From a virus, in the IMG/VR virus record IMGVR_UViG_3300043410_002110, positions 1 to 44,139 of that record: a stretch of DNA of 44,139 nucleotides; one strand, 5' to 3'. This document shows, piece after piece, positions 1-44,139 of this stretch. Both the position numbers and the translations under genes were made by a program. Under the pieces are notes generated by a model. The model searched no databases and was not told the DNA's origin. It saw nothing but the letters and a program-made list of their open reading frames with translations. The stretch's first letter is position 1. Each line of letters starts with the position of its first letter.

Positions 1-127
1 GGCAAAAAAAAACGCCTAATTAATAGGCGTTTTTAATCAGTTTTTTGCGCATTCCAGACTAACTGATTAATGCTGTATAGAACTGTAACTAGCGTAATTA
101 TTTTATCACTATCCTAAGTATTTAGCG
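1..127. repeat. 127-bp terminal direct repeat, copy 1
   Basis: Bases 1-127 are identical to 44013-44139. A 127-bp exact overlap is what de Bruijn assemblers leave on a circular contig with k=127, so this is most simply an assembly overlap showing a circular or terminally redundant molecule, not a biological repeat of that length. It contains a terminator (8-34) and the last codons of the 109-369 gene. Confidence 0.95.
8..34. terminator. Bidirectional intrinsic terminator
   Basis: An 11-bp perfect stem (AAAAACGCCTA / TAGGCGTTTTT) with a 5-nt loop, preceded by nine A's on the plus strand and so followed by a U-run on the minus strand. It ends the Rha to minor-head unit and separates it from the late head operon. 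The second copy lies at 44020-44046. Confidence 0.85.
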
Positions 128-369
128 TGTCTAACTCGTTGTACATAATTAAGATATTTCTCCATGTATTCTTTTAGGTCTTGTTCGGCTTCTATCAATG
201 CCGTTTCCTGCCATTTTTTATGTAATTCTGGGCCACTTACGCATTCAGCATCTAAACATACACCACCGCTTAAACTGGTTTTTATAAAAGGCAAATTTAT
301 AATTTCTGAATAAGTCGATAGATTTAATGTATACGGCTCGCATTTTACGTTTAGCTTTCTAATTCTCAT
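109..369 (-). CDS. Hypothetical protein, 86 aa
   Basis: Family not recognised. The ATG at 369 overlaps the stop of the upstream minor head gene as ATGA, so it is translationally coupled and co-transcribed. The middle carries a charged, probably helical segment (residues 50-75, rich in E and K). It is the last gene before the 8-34 terminator. Its position after a minor head protein suggests a small head or host-interaction protein, but nothing in the sequence proves this. Confidence 0.7.
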   Translation of the reverse strand: MRIRKLNVKCEPYTLNLSTYSEIINLPFIKTSLSGGVCLDAECVSGPELHKKWQETALIEAEQDLKEYMEKYLNYVQRVRHAKYLG

Positions 370-1142
370 CGTTTCAAATACTCCATACCTTTTTTAGTCA
401 GGTTCTCATCGGGTAATCGATTTAGTTTGTAGTAATAACTGTAATCACACTGACAAAATGGTTCTTGAGATGGCATAGTTATCTCATCGGTGTATGTACC
501 TTTTACTAATCCCAATTTATCCGCCCAGCTATCACGGATTATAAAAAATTGTCCGTCTCTTTCGGCATGGTCTTTTCTAAAATCATAACCTGGTCGTCTA
601 AAATGACTGTGCCATTGCCCCGCTATAGCCCCTGAATCCACCGCCACAATATCTTTAATATTAGCCACTAGCTTAGCGGCTTGATCGATTGAACATCTAC
701 GCTCTATAAATGACATTTGACTAAGCGATTTTTTAATGCCTTGTTTTAGCTCAACCTTGTCGGTCACATCACCGCCGCCTATTGGTATAGACGTTGACCA
801 CCCGACAAACCGCCTTAGGGTTTCGTTTACTGCCTGTTCTTTGCGTAGTTTGATAAGGCTGGACGCTGACAGTATTCGCCTGTCAAGTTCACCGTAAAGA
901 CTTTGTTTAATCTGTTGCTTTCTAAATAGCGGTATCTGGTCATTTAACTTTTGTAACGCTTTACCCACTTTAGGCGTGTAGGATGCTTTTAAGCGTTCAA
1001 TCAACTTTTCATCGGGTTCCTGTCCCAACTCAATAGCCGCCTTGATTTGCTTAATCCAACTCTCGACACGTTCAGCACTATCAAAACCATGCTCTTCAAT
1101 GTCTTTAATTGCCGCTGTAAGTAACTCGTTAACTGTTCGCAT
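366..1142 (-). CDS. Phage minor head / head morphogenesis protein (Mu gpF / SPP1 gp7-like)
   Basis: About 258 aa. The N-terminal two thirds are helical and charged. The C-terminal part has the pattern seen at the end of minor head proteins: GQWHSH near residue 180, then a D/H-rich stretch, then a CQCDYSYY cysteine segment. These proteins sit inside or at the portal vertex and help packaging or ejection. I chose the ATG at 1142, two bases after the upstream stop; a TTG at 1154 would add four residues. It is separated from the portal gene by the Rha unit and the secreted gene, which is unusual because portal and minor head genes normally adjoin. Confidence 0.7.
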   Translation of the reverse strand: MRTVNELLTAAIKDIEEHGFDSAERVESWIKQIKAAIELGQEPDEKLIERLKASYTPKVGKALQKLNDQIPLFRKQQIKQSLYGELDRRILSASSLIKLRKEQAVNETLRRFVGWSTSIPIGGGDVTDKVELKQGIKKSLSQMSFIERRCSIDQAAKLVANIKDIVAVDSGAIAGQWHSHFRRPGYDFRKDHAERDGQFFIIRDSWADKLGLVKGTYTDEITMPSQEPFCQCDYSYYYKLNRLPDENLTKKGMEYLKR

Positions 1143-1143
1143 G

Positions 1144-1476
1144 TTAATAACCAATGATGTTTTTTACCGCTTCCGATTGACACAAGCTTGGATTAGTCCG
1201 CGCCACGTCCTGCACTTCTGCTTTTTGTGCGTTCACAATGTTAAGCATCTCTTGATTAGTGGGTTGTGGGCAATGTTTTGAAGACAGTAATCTATCCAGC
1301 TCCAAAGCCTTAGAGCCTCTAATACCACAAAATCCCTCTATCACCGCCACTTCTGCAAGTTCATTGTAAGTATACCCGCAAAAATCAGCATCCGCTTGAG
1401 TGTTTTTGTGGACAGGTTTAGCCTGTGCAGTTGTTGCAATCATTAAAGCGATTGCTGCTATAAGTAATGTTTTCAT
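1144..1476 (-). CDS. Secreted cysteine-containing small protein, signal peptide
   Basis: 110 aa from the ATG at 1476. Residues 1-19 form a classic Sec signal: MKT, a hydrophobic core, then TTAQA before KPVH, a signal peptidase I site. The mature part (about 90 aa) has four cysteines (FCGY, GFCG, KHCP, SLCQ), likely two disulfides, so it should fold in the periplasm. A GTG at 1548 would extend it, but that runs through the terminator hairpin and would destroy the signal peptide. It lies behind its own promoter (1599-1628) and a terminator/attenuator (1493-1537), like a moron gene. Superinfection exclusion or periplasmic lysis control are possible; neither is shown. Confidence 0.75.
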   Translation of the reverse strand: MKTLLIAAIALMIATTAQAKPVHKNTQADADFCGYTYNELAEVAVIEGFCGIRGSKALELDRLLSSKHCPQPTNQEMLNIVNAQKAEVQDVARTNPSLCQSEAVKNIIGY

Positions 1477-1486
1477 TTTATAAATC

Positions 1487-1592
1487 CCAATAAAAAACCC
1501 GCTATCACAATGCGGTAACATTATGACGCGGGTTTTTATAAAGTACACTGAATGACTTTTGAATTCGTGTTACCGCACATATTCAAAAATCT
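1487..1592 (-). ncRNA. Candidate short RNA or attenuator leader with pseudoknot
   Basis: A promoter (1599-1628, minus) would start RNA near 1592, and an intrinsic terminator ends it near 1490, giving a transcript of about 105 nt with no convincing reading frame. Bases 1577-1569 (TGCGGTAAC in the RNA) pair perfectly with 1519-1511 in the terminator loop. This could be a stable pseudoknotted sRNA, or a switch deciding read-through into the secreted gene at 1476. Confidence 0.45.
1493..1537 (-). terminator. Intrinsic terminator / attenuator upstream of the secreted gene
   Basis: Stem AAAAACCCGC / GCGGGTTTTT (1493-1502 with 1528-1537) with a 25-nt loop. On the minus strand it is followed by a T-run. 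The loop contains a 9-nt segment (1511-1519) that is the perfect complement of 1569-1577, upstream in the same transcript. Confidence 0.8.
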
Positions 1593-1598
1593 ATGGTT

Positions 1599-1628
1599 AG
1601 TTTAGCGCGTGTTTTTATTGGTTGTCAA
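1599..1628 (-). promoter_or_regulatory. Sigma70-like promoter (minus)
   Basis: Perfect -35 TTGACA (1628-1623), an 18-bp spacer and -10 TAAACT (1604-1599). It lies just after the 1641-1958 gene and fires toward the attenuator and the secreted gene. Confidence 0.6.
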
Positions 1629-1640
1629 TAATTCATCGCG

Positions 1641-1958
1641 TTACCAATTGCACGTTAATATTGTTTTTTTACCATTATCATAATAAATAATAATTTTTAC
1701 CGATGGATAAAAATCATCCTTATAATTTTCTAAGTCGGTAATATCTTTTACTGTAGGATTTATAGTTCCGTTTTTATCTTCCGCATCTACCCATCGCCAA
1801 CCGCAACATTCGCAATAATCACTTTCATCTATTCCAATTAGAGTTGCTTTTTCATTGGCTTTTTCTGAATTATCAGCTTCTATAATCACATATTCAGCAA
1901 CGTTTTCGTTTTTAACAATGTCGCCATGAACATTATTTTGTACAAAGGTAAAAAACAT
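1641..1958 (-). CDS. Small conserved phage protein with CxCC motif, 105 aa
   Basis: It begins with an FTFVQNN segment, then a beta-rich stretch (AEYVIIEAD), a helix (SEKANEKA) and YCECCGWRW at about residues 48-56. This layout occurs in many small phage proteins of unknown function. The paired cysteines could bind a metal. It starts two bases after the Rha stop, so it is in the same unit. No catalytic residues are evident. Confidence 0.75.
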   Translation of the reverse strand: MFFTFVQNNVHGDIVKNENVAEYVIIEADNSEKANEKATLIGIDESDYCECCGWRWVDAEDKNGTINPTVKDITDLENYKDDFYPSVKIIIYYDNGKKTILTCNW

Positions 1959-1960
1959 TT

Positions 1961-2626
1961 TTATTGTCCTGTTTTTAGTAAATTAGTTCGATGTTTCATT
2001 GCAAACGCAATTAATCTTTTTTTGCGCTCTTCATACTCGATACCAGACAATAAAAACGCTTCATTACGTTTTCGTACTTGTGCCAACAGTTCAATATCGG
2101 CATTTGATAACGCGGATTCATCGGCTGTTTTGTAATTGCCAGTTACTACACCATTGCATAATTTATTTTCACACATAAAATGCACTGGCTTTGTTTCTTT
2201 GCCTAAATCATGCCGCAATTCAATTAATGCCGTCATCATCGGGTTATGTGCGTTACGCTTGTCAGTTATTAAATCGGTTCGTGGCGGGTTAGCATAAAGT
2301 CGGTTAATTTCATTAAGAGCATCACGAAAGGCTTTTATAAATCGTGTGCGAATCAGTCTTGATTTATCGCCAGTAAATGACATTGCCAATTCTAAAAAGC
2401 CGTCTTCTGTAATATCAAACTTTTCACGGACTTTATTTGTTTCATCTACATAAGAGGATTGCACAAAAGTTTGCAGTCCGAATTTTCTTAATTCGTCATT
2501 TTCGCTATTAAGAAAAGCCTTTATTTTTTCGTGAACATAAGCAGGACGTTTATTAAATTCTTTTGCCACAATCAAAGAATCTGTAAAAGCCTTATTATTT
2601 TCTCTGTGTACTAATTCTGTTTGCAT
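1961..2626 (-). CDS. rha: Rha family phage regulatory protein
   Basis: 221 aa. Residues about 10-105 match the Rha domain (PF09669): a TDSLIVAKEF start, a KIKAFL helix, then the signature REKFDITEDGFLELAMSFTG followed by a helix ending in FIKAFRDALN. The C-terminal third is a separate helical domain (ELRHDLG, then YEERKKRLIAFA near the end). In lambdoid phages Rha affects lysogenic growth in hosts lacking IHF, so its presence hints at a temperate ancestry. It is transcribed from its own extended -10 promoter at 2714-2719, just after the portal operon terminator. Confidence 0.85.
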   Translation of the reverse strand: MQTELVHRENNKAFTDSLIVAKEFNKRPAYVHEKIKAFLNSENDELRKFGLQTFVQSSYVDETNKVREKFDITEDGFLELAMSFTGDKSRLIRTRFIKAFRDALNEINRLYANPPRTDLITDKRNAHNPMMTALIELRHDLGKETKPVHFMCENKLCNGVVTGNYKTADESALSNADIELLAQVRKRNEAFLLSGIEYEERKKRLIAFAMKHRTNLLKTGQ

Positions 2627-2659
2627 TTTATTACCCTAAAATGGTACTCGATAGGATAG

Positions 2660-2708
2660 TGTGGCATTCGTGCGAGTAATCACGTTTTCGGGAGCTACCC
2701 TAGCCACA
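2660..2708 (-). ncRNA. Structured leader element A (upstream of rha)
   Basis: In the minus-strand RNA, TGTGGC (2708-2703) pairs with GCCACA (2665-2660). Inside are GGG-TAGCT-CCC followed by CGAA, then a second hairpin CGTG/CACG. The layout (closing stem, GG..CC hairpin, CCGAA, then TAC and GCG or CGC) is shared with 31149-31200 and 36861-36916. The RNA would start at or one base inside the closing stem. Confidence 0.45.
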
Positions 2709-2713
2709 TAAAC

Positions 2714-2719
2714 ATTATA
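2714..2719 (-). promoter_or_regulatory. Extended -10 promoter for rha (minus)
   Basis: TATAAT preceded by TGG gives the extended -10 TGnTATAAT. A -35 is not evident because that position falls in the terminator stem. Predicted start about 2707. Confidence 0.65.
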
Positions 2720-2727
2720 CCATAAAA

Positions 2728-2751
2728 AAAGCCACTGCTTAGAGTGGCTTT
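2728..2751 (-). terminator. Intrinsic terminator of the terminase-portal operon
   Basis: A perfect 9-bp stem (AAAGCCACT / AGTGGCTTT) with a 6-nt loop, followed on the minus strand by a run of seven T's. The stop codon of the 35-aa frame at 2739-2846 lies in the loop. Confidence 0.85.
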
Positions 2752-2846
2752 AGTAAATCATCGCGCTGTTGTTTAGTTATCGCGCCCTGATTATAAGCAT
2801 TGATTACGGCGGCTATGTAATCTGGGTGTTGTCTAATGTCTTGCAT
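2739..2846 (-). CDS. Possible 35-aa protein overlapping the HTH gene
   Basis: From the ATG at 2846 this frame reads MQDIRQHPDYIAAV, then NQGAITKQQRDDLL, ending in KPL. It has a gene-like, helical composition and stops inside the terminator loop at 2739-2741. It overlaps the last 34 bases of the HTH gene in another frame, and no Shine-Dalgarno was seen. It could be a coupled small protein, or the true C-terminus of the HTH protein after a frameshift, since the frame stays open upstream through the HTH C-terminal region. Confidence 0.4.
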   Translation of the reverse strand: MQDIRQHPDYIAAVINAYNQGAITKQQRDDLLKPL

Positions 2847-2998
2847 TCGTACCAATTGTCTTGCAGTTGTGGTTCTTGTTGTAGTTTTACTTCACAGCCA
2901 AGGCGTACAACTTCATACAGCACTGGCTTATTCTTTTTCCAGTTGTGGAGCGTTTGTTTTGACACTCCACTTAAGCGGATTAGGTCGGCGGGTTTCAT
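2813..2998 (-). CDS. Small helix-turn-helix DNA-binding protein, 61 aa
   Basis: Residues 1-35 form a compact HTH: MKPADLIRLSGVS, then KQTLHNWKKNKP, where the second helix resembles recognition helices of Cro/MerR-like mini-regulators. The ATG at 2998 overlaps the portal stop as ATGA. The C-terminal 25 residues are polar and Q-rich. Encoded last in the packaging operon, it may feed back on the rha promoter just downstream; this is inferred from position. Confidence 0.65.
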   Translation of the reverse strand: MKPADLIRLSGVSKQTLHNWKKNKPVLYEVVRLGCEVKLQQEPQLQDNWYECKTLDNTQIT

Positions 2999-3546
2999 TT
3001 TTGAAATTTATCCGTTGCCGCTGATGTCAACAAAGAATTTATAACACCTTTTTTGCTTGGATTTAAAAGTTGGCTATTTAAATCAAAACCTTTGTTGTCA
3101 ATCCATTTTTTAGCACTATCAATGCTTTTTATGTCCTCAATGTTTGTCAGTATTTCGCCGATTAATGGCTTTATAACTGCATGGTTAGCCTCTGGAATGG
3201 CATCATAATTAATGTTATTTAAAAACGACTTAACATAATTAAGCTTTTTAAATGCTTTGTCTCTGATGCTGTTTGCCCACTCTACTTGTTTTTCAGTACC
3301 TACCAATGCAGGTTTGTTTTCGTTTTGAGATTCTTCAACCGCTTGCATAAAATTTTTACGCTGTTTGTCAGAAAACTCGCCGCCGCCATTTTGCGATATT
3401 GGCTTAATATCGCTACCCATTTCTTCCTTGATTGCATTATCAAGATGGAAATTAACATTACTGTCGTGGTGTTCAGTACCTTTTGTGTACTGAGCATTTT
3501 TTGCATTGTGTGGATAATGTTTTTCTAAAAAATCTGTTACGTTCAT
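2995..3546 (-). other. Possible internal translation product, 183 aa (portal residues 992-1174)
   Basis: An in-frame ATG at 3546 lies 8 bases after a GGAG (minus strand, 3586-3546 region), matching the spacing of other genes here. The Shine-Dalgarno is part of a 57-bp repeated hairpin element. The protein would start MNVTDFLEKHYP and carry the GTEKQVEWANSIR module. Separate expression is inferred. Confidence 0.35.
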
Positions 3547-6519
3547 TGTCTTGTCTCCAGTGTTCGCCTCGGATTGAGACGTTGGAGACATTGTTTCATG
3601 ATTTGATTGTGGAGTCAGGTTTGACTCTTCTGGAAAATTTCGCTTAAAACCATCACTTAACTCTAACCCATGTTTTTTTGATAAATCAGCTACTGCTTTT
3701 GCATGTTCTGACGGGATATAAAACAATCCGCTTTTAATGTATTTTGCTCCTTTTAATTTTTTCAAATCATCGTACATTTTTGAATTATGTCCATATTCAA
3801 CTTTTATTTTGCCCGCATCAGCACCTGACGTTAATACAGACGATTTATTACCGCCGCTATTAGACGCTGATTGTTGTTTTGCTGGAGCGGCTTGATTTTT
3901 GTAAAACTCTTTTTCTTTTTCTTTTTCAGCAAGATAAGCTGCATTTTTTTTATCCGCGTCTCTTCCGTATGCTTTGTGATTGATCTCAAATTTTTTGGCT
4001 TGCGATTCTAACCATTCGCCACCTACTCCGCCAAACTCATCGGTATTTTTGTTATAAAACCCTTTGTTTTTACTAACAAAATCTTTTATTTTTTCAAATT
4101 CATCTTTGTCTAATTTGCCACCATTCATTAATGTTCCGTCTTTGTTTATGCCAATTGCAGCCAGCGAGTCATTTAAAGACATAACGCTTTTTTCATGCTT
4201 GCCGTCCATTTGTGTTGACGTCATGCTTGCAATTGCTATTGCTGTATGACTTGGTTTTAAAAACAACGTGCTTTGTTTTTTGTCTGTTTTTACAGCATTT
4301 AAGATATTATTTGCGTTCATTTTAGCTTCTCCAGTGTGCGCCTCGGATTGAGACGTTGGAGACATTGTTTCATGATTTGATTGTTTTGTCAAATTATTTG
4401 ACTCGATTGGCTTATCAGTGGCGGATTGCTCGCTTTGCTTGGTTTCCTTAGCCTGCGACTGTTCACGCTCTGCATTTTTTCGCGCATTTATGTATGATTC
4501 CAAATCCATAGCGTTAGCAAGCATATTCCCGCCAGTAGTGTCTCGCTGGTTGTTTTTTCTTTGATTGCCGCCACCACCTTTTCCAGTTGGTGTGTTTTCC
4601 AAAGCCTTAAGTGATAATTTCTCGCCTTTAGCTTTCATGTCTTTGTGCATTTTTTCAAGCTCTGGAATAGTCGCCTTTGCATAATGTTCATTTACATGAT
4701 GATCTGATTCTAGCGTGTTCTTTTTTGGGCTGCTTTTTGCTGGTTCGTATTTTTCTGGATTGGCTAATTTATCGGCTTCTTTTTCTTTAGCTCTTTGCTC
4801 ATTCATTGCTCTTAGCCTTGCCGCGCCTTTTAATGGTTCTGGCTGTTCACGCTCGGCATTGGTCTCATACTTAGTAAACTTCTTAGTACCTTTCAAATCA
4901 CTGAGCTTTTTACCTTTTAAACCGCTCGCACCTTTTTCGATTGTGCCACCTGCCCCGACAAATACATGACTACCGCCGTTACCCTCTTCTCCACTTTCGC
5001 CATTAAGTGTTATCCAACCATCAGCATACGCAACAGAATCAGCATAGGCTGGCTGCTCATTGCTTTGTGGTTGTTGTTGCATCAATGCCAACTGTTGCGC
5101 TTGTTGTTGCTGTGCTTGCGCTTGTTGTTCAGCACTATATTGAATCAATAAGTCGGGATCAATCTCTAACGGATTAGGAAATAACAACTTGTTATCGTTT
5201 AGGTTAGTTTGTGCCCATTCCAATACAGCCCCTTGATTAACAGGGTCTAATTTGTCATACACCGCGCCTATTAAATCATTAATAGCTTTAAATTTAGTTT
5301 CTTCAACTTTAATCAACTCGCTATCGGGTTCTTTTAACAAGTTTTCCCATTCTGCACAAAATGACTTTTTCCAGCTATTAAAAGCCGCTTGCCAGGATAC
5401 GTCTTTATAACTAGGACAGCGCGGTTTAATAGTTTCATAAAATTCAGGATTCCATGCGCGATACATGACAATTTGATCAAAAAAATCATAGAGTGGTTGC
5501 AATTCATTTCTAAACCAGTCGATATATTCAGCAATTTCTTTTGCGTCTTCTGCACCTTCTCCAAAACCAGTGGCAAAGGTTTCGTTAGATAACAACTTGG
5601 CAGGCAATCCTGCGGCTGCGGCTATGTTCTCAAGTATGTTCTTACGGCTTGCGTCCATTGCTTGATTGACGTTAGTCATGTTAAGCGTCTCTACGCTGTC
5701 ATCAGTACCCATATCCAGCACGTTGCCAGTAGCCGCGCCTTTCAAAACTGTCCGTTTGAACTCACTGATTGCCAGCATAGTTTTATTGACAATAGTACCC
5801 GCCTTTTTAGTTTTCATGACTAACAAGCCAGCCTTAGTAGCCACGCTGTCATCAGTAATCATACTTCTAATGTATGACTTCATAGGGAACAATGAACGGG
5901 TAAATACAGACCTGCCCACATAGCCATAGCTTGACTGTGTGTAAGATAGGTAGATAGGTCGCTCATTCATGAACGTACAAACGCGCGAATGATGATAAGG
6001 CTTGCCTTGGCACGTTACCGAGTCAATACGTTGAAAGTCTACGCTGTTTGCATCTTGAGATAGAATAACGCTACCCGCTGTATTCAATGGGTCGAGTACG
6101 TTAAAAAAGATATTGAGTTTATACAGTTGTTCTAACGGTAGCGGCTCATTAGTTTTAGTCTTTTGTTCGGATTCTACGCCCTCATCATCAACGCCCATAA
6201 TTGCGCTACCAAAGCCGTAGATTCTGGCTTGACGTGCAATGTTGGCTATAATGCTATCGACTTTTAACGCGTTCCACTCGTCAACAAACGCCTTTACAAC
6301 CAAGTCCTCAGGACTATTAGGAACGGATAGTTTACGCGGTTTAGATAGGGCTTTAACAATCGGTAAATCGACTATTTTTGCCCCTAACGGGTGATGTAAA
6401 TACAGTTGTTTACATAACTGATAACCTAAATCAGAACCAACTTGTATGTTATCCGCCATTAATATGTCTAGTAATGGAGTCGTTAAGCCGCTGCCAGTTA
6501 TGTCAAGTTCTGCATTCAT
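2995..6519 (-). CDS. Composite portal protein (DUF1073-like) with long modular C-terminal extension
   Basis: 1174 aa, against roughly 450-550 for a usual portal. Residues 1-460 match the DUF1073 portal family: an HHPLGAKIVD helix, YGFGSAIMGVDD, and AAAGLPAKLLSNETFATGFGEG followed by a YDFFDQ segment. Residues 464-484 are Q-rich. Residues about 500-545 hold a WITLNG...HVFVGAGGTIEKG module seen in minor head proteins. Charged low-complexity sequence follows. Two copies of a QSNHETMSPTSQSEA linker precede in-frame methionines 734 and 992. Residues 734-960 contain a segment (KIKVEYGHNSKMYDDL to GLFYIPS) resembling HARP-like small domains; residues 992-1174 hold a GTEKQVEWANSIR module. The portal forms the DNA gateway at the head vertex and docks the terminase. 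It starts 3 bases after the terL stop. Later modules may also be made separately. Confidence 0.8.
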   Translation of the reverse strand: MNAELDITGSGLTTPLLDILMADNIQVGSDLGYQLCKQLYLHHPLGAKIVDLPIVKALSKPRKLSVPNSPEDLVVKAFVDEWNALKVDSIIANIARQARIYGFGSAIMGVDDEGVESEQKTKTNEPLPLEQLYKLNIFFNVLDPLNTAGSVILSQDANSVDFQRIDSVTCQGKPYHHSRVCTFMNERPIYLSYTQSSYGYVGRSVFTRSLFPMKSYIRSMITDDSVATKAGLLVMKTKKAGTIVNKTMLAISEFKRTVLKGAATGNVLDMGTDDSVETLNMTNVNQAMDASRKNILENIAAAAGLPAKLLSNETFATGFGEGAEDAKEIAEYIDWFRNELQPLYDFFDQIVMYRAWNPEFYETIKPRCPSYKDVSWQAAFNSWKKSFCAEWENLLKEPDSELIKVEETKFKAINDLIGAVYDKLDPVNQGAVLEWAQTNLNDNKLLFPNPLEIDPDLLIQYSAEQQAQAQQQQAQQLALMQQQPQSNEQPAYADSVAYADGWITLNGESGEEGNGGSHVFVGAGGTIEKGASGLKGKKLSDLKGTKKFTKYETNAEREQPEPLKGAARLRAMNEQRAKEKEADKLANPEKYEPAKSSPKKNTLESDHHVNEHYAKATIPELEKMHKDMKAKGEKLSLKALENTPTGKGGGGNQRKNNQRDTTGGNMLANAMDLESYINARKNAEREQSQAKETKQSEQSATDKPIESNNLTKQSNHETMSPTSQSEAHTGEAKMNANNILNAVKTDKKQSTLFLKPSHTAIAIASMTSTQMDGKHEKSVMSLNDSLAAIGINKDGTLMNGGKLDKDEFEKIKDFVSKNKGFYNKNTDEFGGVGGEWLESQAKKFEINHKAYGRDADKKNAAYLAEKEKEKEFYKNQAAPAKQQSASNSGGNKSSVLTSGADAGKIKVEYGHNSKMYDDLKKLKGAKYIKSGLFYIPSEHAKAVADLSKKHGLELSDGFKRNFPEESNLTPQSNHETMSPTSQSEANTGDKTMNVTDFLEKHYPHNAKNAQYTKGTEHHDSNVNFHLDNAIKEEMGSDIKPISQNGGGEFSDKQRKNFMQAVEESQNENKPALVGTEKQVEWANSIRDKAFKKLNYVKSFLNNINYDAIPEANHAVIKPLIGEILTNIEDIKSIDSAKKWIDNKGFDLNSQLLNPSKKGVINSLLTSAATDKFQK
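3554..3610 (-). repeat. 57-bp in-gene repeat, copy 2: Shine-Dalgarno-sequestering hairpin
   Basis: 56 of 57 bases are identical to 4328-4384. In the minus-strand RNA TCTCCA (3588-3583) pairs with TGGAGA (3559-3554), and inside it CGTCTC (3581-3576) pairs with GAGGCG (3570-3565) around loop AATCC. The GGAG of the internal ribosome site is within the stem, just before ATG 3546. Confidence 0.8.
4328..4384 (-). repeat. 57-bp in-gene repeat, copy 1: Shine-Dalgarno-sequestering hairpin
   Basis: Same element as 3554-3610, with one mismatch, placed before the in-frame ATG at 4320 (portal residue 734, MNANNILNAV). The 774-bp spacing is a multiple of three. Both copies read through as the same linker peptide in the long portal frame. 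Confidence 0.8.
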
Positions 6520-6521
6520 AA

Positions 6522-7982
6522 TTAATGGTCTTCTTTTAATGTTAAAAGGATAGCGTACATTGCGGTATCAAGTAAATCATCGGCTCCGTTATCAATACCG
6601 ATTCTAAAGTTTACAATCTGGTTTAATAAGTGGTTTTTAGGCTGGTCTTTAAGTACGACTATTTTATCATAAGCGTGCTCGCTAAATCGTACTTTACCAC
6701 TAAACACATAAGGACTAGCGGCAATCGCTCGCTCTGATTTGCCCATTTTAGCGGTAAATATCTCAGGTATTGCGTTGGCTGGTATGCCGTCATTAGCGCA
6801 TTGCTGTAACAAAATCGAACCCGACGCGCGGTCTTCTATCCAGATGCTTGAACCATGACGCGCTTTGCACTGTACGCCTAATTCGATAGAGCGGTCAATA
6901 ACGGACGGTAGCCAAGTGATTAAACTGCCGCCTTCAATTTGTACAGCATCCCAATCGAGAATGATTAAACGCGGTTCTGGGTACTGAATAAATGCGCAAT
7001 GAATAACGGCTGTGCTGTCATTTTTCTTACCAGTTTTGACCGCTGTATCTAACACCGTGATGATTTGTTGGCAGTTGGCAGGATAAGAAACAGGTAGCCC
7101 GTTTTCAAGTAAATCCGATTCATTAAAAAATAGACCGCCTGGAGGCATAGGGTTCTGTTGATATAATGCCTCCCAAAAGTACACGCCTACAGTTGCCCGT
7201 GTTTTTTCAAGTTTTTCAATGGGGTGTAATTCAGGGACTAATGCCTTGCCATCATCAGAGATTGCTTTAAAAACTAAATGCCTTGTTTGCGGGTCATTTT
7301 CTAAAACTTTGCCAGACAAGTCATCTATTGCCCATCGGGTCTCCATGATGATATGACCGCTATTTTTTGATAACCGACTTAAAAACGCTGTCAGATACCA
7401 ACTCCATATTCCAGCTTTTACCGTTTCGCTCAATGCTTCTTGGCTGTTTTTGATGGGATCGTCAATAATGCCTATATCAACTTTTCTACCAACCAAACCA
7501 CCGCCAACACCAATACCGCGATAAGTCCCTTTTTCGCCTATTTCATAAGCCGTGGAGTTTTGTTTGCTTGCTACGCCTTTTTTCTTTTGTCCTAACATTG
7601 AGCTAGGAAACAGCCGTTTATACTCATCACTGTTGATAATGCGTTGTACATCGCGCCCCATATCCTCTGCTAAATCTGAATTATAAGACACACCCGCTAT
7701 TGATAGATTGCTGTTTATGCCGTGGAGAAATGCAGGGAAGTATCGGCTAACAATTGTCGATTTCCCATTTTGAGGTGGAGCTCCAAAAACAATAATAGGA
7801 CGCTTACCGTTATTAACATCATCAATAAATTGCATCAATTCATTGCAAACAGTCCGCGAAAATTCAGAGACAATATAATCAGGATTGATATATTGAATAA
7901 ACGCGTGTAAATCAACACGCGCTTTACGTCTTGCTAATAACTCTCTAGCTGCCGCCGCTGGCGATATTTGCGAGTTCGTCAT
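6522..7982 (-). CDS. terL: Terminase large subunit (ATPase-nuclease)
   Basis: 486 aa. The packaging motor cuts concatemers and pumps DNA into the prohead. Walker A is GAPPQNGKST (67-76); Walker B with the catalytic acidic pair is VDIGIIDDP (168-176); the coupling motif is around METRWAIDD (213-221). The RNase H-like nuclease begins with the acidic strand ITVLDTAVK (D312), followed by an ILDWD strand, and ends with LLDTAMYAI. Length is normal for the family. It overlaps terS by 38 bases. Confidence 0.92.
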   Translation of the reverse strand: MTNSQISPAAAARELLARRKARVDLHAFIQYINPDYIVSEFSRTVCNELMQFIDDVNNGKRPIIVFGAPPQNGKSTIVSRYFPAFLHGINSNLSIAGVSYNSDLAEDMGRDVQRIINSDEYKRLFPSSMLGQKKKGVASKQNSTAYEIGEKGTYRGIGVGGGLVGRKVDIGIIDDPIKNSQEALSETVKAGIWSWYLTAFLSRLSKNSGHIIMETRWAIDDLSGKVLENDPQTRHLVFKAISDDGKALVPELHPIEKLEKTRATVGVYFWEALYQQNPMPPGGLFFNESDLLENGLPVSYPANCQQIITVLDTAVKTGKKNDSTAVIHCAFIQYPEPRLIILDWDAVQIEGGSLITWLPSVIDRSIELGVQCKARHGSSIWIEDRASGSILLQQCANDGIPANAIPEIFTAKMGKSERAIAASPYVFSGKVRFSEHAYDKIVVLKDQPKNHLLNQIVNFRIGIDNGADDLLDTAMYAILLTLKEDH

Positions 7983-8379
7983 CGGTTAGTTGTTCGATGG
8001 GTTTTGTGGTTTCGATGTGTCCGCTATGTTCAAGCTCAATGGTTTTCCGTATTGCTGCACTATCACCAATAATTTCAGTTGCAACTTTTATCGCTCCTGT
8101 TTTTTCGCTTGCCCTGGATTCAATAGTACCGTGAGCTATGTCTCTAAGGATAGTTAGCCGTTCAGTCAAAGGAAAAAGAGTCTTTAAAGCTATTAATTCT
8201 CTTAGCTCATCAATTCTTAGGGCTACCATAGGGTTTTGAAACAGCCGTGACGCTTCAACAGAACATGCTGCATCACTCATGTTTTCAGTGTTATAAGCAA
8301 ATTTATAGGCTTCTAAAGGTGGGTATCCTTTTACTGTTGCCAATGCAAAACTTTCTTGTTTTGCTGTAAGCGTTGCCAC
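7945..8379 (-). CDS. terS: Terminase small subunit (Terminase_2-like)
   Basis: 144 aa. It starts at a GTG (8379) with a strong GAGGGG Shine-Dalgarno and overlaps the previous stop by one base. The N-terminal TAKQESFALATVKG segment followed by AYKFAYNTENMSD fits the helix-turn-helix of Terminase_2 small subunits; a predicted oligomerisation helix follows (SRLFQNPMVALRIDELREL). It recognises packaging DNA and loads the large subunit. Confidence 0.85.
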   Translation of the reverse strand: MATLTAKQESFALATVKGYPPLEAYKFAYNTENMSDAACSVEASRLFQNPMVALRIDELRELIALKTLFPLTERLTILRDIAHGTIESRASEKTGAIKVATEIIGDSAAIRKTIELEHSGHIETTKPIEQLTDDELANIASGGS

Positions 8380-8534
8380 TATCTACCCCTCATAATCTCG
8401 TTAATCTTTGCCACATTTACGGCCCTAAACGTCCGTGCTTTCGTGGCGGTTTCTTTGCTGTGCACTTTCAACCATCGCCCATTATCAAACCAGTCACGGT
8501 GTATGCTGTAGTTTAGTAAGTTAATCGGGGGCAT
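8379..8534 (-). CDS. Hypothetical protein, 51 aa
   Basis: The ATG at 8534 overlaps the stop of the 42-aa membrane protein (TAATG), which fixes the start; an upstream in-frame start would run through that gene. The product is basic and soluble (DWFDNGRWLKVH, then a KETATKARTFR segment), possibly nucleic-acid binding. It precedes terS directly. Confidence 0.6.
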   Translation of the reverse strand: MPPINLLNYSIHRDWFDNGRWLKVHSKETATKARTFRAVNVAKINEIMRGR

Positions 8535-8662
8535 TATTTTTTTAATATAGGAATAATTAATATAAAAAAAAGACCAATAAAACATATTGCTAACATTATG
8601 ACCGAATTAATAAATAAATTACTAAGTAAATCAAATAAACTTAAAAAAAAATTTGGTTTCAT
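8534..8662 (-). CDS. 42-aa single-pass hydrophobic membrane protein
   Basis: The frame from the ATG at 8662 encodes MKPNFFLSLFDLLSN then an almost uninterrupted hydrophobic segment (about 17-39) ending in ILKK. The stop overlaps the next ATG as TAATG, the coupling style of its neighbours. A holin or other small membrane effector would fit; no family is recognised. Confidence 0.6.
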   Translation of the reverse strand: MKPNFFLSLFDLLSNLFINSVIMLAICFIGLFFILIIPILKK

Positions 8663-8666
8663 AATT

Positions 8667-8945
8667 TTAAACAAATTTATTTATGTTAAATTCTTTAGCT
8701 GATAATCTAAAGTTTAAAGTAACAGCATTATCACCGTGTCTTAACAGTTCGCCTGCGCTGCACCCATGAAAACAATTAAACCCATCAAAATAACCAAAAA
8801 AAATCACGTTGTGAATACTAAGAAAAAACTTGGCATCTTTATACCAATAACTATTAGTTTTTTTAAAACTTTCAGATTTTTTTATTAATTCTCCAAAATT
8901 TATAACTTCACGGCAATCTTGGTTGCTAATCGTTATCATCATCAC
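8667..8945 (-). CDS. Hypothetical protein, 92 aa
   Basis: A mixed alpha/beta protein with aromatic-rich strands (FFLSIHNVIFFGYFDGF) and a CFHGC pair near residue 60. It overlaps the 3' end of the 37-aa membrane protein by 20 bases. Three ATGs stand at the start (8945, 8942, 8939); the upstream TTAGGGCG is the likely ribosome site. Unknown function. Confidence 0.6.
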   Translation of the reverse strand: MMMITISNQDCREVINFGELIKKSESFKKTNSYWYKDAKFFLSIHNVIFFGYFDGFNCFHGCSAGELLRHGDNAVTLNFRLSAKEFNINKFV

Positions 8946-9039
8946 GCCCTAAAATATGCCCAATAGCATAGCCAATTGCCATTATGCCAAAAAATGCCAG
9001 TATTGGCAGTGCATAATCGTTCAACGCTTGCCAAAACAT
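8926..9039 (-). CDS. 37-aa single-pass membrane protein
   Basis: From the ATG at 9039: MFWQALNDYALP, a hydrophobic segment (about 12-29, with GIMAIGYAIG) and an acidic tail GRDDDND. The start overlaps the stop of the 66-aa gene (TGATG). Short N-terminus, one membrane span and a charged tail resemble small holin or antiholin-type proteins, but this is position and composition only. Confidence 0.6.
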   Translation of the reverse strand: MFWQALNDYALPILAFFGIMAIGYAIGHILGRDDDND

Positions 9040-9239
9040 CAACTATCACCATCACTGTCACTGTCCTTTTCATCGGACGGATAAGCGGTATTTTTTACCA
9101 GCCATAAATTGATCTTATCAAGCAACCTAAAAGCCGCCTCAACCTTTGCCGCTATACTTTTTAACGCAAAAATGCAAATACCTACAACGGCCGTGCCTGT
9201 CCACTGTAAAATTGATGCTGTATCAACCTCGATTTGCAT
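9039..9239 (-). CDS. 66-aa membrane protein, holin-like
   Basis: One membrane span (about 9-29, LQWTGTAVVGICIFALKSIA), then an amphipathic helix (VEAAFRLLDKINLWL) and an acidic, serine-rich tail ending in DSDSDGDS. First gene after a TATAAT promoter at 9272-9277; the ATTTTAGGGTAG leader supplies a weak Shine-Dalgarno. With the 37-aa and 42-aa proteins it forms a cluster of three tiny membrane proteins, a possible lysis module without an endolysin. Confidence 0.6.
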   Translation of the reverse strand: MQIEVDTASILQWTGTAVVGICIFALKSIAAKVEAAFRLLDKINLWLVKNTAYPSDEKDSDSDGDS

Positions 9240-9271
9240 TTAACTACCCTAAAATCAAAAGAATTTTACTG

Positions 9272-9277
9272 ATTATA
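9272..9277 (-). promoter_or_regulatory. -10 box of a minus promoter
   Basis: Consensus TATAAT in the 69-bp gap between the 9309-9524 and 9039-9239 genes. The -35 region is poor (a T-run follows ATGC). The start would give a leader of about 25 nt before ATG 9239. Confidence 0.45.
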
Positions 9278-9308
9278 CGACTATCGCAAAAAAAAGCATA
9301 AAAATGTT

Positions 9309-9524
9309 TTACTTATCAAGTAAATTACAGCGCCCGATGTCCTGCTCATCTAACAACGTTTTATTTAATTCGCGTAACGTCTTTAATTCAGCAAGCAAAT
9401 TTTTGTTTTCATAGTACAACACCCGTGCCACATCTTGCAATTGACGGACTTTATTAACATCGGCTGCCGTTGCGTAATAACTAAAACTTTCAATTAATTC
9501 CAGTGTTGTGTTTTGTTTGCTCAT
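9309..9524 (-). CDS. Hypothetical coiled-coil protein, 71 aa
   Basis: Residues 22-65 have heptad-like spacing of L and V (VNKVRQLQDVARVLYYEN, then LLAELKTLRELNKTLL), so a coiled coil is likely. The start overlaps the stop of the zinc-ribbon gene upstream (ATGA). No known family. Confidence 0.6.
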   Translation of the reverse strand: MSKQNTTLELIESFSYYATAADVNKVRQLQDVARVLYYENKNLLAELKTLRELNKTLLDEQDIGRCNLLDK

Positions 9525-9739
9525 AGCTCTATCACCTCTGATTTATGCCCACAATGCGGACAACACAATTGTTCTGTTTCTTGCCAGTCTCCAATAGACC
9601 ACCATCGCTGACACGCCCCACAATGAAAATGCGCTAATCGCTCATAACTTACACTGTGTGGCCTGTTTAATACTTTGCCGTTTCTGATATAAACTTTATA
9701 CGCAAAAACGCTAAGCCGTGATTTTAGCCATTTAAACAT
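9521..9739 (-). CDS. Small zinc-ribbon protein, 72 aa
   Basis: Two CxxC knuckles, CGAC (about 40-43) and CPHC (about 60-63, after a preceding CC), are spaced as in a zinc ribbon. The N-terminal 35 residues are basic (MFKWLKSRLSVFAYKVY). It probably binds nucleic acid or another protein. It overlaps the next upstream gene by 8 bases. Confidence 0.65.
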   Translation of the reverse strand: MFKWLKSRLSVFAYKVYIRNGKVLNRPHSVSYERLAHFHCGACQRWWSIGDWQETEQLCCPHCGHKSEVIEL

Positions 9740-9938
9740 TTTTCACCTCAAAATCCGCTATTGCATTATACAGTTCTAGCTGTGTCATACGACTACGCGC
9801 GGCAATCCAATCAAAAATCATTTGCTCGCTCGCTGTATCAACGTTTTCATAGTCGATTTTGTTGTGGTGGGCGTAAGCTAACATCTTTTGCTTTGACAGC
9901 GTAGGGCGCATCTCAGGTATTAGTATTTTAATCATCAC
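9732..9938 (-). CDS. Hypothetical protein, 68 aa
   Basis: An all-helical small protein (KQKMLAYAHHNKIDYENV, then QMIFDWIAARSRMTQ). No cysteines or membrane segment. ATGA overlap with the previous gene. Function unknown. Confidence 0.55.
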   Translation of the reverse strand: MMIKILIPEMRPTLSKQKMLAYAHHNKIDYENVDTASEQMIFDWIAARSRMTQLELYNAIADFEVKNV

Positions 9939-10219
9939 ATTACCAACTTAATTAAAAGATTTAAAAAGTTCTTAAGTTCTTCTTTTGTAGCCAAAAGACT
10001 TGGCAACGCGCCACAAGCTATGATGTCATTAGGAGAAGAGTTTAAACTCGGTGTACCAGTTTTAGGCAAATTAGTCTCTTCTAATTCTCGCACTAATATT
10101 TCGCCTAACACGCAATCAATTTCATAAATCACACCTTGCTTTAAAAAATCGCACTGTTTAGCTACCCCGATTATTAAAGCTCTATCATCGGGTAATATAA
10201 CAAATCTTACAAAAGACAT
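9935..10219 (-). CDS. Hypothetical protein, 94 aa
   Basis: I chose the ATG at 10219 because GAGGAG stands 6 bases before it; the longer frame from 10243 would include the Shine-Dalgarno. The first half is beta-rich (SFVRFVILPDDRALIIG, then YEIDCVLGEILVREL) like a small barrel, and the C-terminus is a helix (KEELKNFLNLLIKL). Unknown function. Confidence 0.6.
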   Translation of the reverse strand: MSFVRFVILPDDRALIIGVAKQCDFLKQGVIYEIDCVLGEILVRELEETNLPKTGTPSLNSSPNDIIACGALPSLLATKEELKNFLNLLIKLVM

Positions 10220-10246
10220 AATTTCTCCTCTGTCATTGCCCATTCT

Positions 10247-10522
10247 TTAGTTATTATCATCATCGCTCCAAACAAACATAACTAAATCAAAATCATGGTT
10301 TTTGATGCCGTTATTACCAAAAAAAACACCGTTATAATCCCATCTACCACTGAAATTAATTGTTTCTGCGTCTGTTCTTACTTCATCATTATTGCCAACC
10401 AATAAATCAAAAAAAGGATTTAAAACACCAATTTGATAACCATGTTTTTTAGTAAAATACCGCGCTCCTTCGCAAGGATATTGAAAAGGTTTTTTAACTA
10501 ATGTTGCCATTTTGATACTCAC
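10247..10522 (-). CDS. Hypothetical protein, about 90 aa
   Basis: Two starts are possible: a GTG at 10522 sharing GTGA with the stop of the 36-aa zinc protein, or an ATG at 10510. The product has an EGARYF segment, then paired beta-strand-like stretches (ETINFSGRWDYNGVFFG) and an acidic end (WSDDDNN). It contains no recognised motif. Confidence 0.55.
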   Translation of the reverse strand: MSIKMATLVKKPFQYPCEGARYFTKKHGYQIGVLNPFFDLLVGNNDEVRTDAETINFSGRWDYNGVFFGNNGIKNHDFDLVMFVWSDDDNN

Positions 10523-10629
10523 TTTTTAATTTTACGACAAACAAAACAAACGCATATTTTTGGATTTATAACATTGTTATAAGGTTTAAAAACACGCTTA
10601 CAGACATTGCATTTTAATAATGCGCTCAT
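10519..10629 (-). CDS. 36-aa zinc-knuckle microprotein
   Basis: From the ATG at 10629, overlapping the stop of the four-finger gene as TGATG, the frame reads MSALLKCNVCKRVF and later ICVCFVCRKIKK. CxxC near the start and CxCxxC near the end would bind one zinc. Overlaps on both sides support translation. Confidence 0.6.
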   Translation of the reverse strand: MSALLKCNVCKRVFKPYNNVINPKICVCFVCRKIKK

Positions 10630-11189
10630 CATCGTTCCTTATCTCTAACAAATCTCAATTTACCACCACAACTAAACCCGCAGGTCTGCTGCCATTTATT
10701 CACTGGTATAAAGTTATTGTGGCAAACAGGGCACGGTTTAGGTTGTTTAGGTTTAGTTCTGTACGCCGCTAAACACGCCACGCTACACAATCTACTGCTT
10801 TGCTTCCTCGGAGCAAACATCTTGCCGCATTGTTTGCACTGTTGAGTAGCCACTTTTCTTGAATCCGCTGAGCATTGATTGCTACAAAACTTAGCAATCG
10901 GTGATCGTGACACAAAATGCTTGCCGCATTGCTTGCACACTTTTTCATTTACTGAATGTTCACGCACATAGCCTGCACTTTTGCACTTCTGGCAGCAATA
11001 TTTTTGCTGGCCACGTTTTAACGCAACAACACCGCAAAATTCACACATTTTTACTTCTTTATCGTAATCGTCAAAAAAGTATGAGGTTTTAGGCGCTTTA
11101 ACTTTTACACGCTCAAACACAGTTGCATAATGACCGACTGTGCCAACATGAATTAATTTACCGCTGTGTGTGGTATGCGTTTGAATCAT
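10629..11189 (-). CDS. Zinc-finger array protein with four repeated fingers
   Basis: 186 aa. After a 45-residue N-terminal part come four similar units: CEFCGVVALKRGQQKYCCQKC, then CKQCGKHFVSRSPIAKFCSNQC, CKQCGKMFAPRKQSSRLCSVAC and CPVCHNNFIPVNKWQQTCGFSC written here by their ends. Each has CxxC, about 11-14 residues, then C(x)xxC, as in FCS/MYM-like fingers. The linkers are basic. Such fingers bind DNA, RNA or proteins. Tandem arrays are unusual for a 44-kb phage. It overlaps its neighbours on both sides. Confidence 0.7.
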   Translation of the reverse strand: MIQTHTTHSGKLIHVGTVGHYATVFERVKVKAPKTSYFFDDYDKEVKMCEFCGVVALKRGQQKYCCQKCKSAGYVREHSVNEKVCKQCGKHFVSRSPIAKFCSNQCSADSRKVATQQCKQCGKMFAPRKQSSRLCSVACLAAYRTKPKQPKPCPVCHNNFIPVNKWQQTCGFSCGGKLRFVRDKER

Positions 11190-11632
11190 ACATCACCGCC
11201 ATTACTTGCTTTATGCTGCTCCCACACTGCTAAGGCTTTAACAACATCAATTGCACCCTCTGAACTACGGGCCCCTTTTATACGCCCGTTTTTTACGTTG
11301 TATTCTGTTGTGTTATCTTGCCATTCACCATCACGTTTGATAATTATCCATTTGTCGGTAACATCAATAATCCGATAAATCAATGGGTTTAATTGATTTT
11401 GCAAACTGCATAAATCATAAAAAACAGGGCTACTAAGCTCTAAAACTTGTAATTCGGTTTTTTTTATCAAGCCTTTTTCGTGTTTTCGCGATATTGATGG
11501 GTTTAAATCGCTAATACGTTGTTTTAGCTTAGTTAATTGTTTTTCAAGTTCAGGTATTGTTTTTTCTATATGTTCCCTTTCTGCAATTAATGCGATTAAC
11601 TGCTCTTGTGCTTCTTTTAATTCTGCGTTCAT
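11186..11632 (-). CDS. Coiled-coil hypothetical protein, 148 aa
   Basis: Residues 3-45 are a strong coiled coil (LKEAQEQLIALIAEREHIEK, then PELEKQLTKLKQRI). The C-terminal half has short beta strands (DKWIIIKRDGEW) and a helix. ATGA overlaps on both ends. Function unknown; probably an early or middle accessory protein. Confidence 0.6.
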   Translation of the reverse strand: MNAELKEAQEQLIALIAEREHIEKTIPELEKQLTKLKQRISDLNPSISRKHEKGLIKKTELQVLELSSPVFYDLCSLQNQLNPLIYRIIDVTDKWIIIKRDGEWQDNTTEYNVKNGRIKGARSSEGAIDVVKALAVWEQHKASNGGDV

Positions 11633-12072
11633 ATATCACCTGGCAATTCCAGCCATTTTGTAAATCTAATTACATCACCATTTTCTTTAACAAATCCGCC
11701 ATTATTACTAAACCGCACATGAGTAGTATATTTAGCACTATCTAATAGCCCATTTTCAGTGGGTGCACAAAAATAACTTCCATCGCGCGGCGCGGTTTCC
11801 ATCGGTTCCCACGGTGCATAATCCCACCACTGCTGAGCTGTTAAAGGCATGTTAATCAATTGATTTAATGCCAGTTCAACAAATTGCGATTGTGTCATAC
11901 CTACTCGCTGCCGATGTTCAGTCATTGCTGCGTGCAGCTCAACAGGGATAACAACGTTTATTGCTTGCGTTGTCCGATTGTCATCTTTAGGCTTTACGGT
12001 ACGCGGCAGTTTATACCGCTCTGATACCCGCTTAACGTAAGCGCGTACTGTTGTTGTTTTTATGTCGGTCAT
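11629..12072 (-). CDS. Ribbon-helix-helix + DUF551-like fusion protein
   Basis: 147 aa. Residues about 35-75 look like an RHH domain: strand INVVIPVELH, helix AMTEHRQRVG, turn MTQSQ, helix FVELALNQLI. Residues 85-147 resemble DUF551: WEPMETAPRDGSYF at the start and FTKWLELP at the end, like the THW(M/L)P ending of the family. A DNA-binding head on a DUF551 tail is unusual; the same tail stands alone at 23113-23328. It starts as ATGA overlapping the 27-aa frame. Confidence 0.65.
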   Translation of the reverse strand: MTDIKTTTVRAYVKRVSERYKLPRTVKPKDDNRTTQAINVVIPVELHAAMTEHRQRVGMTQSQFVELALNQLINMPLTAQQWWDYAPWEPMETAPRDGSYFCAPTENGLLDSAKYTTHVRFSNNGGFVKENGDVIRFTKWLELPGDI

Positions 12073-12152
12073 TTAGGACGCTCTTCTAGTGTGGCTACCC
12101 ATTCATCAGCGAGTTGTTTTTCGTATTCAGTTGTTTCGTGTTCTGTTTTCAT
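12069..12152 (-). CDS. Possible 27-aa acidic peptide
   Basis: From the ATG at 12152, preceded by CAGGTAAAAAA, the frame encodes MKTEHETTEYEKQLADEWVA and ends in EERPK. The stop overlaps the next ATG as ATGA. It may be a genuine microprotein or a leader that couples translation. Confidence 0.45.
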   Translation of the reverse strand: MKTEHETTEYEKQLADEWVATLEERPK

Positions 12153-12210
12153 TTTTTTACCTGTTTTTATTATCAAAAAAAAACCAAACTTTTTTAAGCA
12201 ATACGTTTCG

Positions 12211-12237
12211 TTAAGCCAGCTTTTTACGCTGGCTTAA
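12211..12237. other. Perfect 10-bp inverted repeat
   Basis: TTAAGCCAGC (12211-12220) and GCTGGCTTAA (12228-12237) with a 7-nt T-rich spacer, in the 100-bp gap between the DUF2303 gene and the 27-aa frame. The minus-strand stem is not followed directly by a T-run (one appears about 20 nt later), so it may be a processing site, operator or weak terminator. Confidence 0.5.
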
Positions 12238-12252
12238 TCAATTTGTGACTGC

Positions 12253-13065
12253 TTACTGATACGACATTTTGCCGATGTGTATCGGTATATTTGTCTCATC
12301 AAAACTTTCGGCAATCGCGTTTTTAAACTCGATACTGATACGCTCGTTAATAGCGTCCAGTTGACCTATGCGAAACTTAAAACGCACCGCTTTTTCATCG
12401 CTGGTAACACGCAACGGACAATTGAAATACGCGGTTTCGATACCATCATAAGCTAATGTGGAAAACACAAACCCAATCGGCAACGGTTCGTTACCCGCTT
12501 TAATTTCAACACTTTCCAACAAGGAACGGCTCGAACTGCTTGCTTGTACCTCCTGCTCTTTAGTAGCGTTAAATCCAACTTTGACCTTGCGCAGCGACTT
12601 TACGACTTTTTCGACTGATTGCTCGCTATTATCATCAAAAATAAACGTGATGTTTTCGCGCCAATCTTCGACAAAATCAATAAATCCCTGTTGGTCAAGT
12701 TGTTGATTATTGAATTTCAACAACGCGGCATAAGCAGGTGTTTTTAACAATTCAATTTCAGCACGATGCTTGCCCCATTGTGGCGCGTCATGACTACCCA
12801 TATCGATAATTGCTAATGCTTTTATTCTTTCATTATCGATAAAAACGGCACTGCCTTCGTTACCATGTTTTGAGACATAATCCGCAAATTCAGACAGGAT
12901 TGTCGTTGAAAATGTACCTTTAAACAGGTTTGGATGATCGTAAAACCGCTCTAAATTTTCCAGCTTGTAACCATCAGGAATAATGGCAGCATCATTTGGC
13001 AATCGTTGAGTAGCCGCTAATGCTTGTTTTACAGTTTCGGCAATTTGTGATTGTTGTTCGCTCAT
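12253..13065 (-). CDS. DUF2303 family protein (YfdQ-like)
   Basis: 270 aa, normal for DUF2303. Features: PDGYKLENLERF near residue 30, a beta-strand with FIDNERIKALAIIDMG, HDAPQWGKHRAEIELLKTP, then LDQQGFIDFVEDWRENI, and a C-terminal beta-rich part. DUF2303 genes sit in phage early/recombination regions; biochemical role unknown. Overlaps the upstream gene by one base. Confidence 0.85.
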   Translation of the reverse strand: MSEQQSQIAETVKQALAATQRLPNDAAIIPDGYKLENLERFYDHPNLFKGTFSTTILSEFADYVSKHGNEGSAVFIDNERIKALAIIDMGSHDAPQWGKHRAEIELLKTPAYAALLKFNNQQLDQQGFIDFVEDWRENITFIFDDNSEQSVEKVVKSLRKVKVGFNATKEQEVQASSSSRSLLESVEIKAGNEPLPIGFVFSTLAYDGIETAYFNCPLRVTSDEKAVRFKFRIGQLDAINERISIEFKNAIAESFDETNIPIHIGKMSYQ

Positions 13066-13409
13066 TAATTTAAGCCTTTAAGTTTTGTTACGTTACCGTC
13101 CTTTGAAAACACATCATCCTGTTGCTCGGGGCTGATTGTAAGAACGCCTCTTTTGCCCACATACATATAGGTTGATGTGGTACTTTTTTCGCTACTATCG
13201 CCGTTGTTGGTGGGCTTAGCGTATTTCAGCGTATGCTGAATATTAACGCCTGTACTAGCAAGTTTTGCATCAAACACAAATTCGATTGTTACCTTGCCTT
13301 TTTTGCCACACTCAACTGCACCTAATGCGACTTGCGACATTGCCGCGAGAACTTTTGCTGAAAAAATACCAGCATCAAATTCTCCAATAACATCATCTAA
13401 ATTATCCAT
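13065..13409 (-). CDS. Hypothetical protein found with DUF2303, 114 aa
   Basis: I use the ATG at 13409, which has GGAAA 7 bases upstream; a TTG at 13421 would place the ribosome site in the coding sequence. It contains GKVTIEFVFDAKL and VNIQHTLKYAKPT, a beta-rich pattern of small proteins that commonly precede DUF2303 in phages. It follows a palindrome-rich promoter region. Confidence 0.7.
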   Translation of the reverse strand: MDNLDDVIGEFDAGIFSAKVLAAMSQVALGAVECGKKGKVTIEFVFDAKLASTGVNIQHTLKYAKPTNNGDSSEKSTTSTYMYVGKRGVLTISPEQQDDVFSKDGNVTKLKGLN

Positions 13410-13427
13410 AGCTATTTCCAATTTATT

Positions 13428-13480
13428 CAGTGCAACATTGCACTGGTGATAATCTTACACCTTGCAATATTTAATTGCAA
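13428..13480. promoter_or_regulatory. Palindromic operator region and promoter of the DUF2303 operon
   Basis: 13428-13445 is a perfect palindrome (CAGTGCAA, 2-nt centre, TTGCACTG). 13462-13468 and 13474-13480 form a second (TTGCAAT / ATTGCAA). A minus promoter, -35 TTGCAA (13480-13475), 17-bp spacer and -10 TAAGAT (13457-13452), lies between and across them. The repeated TTGCA core suggests a repressor site. Confidence 0.6.
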
Positions 13481-13519
13481 CAAAATATTTTAAATAACCA
13501 TTACCGCCATAAATCAGTT

Positions 13520-13738
13520 TTAAGCCTCGAAACGCTCACAACCCTTATCACTATCGCACCCAGTGAATAAAAACGCACCTGTTGGCATTCTCGTAGCTCC
13601 ATTTAGCTTTTCATGTATTACCGTTACCACTTGCTCAGTTGTTGCACCGCGTTTGATGTAATCCTCGACTAACTGACAACGCCCGTGATTGTCTTTGTCG
13701 GTTAAATGGTCTGGTTTGAAGTGTTTGCAAGTGTTCAT
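13520..13738 (-). CDS. Cysteine-containing hypothetical protein, 72 aa
   Basis: MNTCKHFKPDH at the start, GRCQLVEDYI, and a CDSDKGCERFEA end: four cysteines that could bind one metal. The pattern C-x-H-F ... C ... C ... C-E-R-F recurs in small phage proteins of unknown role. It starts at the edge of the iteron region. Confidence 0.65.
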   Translation of the reverse strand: MNTCKHFKPDHLTDKDNHGRCQLVEDYIKRGATTEQVVTVIHEKLNGATRMPTGAFLFTGCDSDKGCERFEA

Positions 13739-14062
13739 TGGGTTATCTACTCAATTTTATTTTACTTAGGTTATCTAGGTTATCTACATGATAACCCATG
13801 CTCAGCCTTACAGCCGCGCGGATTCAAGTAGGTTTGGGTTATCATCTATGCGGGTTATCATCTATTTCAAACATTTACAGAAAAAAATTTATTTTTTATT
13901 TTCTATTTTTGTTATCTTATTCTCTATCTATTTTTATAAAATAGTTGATAACAAGATAACTTTAGTTATAAATAGAGAAATAAATCATTTAAAAATCAAT
14001 AACTTACGTTAGGTTATCTTCTGGGTTATCATGGGTTATCATCTACCATAGAAGATAACCCA
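13739..14062. repeat. GGTTATC iteron region, candidate replication origin
   Basis: A 320-bp non-coding stretch with about a dozen copies of GGTTATC or its complement: direct copies at 13741, 13769, 13778, 13836, 13853, 14012, 14024 and 14034, inverted copies at 13790-13797 and 14053-14061, plus looser GTTATC/GATAAC at 13911 and 13946-13960. Most extend as GGTTATC(A)TCTA. The centre (13870-13985) is extremely A+T rich with an imperfect inverted repeat of TCTCTAT...ATAGAGA. Iterons plus an AT-rich unwinding zone beside the primase-helicase gene fit an origin. Confidence 0.65.
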
Positions 14063-14073
14063 AAATAGCAAAA

Positions 14074-16509
14074 TCAATCATCATCATCGTAAAAACTGCT
14101 TTTAAATGATGGCATTAGCGCGGTCTGTACGTTTTTAGGCTTGATTATTTGCACTCCAAGTTTTAATAAAAATGGCTTGATAGCGTTTAAATCCATCTTG
14201 TTAGGCTTTTTATCAAAACAATGCTGATACACATCGGTAAATGTCATTCTGTTTTGCCAAAGTGATAACGGCTTATCCCAATCAAACTTGGATAAAATAG
14301 CCTCTTCAATTGGCACTAAAGCAGTATGACTTTTGTTGCGTTCCTGCATAGCTGATTCAGTATCTTTATCAAGCCACCATTGCACACCAGACACATATAA
14401 ATCTCTAACCTGTGCCCATAATTGCTGCATATCAATATCATGCTCCAATATCGACAACACCCTGATAACACCAAACCGCCGTGAGCCTGTCGCATCGTTT
14501 AAAAAAGCCTCTTCATTCACACTGGCACAAAATGACGTTGATCGTAAAAAACTACATTCAGCGCGGGCGTATGGCAACCTTAAAACGTCTTTTTGATTAG
14601 AGCAAAACGCTTTTAATGCCGCTATGTCGGACTTCTTAAATGTTGCGTCCAGTTCGCCTAACTCATTAATCCAGCATGAAATATTCTGCTTAATCGAATC
14701 CTTGTTATCCAGTGACAAATTAGAGCCGTCTTTAATGTAACGATTACTAAAGTTTTGCCCGTTTACTTTATCGGGTAGCAGTTTGGTAAACCAAGTTGTT
14801 TTTTTATGCCCTTGATCGCCTTGCAACACTAAAATCAATTCATACTTAGCACGGGCATTAGGATTTAATCGGCATCCAATAATCCCCTTATCTAACGCGG
14901 CTACGCACTGGATTAACCAAGTCCTGATAATGTTGCAAGATAAAGAGCGGTCATCAGGTGATACGACTAAACTGTTGCACAATGCTTTTATCCTGTCTTG
15001 ACCATCCCATTTTTTAGAATTAATCCAATCCTTAACAGGGTTTATAGTGTTCTCAGTTAAAATTATCGGCAATCGCTCAATAATCCGCGCGTCTATTCGA
15101 TTTAACGCGGCTAAATCATAAAGCTGTTGTAAACACATTTCATTGTGTAAATCGTGGGTAATTGTGTGTCGGCTATCAAATATAATTTGCTGACTTTTGA
15201 TAGCCTCGTCATAGATAACAGACACACCATAAGCATTAAGCAATACTTGCAAATTGCTTTTAGTAGGCATGATGGTTTTTATCTTTCCTTTTTCATCATA
15301 CAAAACATCGGGGAAAACAGACGGCGGTAAAGCAGTATTGAGCTGGTAACAATCACGGTCTATAAATTCATCGTAAACCTGCACAGTTTTTTTTAGAATC
15401 GTGTAAACGCACCCGCCGTGAGCCTGGCTGTTAATCTTAGGATTCCCATCATTCCAGTAAAATTTAGCCTTGGTTAAACTACCGCCGTCATAAGTTGGCT
15501 CGTTAGGATCAGCCATAGTTAAACCATCATGAGATTTATTCAAATCACCAACGGTAATAACGCCATTAATTGTTATCACCTGATAATCTGGCATTAATTC
15601 GCCACGTCCTAACGCTTGCCAGTCTTTTTCAGTCTTGCCAGTCGCTATAAATTCGCGCTTTTTAACCTCGGTAACTTGCTCAAATTCAGGACGTAATTTT
15701 AAAGCCGATTCGCGAATAGCCTGTTTTGCCGCGTTTATCTCTTCTGGCGTTAAATCCTTGATAATTGACGTGTCTAGCACATCACCATCAACAACAGTTG
15801 CATGGTTGTACTTTTGCATTAACCCATCGTTTAAAATCGGTTTTGCTTCAAATGCCAAGCGTTCAGACTTACCCAACACCGACAAATCAAACAATCCGCG
15901 TTCTAATAACGCAGGATGAACACCTGCACTAATCAAATGATACCCGTGTCCAGCTATCCACATCCGCGCCCATAAAATAGACGCTATTCTTGGCACATCC
16001 GCCATACTCTTAACGGGTATGTAAATATGCTTGCCTTTTTCACCAATTAACTCATTACCATTTTTGTCATAAATTAGGCTAGAACTTGACGGCTTAATAA
16101 CAGCACCAATCCCTGAAAACTCAGGAATAAACGCTACTAAATCGCTTAATGTGCCTGTGTTGCTGTCCACATCAAACAGCATAAAACCTGGGGTGTTTAA
16201 ATTTTGAATGTGTTTTTTTGATCGTGATACCGATTTATCGGTTTCTTTGCCTTTAATACATAAACCTACCCTTTCCCCGACTGCCAGCACCGTACCATCT
16301 AAGCGTACAATAGAGCCTAAAATAATAGATTGTTTGACAGTTATTTTATTAAGTGCGTCTGCAAACTCTTGTAGTGACTCGACAGAATGCGTAGTAAACC
16401 GCCCGTTAGTAGCGTTAGCAAATGACGCTTTAACTATCTGTCCGTCAACTAGCGACAAGGTTTTAGCCTGATTAGTGCTAGTCGTTAAAACTGAGTAATG
16501 CAAAGTCAT
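14074..16509 (-). CDS. Primase-helicase, AEP-like primase plus VapE/VirE-type ATPase
   Basis: 811 aa. The N-terminal domain has the three spaced motifs of archaeo-eukaryotic primases: FDVDS (112-116), GKHIYIP (159-165) and GLFDLS (205-210). The C-terminal domain is VirE-like (PF05272): a lead-in VKDWINSKKWDGQDRI (492-507), Walker A GDQGHKKTT (564-572), Walker B CWINELGEL (612-620) and a GSRRFG arginine region (675-680). Walker A has K where the usual GxxGxGK has G, so nucleotide binding may differ. It would prime and unwind at the adjacent iteron region, and is transcribed with the RHH gene upstream. Confidence 0.85.
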   Translation of the reverse strand: MTLHYSVLTTSTNQAKTLSLVDGQIVKASFANATNGRFTTHSVESLQEFADALNKITVKQSIILGSIVRLDGTVLAVGERVGLCIKGKETDKSVSRSKKHIQNLNTPGFMLFDVDSNTGTLSDLVAFIPEFSGIGAVIKPSSSSLIYDKNGNELIGEKGKHIYIPVKSMADVPRIASILWARMWIAGHGYHLISAGVHPALLERGLFDLSVLGKSERLAFEAKPILNDGLMQKYNHATVVDGDVLDTSIIKDLTPEEINAAKQAIRESALKLRPEFEQVTEVKKREFIATGKTEKDWQALGRGELMPDYQVITINGVITVGDLNKSHDGLTMADPNEPTYDGGSLTKAKFYWNDGNPKINSQAHGGCVYTILKKTVQVYDEFIDRDCYQLNTALPPSVFPDVLYDEKGKIKTIMPTKSNLQVLLNAYGVSVIYDEAIKSQQIIFDSRHTITHDLHNEMCLQQLYDLAALNRIDARIIERLPIILTENTINPVKDWINSKKWDGQDRIKALCNSLVVSPDDRSLSCNIIRTWLIQCVAALDKGIIGCRLNPNARAKYELILVLQGDQGHKKTTWFTKLLPDKVNGQNFSNRYIKDGSNLSLDNKDSIKQNISCWINELGELDATFKKSDIAALKAFCSNQKDVLRLPYARAECSFLRSTSFCASVNEEAFLNDATGSRRFGVIRVLSILEHDIDMQQLWAQVRDLYVSGVQWWLDKDTESAMQERNKSHTALVPIEEAILSKFDWDKPLSLWQNRMTFTDVYQHCFDKKPNKMDLNAIKPFLLKLGVQIIKPKNVQTALMPSFKSSFYDDDD

Positions 16510-16511
16510 GA

Positions 16512-16694
16512 TTAATGCTCCAATAAATCCGTAATCGATTTACCAGAATCGCGTGCCAATTTTTCAAAAACCGCAACACGGACATAATCAGACAAATTTA
16601 AAACACCTTGTTTTTTAGCCTCCTCATTTACCTTGTCAAAAATTTTGGCTGGAACTCTAGCCCGCAAAACAGCGTCTTTGTTTACTTTTTTCAT
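16512..16694 (-). CDS. Ribbon-helix-helix regulator, 60 aa
   Basis: I chose the ATG at 16694 because AGGAAAAGC precedes it. KDAVLRARVPAKIFDKVNEE is the strand and first helix, and LNLSDYVRVAVFEKLA the turn and second helix. RHH dimers bind short palindromes and usually repress their own promoter. The inverted repeat at 16709-16739 just upstream is a likely operator and would also control the divergent HNH gene. Confidence 0.75.
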   Translation of the reverse strand: MKKVNKDAVLRARVPAKIFDKVNEEAKKQGVLNLSDYVRVAVFEKLARDSGKSITDLLEH

Positions 16695-16708
16695 TGCTTT
16701 TCCTGTTA

Positions 16709-16739
16709 TTGTGTTACAATAAATCACACTATAGCACAA
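16709..16739. promoter_or_regulatory. Inverted-repeat operator in the divergent intergenic region
   Basis: Half sites TTGTGTTA (16709-16716) and TAGCACAA (16732-16739) are inverted (7 of 8 bases match), centres 23 bp or about two helical turns apart. The region sits between two divergent genes, so both promoters must lie here. A TATAGC box overlaps it on the plus strand. Confidence 0.5.
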
Positions 16740-16755
16740 ACGGATTATATTAACA

Positions 16756-17442
16756 ATGAAATGTAAAGTATGTGAATCAACAGAATTTAAGTATTGTTTT
16801 ACAACTGATTCAATAGGTAGAACGCAATATAGACAGTATTGTATTAAATGCGGTTCGTTCTTTGGTACGGCTGTAAAAAAAGAGATTGCTTTAAATTGTG
16901 GTTATGAACTTGTTGAACAATCAGGAAAAGCTTTAAATTTTAAAGCCGATGTATTTAAAGATAATTTTTGGAAATTATCGGATGAGCATTATAACCATAA
17001 CCGTAACGGGTTAAGTTTTGGGTTTATACAACATGACGATGATAGAAAATCATATATTTTGTATTGCCCAGAATGCAAGGAACATCTTGGTTATATTTCA
17101 GATTTAGTTATTGAATGGATTTCAAATAGTTGGAACGAAACATATTTATTATTGCTTGGTTCTGCTATAAATTTAACACCGTTTGATATTCCTAAATATG
17201 CCCACAAAATCCCACAAATCCTGCTAGACGAATACAACGATTATATTCATTCTGAAAAGTGGAAAAGACAACGACAAAACAGAATGGCTCTTGATAACAA
17301 TGAATGTAAACTTTGTTTTAGTAAAAACAATCTCAGAGTGCATCACATAACCTATGCAGAATTGGGCAATGAACCAATGAACCATCTTTTAACAGTCTGC
17401 AAAGATTGCCATAACTTAATACACGGACACGACACCCAATGA
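16756..17442 (+). CDS. HNH endonuclease with N-terminal zinc ribbon
   Basis: 228 aa. The N-terminus has two CxxC pairs (CKVC at 3-6, CIKC at 29-32), a zinc ribbon; CPEC is near 105. The C-terminal HNH domain has IHSEKWKRQRQNRMA, then CKLC, VHHITYAELGNE, a NHLLTVCKDCHNLIHG ending: H-H, N and H with two zinc-binding CxxC. A free-standing phage HNH nicks or cuts DNA, either as a homing enzyme or in packaging. First gene of the plus-strand early run. Confidence 0.85.
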   Translation: MKCKVCESTEFKYCFTTDSIGRTQYRQYCIKCGSFFGTAVKKEIALNCGYELVEQSGKALNFKADVFKDNFWKLSDEHYNHNRNGLSFGFIQHDDDRKSYILYCPECKEHLGYISDLVIEWISNSWNETYLLLLGSAINLTPFDIPKYAHKIPQILLDEYNDYIHSEKWKRQRQNRMALDNNECKLCFSKNNLRVHHITYAELGNEPMNHLLTVCKDCHNLIHGHDTQ

Positions 17443-17726
17443 TTAATTTAAAAAAACTATTTCATTTCCATCAATGGGAAACGATACAACAAGGTGATTA
17501 TGATTTACTAGGAATATCGTCAAAATCAACAATAAGACGTTGTAAAAAATGCGAGATTAAACAAGTATTAATTGTTGATTGTATGGGTTTAAATCCTGCT
17601 GAATATTATAGTTTCTGGAGCACTCTTATTGAGCCGCCAGAATGCTTTAATTGCAATCCTAATTTGCAAATGCAAGCTGAAAATGTCTGCAATTTATGCG
17701 CATATAGAAGCGAGTGTATAAAATGA
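17439..17726 (+). CDS. Cysteine-rich hypothetical protein, 95 aa
   Basis: Cys pairs CKKC (about 35-38), CFNC (about 69-72) and CNLC (about 84-87) plus a final C indicate one or two zinc sites. FHQWETIQQGDY at the start is typical of small phage zinc proteins. ATGA coupling to the HNH gene. Confidence 0.65.
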   Translation: MINLKKLFHFHQWETIQQGDYDLLGISSKSTIRRCKKCEIKQVLIVDCMGLNPAEYYSFWSTLIEPPECFNCNPNLQMQAENVCNLCAYRSECIK

Positions 17727-17905
17727 CCCGCAGAACAATACCCAAAAAACCGCCGTTAAAAGAAACCTTGGAAACTAACCGCCGTCACATAAACTTTTTA
17801 GACATGATGGCAGGTAAACCGCCGCGCTATGAGGACCTAAACGCGCCACTACAGGATAAAGATAATGTTTCGACAAATAGCCAAAAAAAAAGCACAAAAC
17901 TTTAG
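17723..17905 (+). CDS. Hypothetical basic protein, 60 aa
   Basis: The ATG at 17723 overlaps the previous stop as ATGA; the GTG at 17714 is less likely. Short, basic and proline-rich at the start (MTRRTIPKKPPLKET). Its last 41 bases overlap the next HNH gene in another frame. Confidence 0.55.
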   Translation: MTRRTIPKKPPLKETLETNRRHINFLDMMAGKPPRYEDLNAPLQDKDNVSTNSQKKSTKL

Positions 17906-18290
17906 GATCAATTGTTTAGCGCGTGCTAAAAAACTAAGCATATCACCCGATGATGTGCCTATGCCTAACGACTTTTACTTGTTTTTGCTTACCTATGAGC
18001 CACGCATAGAAACGTACCGTAAACGGCAATACTTAACTTGTGAATACACAGGAGCTCGTGTACCGATTACCGACATTGAACTGGACCATAAACAGCCTGT
18101 AAGCCGTAACGGTAGCTTTAAAATCTGGAATCTGGCAATAACCAGCAAAAAAACAAATCAGCAAAAAGGACAGCTAACCTCTATGGAGTTCGCTAGATTG
18201 CTGGATTTACTGGACGAATTTGACAAGGACGCAAAAAAAGACGTACTGGCAAGGCTACGCGCTGGTGCGAGTCGGTTTATAAAACATTGA
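17865..18290 (+). CDS. HNH endonuclease, second copy type
   Basis: 141 aa. The HNH core is CEYTGARVP, then ELDHKQPVSRNGS and WNLAITSKKTNQQKG: DH, N and N-x(8)-K as in many phage HNH enzymes. It lacks the extra zinc ribbon of the 16756 enzyme and is not closely similar to it. It may cut DNA during recombination or packaging. An AGGA site lies about 10 bases before the ATG. Confidence 0.8.
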   Translation: MFRQIAKKKAQNFRINCLARAKKLSISPDDVPMPNDFYLFLLTYEPRIETYRKRQYLTCEYTGARVPITDIELDHKQPVSRNGSFKIWNLAITSKKTNQQKGQLTSMEFARLLDLLDEFDKDAKKDVLARLRAGASRFIKH

Positions 18291-18300
18291 TATTAAACTT

Positions 18301-18328
18301 TTGTGTTTTTGTGTAAATGTGTTAATAT
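18301..18328 (+). promoter_or_regulatory. Plus-strand promoter before the 18353 gene
   Basis: -35-like TTGTGT (18301-18306), a 16-bp spacer and -10 TAATAT (18323-18328). The TGTGTTA overlapping the -10 matches the RHH operator half-site at 16709-16716. Confidence 0.45.
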
Positions 18329-18352
18329 GACCATGACTTTAAAGGAGGTCAC

Positions 18353-18553
18353 ATGAAAATGAAACGAACAGGCGTAAAAATCGAAGCGTCAATGTTTGAC
18401 AAAATCAAAGCACACACCGTGCTTAAAAACGTAGGCTTTAGCGAATGGTTAGCGAATGCCGCCATTGCTATGTACAAAAACGAAACTGCTGCCCCATTGG
18501 GGAAAGGTACTGACAATGAAAATCAAGACGAACACGAAACAAATGCTGTTTAA
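18353..18553 (+). CDS. Small RHH-like protein, 66 aa
   Basis: A near-perfect Shine-Dalgarno (AAAGGAGGT) 4 bases before the ATG predicts high expression. GVKIEASMFDKIKAH, then GFSEWLANAAIAMYKN, fits strand-helix-turn-helix of an RHH protein. The C-terminus is polar and acidic. It leads the ERF/YqaJ/SSB recombination genes, so it may regulate them. Confidence 0.65.
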   Translation: MKMKRTGVKIEASMFDKIKAHTVLKNVGFSEWLANAAIAMYKNETAAPLGKGTDNENQDEHETNAV

Positions 18554-18677
18554 ACGCGGCGTTATCCACTGCTTACGCGGTTTACCAAGCCGCTTTAAAA
18601 ATCCATTCTATCTGTCTGGTTACGCTAGACAATATCAACGCGAACAACAAACAACTGGGGTAATGTGCCATGAATAA
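18516..18677 (+). CDS. RMF/CrpP-like small protein, 53 aa
   Basis: From the ATG at 18516 with GGAAAGG upstream: a basic protein with FKRGVIHCLRGLPSRFKNPF and YARQYQREQQ. The G...G.....NP pattern with a later aromatic/basic helix resembles ribosome modulation factor and its phage relatives. It overlaps the RHH gene and ends 8 bases inside the ERF gene. Ribosome binding is an inference from the pattern only. Confidence 0.5.
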   Translation: MKIKTNTKQMLFKRGVIHCLRGLPSRFKNPFYLSGYARQYQREQQTTGVMCHE

Positions 18678-19371
18678 ATCCGATGAGATCAAAGAACTGG
18701 CAACTGCCCTTGCCAAGTACCACGCTACCGCTGTAAACCCTGCAAAAAATGCAACAAACCCGCATTTAAAAAGCAAATATGCAGACTTAAGCGAAGTGAT
18801 AAACGCATCACGCGGCTTATTAGCATCAGTTGGTTTAAGCATTGTACAGTTAGAAAGTTTTGCAAATGATTGCGCAACAGTCGAAACAATACTTTTACAC
18901 GAAAGCGGTCAATTTATTAGCTCTACGTTATCCATACCTTGTGCAAAAAAAGACGCGCAGGGCATAGGAAGTGTTATGACATACGCGCGGCGTTATGGAT
19001 GGTCTGCAATGTGTGGATTAGCACAGGAAGACGATGACGGTAACGCCGTAAGTAAAACACAACAACCAGTCGCGCCAGTTGAAAAAGAAATCTACACGTT
19101 TGAACGCGCCGATGAAAATATCGCTAACTGGGTAAATGCTAACGCTGATTTAAACAAGTTGTTTACTGGCATATCATCAAAATATCAATTGTATGGTGAT
19201 GTAAAACAATACATTGCCGCGCGGGTAAAAATTGACACGTTGTCTAAAAAAGCATTGTCAGAAAACACGGTGATTGACTCTAATGCCGCCAATGCAATTT
19301 ATGATGATGTTACCCATCAATCCGCAAAAGATAGACTGTTGCCATTAGTCGCGGCGTTATTAGGCGGCTAA
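18670..19371 (+). CDS. erf: ERF-family single-strand annealing protein
   Basis: 233 aa. The ERF core: a PHLKSKYADLSEVINA segment (31-46), hydrophobic strands (VGLSIVQLE), LLHESGQFI, and the signature GIGSVMTYARRYGWSAM (98-114) followed by acidic QEDDDGN (119-125). It anneals complementary single strands during phage recombination, working with the exonuclease and SSB that follow. The C-terminal 90 residues are a separate helical region. Confidence 0.9.
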   Translation: MNKSDEIKELATALAKYHATAVNPAKNATNPHLKSKYADLSEVINASRGLLASVGLSIVQLESFANDCATVETILLHESGQFISSTLSIPCAKKDAQGIGSVMTYARRYGWSAMCGLAQEDDDGNAVSKTQQPVAPVEKEIYTFERADENIANWVNANADLNKLFTGISSKYQLYGDVKQYIAARVKIDTLSKKALSENTVIDSNAANAIYDDVTHQSAKDRLLPLVAALLGG

Positions 19372-19372
19372 C

Positions 19373-20125
19373 ATGACACCCGAAACAGCCAAAGCAAGAC
19401 GCGGGCTATTTACCGCGTCACAAAACTATCGATTGATGGGCGGTAGTGCTGGTTATGTAACCTGTGAATTTACAGACCAGCACACTTGCTACGAACGGAT
19501 AAAAACAGAAGACAGTTATATTTATGTGCCAATGCAGGAAGCGCATAAAACTAAAAAATCATGGAAAAAAGACAACACCTTTTTACCCGATGGCGCGGAT
19601 AAATACATCATAGAAAAAGTCGCTGAATTAAAAGACAGTGTACAAGATGAAAGCTACACCAGCGCGGCCATGCAATACGGTATCGATACGGAACCTATGG
19701 CAATAGAGGCTATACAAGCCGCTTATGGTATTACCCTTGCTTACACTAACAATGAGCAGTTTTTTTTTAACAATGGCGAATGGGGTGCAACTCCAGACGG
19801 CGTTGAATACGATGATGACCTGTACACCGTTAAAGCTACGCATGAAGTTAAATGCCCTAATTCCGACACGCACACTTTTAACTGTTTAAAGGTCTTTACC
19901 GCTGCCGATTTAGAAAAACATTACACTGGTTACTATTGGCAAGTAATAAGCCAACTCGAATCTACAGGTGCGACTGTTGGATATTGGCACAGCTACCGAC
20001 CATCACACGATAAACCACTGCACACTGTCACTATTGACCGTGACGATGCAAAAATTAACACGCTTAAACATCGGCTAAGGCTGGCAGTTGAGCGTAAATA
20101 TCAATACTTGGAGACGTTAAAATGA
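19373..20125 (+). CDS. YqaJ-like viral recombinase exonuclease
   Basis: 250 aa. PD-(D/E)xK nuclease: early residues RRGLFTASQNYRLMG form the substrate helix, E107 is in GIDTEPMA, D142 in GATPDG and E158-x-K160 in HEVKCP. A conserved YYWQVISQL helix (about 188-196) follows, as in YqaJ/lambda exo. It chews 5' ends to give 3' tails for the ERF protein. ATG 1 base after the ERF stop. Confidence 0.9.
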   Translation: MTPETAKARRGLFTASQNYRLMGGSAGYVTCEFTDQHTCYERIKTEDSYIYVPMQEAHKTKKSWKKDNTFLPDGADKYIIEKVAELKDSVQDESYTSAAMQYGIDTEPMAIEAIQAAYGITLAYTNNEQFFFNNGEWGATPDGVEYDDDLYTVKATHEVKCPNSDTHTFNCLKVFTAADLEKHYTGYYWQVISQLESTGATVGYWHSYRPSHDKPLHTVTIDRDDAKINTLKHRLRLAVERKYQYLETLK

Positions 20126-20337
20126 AAATACCCGACATGACAGCATTACGCGTTAAGTTAGAAGCTGAAATAGAAAACGTGCAAAGCGGTAAATCTAGCA
20201 TTAATCAGGCTAAAGTAGTTGGCAATTTAGCCAATAGCATTGTTAATTCATGGCTTGTTGAGATTGCCGCTACTAAAGCATTGCCAGAAAACCAACAAAA
20301 GGCGTTAGAACATGACTACATCGACATGCCAAAGTAA
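20122..20337 (+). CDS. Hypothetical helical protein, 71 aa
   Basis: Coupled to the exonuclease by ATGA. Mostly helix (MTALRVKLEAEIENVQSG, then NQAKVVGNLANSIVNSW). Similar short proteins sit in many phage recombination cassettes; no catalytic residues are visible. Confidence 0.6.
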   Translation: MKIPDMTALRVKLEAEIENVQSGKSSINQAKVVGNLANSIVNSWLVEIAATKALPENQQKALEHDYIDMPK

Positions 20338-20740
20338 ACAACCTAAGCCGTGCAAAAAACATGGCGTTGTTGAGCGCAATAAAAACGAAAAATGTAAAAT
20401 ATGCGCAAAAGAACAAGGTGCTAAGTGGAAAAAGCAAAACCCTGAAAAATGGGAAAAATGGCAAAAAGAAAATGCCGAAACCCTAGCTAAAAGAAATGCT
20501 GAATGGCAAAAAAATAATATCAATAGAGTTTATAAAAGAATAGCAGAATGGCGAAAAGAAAACCCATTTTCAGACACGATGGTAAAGTCATTAATAAGAG
20601 TACATAAACCTTTTGTTTTATGTAATTTGACAAATTATGACATACCGCCCGAACTTGTAGAAATTAAACGACTACAGATGCAACTACACCGCGCTATAAA
20701 ACAGCGTGAACTTAACGAAAAACAAGAGGTTTTAAAATGA
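20312..20740 (+). CDS. Zinc-knuckle, lysine/tryptophan-rich helical protein
   Basis: 142 aa. An N-terminal metal site (CKKHG, then CKICAKEQ), then a repetitive basic-aromatic helix (KWKKQNPEKWEKWQKEN, then AKRNAEWQKNN) with W every 7-9 residues. This architecture occurs in phage proteins related to the DNA-binding arms of HNH enzymes, but no HNH motif is present. It overlaps the previous gene by 26 bases. Confidence 0.65.
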   Translation: MTTSTCQSKQPKPCKKHGVVERNKNEKCKICAKEQGAKWKKQNPEKWEKWQKENAETLAKRNAEWQKNNINRVYKRIAEWRKENPFSDTMVKSLIRVHKPFVLCNLTNYDIPPELVEIKRLQMQLHRAIKQRELNEKQEVLK

Positions 20741-20922
20741 AAACACCAAAACAGCAAGCAATTCAGCAAGCATTAGATGCTTGTTTTGTTGAAATTGAAA
20801 CGCAACGTGATGAGTTAAAAGAATATGCAAGATTAACGGCATTGTCAGATGATGCTGAAATTGTCGAAACACTTGAAAAACTGAGACAATTGTTATTGGC
20901 GATTTATCCAACAAAAGGTTAA
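20737..20922 (+). CDS. Hypothetical protein, 61 aa
   Basis: Helical throughout (KQQAIQQALDACFVEIETQR, then VETLEKLRQLLLAIY). ATGA coupling to the gene before, 3 bases from the SSB gene. No family recognised. Confidence 0.55.
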   Translation: MKTPKQQAIQQALDACFVEIETQRDELKEYARLTALSDDAEIVETLEKLRQLLLAIYPTKG

Positions 20923-20925
20923 AAA

Positions 20926-21348
20926 ATGTCAAATGTATTTAGTTTTACAGGCGTAATAGGCAAAGATGCAGAAGTTCGTTATTTGTCAAGTGGCCAAGCG
21001 GTTTTAAATGTATCGGTAGCCAATAATGTTGGATTTGGTGATAATCAAAAGACTAACTGGGTAAGAGTTGCGCTATGGGGTAAACGCGCCGAGGGCAATA
21101 TAAAAAACTACTTGGTAAAGGGAACAACTGTGTTTTGTTCAGGTGAATTGACGCTAAGCGAATACAAAACCAACGATGGATCAACAAAAACCAGTATGGA
21201 GCTTAACGCTAACATCCTTGATTTAGTTGGAAAAAAACCCGACACGCAACCAAGTCAAACCGCGCCACAAAACAATCATAACGCGGCTAAATCTAACGGG
21301 TATGCACCGCCGCCTGTTCATGATTACGATGACTCGATACCCTTCTGA
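20926..21348 (+). CDS. ssb: Single-stranded DNA-binding protein
   Basis: 140 aa. OB-fold: FTGVIGKDAEVRYLSSGQAV, then NWVRVALWGKRAE, a VKGTTVFCSGELTLSEYKT segment and LNANILDLVGKK. A flexible N/Q/P-rich linker follows and the acidic tip is YDDSIPF, the docking peptide for partner proteins. It coats single strands in replication and ERF/YqaJ recombination. Last gene before the 21359-21381 terminator. Confidence 0.92.
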   Translation: MSNVFSFTGVIGKDAEVRYLSSGQAVLNVSVANNVGFGDNQKTNWVRVALWGKRAEGNIKNYLVKGTTVFCSGELTLSEYKTNDGSTKTSMELNANILDLVGKKPDTQPSQTAPQNNHNAAKSNGYAPPPVHDYDDSIPF

Positions 21349-21358
21349 CCACTCACAA

Positions 21359-21381
21359 AAAAGCCCCTACACGGGGCTTTT
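21359..21381. terminator. Bidirectional terminator between ssb and the minus RHH gene
   Basis: A 9-bp perfect stem (AAAAGCCCC / GGGGCTTTT) with a 5-nt loop; A's before and T's after serve both strands. It includes the stop codon of the minus gene. Confidence 0.9.
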
Positions 21382-21576
21382 ATTTTGCTTAGCAACTTTG
21401 GCTTTATCCTGCTTTACCAGCCAGTTTACATACTCATTAGCCGTCATACCTAACGCTTTAACCCGCGCATCAATCCAGTTTTTGTCTTCTACTGATACCT
21501 TACCCGCTAACGACTTACAAAGCGGATTATCAACTGGCGGTCTACCTTTGCCGCGTTTTACTTTTTCTGCGCTCAT
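21367..21576 (-). CDS. RHH-like putative repressor, 69 aa
   Basis: A basic GKGRPPVDNP arm, then GKVSVEDKNWIDARVKALGM, TANEYVNWLVKQDKA: strand-helix-turn-helix of RHH type. It is one of the few minus-strand genes within the plus early region, with a divergent promoter region behind its partner gene. That position is typical of a repressor. Translation is coupled to the 46-aa membrane protein (ATGA). Confidence 0.7.
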   Translation of the reverse strand: MSAEKVKRGKGRPPVDNPLCKSLAGKVSVEDKNWIDARVKALGMTANEYVNWLVKQDKAKVAKQNKSPV

Positions 21577-21713
21577 GCGTGCTTATCAAAAAATAAACCA
21601 GCCACAACCCAAACAATCACAGCAGCCCGTAACGCATATTCAAAAAATTTGAAAATTGTTGCGCTGGCATGGATATGGACGTTTTCATCGGTTTCTGTTC
21701 TTTCAAATTTCAT
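21573..21713 (-). CDS. 46-aa single-pass membrane protein
   Basis: The ATG at 21713 has AGGAATTAC upstream. Sequence: MKFERTETDENVHIHASA, then a membrane span around YALRAAVIVWVVAGLFF, and DKHA. It overlaps the RHH start as ATGA. A small inner-membrane protein co-expressed with a repressor could be a superinfection or growth-control factor; no family is recognised. Confidence 0.6.
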   Translation of the reverse strand: MKFERTETDENVHIHASATIFKFFEYALRAAVIVWVVAGLFFDKHA

Positions 21714-21737
21714 TGTAATTCCTGATTATCAAAAATC

Positions 21738-21820
21738 ACATTATACACGATTAAAAAAAGAAAAATATTTTAATTATTTTTAATAAACTTCTTTTTTTAT
21801 TCTTAAAATCGTGTATACTA
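21738..21820. promoter_or_regulatory. Divergent promoter region with paired AATCGTGTATA sites
   Basis: Minus TATAAT (21745-21740) and plus TATACT (21814-21819) are each preceded by AATCGTG, so AATCGTGTATA(A/C)T occurs twice in opposite directions about 55 bp apart, separated by a very AT-rich segment. The copies overlap the -10 boxes of the 21713 (minus) and 21860 (plus) units, so one protein bound there would control both. Confidence 0.65.
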
Positions 21821-21859
21821 ATTTCAACTTAAGCAAAACACAAACTACTGGAGAACGTC

Positions 21860-22114
21860 ATGAAAATAGAAGATTTAATAGAGCAAAAAATTGAAGTTTC
21901 TGCCTCAATGATAGCTAAATGTGACCCTTTTGTATTATACATAACATCATTTTACCCAAGTGGGAGCGGTACAGATAGAACAGTTCATTTTGAAGAAAAT
22001 AAAGACGTTTATCCATATCGCAATGTAAATTATAGTGAAGCGGCACAAGCTATAAACACGCCTAGAAAATTTAAAAGCAAATTTGTATTTAAAAGCGAAA
22101 TAGCGTCATGGTAA
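21860..22114 (+). CDS. Hypothetical protein, 84 aa
   Basis: First plus gene after the divergent promoter, with a strong ACTGGAGAACGTC ribosome site. Helical start (MKIEDLIEQKIEVSASMI), then beta-like YITSFYPSGSGTDRT and VYPYRNVNYSEAA. It forms a one-gene unit ended by the 22166-22191 terminator, so it is probably an early regulator or host takeover protein; function unknown. Confidence 0.65.
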   Translation: MKIEDLIEQKIEVSASMIAKCDPFVLYITSFYPSGSGTDRTVHFEENKDVYPYRNVNYSEAAQAINTPRKFKSKFVFKSEIASW

Positions 22115-22165
22115 ATAACACACAAAAATTTAAAACACTTTGAACTCCTAAAGGTTCAGCCACTC

Positions 22166-22191
22166 GCTCACATGGATGTGAGCATTTTTTT
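22166..22191 (+). terminator. Intrinsic terminator
   Basis: A perfect 8-bp stem (GCTCACAT / ATGTGAGC) with a 2-nt loop and seven T's. A weaker hairpin (TGAAC / GTTCA) lies just upstream at 22141-22158. Read-through or antitermination is needed for the genes beyond, as no clear promoter lies between. Confidence 0.8.
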
Positions 22192-22204
22192 ACTGGAGAT
22201 AATC

Positions 22205-22321
22205 ATGAATCCTAAATTTAATTTATATCCTTTTGGGTATGTGAAAAACACAAAAAAAAGAACATGCGCTAACCAAAACTGGGTAAGACTTAACACTAGA
22301 TATAAAGGCAAGCAATCATGA
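22205..22321 (+). CDS. 38-aa basic microprotein
   Basis: The ATG at 22205 follows ACTGGAGATAATC, as good a site as any gene here. MNPKFNLYPFGYVKNTKKRT then NQNWVRLNTRYKG. The stop overlaps the next ATG as ATGA. Basic and aromatic; possibly nucleic-acid binding. Unknown family. Confidence 0.6.
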   Translation: MNPKFNLYPFGYVKNTKKRTCANQNWVRLNTRYKGKQS

Positions 22322-22512
22322 AATCAACACTTTGGAAAGTTAGCGTTTTATACCGCAATAACGGCGCGTTAGTACCTTTTGATGTGCTAGTTGTGGCGTC
22401 ATTAGCAATTGACGCTATAAAAGCGTTTAGTGAGCAATATCCGGCGATTACAGAGATTGTTAGTATCTCTGTGACGGTTGAGGAAAAATCGATAATAGTG
22501 GGGATTGTATGA
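22318..22512 (+). CDS. Hypothetical protein, 64 aa
   Basis: A beta-alpha-beta pattern (LWKVSVLYRN, FDVLVVASLAIDAIKAF, EIVSISVTVEEKSIIVG), the look of a small ferredoxin-like fold that occurs often in phage early regions. ATGA coupling on both sides. Confidence 0.6.
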   Translation: MKSTLWKVSVLYRNNGALVPFDVLVVASLAIDAIKAFSEQYPAITEIVSISVTVEEKSIIVGIV

Positions 22513-22817
22513 GTTATTACACACCGTACGGTTTTGGTGACTCAATACCGCAAATACTAGCTGATAAACGGCCACAATGTAGTCATTGCCTGGAGCATTT
22601 TAACCCTGCCAGCAATGAGTCGATAGACAATTATTGCTCTTCTAAATGCTGGTATCTTGACAATATTGGCTGCTATAAAAAGCACATAATCAAACTGGCA
22701 ATGTTTAAAAAAGCACCTGTAATCATTGCATCAATGACCGCTGGCGGCTTTTTTGATGACATAACACCATTTAGCAAACAACGTTGGATAAACGCAATAA
22801 ATCGAATTTACGGGTGA
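22509..22817 (+). CDS. Zinc-finger-like protein, 102 aa
   Basis: CSHC (24-27) and CSSKC (about 43-47) make a four-cysteine finger similar to those in the 10629-11189 array. The rest is helical with a hydrophobic patch (APVIIASMTAGGFF), ending QRWINAINRIYG. Unknown function. Confidence 0.6.
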   Translation: MSYYTPYGFGDSIPQILADKRPQCSHCLEHFNPASNESIDNYCSSKCWYLDNIGCYKKHIIKLAMFKKAPVIIASMTAGGFFDDITPFSKQRWINAINRIYG

Positions 22818-22820
22818 TGT

Positions 22821-22922
22821 ATGAAAAGCAAACTTAAACCGATGTATCACAAGAAAAAAGTAAGCCGTCACAACGTCCGCGCGTTGCAACTGTCAAAACT
22901 ACAACTGAGAGATAGACCATGA
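22821..22922 (+). CDS. 33-aa basic peptide
   Basis: From the ATG at 22821: MKSKLKPMYHKKKVSRHNVR then QLSKLQLRDRP. Very basic. The stop overlaps the next ATG (ATGA). It keeps the tight gene packing, so translation is plausible. Confidence 0.45.
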   Translation: MKSKLKPMYHKKKVSRHNVRALQLSKLQLRDRP

Positions 22923-23116
22923 GCAAAATAATTGATGTTAAACGTAGACACAAAAAAGAAGTGTGTTTGTCTCCTGAACTGGACACTGTAGCCGAGTTTT
23001 ACCGCAAAAAAAACGCACTTGAGCAAGAAAACAATGATGGTTTTTTTATTGGCATTGGTTTGGGCATGATTATTTTAGGCGTGTTAATGCTGTTTATTGA
23101 ATGGGTAACGCAATGA
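22919..23116 (+). CDS. 65-aa protein with C-terminal membrane anchor
   Basis: A soluble basic/acidic N-terminus (KRRHKKEVCLSPELDTV), then one membrane span at about 42-62 (FFIGIGLGMIILGVLMLFIEW). A C-terminally anchored inner-membrane protein of unknown function in the early operon. Confidence 0.6.
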   Translation: MSKIIDVKRRHKKEVCLSPELDTVAEFYRKKNALEQENNDGFFIGIGLGMIILGVLMLFIEWVTQ

Positions 23117-23328
23117 AACCGATATTAATCAGCGAAAACCCACCGCCAAAAGACAAAGATTGTTTAATGAATGCGGGTAATTATGTCGAAAAAGATAGGC
23201 GTTGGATAGAGTGTTTTTATGTGAAAACAAAATTAGGCGGATTTTGGGCTGCTTACAATACTACAGACGCTTACCCAGAACACGCTACACATTGGCTGCC
23301 AGTGCCAAAAATTGACCATGACGTATAA
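23113..23328 (+). CDS. DUF551-like protein
   Basis: 71 aa from the ATG at 23113, which shares ATGA with the previous stop; the ATG at 23101 is less likely. PILISENPPPKDKDCLMN at the start, then RRWIECFYV, and HATHWLPVP at the end: the DUF551 pattern (Wxx-P, then THW-P). Role unknown. Compare the C-terminal half of 11629-12072. Confidence 0.75.
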   Translation: MKPILISENPPPKDKDCLMNAGNYVEKDRRWIECFYVKTKLGGFWAAYNTTDAYPEHATHWLPVPKIDHDV

Positions 23329-23464
23329 AACACCTGAACAACTAGCAAACGACCGCCGTCACAAACGGCGGTTATTACCAACAAACACAGCAACGCCACG
23401 CAGGGATCAGGGCATTGTTATCGAAAAAGCAAAGACGGCTAAATTGCCGTTGTGGGGTAAGTGA
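23318..23464 (+). CDS. 48-aa basic protein
   Basis: From the ATG at 23318, overlapping the end of the DUF551 gene: MTYKTPEQLANDRRHKRRLL, then PRRDQGIVIEKAK and KLPLWGK. The stop and next ATG share TGATG. Basic, possibly DNA-binding; unrecognised. Confidence 0.55.
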   Translation: MTYKTPEQLANDRRHKRRLLPTNTATPRRDQGIVIEKAKTAKLPLWGK

Positions 23465-23655
23465 TGACTGATAAAGCAAAAAAAGCCTTACAAGTATTGG
23501 CAGATAATAACCCGCTTAATAATGATTTTGACGCTTATTGTTTTGATGTCGCAATGTGGGGTTTAGGCAAAAAACTAAACTTAGAAACAACAGAATGGGT
23601 TGATTATGGCGATGAATACGTTGAACAACCAAACCCAAAGGATTACGGGTTATGA
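23464..23655 (+). CDS. Hypothetical acidic protein, 63 aa
   Basis: The ATG at 23464 is chosen because it overlaps the previous stop. A helix (KAKKALQVLADNN) then an acidic segment (WVDYGDEYVEQPN). Acidic early phage proteins often mimic DNA or bind host enzymes; that is only a possibility here. Confidence 0.55.
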   Translation: MTDKAKKALQVLADNNPLNNDFDAYCFDVAMWGLGKKLNLETTEWVDYGDEYVEQPNPKDYGL

Positions 23656-23837
23656 GTGATATAAAAAAGCAATGGCAACAAGCCGTTGAAGAGTTTGGAG
23701 ATGATGCTTATAAATGTTTTTTAGTATCTTACGATGCCGATAATTGGCAACCAGCAACATCAAATCAACAGTTAGTCATGAATGTATGTGACGCAAAATT
23801 AAAACCGCTTGATGAGTTGCTTGAACTTTTAAAGTAA
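23652..23837 (+). CDS. Hypothetical acidic protein, 61 aa
   Basis: Helix (SDIKKQWQQAVEEFGDDAYK), a short strand FLVSYDAD, and a C-terminal helix (PLDELLELLK). ATGA coupling to the previous gene. No family recognised. Confidence 0.55.
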   Translation: MSDIKKQWQQAVEEFGDDAYKCFLVSYDADNWQPATSNQQLVMNVCDAKLKPLDELLELLK

Positions 23838-23865
23838 TGCGCAAAATACCCAATAGGATAAAACA

Positions 23866-24561
23866 ATGAAAAAAGAAATCGAATTTTATGTACCGCATGG
23901 CTATAAATTAGTCGGTGATATTCCTCGCTCCACTATGTGCGATAACGAAACGCTGTTAGTCCGTTATGACATTAAACCGATTGATAAACCAGATCCACAA
24001 CAACTAAACCGACACGCTGAGCTGAAATCACAGTATGTGCGCGACCTTGAAACATGCGCAACAATTGACGGGCTTGATGCTTACCAGTTGTGGCAAGGAG
24101 AAAGGTTTAACGGAAATTTTGTAAATCTTACTTTGCCTCCAAAATTTTATGTTGATGTATATTACCGCCGCCACCCACACGCTGACAGCATGATTGAATA
24201 TTATCAGTGCAGTGATGATGATAAGTTGCGTTGGCAATGCAGATACAATGACGGACAAATTGCCGAAGCACGCTGGAAAGATTTAAAAGATGAAAAGCCG
24301 TTGTGGCATGAAACAGACGAGTTTAGATTAAAACCCCGCACAATCACAATAAACGGCAAAGAATATAACGCGCCGTTGAATGTTGCGCCTGCGGTTGGTA
24401 CAACATTTTACTTTTTTGAGGTAGACGCGGTGATTAGTGAAGAATGGGGAAACGACCCCGTTCAATTTTTTTATTTAAAAACAAATCATTGTTTTACAAA
24501 TCGTGAAGACTGCAAAGCCGTAGCCGATGCCTTTGCAGAAATTTTAGCGAGTGCAAAATGA
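23866..24561 (+). CDS. Hypothetical protein, 231 aa, with phage PRTITINGKEY-type C-terminal module
   Basis: The N-terminal 50 residues are beta-rich (EIEFYVPHGYKLVGD). The middle has a DVYYRR strand, a WQCRYNDG strand and a WHETDEFRL segment. From about 157 a RTITINGKEYNAPLNVAP segment begins, followed by GTTFYFFEVD and a final helix AVADAFAEILAS. The second half resembles a module shared by many enterobacterial phage early proteins of unknown role. A 28-bp gap with AGGATAAAAC precedes it. Confidence 0.65.
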   Translation: MKKEIEFYVPHGYKLVGDIPRSTMCDNETLLVRYDIKPIDKPDPQQLNRHAELKSQYVRDLETCATIDGLDAYQLWQGERFNGNFVNLTLPPKFYVDVYYRRHPHADSMIEYYQCSDDDKLRWQCRYNDGQIAEARWKDLKDEKPLWHETDEFRLKPRTITINGKEYNAPLNVAPAVGTTFYFFEVDAVISEEWGNDPVQFFYLKTNHCFTNREDCKAVADAFAEILASAK

Positions 24562-24761
24562 GCAAATTACCCGATAATGTTGTGTTGCGTGTTGAGCCAA
24601 TACCAGACAATGTAAATCAAACTTCATGCGCAGGGTGTTATTTTTATAACACTGACGATTGTTTAATGCCTGCGTGCACTAGCCCTAAATCGACATTAAT
24701 CGGGTTTAACGGTAGGTTTATATGGTTTGTTGAGGTAAAAGATGACAATCAAAAAAGTTGA
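24558..24761 (+). CDS. Cysteine-containing hypothetical protein, 67 aa
   Basis: CAGCYFYNTDDC then MPACTSPKS: four cysteines close together (about 24-40), a metal-binding loop. The C-terminus has a beta pair (FIWFVEVKD). ATGA coupling. Confidence 0.6.
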   Translation: MSKLPDNVVLRVEPIPDNVNQTSCAGCYFYNTDDCLMPACTSPKSTLIGFNGRFIWFVEVKDDNQKS

Positions 24762-25068
24762 TGATTTAACGATTGACGAACTTAATCAAGCTGTTGCGTT
24801 TGCGAATGGTTTGATTAATTCTGAAATGTTTTGGCTAGATAATGATAATCAAGTAATTTTACAATTAAAAGATTATACGCCTTGCACGGATCAAGCGCAG
24901 GCTTATGAGATTATTGAACGCGAGAAAATAAGTTTAAATAAGTTTATTAGTCAAGATGAATGGAATGCCGATATTTTTTGTTTTCATGTTTCAACAGGGG
25001 AAACGCCACTAATTGCAGCAATGCGTTGTTATGTTAAGTCAAAATTAGGTTATAAAATTGATTTATAA
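24742..25068 (+). CDS. DUF2591 / NinX-like protein
   Basis: 108 aa. DDLTIDELNQAVAFANG, then LKDYTPCTDQAQAYEIIERE, and TPLIAAMRCYVKSKLGYKI near the end: the order and spacing match DUF2591 proteins (NinX relatives), which occur in phage early operons with unknown role. GAGGTAAAAG is the ribosome site. Last gene of this plus unit. Confidence 0.8.
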   Translation: MTIKKVDDLTIDELNQAVAFANGLINSEMFWLDNDNQVILQLKDYTPCTDQAQAYEIIEREKISLNKFISQDEWNADIFCFHVSTGETPLIAAMRCYVKSKLGYKIDL

Positions 25069-25069
25069 A

Positions 25070-25161
25070 CAATCGCTTACGCTGTGATTGATTTTAGATT
25101 ATCTTTAATCAGCGTTTTAATTATCTGTTACCATTCTCCTGACATCAGGAAAATGGTAAAC
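25070..25161. other. Hairpin-rich intergenic stretch
   Basis: 25070-25090 is a weak hairpin followed by ATTTTAG. 25127-25161 is a long stem (GTTACCATT-TCCTGA paired with TCAGGA-AAATGGTAAAC) with one internal mismatch and a 2-nt loop. It has no T-run, so it is not a normal terminator and may be a processing or binding site. Confidence 0.5.
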
Positions 25162-25166
25162 AAAAT

Positions 25167-25198
25167 AAAACCCGCGTATCTCACGACAGGCGGGTTTT
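25167..25198. terminator. Bidirectional terminator
   Basis: AAAACCCGC / GCGGGTTTT with a 14-nt loop, between converging genes at 25068 (plus) and 25257 (minus). The stem resembles the 1493-1537 terminator. Confidence 0.8.
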
Positions 25199-25256
25199 AA
25201 ATGTCAGACTTTTCAGCGATTGCGGATACACAATCCAAAACTGACTTTATAGTGTA

Positions 25257-25490
25257 TCAAACAATCGGGCAGTTTTCCAGAATTTCATCGGGTGTTAGCT
25301 CGCGGAATATCTTTAAAAACTGTTCTTTGTACAGTGTGACGCTTATATCACGCGCCACATCATCTTTAACACGATAACTTACTTGATACTCAGATATGCT
25401 AGTGACTTCATAAACCAAATGCGTAAAATCGCCGTGTTTGCGCTTCCAAAGTGTACCGTTTTCGATTATTGCGACAGGTGTGCGACACAT
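25257..25490 (-). CDS. Hypothetical protein, 77 aa, single-gene minus unit
   Basis: The ATG at 25490 is chosen: GGAG lies 8 bases upstream and the promoter at 25513-25518 would start RNA near 25506, which excludes the ATG at 25511. A beta-rich small domain (GTLWKRKHGDFTHLVYEV, then YQVSYRVKDDV, and FLKIFRELTPDEI). It stands divergent to the plus unit at 25664, so it could be a regulator, but shows no HTH. Confidence 0.6.
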   Translation of the reverse strand: MCRTPVAIIENGTLWKRKHGDFTHLVYEVTSISEYQVSYRVKDDVARDISVTLYKEQFLKIFRELTPDEILENCPIV

Positions 25491-25512
25491 TGCTAAGACT
25501 CCAAAAAACATA

Positions 25513-25569
25513 ATTATACAGCAATCAATAACTTACGCAAAAATAAGCATGGTGCGACAATTTGTCACA
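25513..25569. promoter_or_regulatory. Minus promoter plus palindromic operator
   Basis: TATAAT (25518-25513, minus) for the 25490 gene. About 35 bp upstream is an imperfect palindrome, GTGCGACAA paired with TTTGTCACA (25551-25569), placed between the two divergent promoters. Confidence 0.5.
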
Positions 25570-25570
25570 T

Positions 25571-25617
25571 TAAATTGCTATAAATAAATTTGACTTTATA
25601 GTAAATTGCTATATCAT
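25571..25617 (+). promoter_or_regulatory. Strong plus promoter with flanking direct repeats
   Basis: -35 TTGACT (25590-25595), a 16-bp spacer and -10 TATCAT (25612-25617). TAAATTGCTATA occurs twice (25571-25582 and 25602-25613), 31 bp apart, the second touching the -10 box. Direct repeats at this spacing look like operator sites on one face of the helix. Confidence 0.7.
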
Positions 25618-25627
25618 ATCTACCTAA

Positions 25628-25646
25628 CAGCTAGGCGGTCTAGCTG
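25628..25646 (+). other. Hairpin in the 5' leader before the 25664 gene
   Basis: CAGCTAG / CTAGCTG, a perfect 7-bp stem with a 5-nt loop, ending 8 bases before the TTGGAGAG ribosome site. It may stabilise the mRNA or affect initiation. Confidence 0.5.
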
Positions 25647-25663
25647 AATTATTGGAGAGTGTC

Positions 25664-25885
25664 ATGAGTGCATATTTAACTGGTTATTATCAAGCTGATA
25701 AACAAAACGGCGTTACATACATAGGCGATTGTTTAGAAGACGCGGATATACATATTTTGCGAGCTGGTTTATTTGCTGAGTTTTTAGAAGACATGGAAGA
25801 AAATGAAACAATGGTCACTTTTTTTGATTGTTCAAATTTTGAACTTTTGGAAAAAATAGACAGTGAGTATGGTGTAAAACAATGA
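25664..25885 (+). CDS. Hypothetical acidic protein, 73 aa
   Basis: The ATG at 25664 follows TTGGAGAGTGTC. MSAYLTGYYQADKQNGVTYI then a highly acidic helix (FLEDMEENETMV) and FFDCSNFELLEKID. Alpha/beta and acidic. First gene of a regulated unit also encoding the HTH protein; may act with it. Unrecognised. Confidence 0.6.
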   Translation: MSAYLTGYYQADKQNGVTYIGDCLEDADIHILRAGLFAEFLEDMEENETMVTFFDCSNFELLEKIDSEYGVKQ

Positions 25886-26097
25886 TTACACAACAAGAAT
25901 TTAAAGCCGCACGGACGCGGCTTAATTTAACTACTAAGCAGGTTGCCGCACTGTTAGACGTTAGCGAATCAACAGTGCAAAGATGGGATGGACAACGCAA
26001 TGTAAATCAGACTATACCTTTGGTTTATTGGGAGATTTTTCAATTGTTTACAAGTACCCACCCGATTTACAAGATTGTTAAAAAGGCGGATTTATGA
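25882..26097 (+). CDS. Cro/C1-type HTH regulator, 71 aa
   Basis: Helix QEFKAARTRLNL, helix TTKQVAALLD, turn VSE, recognition helix STVQRWDGQR, then a LVYWEIFQL helix: a compact HTH_3-like fold. It is made from the operator-flanked promoter at 25571-25617, so it probably controls its own and the divergent 25490 promoter. ATGA coupling. Confidence 0.75.
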   Translation: MITQQEFKAARTRLNLTTKQVAALLDVSESTVQRWDGQRNVNQTIPLVYWEIFQLFTSTHPIYKIVKKADL

Positions 26098-26270
26098 AAC
26101 ATGGAAACAAAAAAGACCGCGCCATAGTAGCGCGGGTAGGCAGGGAATTTTTAAACTATCGCAGGCGGTTTATTAAAGCTCATGATAGCGTTAAGCTTAA
26201 AGATGCCGATAAGTATCATGTGCAACTTGCAAAAAGCAAACAATTGTTTGAGCAAGTTAAATCAATGTAG
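26094..26270 (+). CDS. 58-aa basic helical protein
   Basis: From the ATG at 26094, ATGA-overlapping the HTH gene: MKHGNKKDRAIVARVGREF, then YRRRFIKAHDSVKLKDADK and a QLAKSKQLFEQ helix. Basic and helical, perhaps DNA- or RNA-binding. No family recognised. Confidence 0.6.
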   Translation: MKHGNKKDRAIVARVGREFLNYRRRFIKAHDSVKLKDADKYHVQLAKSKQLFEQVKSM

Positions 26271-26286
26271 ATTAAATGGAGCAATT

Positions 26287-26631
26287 ATGGCAATAAAAAG
26301 TACAAATTTCGGTCGCACTGAATTAAGCGGTCAAGATGCTGTTAGATTTATACAGCACATGAACGAAGACAAGCCAAACGAAAAGCTTAAGTTATCCATC
26401 AAAAGGGGAAAGAAAATACTTAAATTAATAAATGATATTTCAGGGGATTTTATGAAATTAAGTGATTTAGAATTAACTCATGACCAAGTTTTTAATGATT
26501 TAGAAAACGCAGTATTTACGCCATCAGAAGCGATAGAATACCTTGAAATAACCGATTTATCATTGGAAAATTTGAGGCGTGTTAAAAATTTGTTATCAAA
26601 GCAAAAAAACGAGCATTATTGGCTACCATAA
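26287..26631 (+). CDS. Hypothetical helical protein, 114 aa
   Basis: The ATG at 26287 has TGGAGCAATT upstream; earlier starts would lie inside the 58-aa gene. Helices around GQDAVRFIQHMNE, LKLSIKRGKKILKLIND and EAIEYLEITDLSLENLRRV. Function unknown. Last plus gene; ends at the 26635-26657 terminator. Confidence 0.6.
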   Translation: MAIKSTNFGRTELSGQDAVRFIQHMNEDKPNEKLKLSIKRGKKILKLINDISGDFMKLSDLELTHDQVFNDLENAVFTPSEAIEYLEITDLSLENLRRVKNLLSKQKNEHYWLP

Positions 26632-26634
26632 TGT

Positions 26635-26657
26635 AAAAGCCCCGTTATGGGGCTTTT
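26635..26657. terminator. Bidirectional terminator between plus early and minus late regions
   Basis: AAAAGCCCC / GGGGCTTTT with a 5-nt loop, followed by T's. The stem is the same sequence as in the 21359-21381 terminator, though the loop differs. Confidence 0.9.
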
Positions 26658-26658
26658 T

Positions 26659-26877
26659 TTATTTAGCTGAGTTGCAATCTATACTTGCAAAATGCCACGT
26701 TTGACGATCAATTATTAAACAATTACCGCGTCTATCACGGGCATAAGTCAATCTATTAACAAATTCCACGGTTTGTTTTTCTAGCCGCTGTTCGTGTTCT
26801 AAGCGTATCTCATCAGGACTTTGGCAAGATACCACGCAACACGCCGCAACAAACAGCAAGGGCAAGGATACCTTCAT
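26659..26877 (-). CDS. Small lipoprotein, 72 aa
   Basis: MKVSLPLLFVAACCVVSCQS: a short signal and lipobox VVSC, with C18 as the lipidated residue. The mature part has a helix (EIRLEHEQRLEKQTVEFVNRL) and a small RGNCLIIDRQTWHF domain with a last cysteine. An outer-membrane lipoprotein at the end of the tail operon could be an o-spanin-like lysis factor or a superinfection blocker; it lacks the proline-rich look of Rz1. Confidence 0.7.
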   Translation of the reverse strand: MKVSLPLLFVAACCVVSCQSPDEIRLEHEQRLEKQTVEFVNRLTYARDRRGNCLIIDRQTWHFASIDCNSAK

Positions 26878-27266
26878 GCCAAAATTTCATATTTTGGTAA
26901 ATCAGCAATAACGGCTTCAACGCTGTCATATTGTTTCACGCCTGATTTAATATCCGCCTGAATTTTAAAGCATTGACGACACCAAGCATTGACCGCCTTA
27001 GCTTCAATTCTGAATTCATCATCATCGTACCACGCGCGTGTTTCTTCAAAACTGTCGTAATCATGACCGTTTTTAATTGTGTCACTAACAAAAAAATTAA
27101 TGGCCGCGTATTGTTCAGCAATATTATTGCTATTAACATTAACTATGCCGCCCATCAAATCATCAGAATATGCCAATTCCTTTTCATTTTTTTGGCATTT
27201 ATAATCGTCGTCTTCATAACGTACGTTAGAGATAACGCCGTTTTCGTTTTTATAAACTCGTTTCAT
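26874..27266 (-). CDS. Possible tail fibre assembly / chaperone protein
   Basis: 130 aa, located directly after the fibre gene. Acidic N-terminus, then YDSFEETRAWYDDDEF and AVNAWCRQCFKIQADIKSG: charged helices resembling small assembly chaperones. Position is the main evidence. Confidence 0.5.
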   Translation of the reverse strand: MKRVYKNENGVISNVRYEDDDYKCQKNEKELAYSDDLMGGIVNVNSNNIAEQYAAINFFVSDTIKNGHDYDSFEETRAWYDDDEFRIEAKAVNAWCRQCFKIQADIKSGVKQYDSVEAVIADLPKYEILA

Positions 27267-28603
27267 CAGAATTCAAACCCAGAAATGTTGATAATACACA
27301 CAGCCCCCGCCGTGTTACTGTTTTGTGTCCAGTACAGTAGTTGTTGATCGGTGATAAGAACTTGCACAGTTTCGTAAAGATTAGCTGTTGAAATATTGCC
27401 ACCCGCCACACCGTCACCGCTTGCGTTTGCTGCCACTTTTAACACGCCGTTACCCGCAATTGAACTTGATAAACGACATTTAGCGCGTTTAGCTTGAGCA
27501 GGCACAGCAGTTGCAATACTTAGCCCTTGAAACGTACCTGATACGCTTGCTTGCCCTGCTGTTAATACGTTTGTCTCAGTAAACTCAACAACATTTTGCC
27601 GTTGTGTAAAATGGATAATGTTACTAGAGCCATTTGTTCTAAATGCCCCAATAAACCCACTAAAAGTATAACCGCTTGGTAAAGTTGGAGATGATGTTGA
27701 TAACGATGCTATTGCGCCCGTTGTTGTGCCATTGCTAATAAAATATATTGTGTACCAAGTATTAGCCGCGCGGGTGCCTGTATCAAGTCCATTTAAACCA
27801 TTGACAGTTATGTCAAGCGTACAGCTTATGGATGTTGGTTTAATTACGTTATTGCCAGAAATCAACATTGCTTCTTGCGCCGTAATATCTAGCTTAGTAT
27901 TAGGCGTTGAAGCGTTTGGTTTTATGTACAAGTTAGTCGTTATCAACTGTAACAGCGTAAACTGTCCGCCATTACCCGATGTCGCTGGATTTTGCAGTAA
28001 CACCTTATCAAGCGTTGAGCTGTATTTAAATTCTGCAATTGCTCCTACTTGCAAATCACCTGCAATTAATGCAACGCCGCCACCTTTTACAATCGTTTTT
28101 GCTGTCAAACCGTTAGGACTAATTGTCGGTGTTGTAGTCGTATTAGCCGCCGTGATTTTTGCAAAAAACGTCATACCGTCAACCCAAGCGGCATAAACAG
28201 GCGCGTAGGTTGCCGTGATTGCATCAGATGTACCGCCAGCAGTTACAGAATTAATAGTGTTGTTTTGCACTTGTGGAGCTTGTAACATTGCGTTTGCACT
28301 GTTCTTCGTCCACATATTCACAGCAAAATCACCCGCATTCCATGCCAGTGCAGTTGTGCCCTCTTGAGCTCTAACAATAGTTACAACATCACCAACCACC
28401 GCCGTTACATGCACTATTTCATTTAATAGCCCTGTTGCCTGGTCTGTAAAAGTGAGTTTGAAATATTCTCCTATCGCGTTGTTAGGGTTGGGGAATAAAA
28501 CGCCCGTGCCTGTTGCCAATGTTGCCGATGTTGCAACGGCTGTTATTGAGCCGCTAAGCGTAGACCGCGCATTGTTGGCAAATAATAAAACTGTTTGTGC
28601 CAT
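27266..28603 (-). CDS. Tail fibre / receptor-binding protein
   Basis: 445 aa. The N-terminal 95 residues are an attachment domain found on phage fibres: NARSTLSGSITAVATSATL, then VTIVRAQEGTTALAWNAGD. The middle is a beta-rich shaft (T-, N- and G-rich). The C-terminal half carries a jelly-roll-like head (QRQNVVEF to the end, with QLLYWTQNSNTAG). It should bind the host surface. The only clear fibre in the genome. Confidence 0.8.
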   Translation of the reverse strand: MAQTVLLFANNARSTLSGSITAVATSATLATGTGVLFPNPNNAIGEYFKLTFTDQATGLLNEIVHVTAVVGDVVTIVRAQEGTTALAWNAGDFAVNMWTKNSANAMLQAPQVQNNTINSVTAGGTSDAITATYAPVYAAWVDGMTFFAKITAANTTTTPTISPNGLTAKTIVKGGGVALIAGDLQVGAIAEFKYSSTLDKVLLQNPATSGNGGQFTLLQLITTNLYIKPNASTPNTKLDITAQEAMLISGNNVIKPTSISCTLDITVNGLNGLDTGTRAANTWYTIYFISNGTTTGAIASLSTSSPTLPSGYTFSGFIGAFRTNGSSNIIHFTQRQNVVEFTETNVLTAGQASVSGTFQGLSIATAVPAQAKRAKCRLSSSIAGNGVLKVAANASGDGVAGGNISTANLYETVQVLITDQQLLYWTQNSNTAGAVCIINISGFEF

Positions 28604-28613
28604 GATGATGCCC

Positions 28614-29300
28614 TTATATCACGTTGATAACGTATGTAAACTGAAAAGGCAAAGGTAACACACCCGCCTCAATTGCTTTTTTTACTGTTTCTGCAAGCTC
28701 ATATTTTGTAAGTGATTCATAAACAGTATTTAATTGATTAAATGCCACTTCATTAAAAGCAAACATATTGATAATTGCGGACGGCTTGATAATGTGACGA
28801 TTATTGTTGTAAATCGTGATATTAACCTGATTACCGACTCCAAACGTTACCGATATTTGATAAGTTTGTGTTACATCAGTATTTGTTAAGAACCGCATAA
28901 TACGCCGTTTAAGCCATTTAATATTAAAGTGATAACCATCACCGCGATAATGTGACCACGTTATTACCCGTCTATACACATCATCATTAGTCGGTGCGTA
29001 GTATGTCGGATTAATAATTTTGCGCTCGTTAAACGCAATTTCATTAAATGCCCATGTATTAATCGCGTCTCTAATATCGGAATGACCAAAAGGGAAAACA
29101 GGACGCGGTATGCTGTAAAGGTTATTGCCTACCCAGTCCAGCATTAAATTAGTCTGTAGGTTGTAAATGGGCAGGTTTAGCGCGTTAAATCCATCAACAT
29201 AATTTTGTGCCAACAAATTAAATGAATCGACAAACGACTGTAAAGCCTCATCATCCCGATATTGCAGGTATAAATACGCGGGTATAGTCGTTTTTAGCAT
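28614..29300 (-). CDS. Baseplate / tail-end protein (DUF2612-like, P2 gpI position)
   Basis: 228 aa, between baseplate J and the fibre, the normal place of the J-adjacent baseplate protein that links the wedge to the fibre. Features: YLYLQYRDDEALQSFVDSFN, then LDWVGNNLYSIPR, an ISVTFGVGNQVNITI beta segment and an EAGVLPLPFQF end. The LDWVGNNLYSI...R segment is typical of the family. Confidence 0.7.
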   Translation of the reverse strand: MLKTTIPAYLYLQYRDDEALQSFVDSFNLLAQNYVDGFNALNLPIYNLQTNLMLDWVGNNLYSIPRPVFPFGHSDIRDAINTWAFNEIAFNERKIINPTYYAPTNDDVYRRVITWSHYRGDGYHFNIKWLKRRIMRFLTNTDVTQTYQISVTFGVGNQVNITIYNNNRHIIKPSAIINMFAFNEVAFNQLNTVYESLTKYELAETVKKAIEAGVLPLPFQFTYVINVI

Positions 29301-29304
29301 CGGC

Positions 29305-30729
29305 TTAACCTTGCGTGATGGTCACGTTACTTTGTGTTGTATAAAAATACGATTCAGGATCACTTAATACAATTTTTTCACCTGCCACAACAGACGCATT
29401 CACGCCATTAATCGAGTAAGTAAACACTAATCTAACTAATAATTCAGACGGTACAACGCTTGCAATTGATTCTTTAAATACATCTTCAAGTGTCAATTCA
29501 TTAATCGGCTGCCCTACTGGAATACTGTTAATGTAATTAACAACGGCAATGTTAGCCAAGGAATTAACCGCTGCCGCGCTGACAACATACGGGCTTGATG
29601 TATTCCAAGTAATGCCGATATGCACAGTTTGCATAGGTGGATTAACAAACGTAACCGCGTAGGTATCTGGATAATCGTATAAATTTACGGTTACATTGCG
29701 TGTATTAGGTGTTAATACGCCACCGCTTGTATAAGCCAATCCAGTTGTATTAATCCCGCATGTAAATGTGGTAGGAGTAAGTACAACAATTGTTAAAGCA
29801 ACACCGTTAATTGATGCCGCCATTGTGCCAACAACGCCATTAATTAAAACGCCCGTTTGTCCTGTTGTCAGTCCGTGATTTAAGTTAGTCGTTACAACGG
29901 CATTGGCTGCTACCGATATGCCCGTCACTGAGATAACGCTACCTGTTAGCCCTGGTAAATAAAACAACGCTTGATAGATAGCCATACCGACTTCGTAAGG
30001 ATCGCCACCACCGCAGATAACTTCCCACTGTGTAGACTGTTGTCTTACCGATATTAGCCGCTGTTGTACGCCTGTAATACCAGTGAGCAAGGTTTTTAAA
30101 TACGCCGTCATCCCTTGGCCGCCAACGCTCCAAGACTTTAAAACACGGGCCCTAAAATCACCTATCGATTCTGAGCTTTCGCCTGGTATGCCGTCCGTCA
30201 AATTAACAACAGTTAGCGTTGTGCCTGTTGGTATGGATGTGGCAAGCGCGGTTACGCTACCCGATGGAACTGCCCAACTACCGTCTTGAGTCGCAACACA
30301 GTAAACAGGTGATGATGATCCGCTTACACCGATAACCGCGCTTTCTTGGGTTGTGTATTGATATGTCCCATCGGACACGATAAAACCTTGTGAAACAATG
30401 TAACCAGCTAAACCGCTAAACGTACAATAAACCGCTGTACGACTTGGAAAACCCATCGGGGGAATGCCTGCCGCCGCTGCTTGTTGGTTGAGAATAAATA
30501 GATTGCTGTTGACTGGACTAATCGAATTAATCAACTCCACATAAGCATTATCACAAACCACTAACGCACCCACGTCCGTGCTTGCTATGTCTTCAATCAA
30601 CGTTCCTGGCAAATTAGCTGTGTAATCTGGCACATCGGCCGCCACATAAGCCACTAACTCATCGCGTAATGTTTGTGGAGGCGTAGGTAATGCACCTGTA
30701 GCCGTCATTGTGATAGTTTGAGCAGTCAT
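29305..30729 (-). CDS. Baseplate J-like protein with inserted beta domain
   Basis: 474 aa. The Baseplate_J core: LRDELVAYVAADVPDY, TLIEDIASTDVGAL, GIPGESSESIGDFRAR, then TQWEVICGGGDPYEVG. Residues about 266-342 are an extra Ig-like beta domain with an NHGLTTGQ motif and a LTPTTFTCG strand, related to the one in the sheath. It forms the wedge of the baseplate. Starts as ATGA with the 42-aa membrane protein. Confidence 0.85.
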   Translation of the reverse strand: MTAQTITMTATGALPTPPQTLRDELVAYVAADVPDYTANLPGTLIEDIASTDVGALVVCDNAYVELINSISPVNSNLFILNQQAAAAGIPPMGFPSRTAVYCTFSGLAGYIVSQGFIVSDGTYQYTTQESAVIGVSGSSSPVYCVATQDGSWAVPSGSVTALATSIPTGTTLTVVNLTDGIPGESSESIGDFRARVLKSWSVGGQGMTAYLKTLLTGITGVQQRLISVRQQSTQWEVICGGGDPYEVGMAIYQALFYLPGLTGSVISVTGISVAANAVVTTNLNHGLTTGQTGVLINGVVGTMAASINGVALTIVVLTPTTFTCGINTTGLAYTSGGVLTPNTRNVTVNLYDYPDTYAVTFVNPPMQTVHIGITWNTSSPYVVSAAAVNSLANIAVVNYINSIPVGQPINELTLEDVFKESIASVVPSELLVRLVFTYSINGVNASVVAGEKIVLSDPESYFYTTQSNVTITQG

Positions 30730-30854
30730 AACATTCTCACTTTGGCTTTATGTTTATAAATTCGCTCTAAATACCAAAATAAAGACAATATTAACGCAAA
30801 ACCTATTGCAAAACCCGCTAAAATCCAGATAAACATAGTTTCTAAACTCTTCAT
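30726..30854 (-). CDS. 42-aa membrane protein within the tail operon
   Basis: From the ATG at 30854: MKSLETMFIWILAGFAIGF, then an LSLFWYLERIYKHKAK tail. One membrane span (about 7-28) then a basic tail. The stop overlaps the baseplate J ATG (ATGA). A membrane microprotein in a structural operon is odd; it might be a holin, sitting among tail genes. Confidence 0.6.
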   Translation of the reverse strand: MKSLETMFIWILAGFAIGFALILSLFWYLERIYKHKAKVRML

Positions 30855-30926
30855 TATAGACACCTATTAAGTAATAAGGTCGGGGCTAGATTAACCAGCC
30901 CCTAGCCGTCGGCGGTTCACTTGCGT
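30855..30926 (-). other. Hairpin-containing intergenic gap
   Basis: In the minus-strand RNA there are two hairpins: GCC-GAC-GGC, then GGGGCT / AGCCCC with a 9-nt loop. No T-run follows, so it is not a canonical terminator. It lacks the CCGAA layout of the three similar leader elements. Confidence 0.45.
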
Positions 30927-31115
30927 TTAGTCACCATGGGAGTGGCTTATGCTCGATTCGTCTACAACTATATCAAATATAGGATTATTAATAGTTCTTA
31001 ATGAACAAAAAACCCCAGACAATTCAAAAAGCAATTCAGCATCAATTAACGCTATATACTCTTCTATACTTTTATCGTTATTATCATTAAATAACGTGTT
31101 TGTTAAATCTGTCAT
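30927..31115 (-). CDS. Hypothetical acidic protein, 62 aa
   Basis: The ATG at 31115 has ATAGGTAGTAAG before it; two earlier starts are possible. SIEEYIALIDAELLFELSG is a helix; the end is FDIVVDESSISHSHGD. Located after a promoter and leader element B within the tail genes, so expressed on its own. Function unknown. Confidence 0.5.
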   Translation of the reverse strand: MTDLTNTLFNDNNDKSIEEYIALIDAELLFELSGVFCSLRTINNPIFDIVVDESSISHSHGD

Positions 31116-31148
31116 CTTACTACCTATCTGATTAGCTACCATTAAAAT

Positions 31149-31200
31149 AACCATAGGGAACGCTGGTAGGTGCTTCGGGTAATTAATCCGCCCTATGGTT
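31149..31200 (-). ncRNA. Structured leader element B
   Basis: A perfect 10-bp stem AACCATAGGG / CCCTATGGTT (31149-31158 with 31191-31200) closes a 32-nt interior. In the minus-strand RNA the interior has CGG..CCG, then CGAA, then CTACC and AGCGT, the layout shared with elements A and C. It begins about where RNA from the 31206-31211 promoter would start. Confidence 0.5.
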
Positions 31201-31205
31201 GTTAC

Positions 31206-31211
31206 ATTATA
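31206..31211 (-). promoter_or_regulatory. Extended -10 promoter inside the tail operon (minus)
   Basis: TATAAT preceded by TGT (TGnTATAAT), just after the gp25-like stop. The region after it, GTAACA then the hairpin stem, is arranged like that after the rha promoter. Confidence 0.55.
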
Positions 31212-31214
31212 ACA

Positions 31215-31544
31215 TTAAATAGGCACTTGCACGATTAAACTGCTACCTTGTTGAGTTGTCACATTTACGTTATAACACGGGTAAGGTTGTTCTAATTGTT
31301 GAATGGTCATTGCGCTAAAAAACTGTGCGAATTGATCTTGCACCCGTTGCACATAATAAGTTGGAAAAATCGAACTCACTACTGATTCATGCGCTGGTAT
31401 TCCATAGTTAGCAAAAAAAGGCGATTCGCCTAAATTCAAATTAAGAACTTGTGCAACATTAGTGATATACACCGCATCATTAAACCCTTTGTCATCGGTT
31501 GTAACTTTCTGCCATACGCCGTTTACTCTACCCCATACTCGCAT
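31215..31544 (-). CDS. Baseplate wedge protein, gp25/W-like
   Basis: 109 aa. The central part (VAQVLNLNLGESPFFANYGIP, then QDQFAQFFSAMTIQQLEQPY) fits gp25-like wedge proteins, small and with a LGE..F..YGIP signature. It sits between the spike and baseplate J, as in other myoviruses. Confidence 0.75.
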   Translation of the reverse strand: MRVWGRVNGVWQKVTTDDKGFNDAVYITNVAQVLNLNLGESPFFANYGIPAHESVVSSIFPTYYVQRVQDQFAQFFSAMTIQQLEQPYPCYNVNVTTQQGSSLIVQVPI

Positions 31545-32137
31545 TATACTGGTACTCCCGTCTGGCTGCCGCCTGTTTGTACATTACCGTGTTGGTGTGT
31601 TTTTAAGCTAATACCATCAGCAATAACATCGCCCGTCACTGTTACAGTACCATGCACAGTAATACCCGCCTCTGTAATCTGGATATAATTAGCCCCGCCA
31701 TTTTGTGACCGTACAATAACGCCATCTTTACCGTACAATTCAAGTTTTAATTGACTGGTAGGGCTTGACCAATTAGCATTGCCAATTGGCATAAACACTA
31801 ATCCAGTTAAATTGCCTTTAGTTGTTAAATCCGCAACGCCTGAACCAATACCGCTTATATCGTTCAATCGGGTATCGCTTGGTATTGCAATGCCTTTATC
31901 ACCTATTTGTACGGGGTAGCGTATCCATTCGCCACCAAAATGCGGAATAGTGACGTTAGGTAGCGTAAACCCTGTATCAACCTCGAATTTTACTGTAACA
32001 ATTGCACCGCCTACCGTCTGGCTAACGGCTACAACACTGCAAGGTAAAGCACGCCCTGTTTGCTGTATTGCGTCCTCTGCTTTGCGTTGTGCATTGCGAT
32101 TAATCGATAAGTTAAAAGGCGTTTTTTGACCGTTCAT
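31544..32137 (-). CDS. Baseplate central spike protein (gp138/gpV-like), iron-type tip
   Basis: 197 aa. An OB-like N-terminal domain (ALPCSVVAVSQTVGGAIVTV, then VGDKGIAIPSDTRLND with IQ before it) and a C-terminal beta helix ending in GVTVHGTVTV-type repeats, then LKTHQHGNVQTGG. THQHGNVQTG matches the HxH tip that holds iron at the trimer apex in myovirus spikes. It pierces the outer membrane on contraction. Confidence 0.85.
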   Translation of the reverse strand: MNGQKTPFNLSINRNAQRKAEDAIQQTGRALPCSVVAVSQTVGGAIVTVKFEVDTGFTLPNVTIPHFGGEWIRYPVQIGDKGIAIPSDTRLNDISGIGSGVADLTTKGNLTGLVFMPIGNANWSSPTSQLKLELYGKDGVIVRSQNGGANYIQITEAGITVHGTVTVTGDVIADGISLKTHQHGNVQTGGSQTGVPV

Positions 32138-33144
32138 TATTGCGTATCCACTTGTAAAGCATCAATGACTGTACACCAGCTACCCGCGTCCGCTTGTCGA
32201 AAGTTTCCAACATGACGCACCCGTTGTATTTGAAATGTACCTTGAAACGTCACACCCTTTTTAAGCTGTGAAAATGACTTGCCCGATAATTTAACCGCGC
32301 CCTCTGGCAAGCTGACAAAATCCCCAAAATGCAAATCAGCACGCATAGGACATTTAAACTGGATTGTACCGTAGTTTAACCACGTTGGCTGTCCGATTAA
32401 ATCAATAAACTGTATTTGCTTAGGTTTGTCTTTGGTTGTGCCATCATTGATTAAGAACGTCTTGCCAAGTACTGATATATCCACACCTGGATAAGCGTAA
32501 TCTTTGATGATGTGCTGTGATATGCGCTTTACAAAATACGCAAATTGATAAATCGATTGATACGCGCCAGTTTCATCGGCTGTTAATGTCATTGCTTGAC
32601 GCACATTAAACTTAAGCTGATACCCTGGGTAATTCTGTGTAAGTACGTTTTGCACCATCGTTTTTAATTCGCTGCCAGCTTTCCAGTTGACCACAAAATT
32701 ATTCACTGTGTTATCGGTAATTTGCACAATTAAATCCAGCGTCATTTGATCGCCTATCCAGTTGCCAAACGCTTGATAGACAGTGCCAACTAATAAAACA
32801 CCTGCTTGGTCTGGATTAGCAAGCGGCAAGCCTTTACTCATGCCCCCGCTAATCTCAATCAAACCGCCGTTTAAATCAGCGGCTTGCATAATGTCTTCTA
32901 TGGATATGCCATAAATTTTAACATTAGCCATGCCTTCAGGATCGTTAAATGTTGCAAGCGGTATATCAATCTCAACGTTTAAAGCGTTCAGGTTTACTTT
33001 ACCATCAGGTTTTAAACTGGTAATGGTGATAGGCTTACCGTCTTTACCACTGGCAGGTAATGGCACGCCCGTTTTAAGCTCCTGAGCGCGGTCGGCTTGG
33101 CTAGGCTGTGCTTTAGGTGTGATGGTGATAGCGTAATAACGCAT
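32137..33144 (-). CDS. Baseplate hub protein (gpD/gp27-like)
   Basis: 335 aa from the ATG at 33144, overlapping the previous stop as TGATG (a TTG at 33147 is less likely). Beta-rich N-terminus (LNVEIDIPLATFNDPEGMAN, then IYGISIEDIMQAADL), a central helix and a C-terminal barrel (GTFQIQRVRHVGNFR near the end). It holds the spike to the tail tube. Confidence 0.7.
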   Translation of the reverse strand: MRYYAITITPKAQPSQADRAQELKTGVPLPASGKDGKPITITSLKPDGKVNLNALNVEIDIPLATFNDPEGMANVKIYGISIEDIMQAADLNGGLIEISGGMSKGLPLANPDQAGVLLVGTVYQAFGNWIGDQMTLDLIVQITDNTVNNFVVNWKAGSELKTMVQNVLTQNYPGYQLKFNVRQAMTLTADETGAYQSIYQFAYFVKRISQHIIKDYAYPGVDISVLGKTFLINDGTTKDKPKQIQFIDLIGQPTWLNYGTIQFKCPMRADLHFGDFVSLPEGAVKLSGKSFSQLKKGVTFQGTFQIQRVRHVGNFRQADAGSWCTVIDALQVDTQ

Positions 33145-33410
33145 CAAATCACCTCAAAACATTGGCTAGATTCACGAAAAACTAACTGAGTATCAAAATA
33201 CCCGCGCGTTAGTGATATGTTATAAGTCAATGGTGATTCAACTAATGGCAAATTAAATATTAAATCGCCTGTTGTGTCATACAGAACCACATACCACCGC
33301 TGACCAAAAATATTCCACCGTACATAAAAGATATAAGCGTGTCCGTCTAGTGTAACCGTAGCTTGAAAAGGCACATCATTAGCGGGTAAAAAAGGAATAA
33401 CTTTAGCCAT
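33144..33410 (-). CDS. DUF6983-like baseplate-associated protein
   Basis: 88 aa from the ATG at 33410 (overlap TGATG). FLPANDVPFQATVTLDGHAY, then FYVRWNIFGQRWYVVLYD, and LVFRESSQCFEVI: a small beta sandwich found between the tape-measure end and hub genes in this phage group. Confidence 0.7.
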   Translation of the reverse strand: MAKVIPFLPANDVPFQATVTLDGHAYIFYVRWNIFGQRWYVVLYDTTGDLIFNLPLVESPLTYNISLTRGYFDTQLVFRESSQCFEVI

Positions 33411-34054
33411 CAATGCGCTCCTGACCATGCCGTGTTAGTGACCTTTGTACCGCTTGACAGTTTAGCCATTAAGCTATTCTGTGCCCCTGTTGCGTCTTCC
33501 GTTGTCATTATTTGAGCTTTTGCAAAATCCCACGCCCATTGATATTGAGGTTGCTTAGATTCGCCGCCGCTAATATCTCGAATGCCAAGCAATACGCAGT
33601 TGTCATAAACGTATGACGGTGTAATCACTACAAACATGCCGCCTAAAGAAATATGGTTGCTAATTGCTTGTTGTAGCGAGTTAAAAATACTGGCTTTTGT
33701 ATTCATGCCTGTAGTTGAGTTAGCGGGGCAACTCATCATCATAGACACGTTTAACGGTTGCGAGATTATAGCGTTAAATGCTACTGATTGATTTGCAAAC
33801 GGAAATTGTCCAATTGTATTCTGTAAAATCGTACTACCTGGCATTGGTTTCCAATGGGCAAAATATGCACTTGAGTTAATCGGAAAACTACCGCCCTGCG
33901 TCAATTGCATAATTGGCATTATTTTATCGGGCATTTGTTCAGCTATGCCGTTCTTTAGCAATATAGGGCTAATCTCGTATTGCATAGCAAACGAATTTCT
34001 AGCCGCTGCTCCAATTAATCCGCTTAAACTATTCCCTAAACTAATTATGTTCAT
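33410..34054 (-). CDS. Baseplate / tail hub assembly protein, 214 aa
   Basis: Situated just after the tape measure, as are the proteins that connect it to the hub. Beta-rich start (QYEISPILLKNGIAEQMPDK), an AISNHISLGGMFVVITPSYV segment and a YQWAWDFAKAQI helix, then a flexible end. It resembles the initial hub proteins of AP22-type phages; no enzymatic motif. Confidence 0.6.
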   Translation of the reverse strand: MNIISLGNSLSGLIGAAARNSFAMQYEISPILLKNGIAEQMPDKIMPIMQLTQGGSFPINSSAYFAHWKPMPGSTILQNTIGQFPFANQSVAFNAIISQPLNVSMMMSCPANSTTGMNTKASIFNSLQQAISNHISLGGMFVVITPSYVYDNCVLLGIRDISGGESKQPQYQWAWDFAKAQIMTTEDATGAQNSLMAKLSSGTKVTNTAWSGAH

Positions 34055-36165
34055 AACGATGCCGCCGATGTGATTGTATTGCCACCTGTGTTATTTTCAA
34101 TTAACAGTCTCATACCGCCTACATTACCGCCTTGGTTTTGTTGAAACATAATGCTTTTAGCTTGTTCTGGTTGAGGTCTATATAACACATCTCTTAACTG
34201 TCCTTTCACGTCTTTTTCACCGCGCGGTATTACAATCGGAGGTGGGTTATTGCTAGACTGTCTTTGTGAGCCAACAACACCGCCCATTTTTTCATAATAG
34301 CCAGCTTCTTTTAAATGGTGTGCTGCATAACGCGGATCGTCATAACGCCACTTAACATAGTTACGCCCTGCTAACGCGCTGCCCTCTTGATAACTTATGT
34401 CTTTATTTGCTAAAAACTCATCCATTTTAAAATCACCGCTTTTCATTTCTTGCATTTGAAAAGCCGCCATTGCGTCAATAGCTTCTTGGCTGTGTTCCAT
34501 TTGACCGTTTTTCATCAGACCGCGTTCAGTCATGTATTTAGCAAGGTTAGTGCCTCTATCGCCTTGCATACTTATCATGCCTAAATTGACCTTTTGATTA
34601 TGCGGGTCAATGTGGGTTCCAAACATCACGCTTTCATTAAAATCGTTTTCGCGTCCGACTTCTGCGGTCATTACCCGCGCTTGTTTATCGCTTAATCCTG
34701 CCTTTCTGTATGCTTCATAGACATTTGACATCATTTCACGCTGGCTATGGTTCATGCTAGTATCGGTATTACCAGAATTAACCGCCATTGCGTCTTGTGC
34801 GTCTTTATTACCAAAAAACGCCGCTGTTTTGCCTACAAAATCCTGTATCCCTTGTTGAGTGTCCGCGCTTGCATTGCCGTACAATGTAGAGCCGCCATAA
34901 TAGCCCGCCGCGCCCGCTGCTAACACTGGTAACGCACCGCCACCTGTTACCATGCTACCCGCAACCATTGCGCCACCAACTCCTAACGCTGCAAGTTTTG
35001 CATCTTCTGGTGTAATTTTGCCAAGAAAAACACCAAACGCTGCAATTGCCGTAGTTGCATCGCCTACACCTTTTGTAAAATTGTCAAAATCTGTTTTAAA
35101 TTTATCGCTTGTAAGATAATCAGCAAAATCACCTATCCCATCGGCTAACTTGTCAATTAACGGCGGTAGTTTGTCTGACTTCATTAGCTTATCAAACGCA
35201 TTTAAAGCTGATTTAGATAGCTTCTCAAGGTTTGGGGCTAATTTCTCTAGGCTTTCAATTGCCGATTTTTTGATAGTTTCACCAAAGCGGTCAATTTGCT
35301 TATTCAGGTCTTGGTAACTTTTAAGCGTGCTATCGCCTAAAGCCAGTGCTTTTTCATCAGCACGCGCCTTGGCAATCATTGCTTCGGTTTCTTTTTCTGT
35401 TGTGTTTGCTAGTCGGTTAAGCTCGTCAAGGCTAAATATTTGATCTAACCCTGTTGCCTGTGCCATCTGGCTAACATGCCCTTTCGATCCTTTAGCTTGT
35501 TGCTGAGCATAACGGATTAAATCGGGGGCTATTTCAGCCGCGTTTTTGTTTTGATAATTGGATATGCCAGCGGCTGACAGTACGCGCTGTTTTGTGATGT
35601 CGGATTGTACATCGCGAATGGACGCCAGCATTTGAGCTGGATTAGCGACAATACTAGAATAGTTGACATTAGCCGCTGTGACCGCGCCAGCTCCTACGCC
35701 TAAACCTTGTGATGTAAAACGCGCGTTTGATGCTGAATCGATTAAACGATTGAACCCAAACATACCCGCGCCCGTGGTCACACCTGCAAGAATGCCGCCC
35801 CATTTCATAAGGTTAGCGGTCGCTGACATAATGCCAGTGGCTATGCTTGCAGTATGTCTTGCTCCCTCTTTTAATCCTTGTGTGGTTTGCTTTGTTGCCT
35901 TAAGCATTGTCCCCATATGGGTAGATGCTTTCTTTTGCTCATCAGCAAACTTTTTAGCCTCGGACGCGGCTTTTTTCTCTTCGTTAGACAGGCCGCCACT
36001 ACTTAATCTTTTAGCGGCTTTATCGGCCTCATTAATAGCTTTGTTAGTGTTTTTCCATGCTTCTGGCATGTCCTCGACATTAGCTTTATAGTCATCAAAA
36101 GCAGATAAAAAGCTTTTAAACTTTTCGTCATTTACTTCAATGTCTATAATGCTTTTTGCTGCCAT
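34051..36165 (-). CDS. Tape measure protein with a C-terminal muramidase-like domain
   Basis: 704 aa. Helical N-terminus (KSFLSAFDDYKANV), a coiled coil rich in A and K, a hydrophobic glycine-rich middle (IATGIMSATANLMKWGGILAG), and helical repeats. Residues about 470-625 look like a phage tail lysozyme: YEAYRKAGLSDKQARVMTAE, VGRENDF, then KVNLGMISMQGDRGTNL and a YEKM end. E of TAEVGREN is the probable catalytic residue. It sets tail length and opens peptidoglycan at infection. Confidence 0.85.
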   Translation of the reverse strand: MAAKSIIDIEVNDEKFKSFLSAFDDYKANVEDMPEAWKNTNKAINEADKAAKRLSSGGLSNEEKKAASEAKKFADEQKKASTHMGTMLKATKQTTQGLKEGARHTASIATGIMSATANLMKWGGILAGVTTGAGMFGFNRLIDSASNARFTSQGLGVGAGAVTAANVNYSSIVANPAQMLASIRDVQSDITKQRVLSAAGISNYQNKNAAEIAPDLIRYAQQQAKGSKGHVSQMAQATGLDQIFSLDELNRLANTTEKETEAMIAKARADEKALALGDSTLKSYQDLNKQIDRFGETIKKSAIESLEKLAPNLEKLSKSALNAFDKLMKSDKLPPLIDKLADGIGDFADYLTSDKFKTDFDNFTKGVGDATTAIAAFGVFLGKITPEDAKLAALGVGGAMVAGSMVTGGGALPVLAAGAAGYYGGSTLYGNASADTQQGIQDFVGKTAAFFGNKDAQDAMAVNSGNTDTSMNHSQREMMSNVYEAYRKAGLSDKQARVMTAEVGRENDFNESVMFGTHIDPHNQKVNLGMISMQGDRGTNLAKYMTERGLMKNGQMEHSQEAIDAMAAFQMQEMKSGDFKMDEFLANKDISYQEGSALAGRNYVKWRYDDPRYAAHHLKEAGYYEKMGGVVGSQRQSSNNPPPIVIPRGEKDVKGQLRDVLYRPQPEQAKSIMFQQNQGGNVGGMRLLIENNTGGNTITSAASL

Positions 36166-36169
36166 GTGC

Positions 36170-36457
36170 TTATTCTCTGTCTATTAAATAACGCTGTCTA
36201 AACTCGTGTGATGTCTTGTATTCTACGCCGTGATCTTCAAAGAATAAATGAAAACCAGCGTTGTTTATCCAGTCGAACAGCTCATGTATTAAGCTGCTGC
36301 CGCATTTCCAGCATTGTCGGTCTCTGTCAATATCGGCAATTGTTTCAGATACGCCACGCAATCCAATGAGGTAGTTAATAATCCCCACCTTGCCGTCATG
36401 TTCGATAGTGTGTATTTCAGTATTTGTTTGCCTCGCTGCAACTGCAATACGCAAGTA
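36170..36457 (-). CDS. Tail chaperone T-like extension, made by -1 frameshift
   Basis: Frame -1 relative to the 36289-36831 gene and open from the slippery T-run (36464-36457) to 36170. Predicted fusion: 125 residues of the upstream protein, then YLRIAVAARQT to the LIDRE end, about 220 aa. It lacks a convincing start of its own (the first candidate is a TTG at 36454 with no ribosome site). Position between the tube and tape measure is that of gpG/gpGT. Confidence 0.65.
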   Translation of the reverse strand, partial: YLRIAVAARQTNTEIHTIEHDGKVGIINYLIGLRGVSETIADIDRDRQCWKCGSSLIHELFDWINNAGFHLFFEDHGVEYKTSHEFRQRYLIDRE

Positions 36458-36831
36458 AAAAAAACAATAGCATTCATCACCTCGTCGTGTTGAAGCTCAT
36501 CAATTAGCCCGTCTGTTATTGCCACTTCAAACGCGATAGGCTCATAGTTACCCGTCGCACTGGGAACAATAACGTTAGTTAATCGCTTAAGCTCATTAAC
36601 CAACGGTTTGATATTGATGTCTGATTCTTTTGCGGTTTGGTCAAGCATCAAATACGCTACACGCGCCCCTGATAACGCCACGCCCTCACTATTGATTGCA
36701 TCATGCACTTTAGTTAATGCTAAGAAATTTTCTTTAAAAACGTCATAACCAATAGCTGTGTGGTGTATATAAATCGTGCCTAAATCACTATCAACAGTCG
36801 TTACTAGGTTTAATTTGTCATTGATTTTCAT
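36289..36831 (-). CDS. Tail assembly chaperone (gpG-like), frameshift host gene
   Basis: 180 aa, GAGACGATTA ribosome site. Contains beta and helical parts (YIHHTAIGYDVFKENFLALT, then LVNELKRLTNVIVP). Codons 123-125 (GTT TTT TTT) before ACT form a slip site. It overlaps the -1 frame by 169 bases. gpG-like proteins coat the tape measure before tube polymerisation. Confidence 0.7.
   Translation of the reverse strand: MKINDKLNLVTTVDSDLGTIYIHHTAIGYDVFKENFLALTKVHDAINSEGVALSGARVAYLMLDQTAKESDINIKPLVNELKRLTNVIVPSATGNYEPIAFEVAITDGLIDELQHDEVMNAIVFFTCVLQLQRGKQILKYTLSNMTARWGLLTTSLDCVAYLKQLPILTETDNAGNAAAA
36457..36464 (-). promoter_or_regulatory. Slippery site for programmed -1 frameshift
   Basis: Eight T's on the minus strand, read as G TTT TTT T(A)C; both tRNAs can re-pair after slipping back one base. 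It connects the two chaperone frames. The downstream region contains no obvious strong stem, so efficiency is unknown. Confidence 0.55.
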
Positions 36832-36860
36832 TTAATCGTCTCGTTAAATTCGTCTATGGA

Positions 36861-36916
36861 TTACCCAGTCACACGCTAGACGGTACGCTATTCGGAGGCT
36901 ATCCTATACTGGGTAA
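36861..36916 (-). ncRNA. Structured leader element C (between tube and chaperone genes)
   Basis: A 9-bp stem TTACCCAGT / ACTGGGTAA (36861-36869 with 36908-36916) closes a 38-nt interior; its minus-strand RNA has AGG-ATAG-CCT, then CCGAA, GTACC and AGCGT, aligning with element B. A weak promoter (-35 TTGGAA at 36931-36926, 17 bp, -10 TATAGG at 36908-36903) overlaps its edge. Confidence 0.5.
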
Positions 36917-36921
36917 ACTGG

Positions 36922-37362
36922 TTAATTCCAAAGTACGTTATTAATTGCCCATACGCCCTTGATTCTGATTCTAAATCCTGGGTCTGTACCGTTAAAAGTA
37001 CATGCCTCAATCCCCTCGATTGCTGAATTGGCAATAGTAAACTTTGGAAAGTTTGAACTGTCTGGATTGATAACGCAATCGCCTAAATCGCAGTCGTTTT
37101 CCATTCTATTTTTATATGCTGTGCCTAGCGTTGTGGTTTTTAAAACGCCAATAGTCAGCGTTACTTTTTGATACGGTTCAGGGGAGGTAACAACACCCGT
37201 CATCGTATCAATAAATGTTACTGATTCGCCCTCCCACGACAATGATAACCCTTCTTTTGTCATGAATGGTGCTGTAATGTTCATGTCTGGTGCGTTTACA
37301 AAAGACACGCTGCCTCTAACTCTGTTTAAAGAGCCTTGCTTTACTTGTGGATTGCCTGCCAT
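36922..37362 (-). CDS. Tail tube protein (DUF3277-like)
   Basis: 146 aa. A beta-barrel composition: LNRVRGSVSFVNAPDMNI, then KEGLSLSWEGESVTFIDT, YQKVTLTIGVLKT, and a FRIRIKGVWAINNVL end. Size, beta content and position immediately after the sheath fit the tube subunit through which DNA passes. Confidence 0.8.
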   Translation of the reverse strand: MAGNPQVKQGSLNRVRGSVSFVNAPDMNITAPFMTKEGLSLSWEGESVTFIDTMTGVVTSPEPYQKVTLTIGVLKTTTLGTAYKNRMENDCDLGDCVINPDSSNFPKFTIANSAIEGIEACTFNGTDPGFRIRIKGVWAINNVLWN

Positions 37363-37377
37363 GATTATAAGCTCCTA

Positions 37378-38769
37378 TTAAGATACAAAATTAGTGACGT
37401 TCAAATTGAAAACCACCATTTCAAAATTTCTTGATGGTGTAATCGCCGCCTGGAAACCTGCATATTTGCCTAGCATGTAGTCGCTAGGATTGTTTTTTGT
37501 GTAAATTGGAAACGGTACGGCGTTAATCACCGCATTACCAGCATACAAACCATTACCAACATTAGTTGCAAATACAGTTGGATCGAGTTCAGTCATAATC
37601 ACATCACCCAATACTAAACCGTAACTAATACCGTTACGCAATGTTTGAGCCGCGCGGTTTTGCAATCTGTCAATGCCGTTTTGATTGTAGTACAGTGGAG
37701 CAAGCGCATTATTTGAGCCGTTGATGACTTCGTTGGCAAGATCTAATTCTAAGTTAATTTTTGTCCAATCAACAGTGTACCAATAGTTGATCGGATTACC
37801 GCCTAATACATGCCCCCATTTGATAATGGTATTAACCAGACCGCCCTCGCTGCCTAAATCGATATAACCAACGTTAGCATCTTTTAAATCGGCTAACAGC
37901 GTTAAATTATTGCGAGTTGGGTAATTTGTCACACCGTACACAAAACTGAATGCTAATGGCGGTACTTTTTGTGCTGAGTTTGGAGACCATGCCAATGTAA
38001 CTTGGAACGGTGCAGCGCATGAAAACTCAGTGACAGGAATACTTGGAGCTTCAACCATTGCAAACACGCAATTATCAAGCTGCGACCATGCGTCATAAGT
38101 CAGTATTGTAGTTGTTACAAAAAAATTAACAGGCGTTGATGGTGCATTGTAGTTAGCAACCATCGTTTTAAATGTTGCTTCATTATCCCAAGTACGCGGT
38201 ATTAAATAACTGTAGATTGTATTAGGGTTTTGAGTGATAAACGTATTTAACGCTGTAACACCTTCCGCTGTTGTACCATTCCCAAGCTCTAAAACATACA
38301 CCGATGTTTGGCTGTTAGCCTGTGCCCAGTACGTTGTATTCATTGCTACCAGCTCTTCAACGTCTTCATCGGTCACAGTACCAAACACTGTTGCGGTCCC
38401 TGGATTCGATGCCAGCGTATAAGTAAGAGTATTAGCGTCTACAATGGTTGCCAAGAATGTGCCATTATAAGCCGCTGGAGTGCAACCCGACACCACAACA
38501 GTAATCTGTTCCCCCAATGGCGTAAGCCCGTGAGCGGTTGCGGTTGCGGTTACTAAATGCGTGCCATTGTTGTAACTTAACGCGCTAATATGTTTTGCCG
38601 ATGCCAAGATAGCAGCAAGGTCTGCTGAGCTGGTTAAAAGCGTAAGCGTGCCTGCTGCGGTCGTAGTCCCACCTTGACTGATAAACGCGCCCGTTTTTTG
38701 TAGCTGGCTAGGAATAGGTGGATTTGTGACGCTTACATTAATTGTTACGATGTCATTTGCGGATGCCAT
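37378..38769 (-). CDS. Tail sheath protein (DUF3383-like) with inserted Ig-like domain
   Basis: 463 aa. The N-terminus DIVTINVSVTNPPIPSQ matches DUF3383 sheaths. Residues about 60-133 are an inserted beta domain with a TAHGLTPLGEQ motif and NGTFLATIVDANTLTY strands. The sheath core follows (YSYLIPRTWDNEATF, then PLAFSFVYGVTNYP) and ends with the C-terminal wrap (PSDYMLGKYAGF). It contracts to drive the tube into the cell; the insertion probably points outward. Confidence 0.85.
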   Translation of the reverse strand: MASANDIVTINVSVTNPPIPSQLQKTGAFISQGGTTTAAGTLTLLTSSADLAAILASAKHISALSYNNGTHLVTATATAHGLTPLGEQITVVVSGCTPAAYNGTFLATIVDANTLTYTLASNPGTATVFGTVTDEDVEELVAMNTTYWAQANSQTSVYVLELGNGTTAEGVTALNTFITQNPNTIYSYLIPRTWDNEATFKTMVANYNAPSTPVNFFVTTTILTYDAWSQLDNCVFAMVEAPSIPVTEFSCAAPFQVTLAWSPNSAQKVPPLAFSFVYGVTNYPTRNNLTLLADLKDANVGYIDLGSEGGLVNTIIKWGHVLGGNPINYWYTVDWTKINLELDLANEVINGSNNALAPLYYNQNGIDRLQNRAAQTLRNGISYGLVLGDVIMTELDPTVFATNVGNGLYAGNAVINAVPFPIYTKNNPSDYMLGKYAGFQAAITPSRNFEMVVFNLNVTNFVS

Positions 38770-38778
38770 TGCGTTGTC

Positions 38779-39795
38779 CTATGATTGATTGATAATAACG
38801 CTAGGGATCGCTGATAAAATCAACTGTCTAGCAATGTTTAAAGTTCTGTTTTGCAGGTAGTTCACATCAAATTCGATTGTTTTCTTTTGCGCTATTACGT
38901 TAAGCTCAGATTGTGGTCGTTTTTCATCTTTAGGTACGGGCATGTTCATGATTCCGTATGCGTCCCACAAATCAAAGTTTACAGGTGGTTTAGTATCCCC
39001 CGTAGCACTTGCGACAACATACCAGATATAGTCCAGTACTGTATTGTTATTGATGCCGTATGTTGTAAGCCGTACCTTGTCCTGACATTGCTGCCACCGT
39101 GAACTATTCGCTGATTCTGTTGGCTGCTCTGCAATTGCCGTTGTTTCAACTATGTCGATAGCCGCGTATGGCGGGTAACAGTTCTGCTTTACCAAAAATG
39201 ACGGGTAACAAGGGAAGTATTTATTAAGCATCATAAAAATAGGTAAGCTATTGCTGACTATCTGAGTCCTGTCAAAAAATCGAATATCATCAATAATTTG
39301 TGACCGCATAGCAGGATGTATAGCTTCGCCTGTGTAATGATATAGCCCTACTTGGCTGTAAAAACTACCGCGCTGACTAAATGCAAACTGAATACCATCC
39401 CATTCTGCGATATATAAAACGCTTTCTCCAATATCGTTAAAATCATCAATATCCGATTCAGACGTAAACACAACAGAATTTAAACCAATTGTTTGATCTA
39501 ATTCTTGCTGGTTATTAGTCGAATAGTGCAGGCTGCCTCTAACTGTGACAGTCGGAGCCCCTTGCGTAATTGTTCTATCCGTGCCATTTATAGCGGTCGT
39601 GCCAAAAATCAGCGAATTAAATCCAGCATCACCGCTCCACATATCGGCTTTAACCCAAAATACAAAACCATCAGCGGGTAAAACTAAACGCACATATTTT
39701 GTAAATGTAAGCTCTTGTAAACGGTCTAACGCGCGTAACCCTGCTTTTAAATCGCTATTTAATGGCGTTGCGCTGGTTGCTTCGTTTACGTTCAT
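38779..39795 (-). CDS. Neck / tail-completion protein, 338 aa
   Basis: Two parts: an N-terminal region (KYVRLVLPADGFVFWVKADM, then DDFNDIGESVLYIAEWDG) and a C-terminal region (RWQQCQDKVRLTTYGI, then LDYIWYVVASA) resembling tail-terminator proteins of this phage group. Position before the sheath gene supports a head-tail junction role; the exact fold is not provable here. Confidence 0.6.
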   Translation of the reverse strand: MNVNEATSATPLNSDLKAGLRALDRLQELTFTKYVRLVLPADGFVFWVKADMWSGDAGFNSLIFGTTAINGTDRTITQGAPTVTVRGSLHYSTNNQQELDQTIGLNSVVFTSESDIDDFNDIGESVLYIAEWDGIQFAFSQRGSFYSQVGLYHYTGEAIHPAMRSQIIDDIRFFDRTQIVSNSLPIFMMLNKYFPCYPSFLVKQNCYPPYAAIDIVETTAIAEQPTESANSSRWQQCQDKVRLTTYGINNNTVLDYIWYVVASATGDTKPPVNFDLWDAYGIMNMPVPKDEKRPQSELNVIAQKKTIEFDVNYLQNRTLNIARQLILSAIPSVIINQS

Positions 39796-40190
39796 TAATC
39801 AATCCATGCTTTAAAAGATGCTTGATATAGCCCTGTATCGATAAAAGGCACTCGTTTAATACCTGATTCGATATGCTTAAATCTATGGCTTACGCCTTGC
39901 TTAGCGGCTTTGGTTTGTATGCCAGTAAATCCGCTGTCTAATGCGTGTCTAAAATCTGTTTCAATGTCCGACATTGCATCGCTAAAAATTGAGCCGCCTT
40001 GCTGTATGCCGTTCAGTGCATTTTCCAATGATTCAGCTAAATCCTTTTCTAAATGTTGACCTATTTTTTTACTGAACATTTCAGCAAACTTGCCAATAAC
40101 ACTGTATTTGTCCTCAAGAATCTGAGCCACTTCACCCGTCATTTTGCCATCATCGTAAGGCACATCATTAACGCCTAAATGGATAATCAT
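39795..40190 (-). CDS. Head-tail joining protein, 131 aa
   Basis: I use the ATG at 40190 (TAATG with the previous stop) rather than the earlier start. Helical (YSVIGKFAEMFSKKIGQHL, then AESLENALNGI) with an IDTGLYQASFKAWID end typical of small tail-completion or neck proteins (gp10/gpZ type). Function inferred from position. Confidence 0.6.
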   Translation of the reverse strand: MIIHLGVNDVPYDDGKMTGEVAQILEDKYSVIGKFAEMFSKKIGQHLEKDLAESLENALNGIQQGGSIFSDAMSDIETDFRHALDSGFTGIQTKAAKQGVSHRFKHIESGIKRVPFIDTGLYQASFKAWID

Positions 40191-40630
40191 TACGACACCG
40201 CAAAGATACTGCCATATTGTTGAGCCACTGCAAGGTAAGCCCTGCCCCACGGAGTTTTTAAATTCTGTAAATCGCCTATTGTTAAGCCTGTAAATGCCTC
40301 AGGTGTAACTAAGCTTGAACTTGTGCCGCTATCACTTGCGGAAGAGATAACACCAGATACAAAGCCAACACAGTCAAACTTTTGTCTAGTATCAGCAAAG
40401 AATGTTTGACCGCTTTGGTCTGGTGTTATGTTAATCAGATAATCAGTCGCTAAATTATAAACCGCTTGCTCATAATGTAGGGGAGACACAGCGGCAAATA
40501 TAGGATTGACGGTTTCCAGTGACAGTGCATAACTCGTGCTTATGTATGCGCTGTCATCGGGTAGCAATTCAGGTGCGATTTGTACGCACCCGCGAATAAA
40601 TGCCAGATAACCGTCAACTGTTACGCTCAT
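40190..40630 (-). CDS. Head-tail connector (DUF4054-like)
   Basis: 146 aa. YLAFIRGCVQIAPELLPDDS, then YALSLETVNPIF and HYEQAVYNLATDYLINI: the helical adaptor pattern of DUF4054 proteins that attach below the portal. C-terminal half contains WGRAYLAVAQQYGSIF. Confidence 0.7.
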   Translation of the reverse strand: MSVTVDGYLAFIRGCVQIAPELLPDDSAYISTSYALSLETVNPIFAAVSPLHYEQAVYNLATDYLINITPDQSGQTFFADTRQKFDCVGFVSGVISSASDSGTSSSLVTPEAFTGLTIGDLQNLKTPWGRAYLAVAQQYGSIFAVS

Positions 40631-41088
40631 TTGCTTTTGCGCCCCATACTCGACACTGTTTTACTGGTTGTAACGCCGTGTTCAGTTGTTTCTGACACGG
40701 TATCTAGTACCACCGCGTTAGCCTGGGGCAATGCCTCAAGTATTGCCGCTGTAGTTGCCACTTTAGAATCATCAGCCATTTTTTGCGCTACCTCGTCATT
40801 TTGAGAAATGCCATAAAACAGCTTGTCGAGGTCTACGGGTTCGCCCACTGAATAGACAATTGGGGCTTTGATGTTATCGTGGCTTTTACCGTAGACTTCA
40901 TTAGCTGCCAGAATCCCGTAATCTTCGTGTTGACTGACAATAATATCAATCACATCACGCGTTAAATCGCCAGCAATCTGGATTTGTTTCCCGATGGGTA
41001 TATCCTGATCTAACAATTTAGGGTTTTCCGGCAAGCGGTAATGAAATTTGAACCGCTGTTTTGTTAAGTTCGCTACAAATAGTTTCAT
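40627..41088 (-). CDS. Hypothetical virion protein, 153 aa
   Basis: Starts MKLFVANLTKQRFKFHYRLP, with a beta-rich first half (QIQIAGDLTRDVIDIIVSQ) followed by a helix and a disordered serine/threonine-rich tail. It lies between capsid and connector genes in the position of a small head or adaptor protein. ATGA coupling. Confidence 0.6.
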   Translation of the reverse strand: MKLFVANLTKQRFKFHYRLPENPKLLDQDIPIGKQIQIAGDLTRDVIDIIVSQHEDYGILAANEVYGKSHDNIKAPIVYSVGEPVDLDKLFYGISQNDEVAQKMADDSKVATTAAILEALPQANAVVLDTVSETTEHGVTTSKTVSSMGRKSK

Positions 41089-41105
41089 GATTCTAACCGT
41101 CTAAA

Positions 41106-42128
41106 TTAAGAATATGTGGCTGATAAAATAAAGATAGCTTCTGGTCTAATGCCCCATCCGCTGATAATACGTTGTTCTGCAAGTACATCAGTTGCACCGC
41201 CTGCTAACGGGCTATAAATCTCAGTTGGTGCGACTTTATCGCATAACTGAATAGTCGTAGCTAACAGACCTGGCTGCAATTTAGCAAACTCGTTAGTATC
41301 GTTTACACCATCGTTGGAAACTTCCAATTCTGGCACACAGATAATAATCGCGTCTTTGCCGCCGTTGCCTTTACCGATTAATGTGTCATCAACTGCAAAT
41401 TCAATATCACCACCAGCCGCGCCTGAAAAGGTTTGAGCCATAGTTGCGATAGTTCCAGAACCTGCGCCTTCACGTTGGAAGTTGGTAAGCTGTACAACAC
41501 CGTAATACGTCCATTTAGCAATTACACGTTGTGGTGCAAGAATAACCACTTTGTGAGCATTGCCCAGCATGTACAAATTGCTGAGAATGTCAGAGATTGT
41601 CTTTAACAAGAACGTAGCCATTTCACCGTTGTCATACGTTAAAATAGTCGTATGACCGCCGCTATCCGCTGGTAAGTTCGTGGCAGTTGCCCCCGCTGTA
41701 TTTAACAAACCCTCGCCATTAGCCGCGTTTACGCCATATAACAGCGCGTTACGGTTTTGCTGAAATATAGCTTGTCTCATGCCTAAACGATATGCTTCGG
41801 GTAATGACAACCCCCACGCGCCCGCAGCTGCTAAATCGTGATGGTCATATTCAGCGCGTGCACGATGCAAATACGTTGGCGTGCTGATTTGTGCCATTGT
41901 AAAGCCAACGCTAGGTAAGCTATTACCTGGTGATTGTCCGATACTTGATTTTGTATCAATAGACATTGTTCTAATGTAAACAGCTTTATCCACGTCCGAT
42001 AATCTTACCTGCATTTCACCACCGCCCAGCAAGCTAAATGCTCCTGAACGTTGGTTATACTGCATTAAAATGTCGGGTAATATAAGAGATGGATTAACCG
42101 TTACAAATGCTGGATTAATACTAGCCAT
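41106..42128 (-). CDS. Major capsid protein (DUF2184-like)
   Basis: 340 aa. NPSLILPDILMQYNQRSG, YHRARAEYDHHDLAAAGAWG-like segment (residues about 88-107), then YRLGMRQAIFQQNRNALLYG, and KVVILAPQRVIAKWTYYG: the DUF2184 family, an HK97-fold shell. C-terminal IISGWGIRPEAIFILSATYS. It lies between cement protein and adaptor genes. Confidence 0.85.
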   Translation of the reverse strand: MASINPAFVTVNPSLILPDILMQYNQRSGAFSLLGGGEMQVRLSDVDKAVYIRTMSIDTKSSIGQSPGNSLPSVGFTMAQISTPTYLHRARAEYDHHDLAAAGAWGLSLPEAYRLGMRQAIFQQNRNALLYGVNAANGEGLLNTAGATATNLPADSGGHTTILTYDNGEMATFLLKTISDILSNLYMLGNAHKVVILAPQRVIAKWTYYGVVQLTNFQREGAGSGTIATMAQTFSGAAGGDIEFAVDDTLIGKGNGGKDAIIICVPELEVSNDGVNDTNEFAKLQPGLLATTIQLCDKVAPTEIYSPLAGGATDVLAEQRIISGWGIRPEAIFILSATYS

Positions 42129-42131
42129 TTT

Positions 42132-42725
42132 TTAAATCTCCACAAGTGCAACAGCAACGCCAGATTCAACCCACGTTGCAAGTTTTGTTGTATTATTCCA
42201 CGCAACCACTTTACTGTTGCCCGCGTTTACGTTGATAACTTTTACAGGCAATGCCGTTGTGCTGAATGCCACAATGCGATTTGCTGAAAAATCCCAGCTT
42301 ACCTGTGCAGTAATCAATGAACCATCTAAACTGACTAAAGCAGGATCGATGGGTAACACAATACGCGCTTTACTGCCCATTCTGTAAAATGGAACGGTAG
42401 CACCGCCGCTGCCTGTTGGCACTGGTGATGATGGGCTGTTTACCCACGCATTCGCTTGGTTAAACACACTAAAGCCTGTCACTGTTGCGTAAGACGTTGA
42501 GCGTTTGATTTGCCCACCTTGCGCACCGTCATTAATCGAGATTAATTCTTGGATAGGCAAACCGCCCCATATTGGTAAAGTTTCGCTAGATGCCAATACA
42601 CCAATAGTCAAACTATTGCGGATTGCGGGATCATCCATTGCCATGCCTTGAACATAGCCATCAGATGATTTTTTAAACGTACCGAGTGCGTTGGTCGTGC
42701 TGTATGGATCTATTGCAATGCTCAT
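42132..42725 (-). CDS. Capsid cement / decoration protein
   Basis: 197 aa. MAMDDPAIRNSLTIGVLA, then GLPIQELISINDGAQ, and a C-terminal beta domain (VKVINVNAGNSKVVAWNN). The layout matches structural cement proteins (Gp24-like) located before DUF2184 capsids. It starts 1 base after the protease/scaffold stop. Confidence 0.7.
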   Translation of the reverse strand: MSIAIDPYSTTNALGTFKKSSDGYVQGMAMDDPAIRNSLTIGVLASSETLPIWGGLPIQELISINDGAQGGQIKRSTSYATVTGFSVFNQANAWVNSPSSPVPTGSGGATVPFYRMGSKARIVLPIDPALVSLDGSLITAQVSWDFSANRIVAFSTTALPVKVINVNAGNSKVVAWNNTTKLATWVESGVAVALVEI

Positions 42726-42726
42726 A

Positions 42727-43968
42727 TTAATTAGCTCCTAATCTGCCAGTGCGTGAAGCGGCTTTAAACTGGTTATACACTGCGCCTGGTTCACCACCAA
42801 CAAATTCAATAGTTGTTCTTCCCATTGATTCATGTTTAATTTCACGCGGCATGTTTGAGCCCGTGTTAATGTTTGGCGATTTCGCCGCTTTCATTGAATC
42901 GGCATAAACAGTAGCTTCAATGGATTTTAGTGTTGCCGCATCGTTAATCATGTCCACGTTAGAATCTTTAAACGCGGGGCTGTGTTTTTGATATTTGCGA
43001 ATAAGACGCTTACGGAATGCTGTAGGTGTTTCGCCTTGCATCGCGCGGATAGGATTACTATCACCGAAAACGTGTGATAATTCCGCTCCTTTTCCTTCAC
43101 TGTCTGCTACCTCTTCCATGTCAGAATCGGATAACACAGCAGGTTTAGCTGTCATAGAATCAAGTTTCTTTTCAACTTCTGCTATCCGATTAGGAATATC
43201 ATCATCGGCTTTCACTTCTGCTACAGGTTGAGCGGGTTCGGCTGGTGGTGTTTCTGGAGCAGGTGGTGCGACCGCATCGGCTTTCGCGCCCTCAAGCGCG
43301 TCTAAACGCTCGCTAATTTTACCGAGAGCCGCCAGAATCTGAGCTTGTACGCTCTCTTCTTGTGCCTCGTGTTCTTGGCTTTCAATTACTTCATCTGGCA
43401 TGGTATCGCCCTCAGTTGTGTTAATGGATAGATTTATCCCGTTTGGTTCTTGTCCTTTGTCCCATACACCGCCGTTTTCGGTGATGGCAACGTGGTCAAT
43501 TATTGACGGTTCGCCCTCGATTAGTATCGTTTCTGGCTTACCATTTATTTCAATTTGTTGCGTAGGTTGCTGTTTGTCAAATATCACAGTCGGACTGGTT
43601 GATAGCCCACCATCCATGATTTTATCGATAGCGTATTGATCGTAGATTTTAGCAATGCCCCAGACTTCACTATCTTTAAGATATGGAAAAAAAACTGTAC
43701 CGATTACGCGGTCTGCAAACTCATCACTGTTTAATTTGTTGCCGTCTGGATGTTCCCATATCACGGGTGCACCGTTACAGCTTGCTAAAAAATCATCGTT
43801 TAAGTAATAGTCTGGATTGCGTGATACAAACTCGTTTAGTTTAGCTCGATATGCTACGCCCGTGCCTGTGATGCGAATGTCAAGCAATACGGTAGAATCA
43901 CCCGCTTTTTGTGGGCTTGGTAGTTCACCGTTAGCTATTTGTCTAGCTATATCGAGTTCTGTAGTCAT
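42727..43968 (-). CDS. Prohead protease / scaffold (DUF2213-like)
   Basis: 413 aa. The N-terminal DUF2213 domain (residues about 25-170): LLDIRITGTGVAYRAKLNEF, APVIWEHPDGN, then DRVIGTVFFPYLKDSEVWG and ISTSPTVIF-like; DHVAITENGGVWDKG ends it. A helical, acidic and proline-rich scaffold part follows (EESVQAQILAALGKISERLD, then EVEKKLDSM). First gene of the late head operon. No ribosome site is visible and the -10 is only 6 bases upstream, so its mRNA may be leaderless. Confidence 0.8.
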   Translation of the reverse strand: MTTELDIARQIANGELPSPQKAGDSTVLLDIRITGTGVAYRAKLNEFVSRNPDYYLNDDFLASCNGAPVIWEHPDGNKLNSDEFADRVIGTVFFPYLKDSEVWGIAKIYDQYAIDKIMDGGLSTSPTVIFDKQQPTQQIEINGKPETILIEGEPSIIDHVAITENGGVWDKGQEPNGINLSINTTEGDTMPDEVIESQEHEAQEESVQAQILAALGKISERLDALEGAKADAVAPPAPETPPAEPAQPVAEVKADDDIPNRIAEVEKKLDSMTAKPAVLSDSDMEEVADSEGKGAELSHVFGDSNPIRAMQGETPTAFRKRLIRKYQKHSPAFKDSNVDMINDAATLKSIEATVYADSMKAAKSPNINTGSNMPREIKHESMGRTTIEFVGGEPGAVYNQFKAASRTGRLGAN

Positions 43969-43974
43969 GATTTG

Positions 43975-44007
43975 ATTATAGCACTATGTTATGTTATATC
44001 ATAACAT
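43975..44007 (-). promoter_or_regulatory. Late head-operon promoter with palindromic operator
   Basis: Extended -10 TGCTATAAT (TATAAT at 43980-43975), 6 bases before ATG 43968. Just upstream, 43991-44007 is a palindrome ATGTTAT-3 nt-ATAACAT. The terminator at 44020-44046 blocks transcription from upstream, so this must be the promoter for the head genes. Confidence 0.6.
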
Positions 44008-44012
44008 ATACA

Positions 44013-44139
44013 GGCAAAAAAAAACGCCTAATTAATAGGCGTTTTTAATCAGTTTTTTGCGCATTCCAGACTAACTGATTAATGCTGTATAGAACTGTAA
44101 CTAGCGTAATTATTTTATCACTATCCTAAGTATTTAGCG
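44013..44139. repeat. 127-bp terminal direct repeat, copy 2
   Basis: Exact copy of 1-127. Joining the two gives a circle of about 44,012 bp and makes the minus-strand genes run on from the 109-369 gene through the terminator to the protease/scaffold gene at 43968. Confidence 0.95.

What the first reader, a model, noticed from the sequence alone, without database searches (positions are those of the whole stretch)
3546..4384. Duplicated 57-bp hairpin that buries a Shine-Dalgarno, inside one portal reading frame
Seen: 3554-3610 and 4328-4384 are 56/57 identical, 774 bp apart and in frame. In the minus-strand RNA each folds into a nested stem (TCTCCA/TGGAGA, CGTCTC/GAGGCG, loop AATCC) whose 3' arm contains the GGAG, followed by an in-frame ATG (4320, 3546). 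Both copies also encode the same linker peptide. Inference: separate genes with regulated ribosome sites were fused to the portal, and a translating ribosome could melt the hairpin and permit internal starts, giving the long portal and its modules from one mRNA. Alternatively the element is a recombination boundary used to shuffle modules.
Basis: partly seen in the sequence, partly recalled or inferred. Interest (0 to 1): 0.8.

Follow-up and report, generated by a model that had tools for sequence, protein, structure and literature searches.

The report
Hidden gene starts inside portal gene
A phage portal gene carries foreign add-on segments, and at each joint lies what looks like a complete built-in gene start (promoter, RNA hairpin hiding the ribosome site, start codon), so the segments could be made both fused to the portal and as separate proteins; this is predicted from sequence, not yet shown.

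Summary
In detail: two in-frame copies (56/57 identical) of a hairpin burying GGAG, each 8 nt before an in-frame ATG, inside a 1174-codon portal ORF. One relative (L003, portal core 85% identical) keeps one copy: all five hairpin differences fall in loops, ATGAACG is unchanged, and a different module follows. About 80 other relatives have a plain 460-530-aa portal.

It ranks first genome-wide by an approximate matrix; by consensus count it is unique best in L003 and joint best in the window. The predicted start base is the last base of the hairpin's 5' arm, so a short transcript would lose the arm that hides the Shine-Dalgarno: the switch known from T4 genes e, soc, 49 and I-TevI. GC falls from 41% to 34% exactly there.

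Best reading: moron-like, AT-rich modules with their own promoter-hairpin-start, joined in frame to the tail of a portal whose relative carries a polyvalent-type ddrB-ParB domain. The second copy arose by recombination or duplication. The ribosome-melting model is possible but less likely. No expression data exist; copy A's promoter is weak.

The parts
2995..6519 (-). Portal ORF, 1174 aa; portal core residues 1 to ~480 (phrog_146)
4840..5079 (-). M0: Gly-rich WITLNGESGEEGNGGSHVFVGAGG segment (residues ~481-560); in L084/L085/L089 it is the N-terminus of a separate gene
4399..4839 (-). M1: module shared with L003 (residues ~561-707), GC 42%
4364..4392 (-). Copy B promoter-like site: -35 TTGACA (4392-4387), 17-nt spacer with TGA, -10 AACAAT (4369-4364)
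4328..4384 (-). 57-bp repeat, copy B
4328..4362 (-). Copy B hairpin (35 nt); predicted +1 at 4357 is the last base of the 5' arm; SD TGGAGA 4333-4328
4318..4320 (-). In-frame ATG (residue 734), putative start of M2-M3 (441 aa)
3625..4314 (-). M2: AT-rich module (residues 736-965, GC 34.6%), no family match
3590..3618 (-). Copy A promoter-like site, weak: CTGACT-17-TGA-AACAAT
   Evidence: rank 132 of 88,218
3554..3610 (-). 57-bp repeat, copy A
3554..3588 (-). Copy A hairpin (8-bp outer stem in context); SD TGGAGA 3559-3554
3544..3546 (-). In-frame ATG (residue 992), putative start of M3 (183 aa)
2995..3540 (-). M3: AT-rich terminal module (residues 994-1174, GC 34.2%); GTEKQVEWANSIRDKA motif shared with free-standing phage proteins
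2728..2751 (-). Intrinsic-terminator-like hairpin after the 61-aa ORF 2813-2998; not seen at the same place in L003
18670..20125 (+). Erf-like annealing protein and RecE-like exonuclease: a phage recombination system able to use short homologies

Best explanation
Each copy is a gene-start unit of about 90 bp kept in the reading frame of the portal. From 5' to 3' it has a sigma70-type promoter with extended -10, a hairpin whose 3' arm is the Shine-Dalgarno, an 8-nt gap and ATGAACG. The modules behind it (M2-M3, M3, and a different one in L003) are AT-rich, moron-like cargo added to the polyvalent-type tail of the portal. On the long late mRNA the hairpin is complete and hides the SD, so only the full fusion protein is made. 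RNA polymerase starting at the internal promoter begins at the last base of the 5' arm; that short mRNA cannot form the outer stem, exposes the SD, and yields the modules as free proteins. The second copy arose when an extra module was added by recombination or duplication at the unit. Shown: sequences, conservation, predicted folding, composition, promoter scores. Inferred: transcription start, translation from the internal ATGs, function of the modules.
For: Promoter: copy B is the top site of 88,218 positions in the window and the L003 counterpart the top of 31,470 (approximate matrix). By plain consensus count plus TGn, B ties for best of the window with two others and L003 is the unique best. 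The scan tool independently lists B (10/12 with TG). In the diverged 22 nt before the hairpin (11 of 22 differ between phages) the kept bases include TGA and the AAT of the -10. Switch: SD unpaired probability is 0.00 in long RNA of all three copies; with +1 at the canonical A it is 0.57-0.76 (B), 0.20-0.90 (L003), 0.06-0.78 (A). Conservation: 12 of 12 stem pairs unchanged; all 5 differences in loops, P 0.0014. Beyond the peptide: promoter and hairpin jointly as good in 0 of 5000 re-encodings for B and L003, 0.0004 for A. Cargo: GC 41% core, 34.6% M2, 34.2% M3, 32.9% L003 terminal module. Position: about 80 relatives have no tail, and in most the head-morphogenesis gene follows directly. Precedent: T4 genes e, soc, 49, I-TevI (PMC3014915; PMC2988022).
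Against: No expression data. Only two genomes carry the unit, so covariation cannot be tested (no pair varies). Copy A has a poor -35 (4 of 6) and only partial SD release. Promoter-like sites are common in this AT-rich region (18 found, 10 expected), and the stricter scan missed the L003 site because its -10 is TTTAAT. The scoring matrix was written from memory. No terminator was found behind the L003 unit, so its transcript would enter downstream late genes. Host and lifestyle are unknown; no integrase was found among the proteins scanned.
Confidence: 0.52

Rival explanations
1. Recombination joint only: the unit is a short stretch of homology at which foreign C-terminal modules are swapped or stacked (phage Erf/RecE-like annealing). 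Its promoter, SD and ATG are relics of free-standing genes and no longer used; only the fusion protein is made.
For: A-B identity is 56/57 with sharp edges into homologous but diverged flanks (P 3e-6); recombination between copies would delete M2 in frame, giving 916 aa; shared M1 has lower synonymous divergence than the core (0.25 vs 0.47, P 2e-5); L085/L089 swap everything behind a conserved N-terminus; L084 has an independent 68-nt junction duplication at the portal 3' end; Erf and RecE-like genes.
Against: Does not explain why stem, SD, spacing and ATGAACG are kept between two phages while neighbouring bases changed by half, nor the promoter and hairpin beyond codon expectation.
Confidence: 0.27
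2. One reading: ribosomes translating the portal melt the hairpin and allow internal starts at 4320 and 3546 from the same long mRNA, without an internal promoter.
For: Strong SD buried in a stable hairpin; the reading frame is continuous through both copies.
Against: A hairpin of -14 to -18 kcal/mol should refold quickly behind an in-frame ribosome, and no stop codon in the portal frame lies near to provide classical coupling (general knowledge). A promoter at the right place makes it unnecessary.
Confidence: 0.1
3. Plain peptide linker (NLT-x8-SPTSQxEAxTGxxxMN) between domains; hairpin, SD and promoter match are chance.
For: All copies encode the same linker peptide; changed codons are mostly the ones whose residues differ.
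Against: Synonymous positions unchanged in 11 of 12 conserved codons (about P 0.002 against the core rate; weaker, about 0.04, against the local M1 rate). Synonymous re-encodings almost never reproduce promoter plus hairpin. Met kept between variable residues.
Confidence: 0.08
4. Assembly artefact: two strains with different modules joined at the 57-bp repeat.
For: Metagenomic contig; short repeat.
Against: Both joints are in frame, copy A has its own diverged but homologous flanks, and an independent contig carries the unit at the same place.
Confidence: 0.03

Closest known systems
T4 genes e, soc, 49 and I-TevI: SD-sequestering hairpin with a promoter whose transcript lacks the 5' arm (PMC3014915, PMC2988022)
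   Same: SD in the 3' arm of a hairpin on the long transcript; promoter placed so that the short transcript omits the 5' arm; the gene 49 literature title speaks of 'two nested proteins', like the nested in-frame products proposed here.
   Different: Sigma70-type instead of T4 late promoter; inside a structural (portal) gene of an unrelated phage; duplicated in tandem with cargo modules; short transcript not mapped.
Morons of tailed phages (definition as in PMC4378225)
   Same: Accessory module with own promoter, different base composition, placed between genes that abut in relatives.
   Different: Joined in frame to the upstream structural gene; terminator only in the window and only after a further ORF; expression from a prophage unknown.
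Polyvalent proteins and their portal fusions (Iyer et al. 2017, PMC5512222)
   Same: Portal with multi-domain tail; the L003 tail carries a ddrB-ParB domain (PF18763); strong module turnover.
   Different: The window's M1-M3 match no described domain; internal gene-start units at the joints are not reported in the passages read.
Polymorphic MuF proteins (PMC5576092)
   Same: Variable C-terminal module on a head protein next to portal and terminase genes.
   Different: Here the MuF-like protein (366-1154) is separate and has no extension; the cargo is on the portal.
Rickettsia palindromic elements in coding sequence (from memory; searched, no paper read)
   Same: Palindrome read in frame as part of a protein.
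   Different: Not dispersed: only at this boundary in two genomes.

Membership tests
T4-type hairpin/internal-promoter switch | SD paired in an RNA helix on the long transcript | tested here: met
   SD unpaired probability 0.00 in all three copies (predicted folding)
T4-type hairpin/internal-promoter switch | Promoter located so that the short transcript lacks the 5' arm | tested here: met
   Predicted +1 (A, 7th base after -10) is the last base of the 5' arm in B, A and L003; from sequence only
T4-type hairpin/internal-promoter switch | T4 late promoter (TATAAATA) | tested here: not met
   Sequence reads AACAATGT or TTTAATAT with a -35 TTGACA; hence works like it, not a member
T4-type hairpin/internal-promoter switch | Short transcript is mapped and translated | not testable with these tools
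   needs RNA and protein data
Moron | Own promoter | tested here: met
   (prediction only; weak for copy A)
Moron | Own terminator | tested here: inconclusive
   Terminator-like site 2751-2728 in the window, none found behind L003
Moron | Base composition differs from neighbours | tested here: met
   34.6, 34.2 and 32.9% against 41-42%
Moron | Lies between genes that are adjacent in relatives | tested here: met
   Portal and MuF-like genes abut in most of ~80 relatives; but here fused in frame
Polyvalent protein | Multi-domain tail with described polyvalent domains | tested here: inconclusive
   ddrB-ParB in L003; none in the window's M1-M3
Polyvalent protein | Packaged and injected with the DNA | not testable with these tools
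   needs virion proteomics
MuF polymorphic toxin | MuF domain and variable module in one protein | tested here: not met
   MuF-like ORF 366-1154 matches phrog_324 over nearly its whole length and is separate
Dispersed in-frame palindromic repeat (RPE-like) | Copies dispersed in unrelated genes | tested here: not met
   Covariance-model search of 62 sources (753 kb) finds only the three copies; whole L003 contig one copy

The most novel reading that the evidence does not exclude
A phage makes the same cargo modules in two forms from one reading frame: attached to the portal in the virion (late mRNA, hairpin closed) and as free proteins in the cell (internal sigma70 promoter, hairpin unable to form). 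The promoter-hairpin-start unit is also the joint at which modules are exchanged, so every newly captured module is at once virion-attached and independently expressed.
Probability: 0.3. Interest if true: 0.78.

Novelty: new variant of a known kind. Interest (0 to 1): 0.57.

Why it matters
How phages acquire cargo modules on structural proteins, and how such nested modules are controlled, is poorly known; one report read here calls the acquisition mechanism of such variable genes mysterious (PMC4378225). Here one short sequence would serve as joint, promoter, translation switch and start codon. If true, portal-fused cargo could also act inside the cell without the virion, and virion proteins annotated as single long ORFs could hide nested genes detectable by the same signature: promoter, SD-burying hairpin and ATG at a composition break.

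Tried and rejected
Exact element in viral contigs: none. Relaxed hairpin pattern: four chance look-alikes in unrelated contigs plus L003. Degenerate linker pattern: only L003 in viral contigs, none in the 84,980 genomes; none in phages or plasmids. Covariance model over 62 sources: no further copy. Rfam: nothing at the element. M2, M1 and L003 terminal module: no families; no M2 relatives. Relatedness of M2, M3 and the L003 terminal module outside the joint: not significant (P 0.05-0.23). AlphaFold single-sequence models of M2 and M3 too poor to use (pLDDT 52 and 43), so no fold search. A 369-genome class sample found only the portal already known. A small ORF in another frame ending at ATGA of the module start (read by eye) is absent in L003, so a leader-peptide model was dropped. 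Palindromic mobile element rejected.
Full report
OBSERVATION. The window is a viral contig. The portal ORF runs 6519 to 2995 on the minus strand, 1174 aa. The two 57-bp copies are exact as described, 774 bp apart and in frame, and occur nowhere else in the window. The hairpin folds in the mRNA strand with z-scores from -2.4 to -4.4; on the opposite strand only weakly in the window copies (-0.4 and -1.4). GGAG lies 8 nt before an in-frame ATG in both copies. Its predicted pairing with the ribosome is as good as the best sixth of gene starts in this window. GGA is a rare glycine codon here (68 of 525).

SURROUNDINGS. Residues 1 to about 480 match portal family phrog_146. Behind the core come a Gly-rich segment (M0), M1, copy B, M2, copy A and M3. 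M1, M2 and M3 match no described family, except that M3 matches an unknown-function phrog weakly and shares a short motif (GTEKQVEWANSIRDKA) with free-standing phage proteins. A head-morphogenesis gene (phrog_324) lies further downstream, after a Rha-like regulator and small genes.

RELATIVES. The nearest relative, L003, has an 85% identical core and a 1281-aa portal. It has M0, an inserted ddrB-ParB region (PF18763, E 3e-38), M1, one copy of the unit, and then a different ending of about 87 residues. Outside the joint the three endings are not detectably related. About 80 more distant relatives have portals of 460-530 aa without a tail, most with the head-morphogenesis gene directly behind; named phages such as PdC23, RothD, Chronis, QDWS and Rac-SA53 agree. 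In L084, L085 and L089 a separate gene downstream of the portal (one or two genes later) begins with an M0-like segment. L085 and L089 are 98% identical through the portal but have unrelated tails in that gene, so C-terminal module exchange happens at this genomic place. L084 has its own, unrelated 68-nt duplicated junction at the portal end; it stands out from all other loci.

THE ELEMENT IS LONGER THAN 57 BP. Aligning the three copies, the shared unit begins with AATTTGACA (peptide NLT) in B and L003 and ends with ATGAACG. Between B and L003, 11 of 22 bases before the hairpin differ, 5 of 35 in the hairpin (all in loop or bulge, P 0.0014), 2 of 7 in the SD-ATG spacer, and 0 of 7 in ATGAACG. 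Between A and B the 57 bp are nearly identical while the homologous flanks differ at 10 of 21 bases (P 3e-6). This is the mark of a recent recombination or duplication tract. The phage carries Erf-like and RecE-like recombination genes, and recombination between the copies would remove M2 in frame (916 aa).

PROMOTER. The scan tool lists TTGACA-17-AACAAT with TG before the -10 at 4392-4364. Scored over both strands of the window with an approximate sigma70 matrix (values from memory) this is the best of 88,218 positions. The homologous L003 site, TTGACA-17-TGA-TTTAAT, is the best of 31,470. With plain consensus counting the window site ties for best with two others and the L003 site is the unique best. 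Joint best in the window and second in L003 is a site upstream of the head-protease gene region, present in both phages (44002 and L003:11697), which suggests that the scores pick real promoters. Copy A keeps the extended -10 but has a weak -35 (rank 132). Re-encoding the peptides with the phage's codon usage gives promoter and hairpin together as good in 0 of 5000 (B), 0 of 5000 (L003) and 2 of 5000 (A) trials.

SWITCH. The base at the usual start distance is the A that ends the hairpin's 5' arm, in all three copies. Folding of long RNA leaves the SD fully paired; folding of RNA starting at that A leaves it largely unpaired in B, partly in L003 and A. In T4 genes e, soc, 49 and I-TevI the long early transcripts bury the SD; where short transcripts from a promoter at the 5' arm were studied, they do not (PMC3014915; PMC2988022). 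The anatomy here is the same with a sigma70-type promoter.

CARGO. GC is 41% in the core and 42% in M1, but 34.6% in M2, 34.2% in M3 and 32.9% in the L003 ending; the linker plus copy A between M2 and M3 is back at 44%. Together with the promoter this fits moron-like additions, here read in frame with the portal.

VERDICT. The most likely mechanism is an embedded gene start with its own promoter and a hairpin that closes it on the long mRNA. It rests on prediction and on two genomes. Absence of the unit elsewhere holds only for the collections searched, and records very near the window may be left out of them.

Noticed in passing
L084:2943-3010 and 3275-3342: Independent 68-nt duplicated junction (81% identical) encoding the same C-terminal tail at the end of the portal and of the next 111-aa ORF.
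   Followed up: partly
L085:9180-10313 and L089:5375-6574: Near-identical phages (98% through the portal) whose downstream M0-type gene keeps its N-terminus but has unrelated C-terminal parts; L089 has DUF5710 there.
   Followed up: partly
window 44002 (-) and L003:11697 (+): Conserved strong promoter-like site ATGATA-16-TGC-TATAAT upstream of the head-protease gene region in both phages.
   Followed up: no
window 2646-2710 (-): Weak match to Rfam int-alpA RNA (26.8 bits, below gathering 35.8, E 0.01) just upstream of the Rha-like gene.
   Followed up: no
window 2813-2998 (-): 61-aa ORF overlapping the portal stop codon; L003 has a similar coding sequence starting right at its portal stop.
   Followed up: no
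window 4399-4839 (-) versus L003: M1 has lower synonymous divergence (0.25) than the portal core (0.47), suggesting later exchange of the tail.
   Followed up: partly
window 3544-3602 and 4318-4376 (-): Small ORF in another frame through the hairpin whose stop overlaps the module ATG (ATGA) in both copies, but not in L003.
   Followed up: partly
window 10629-11189 (-), 16756-17442 (+), 17865-18290 (+): Three HNH-endonuclease-like genes.
   Followed up: no
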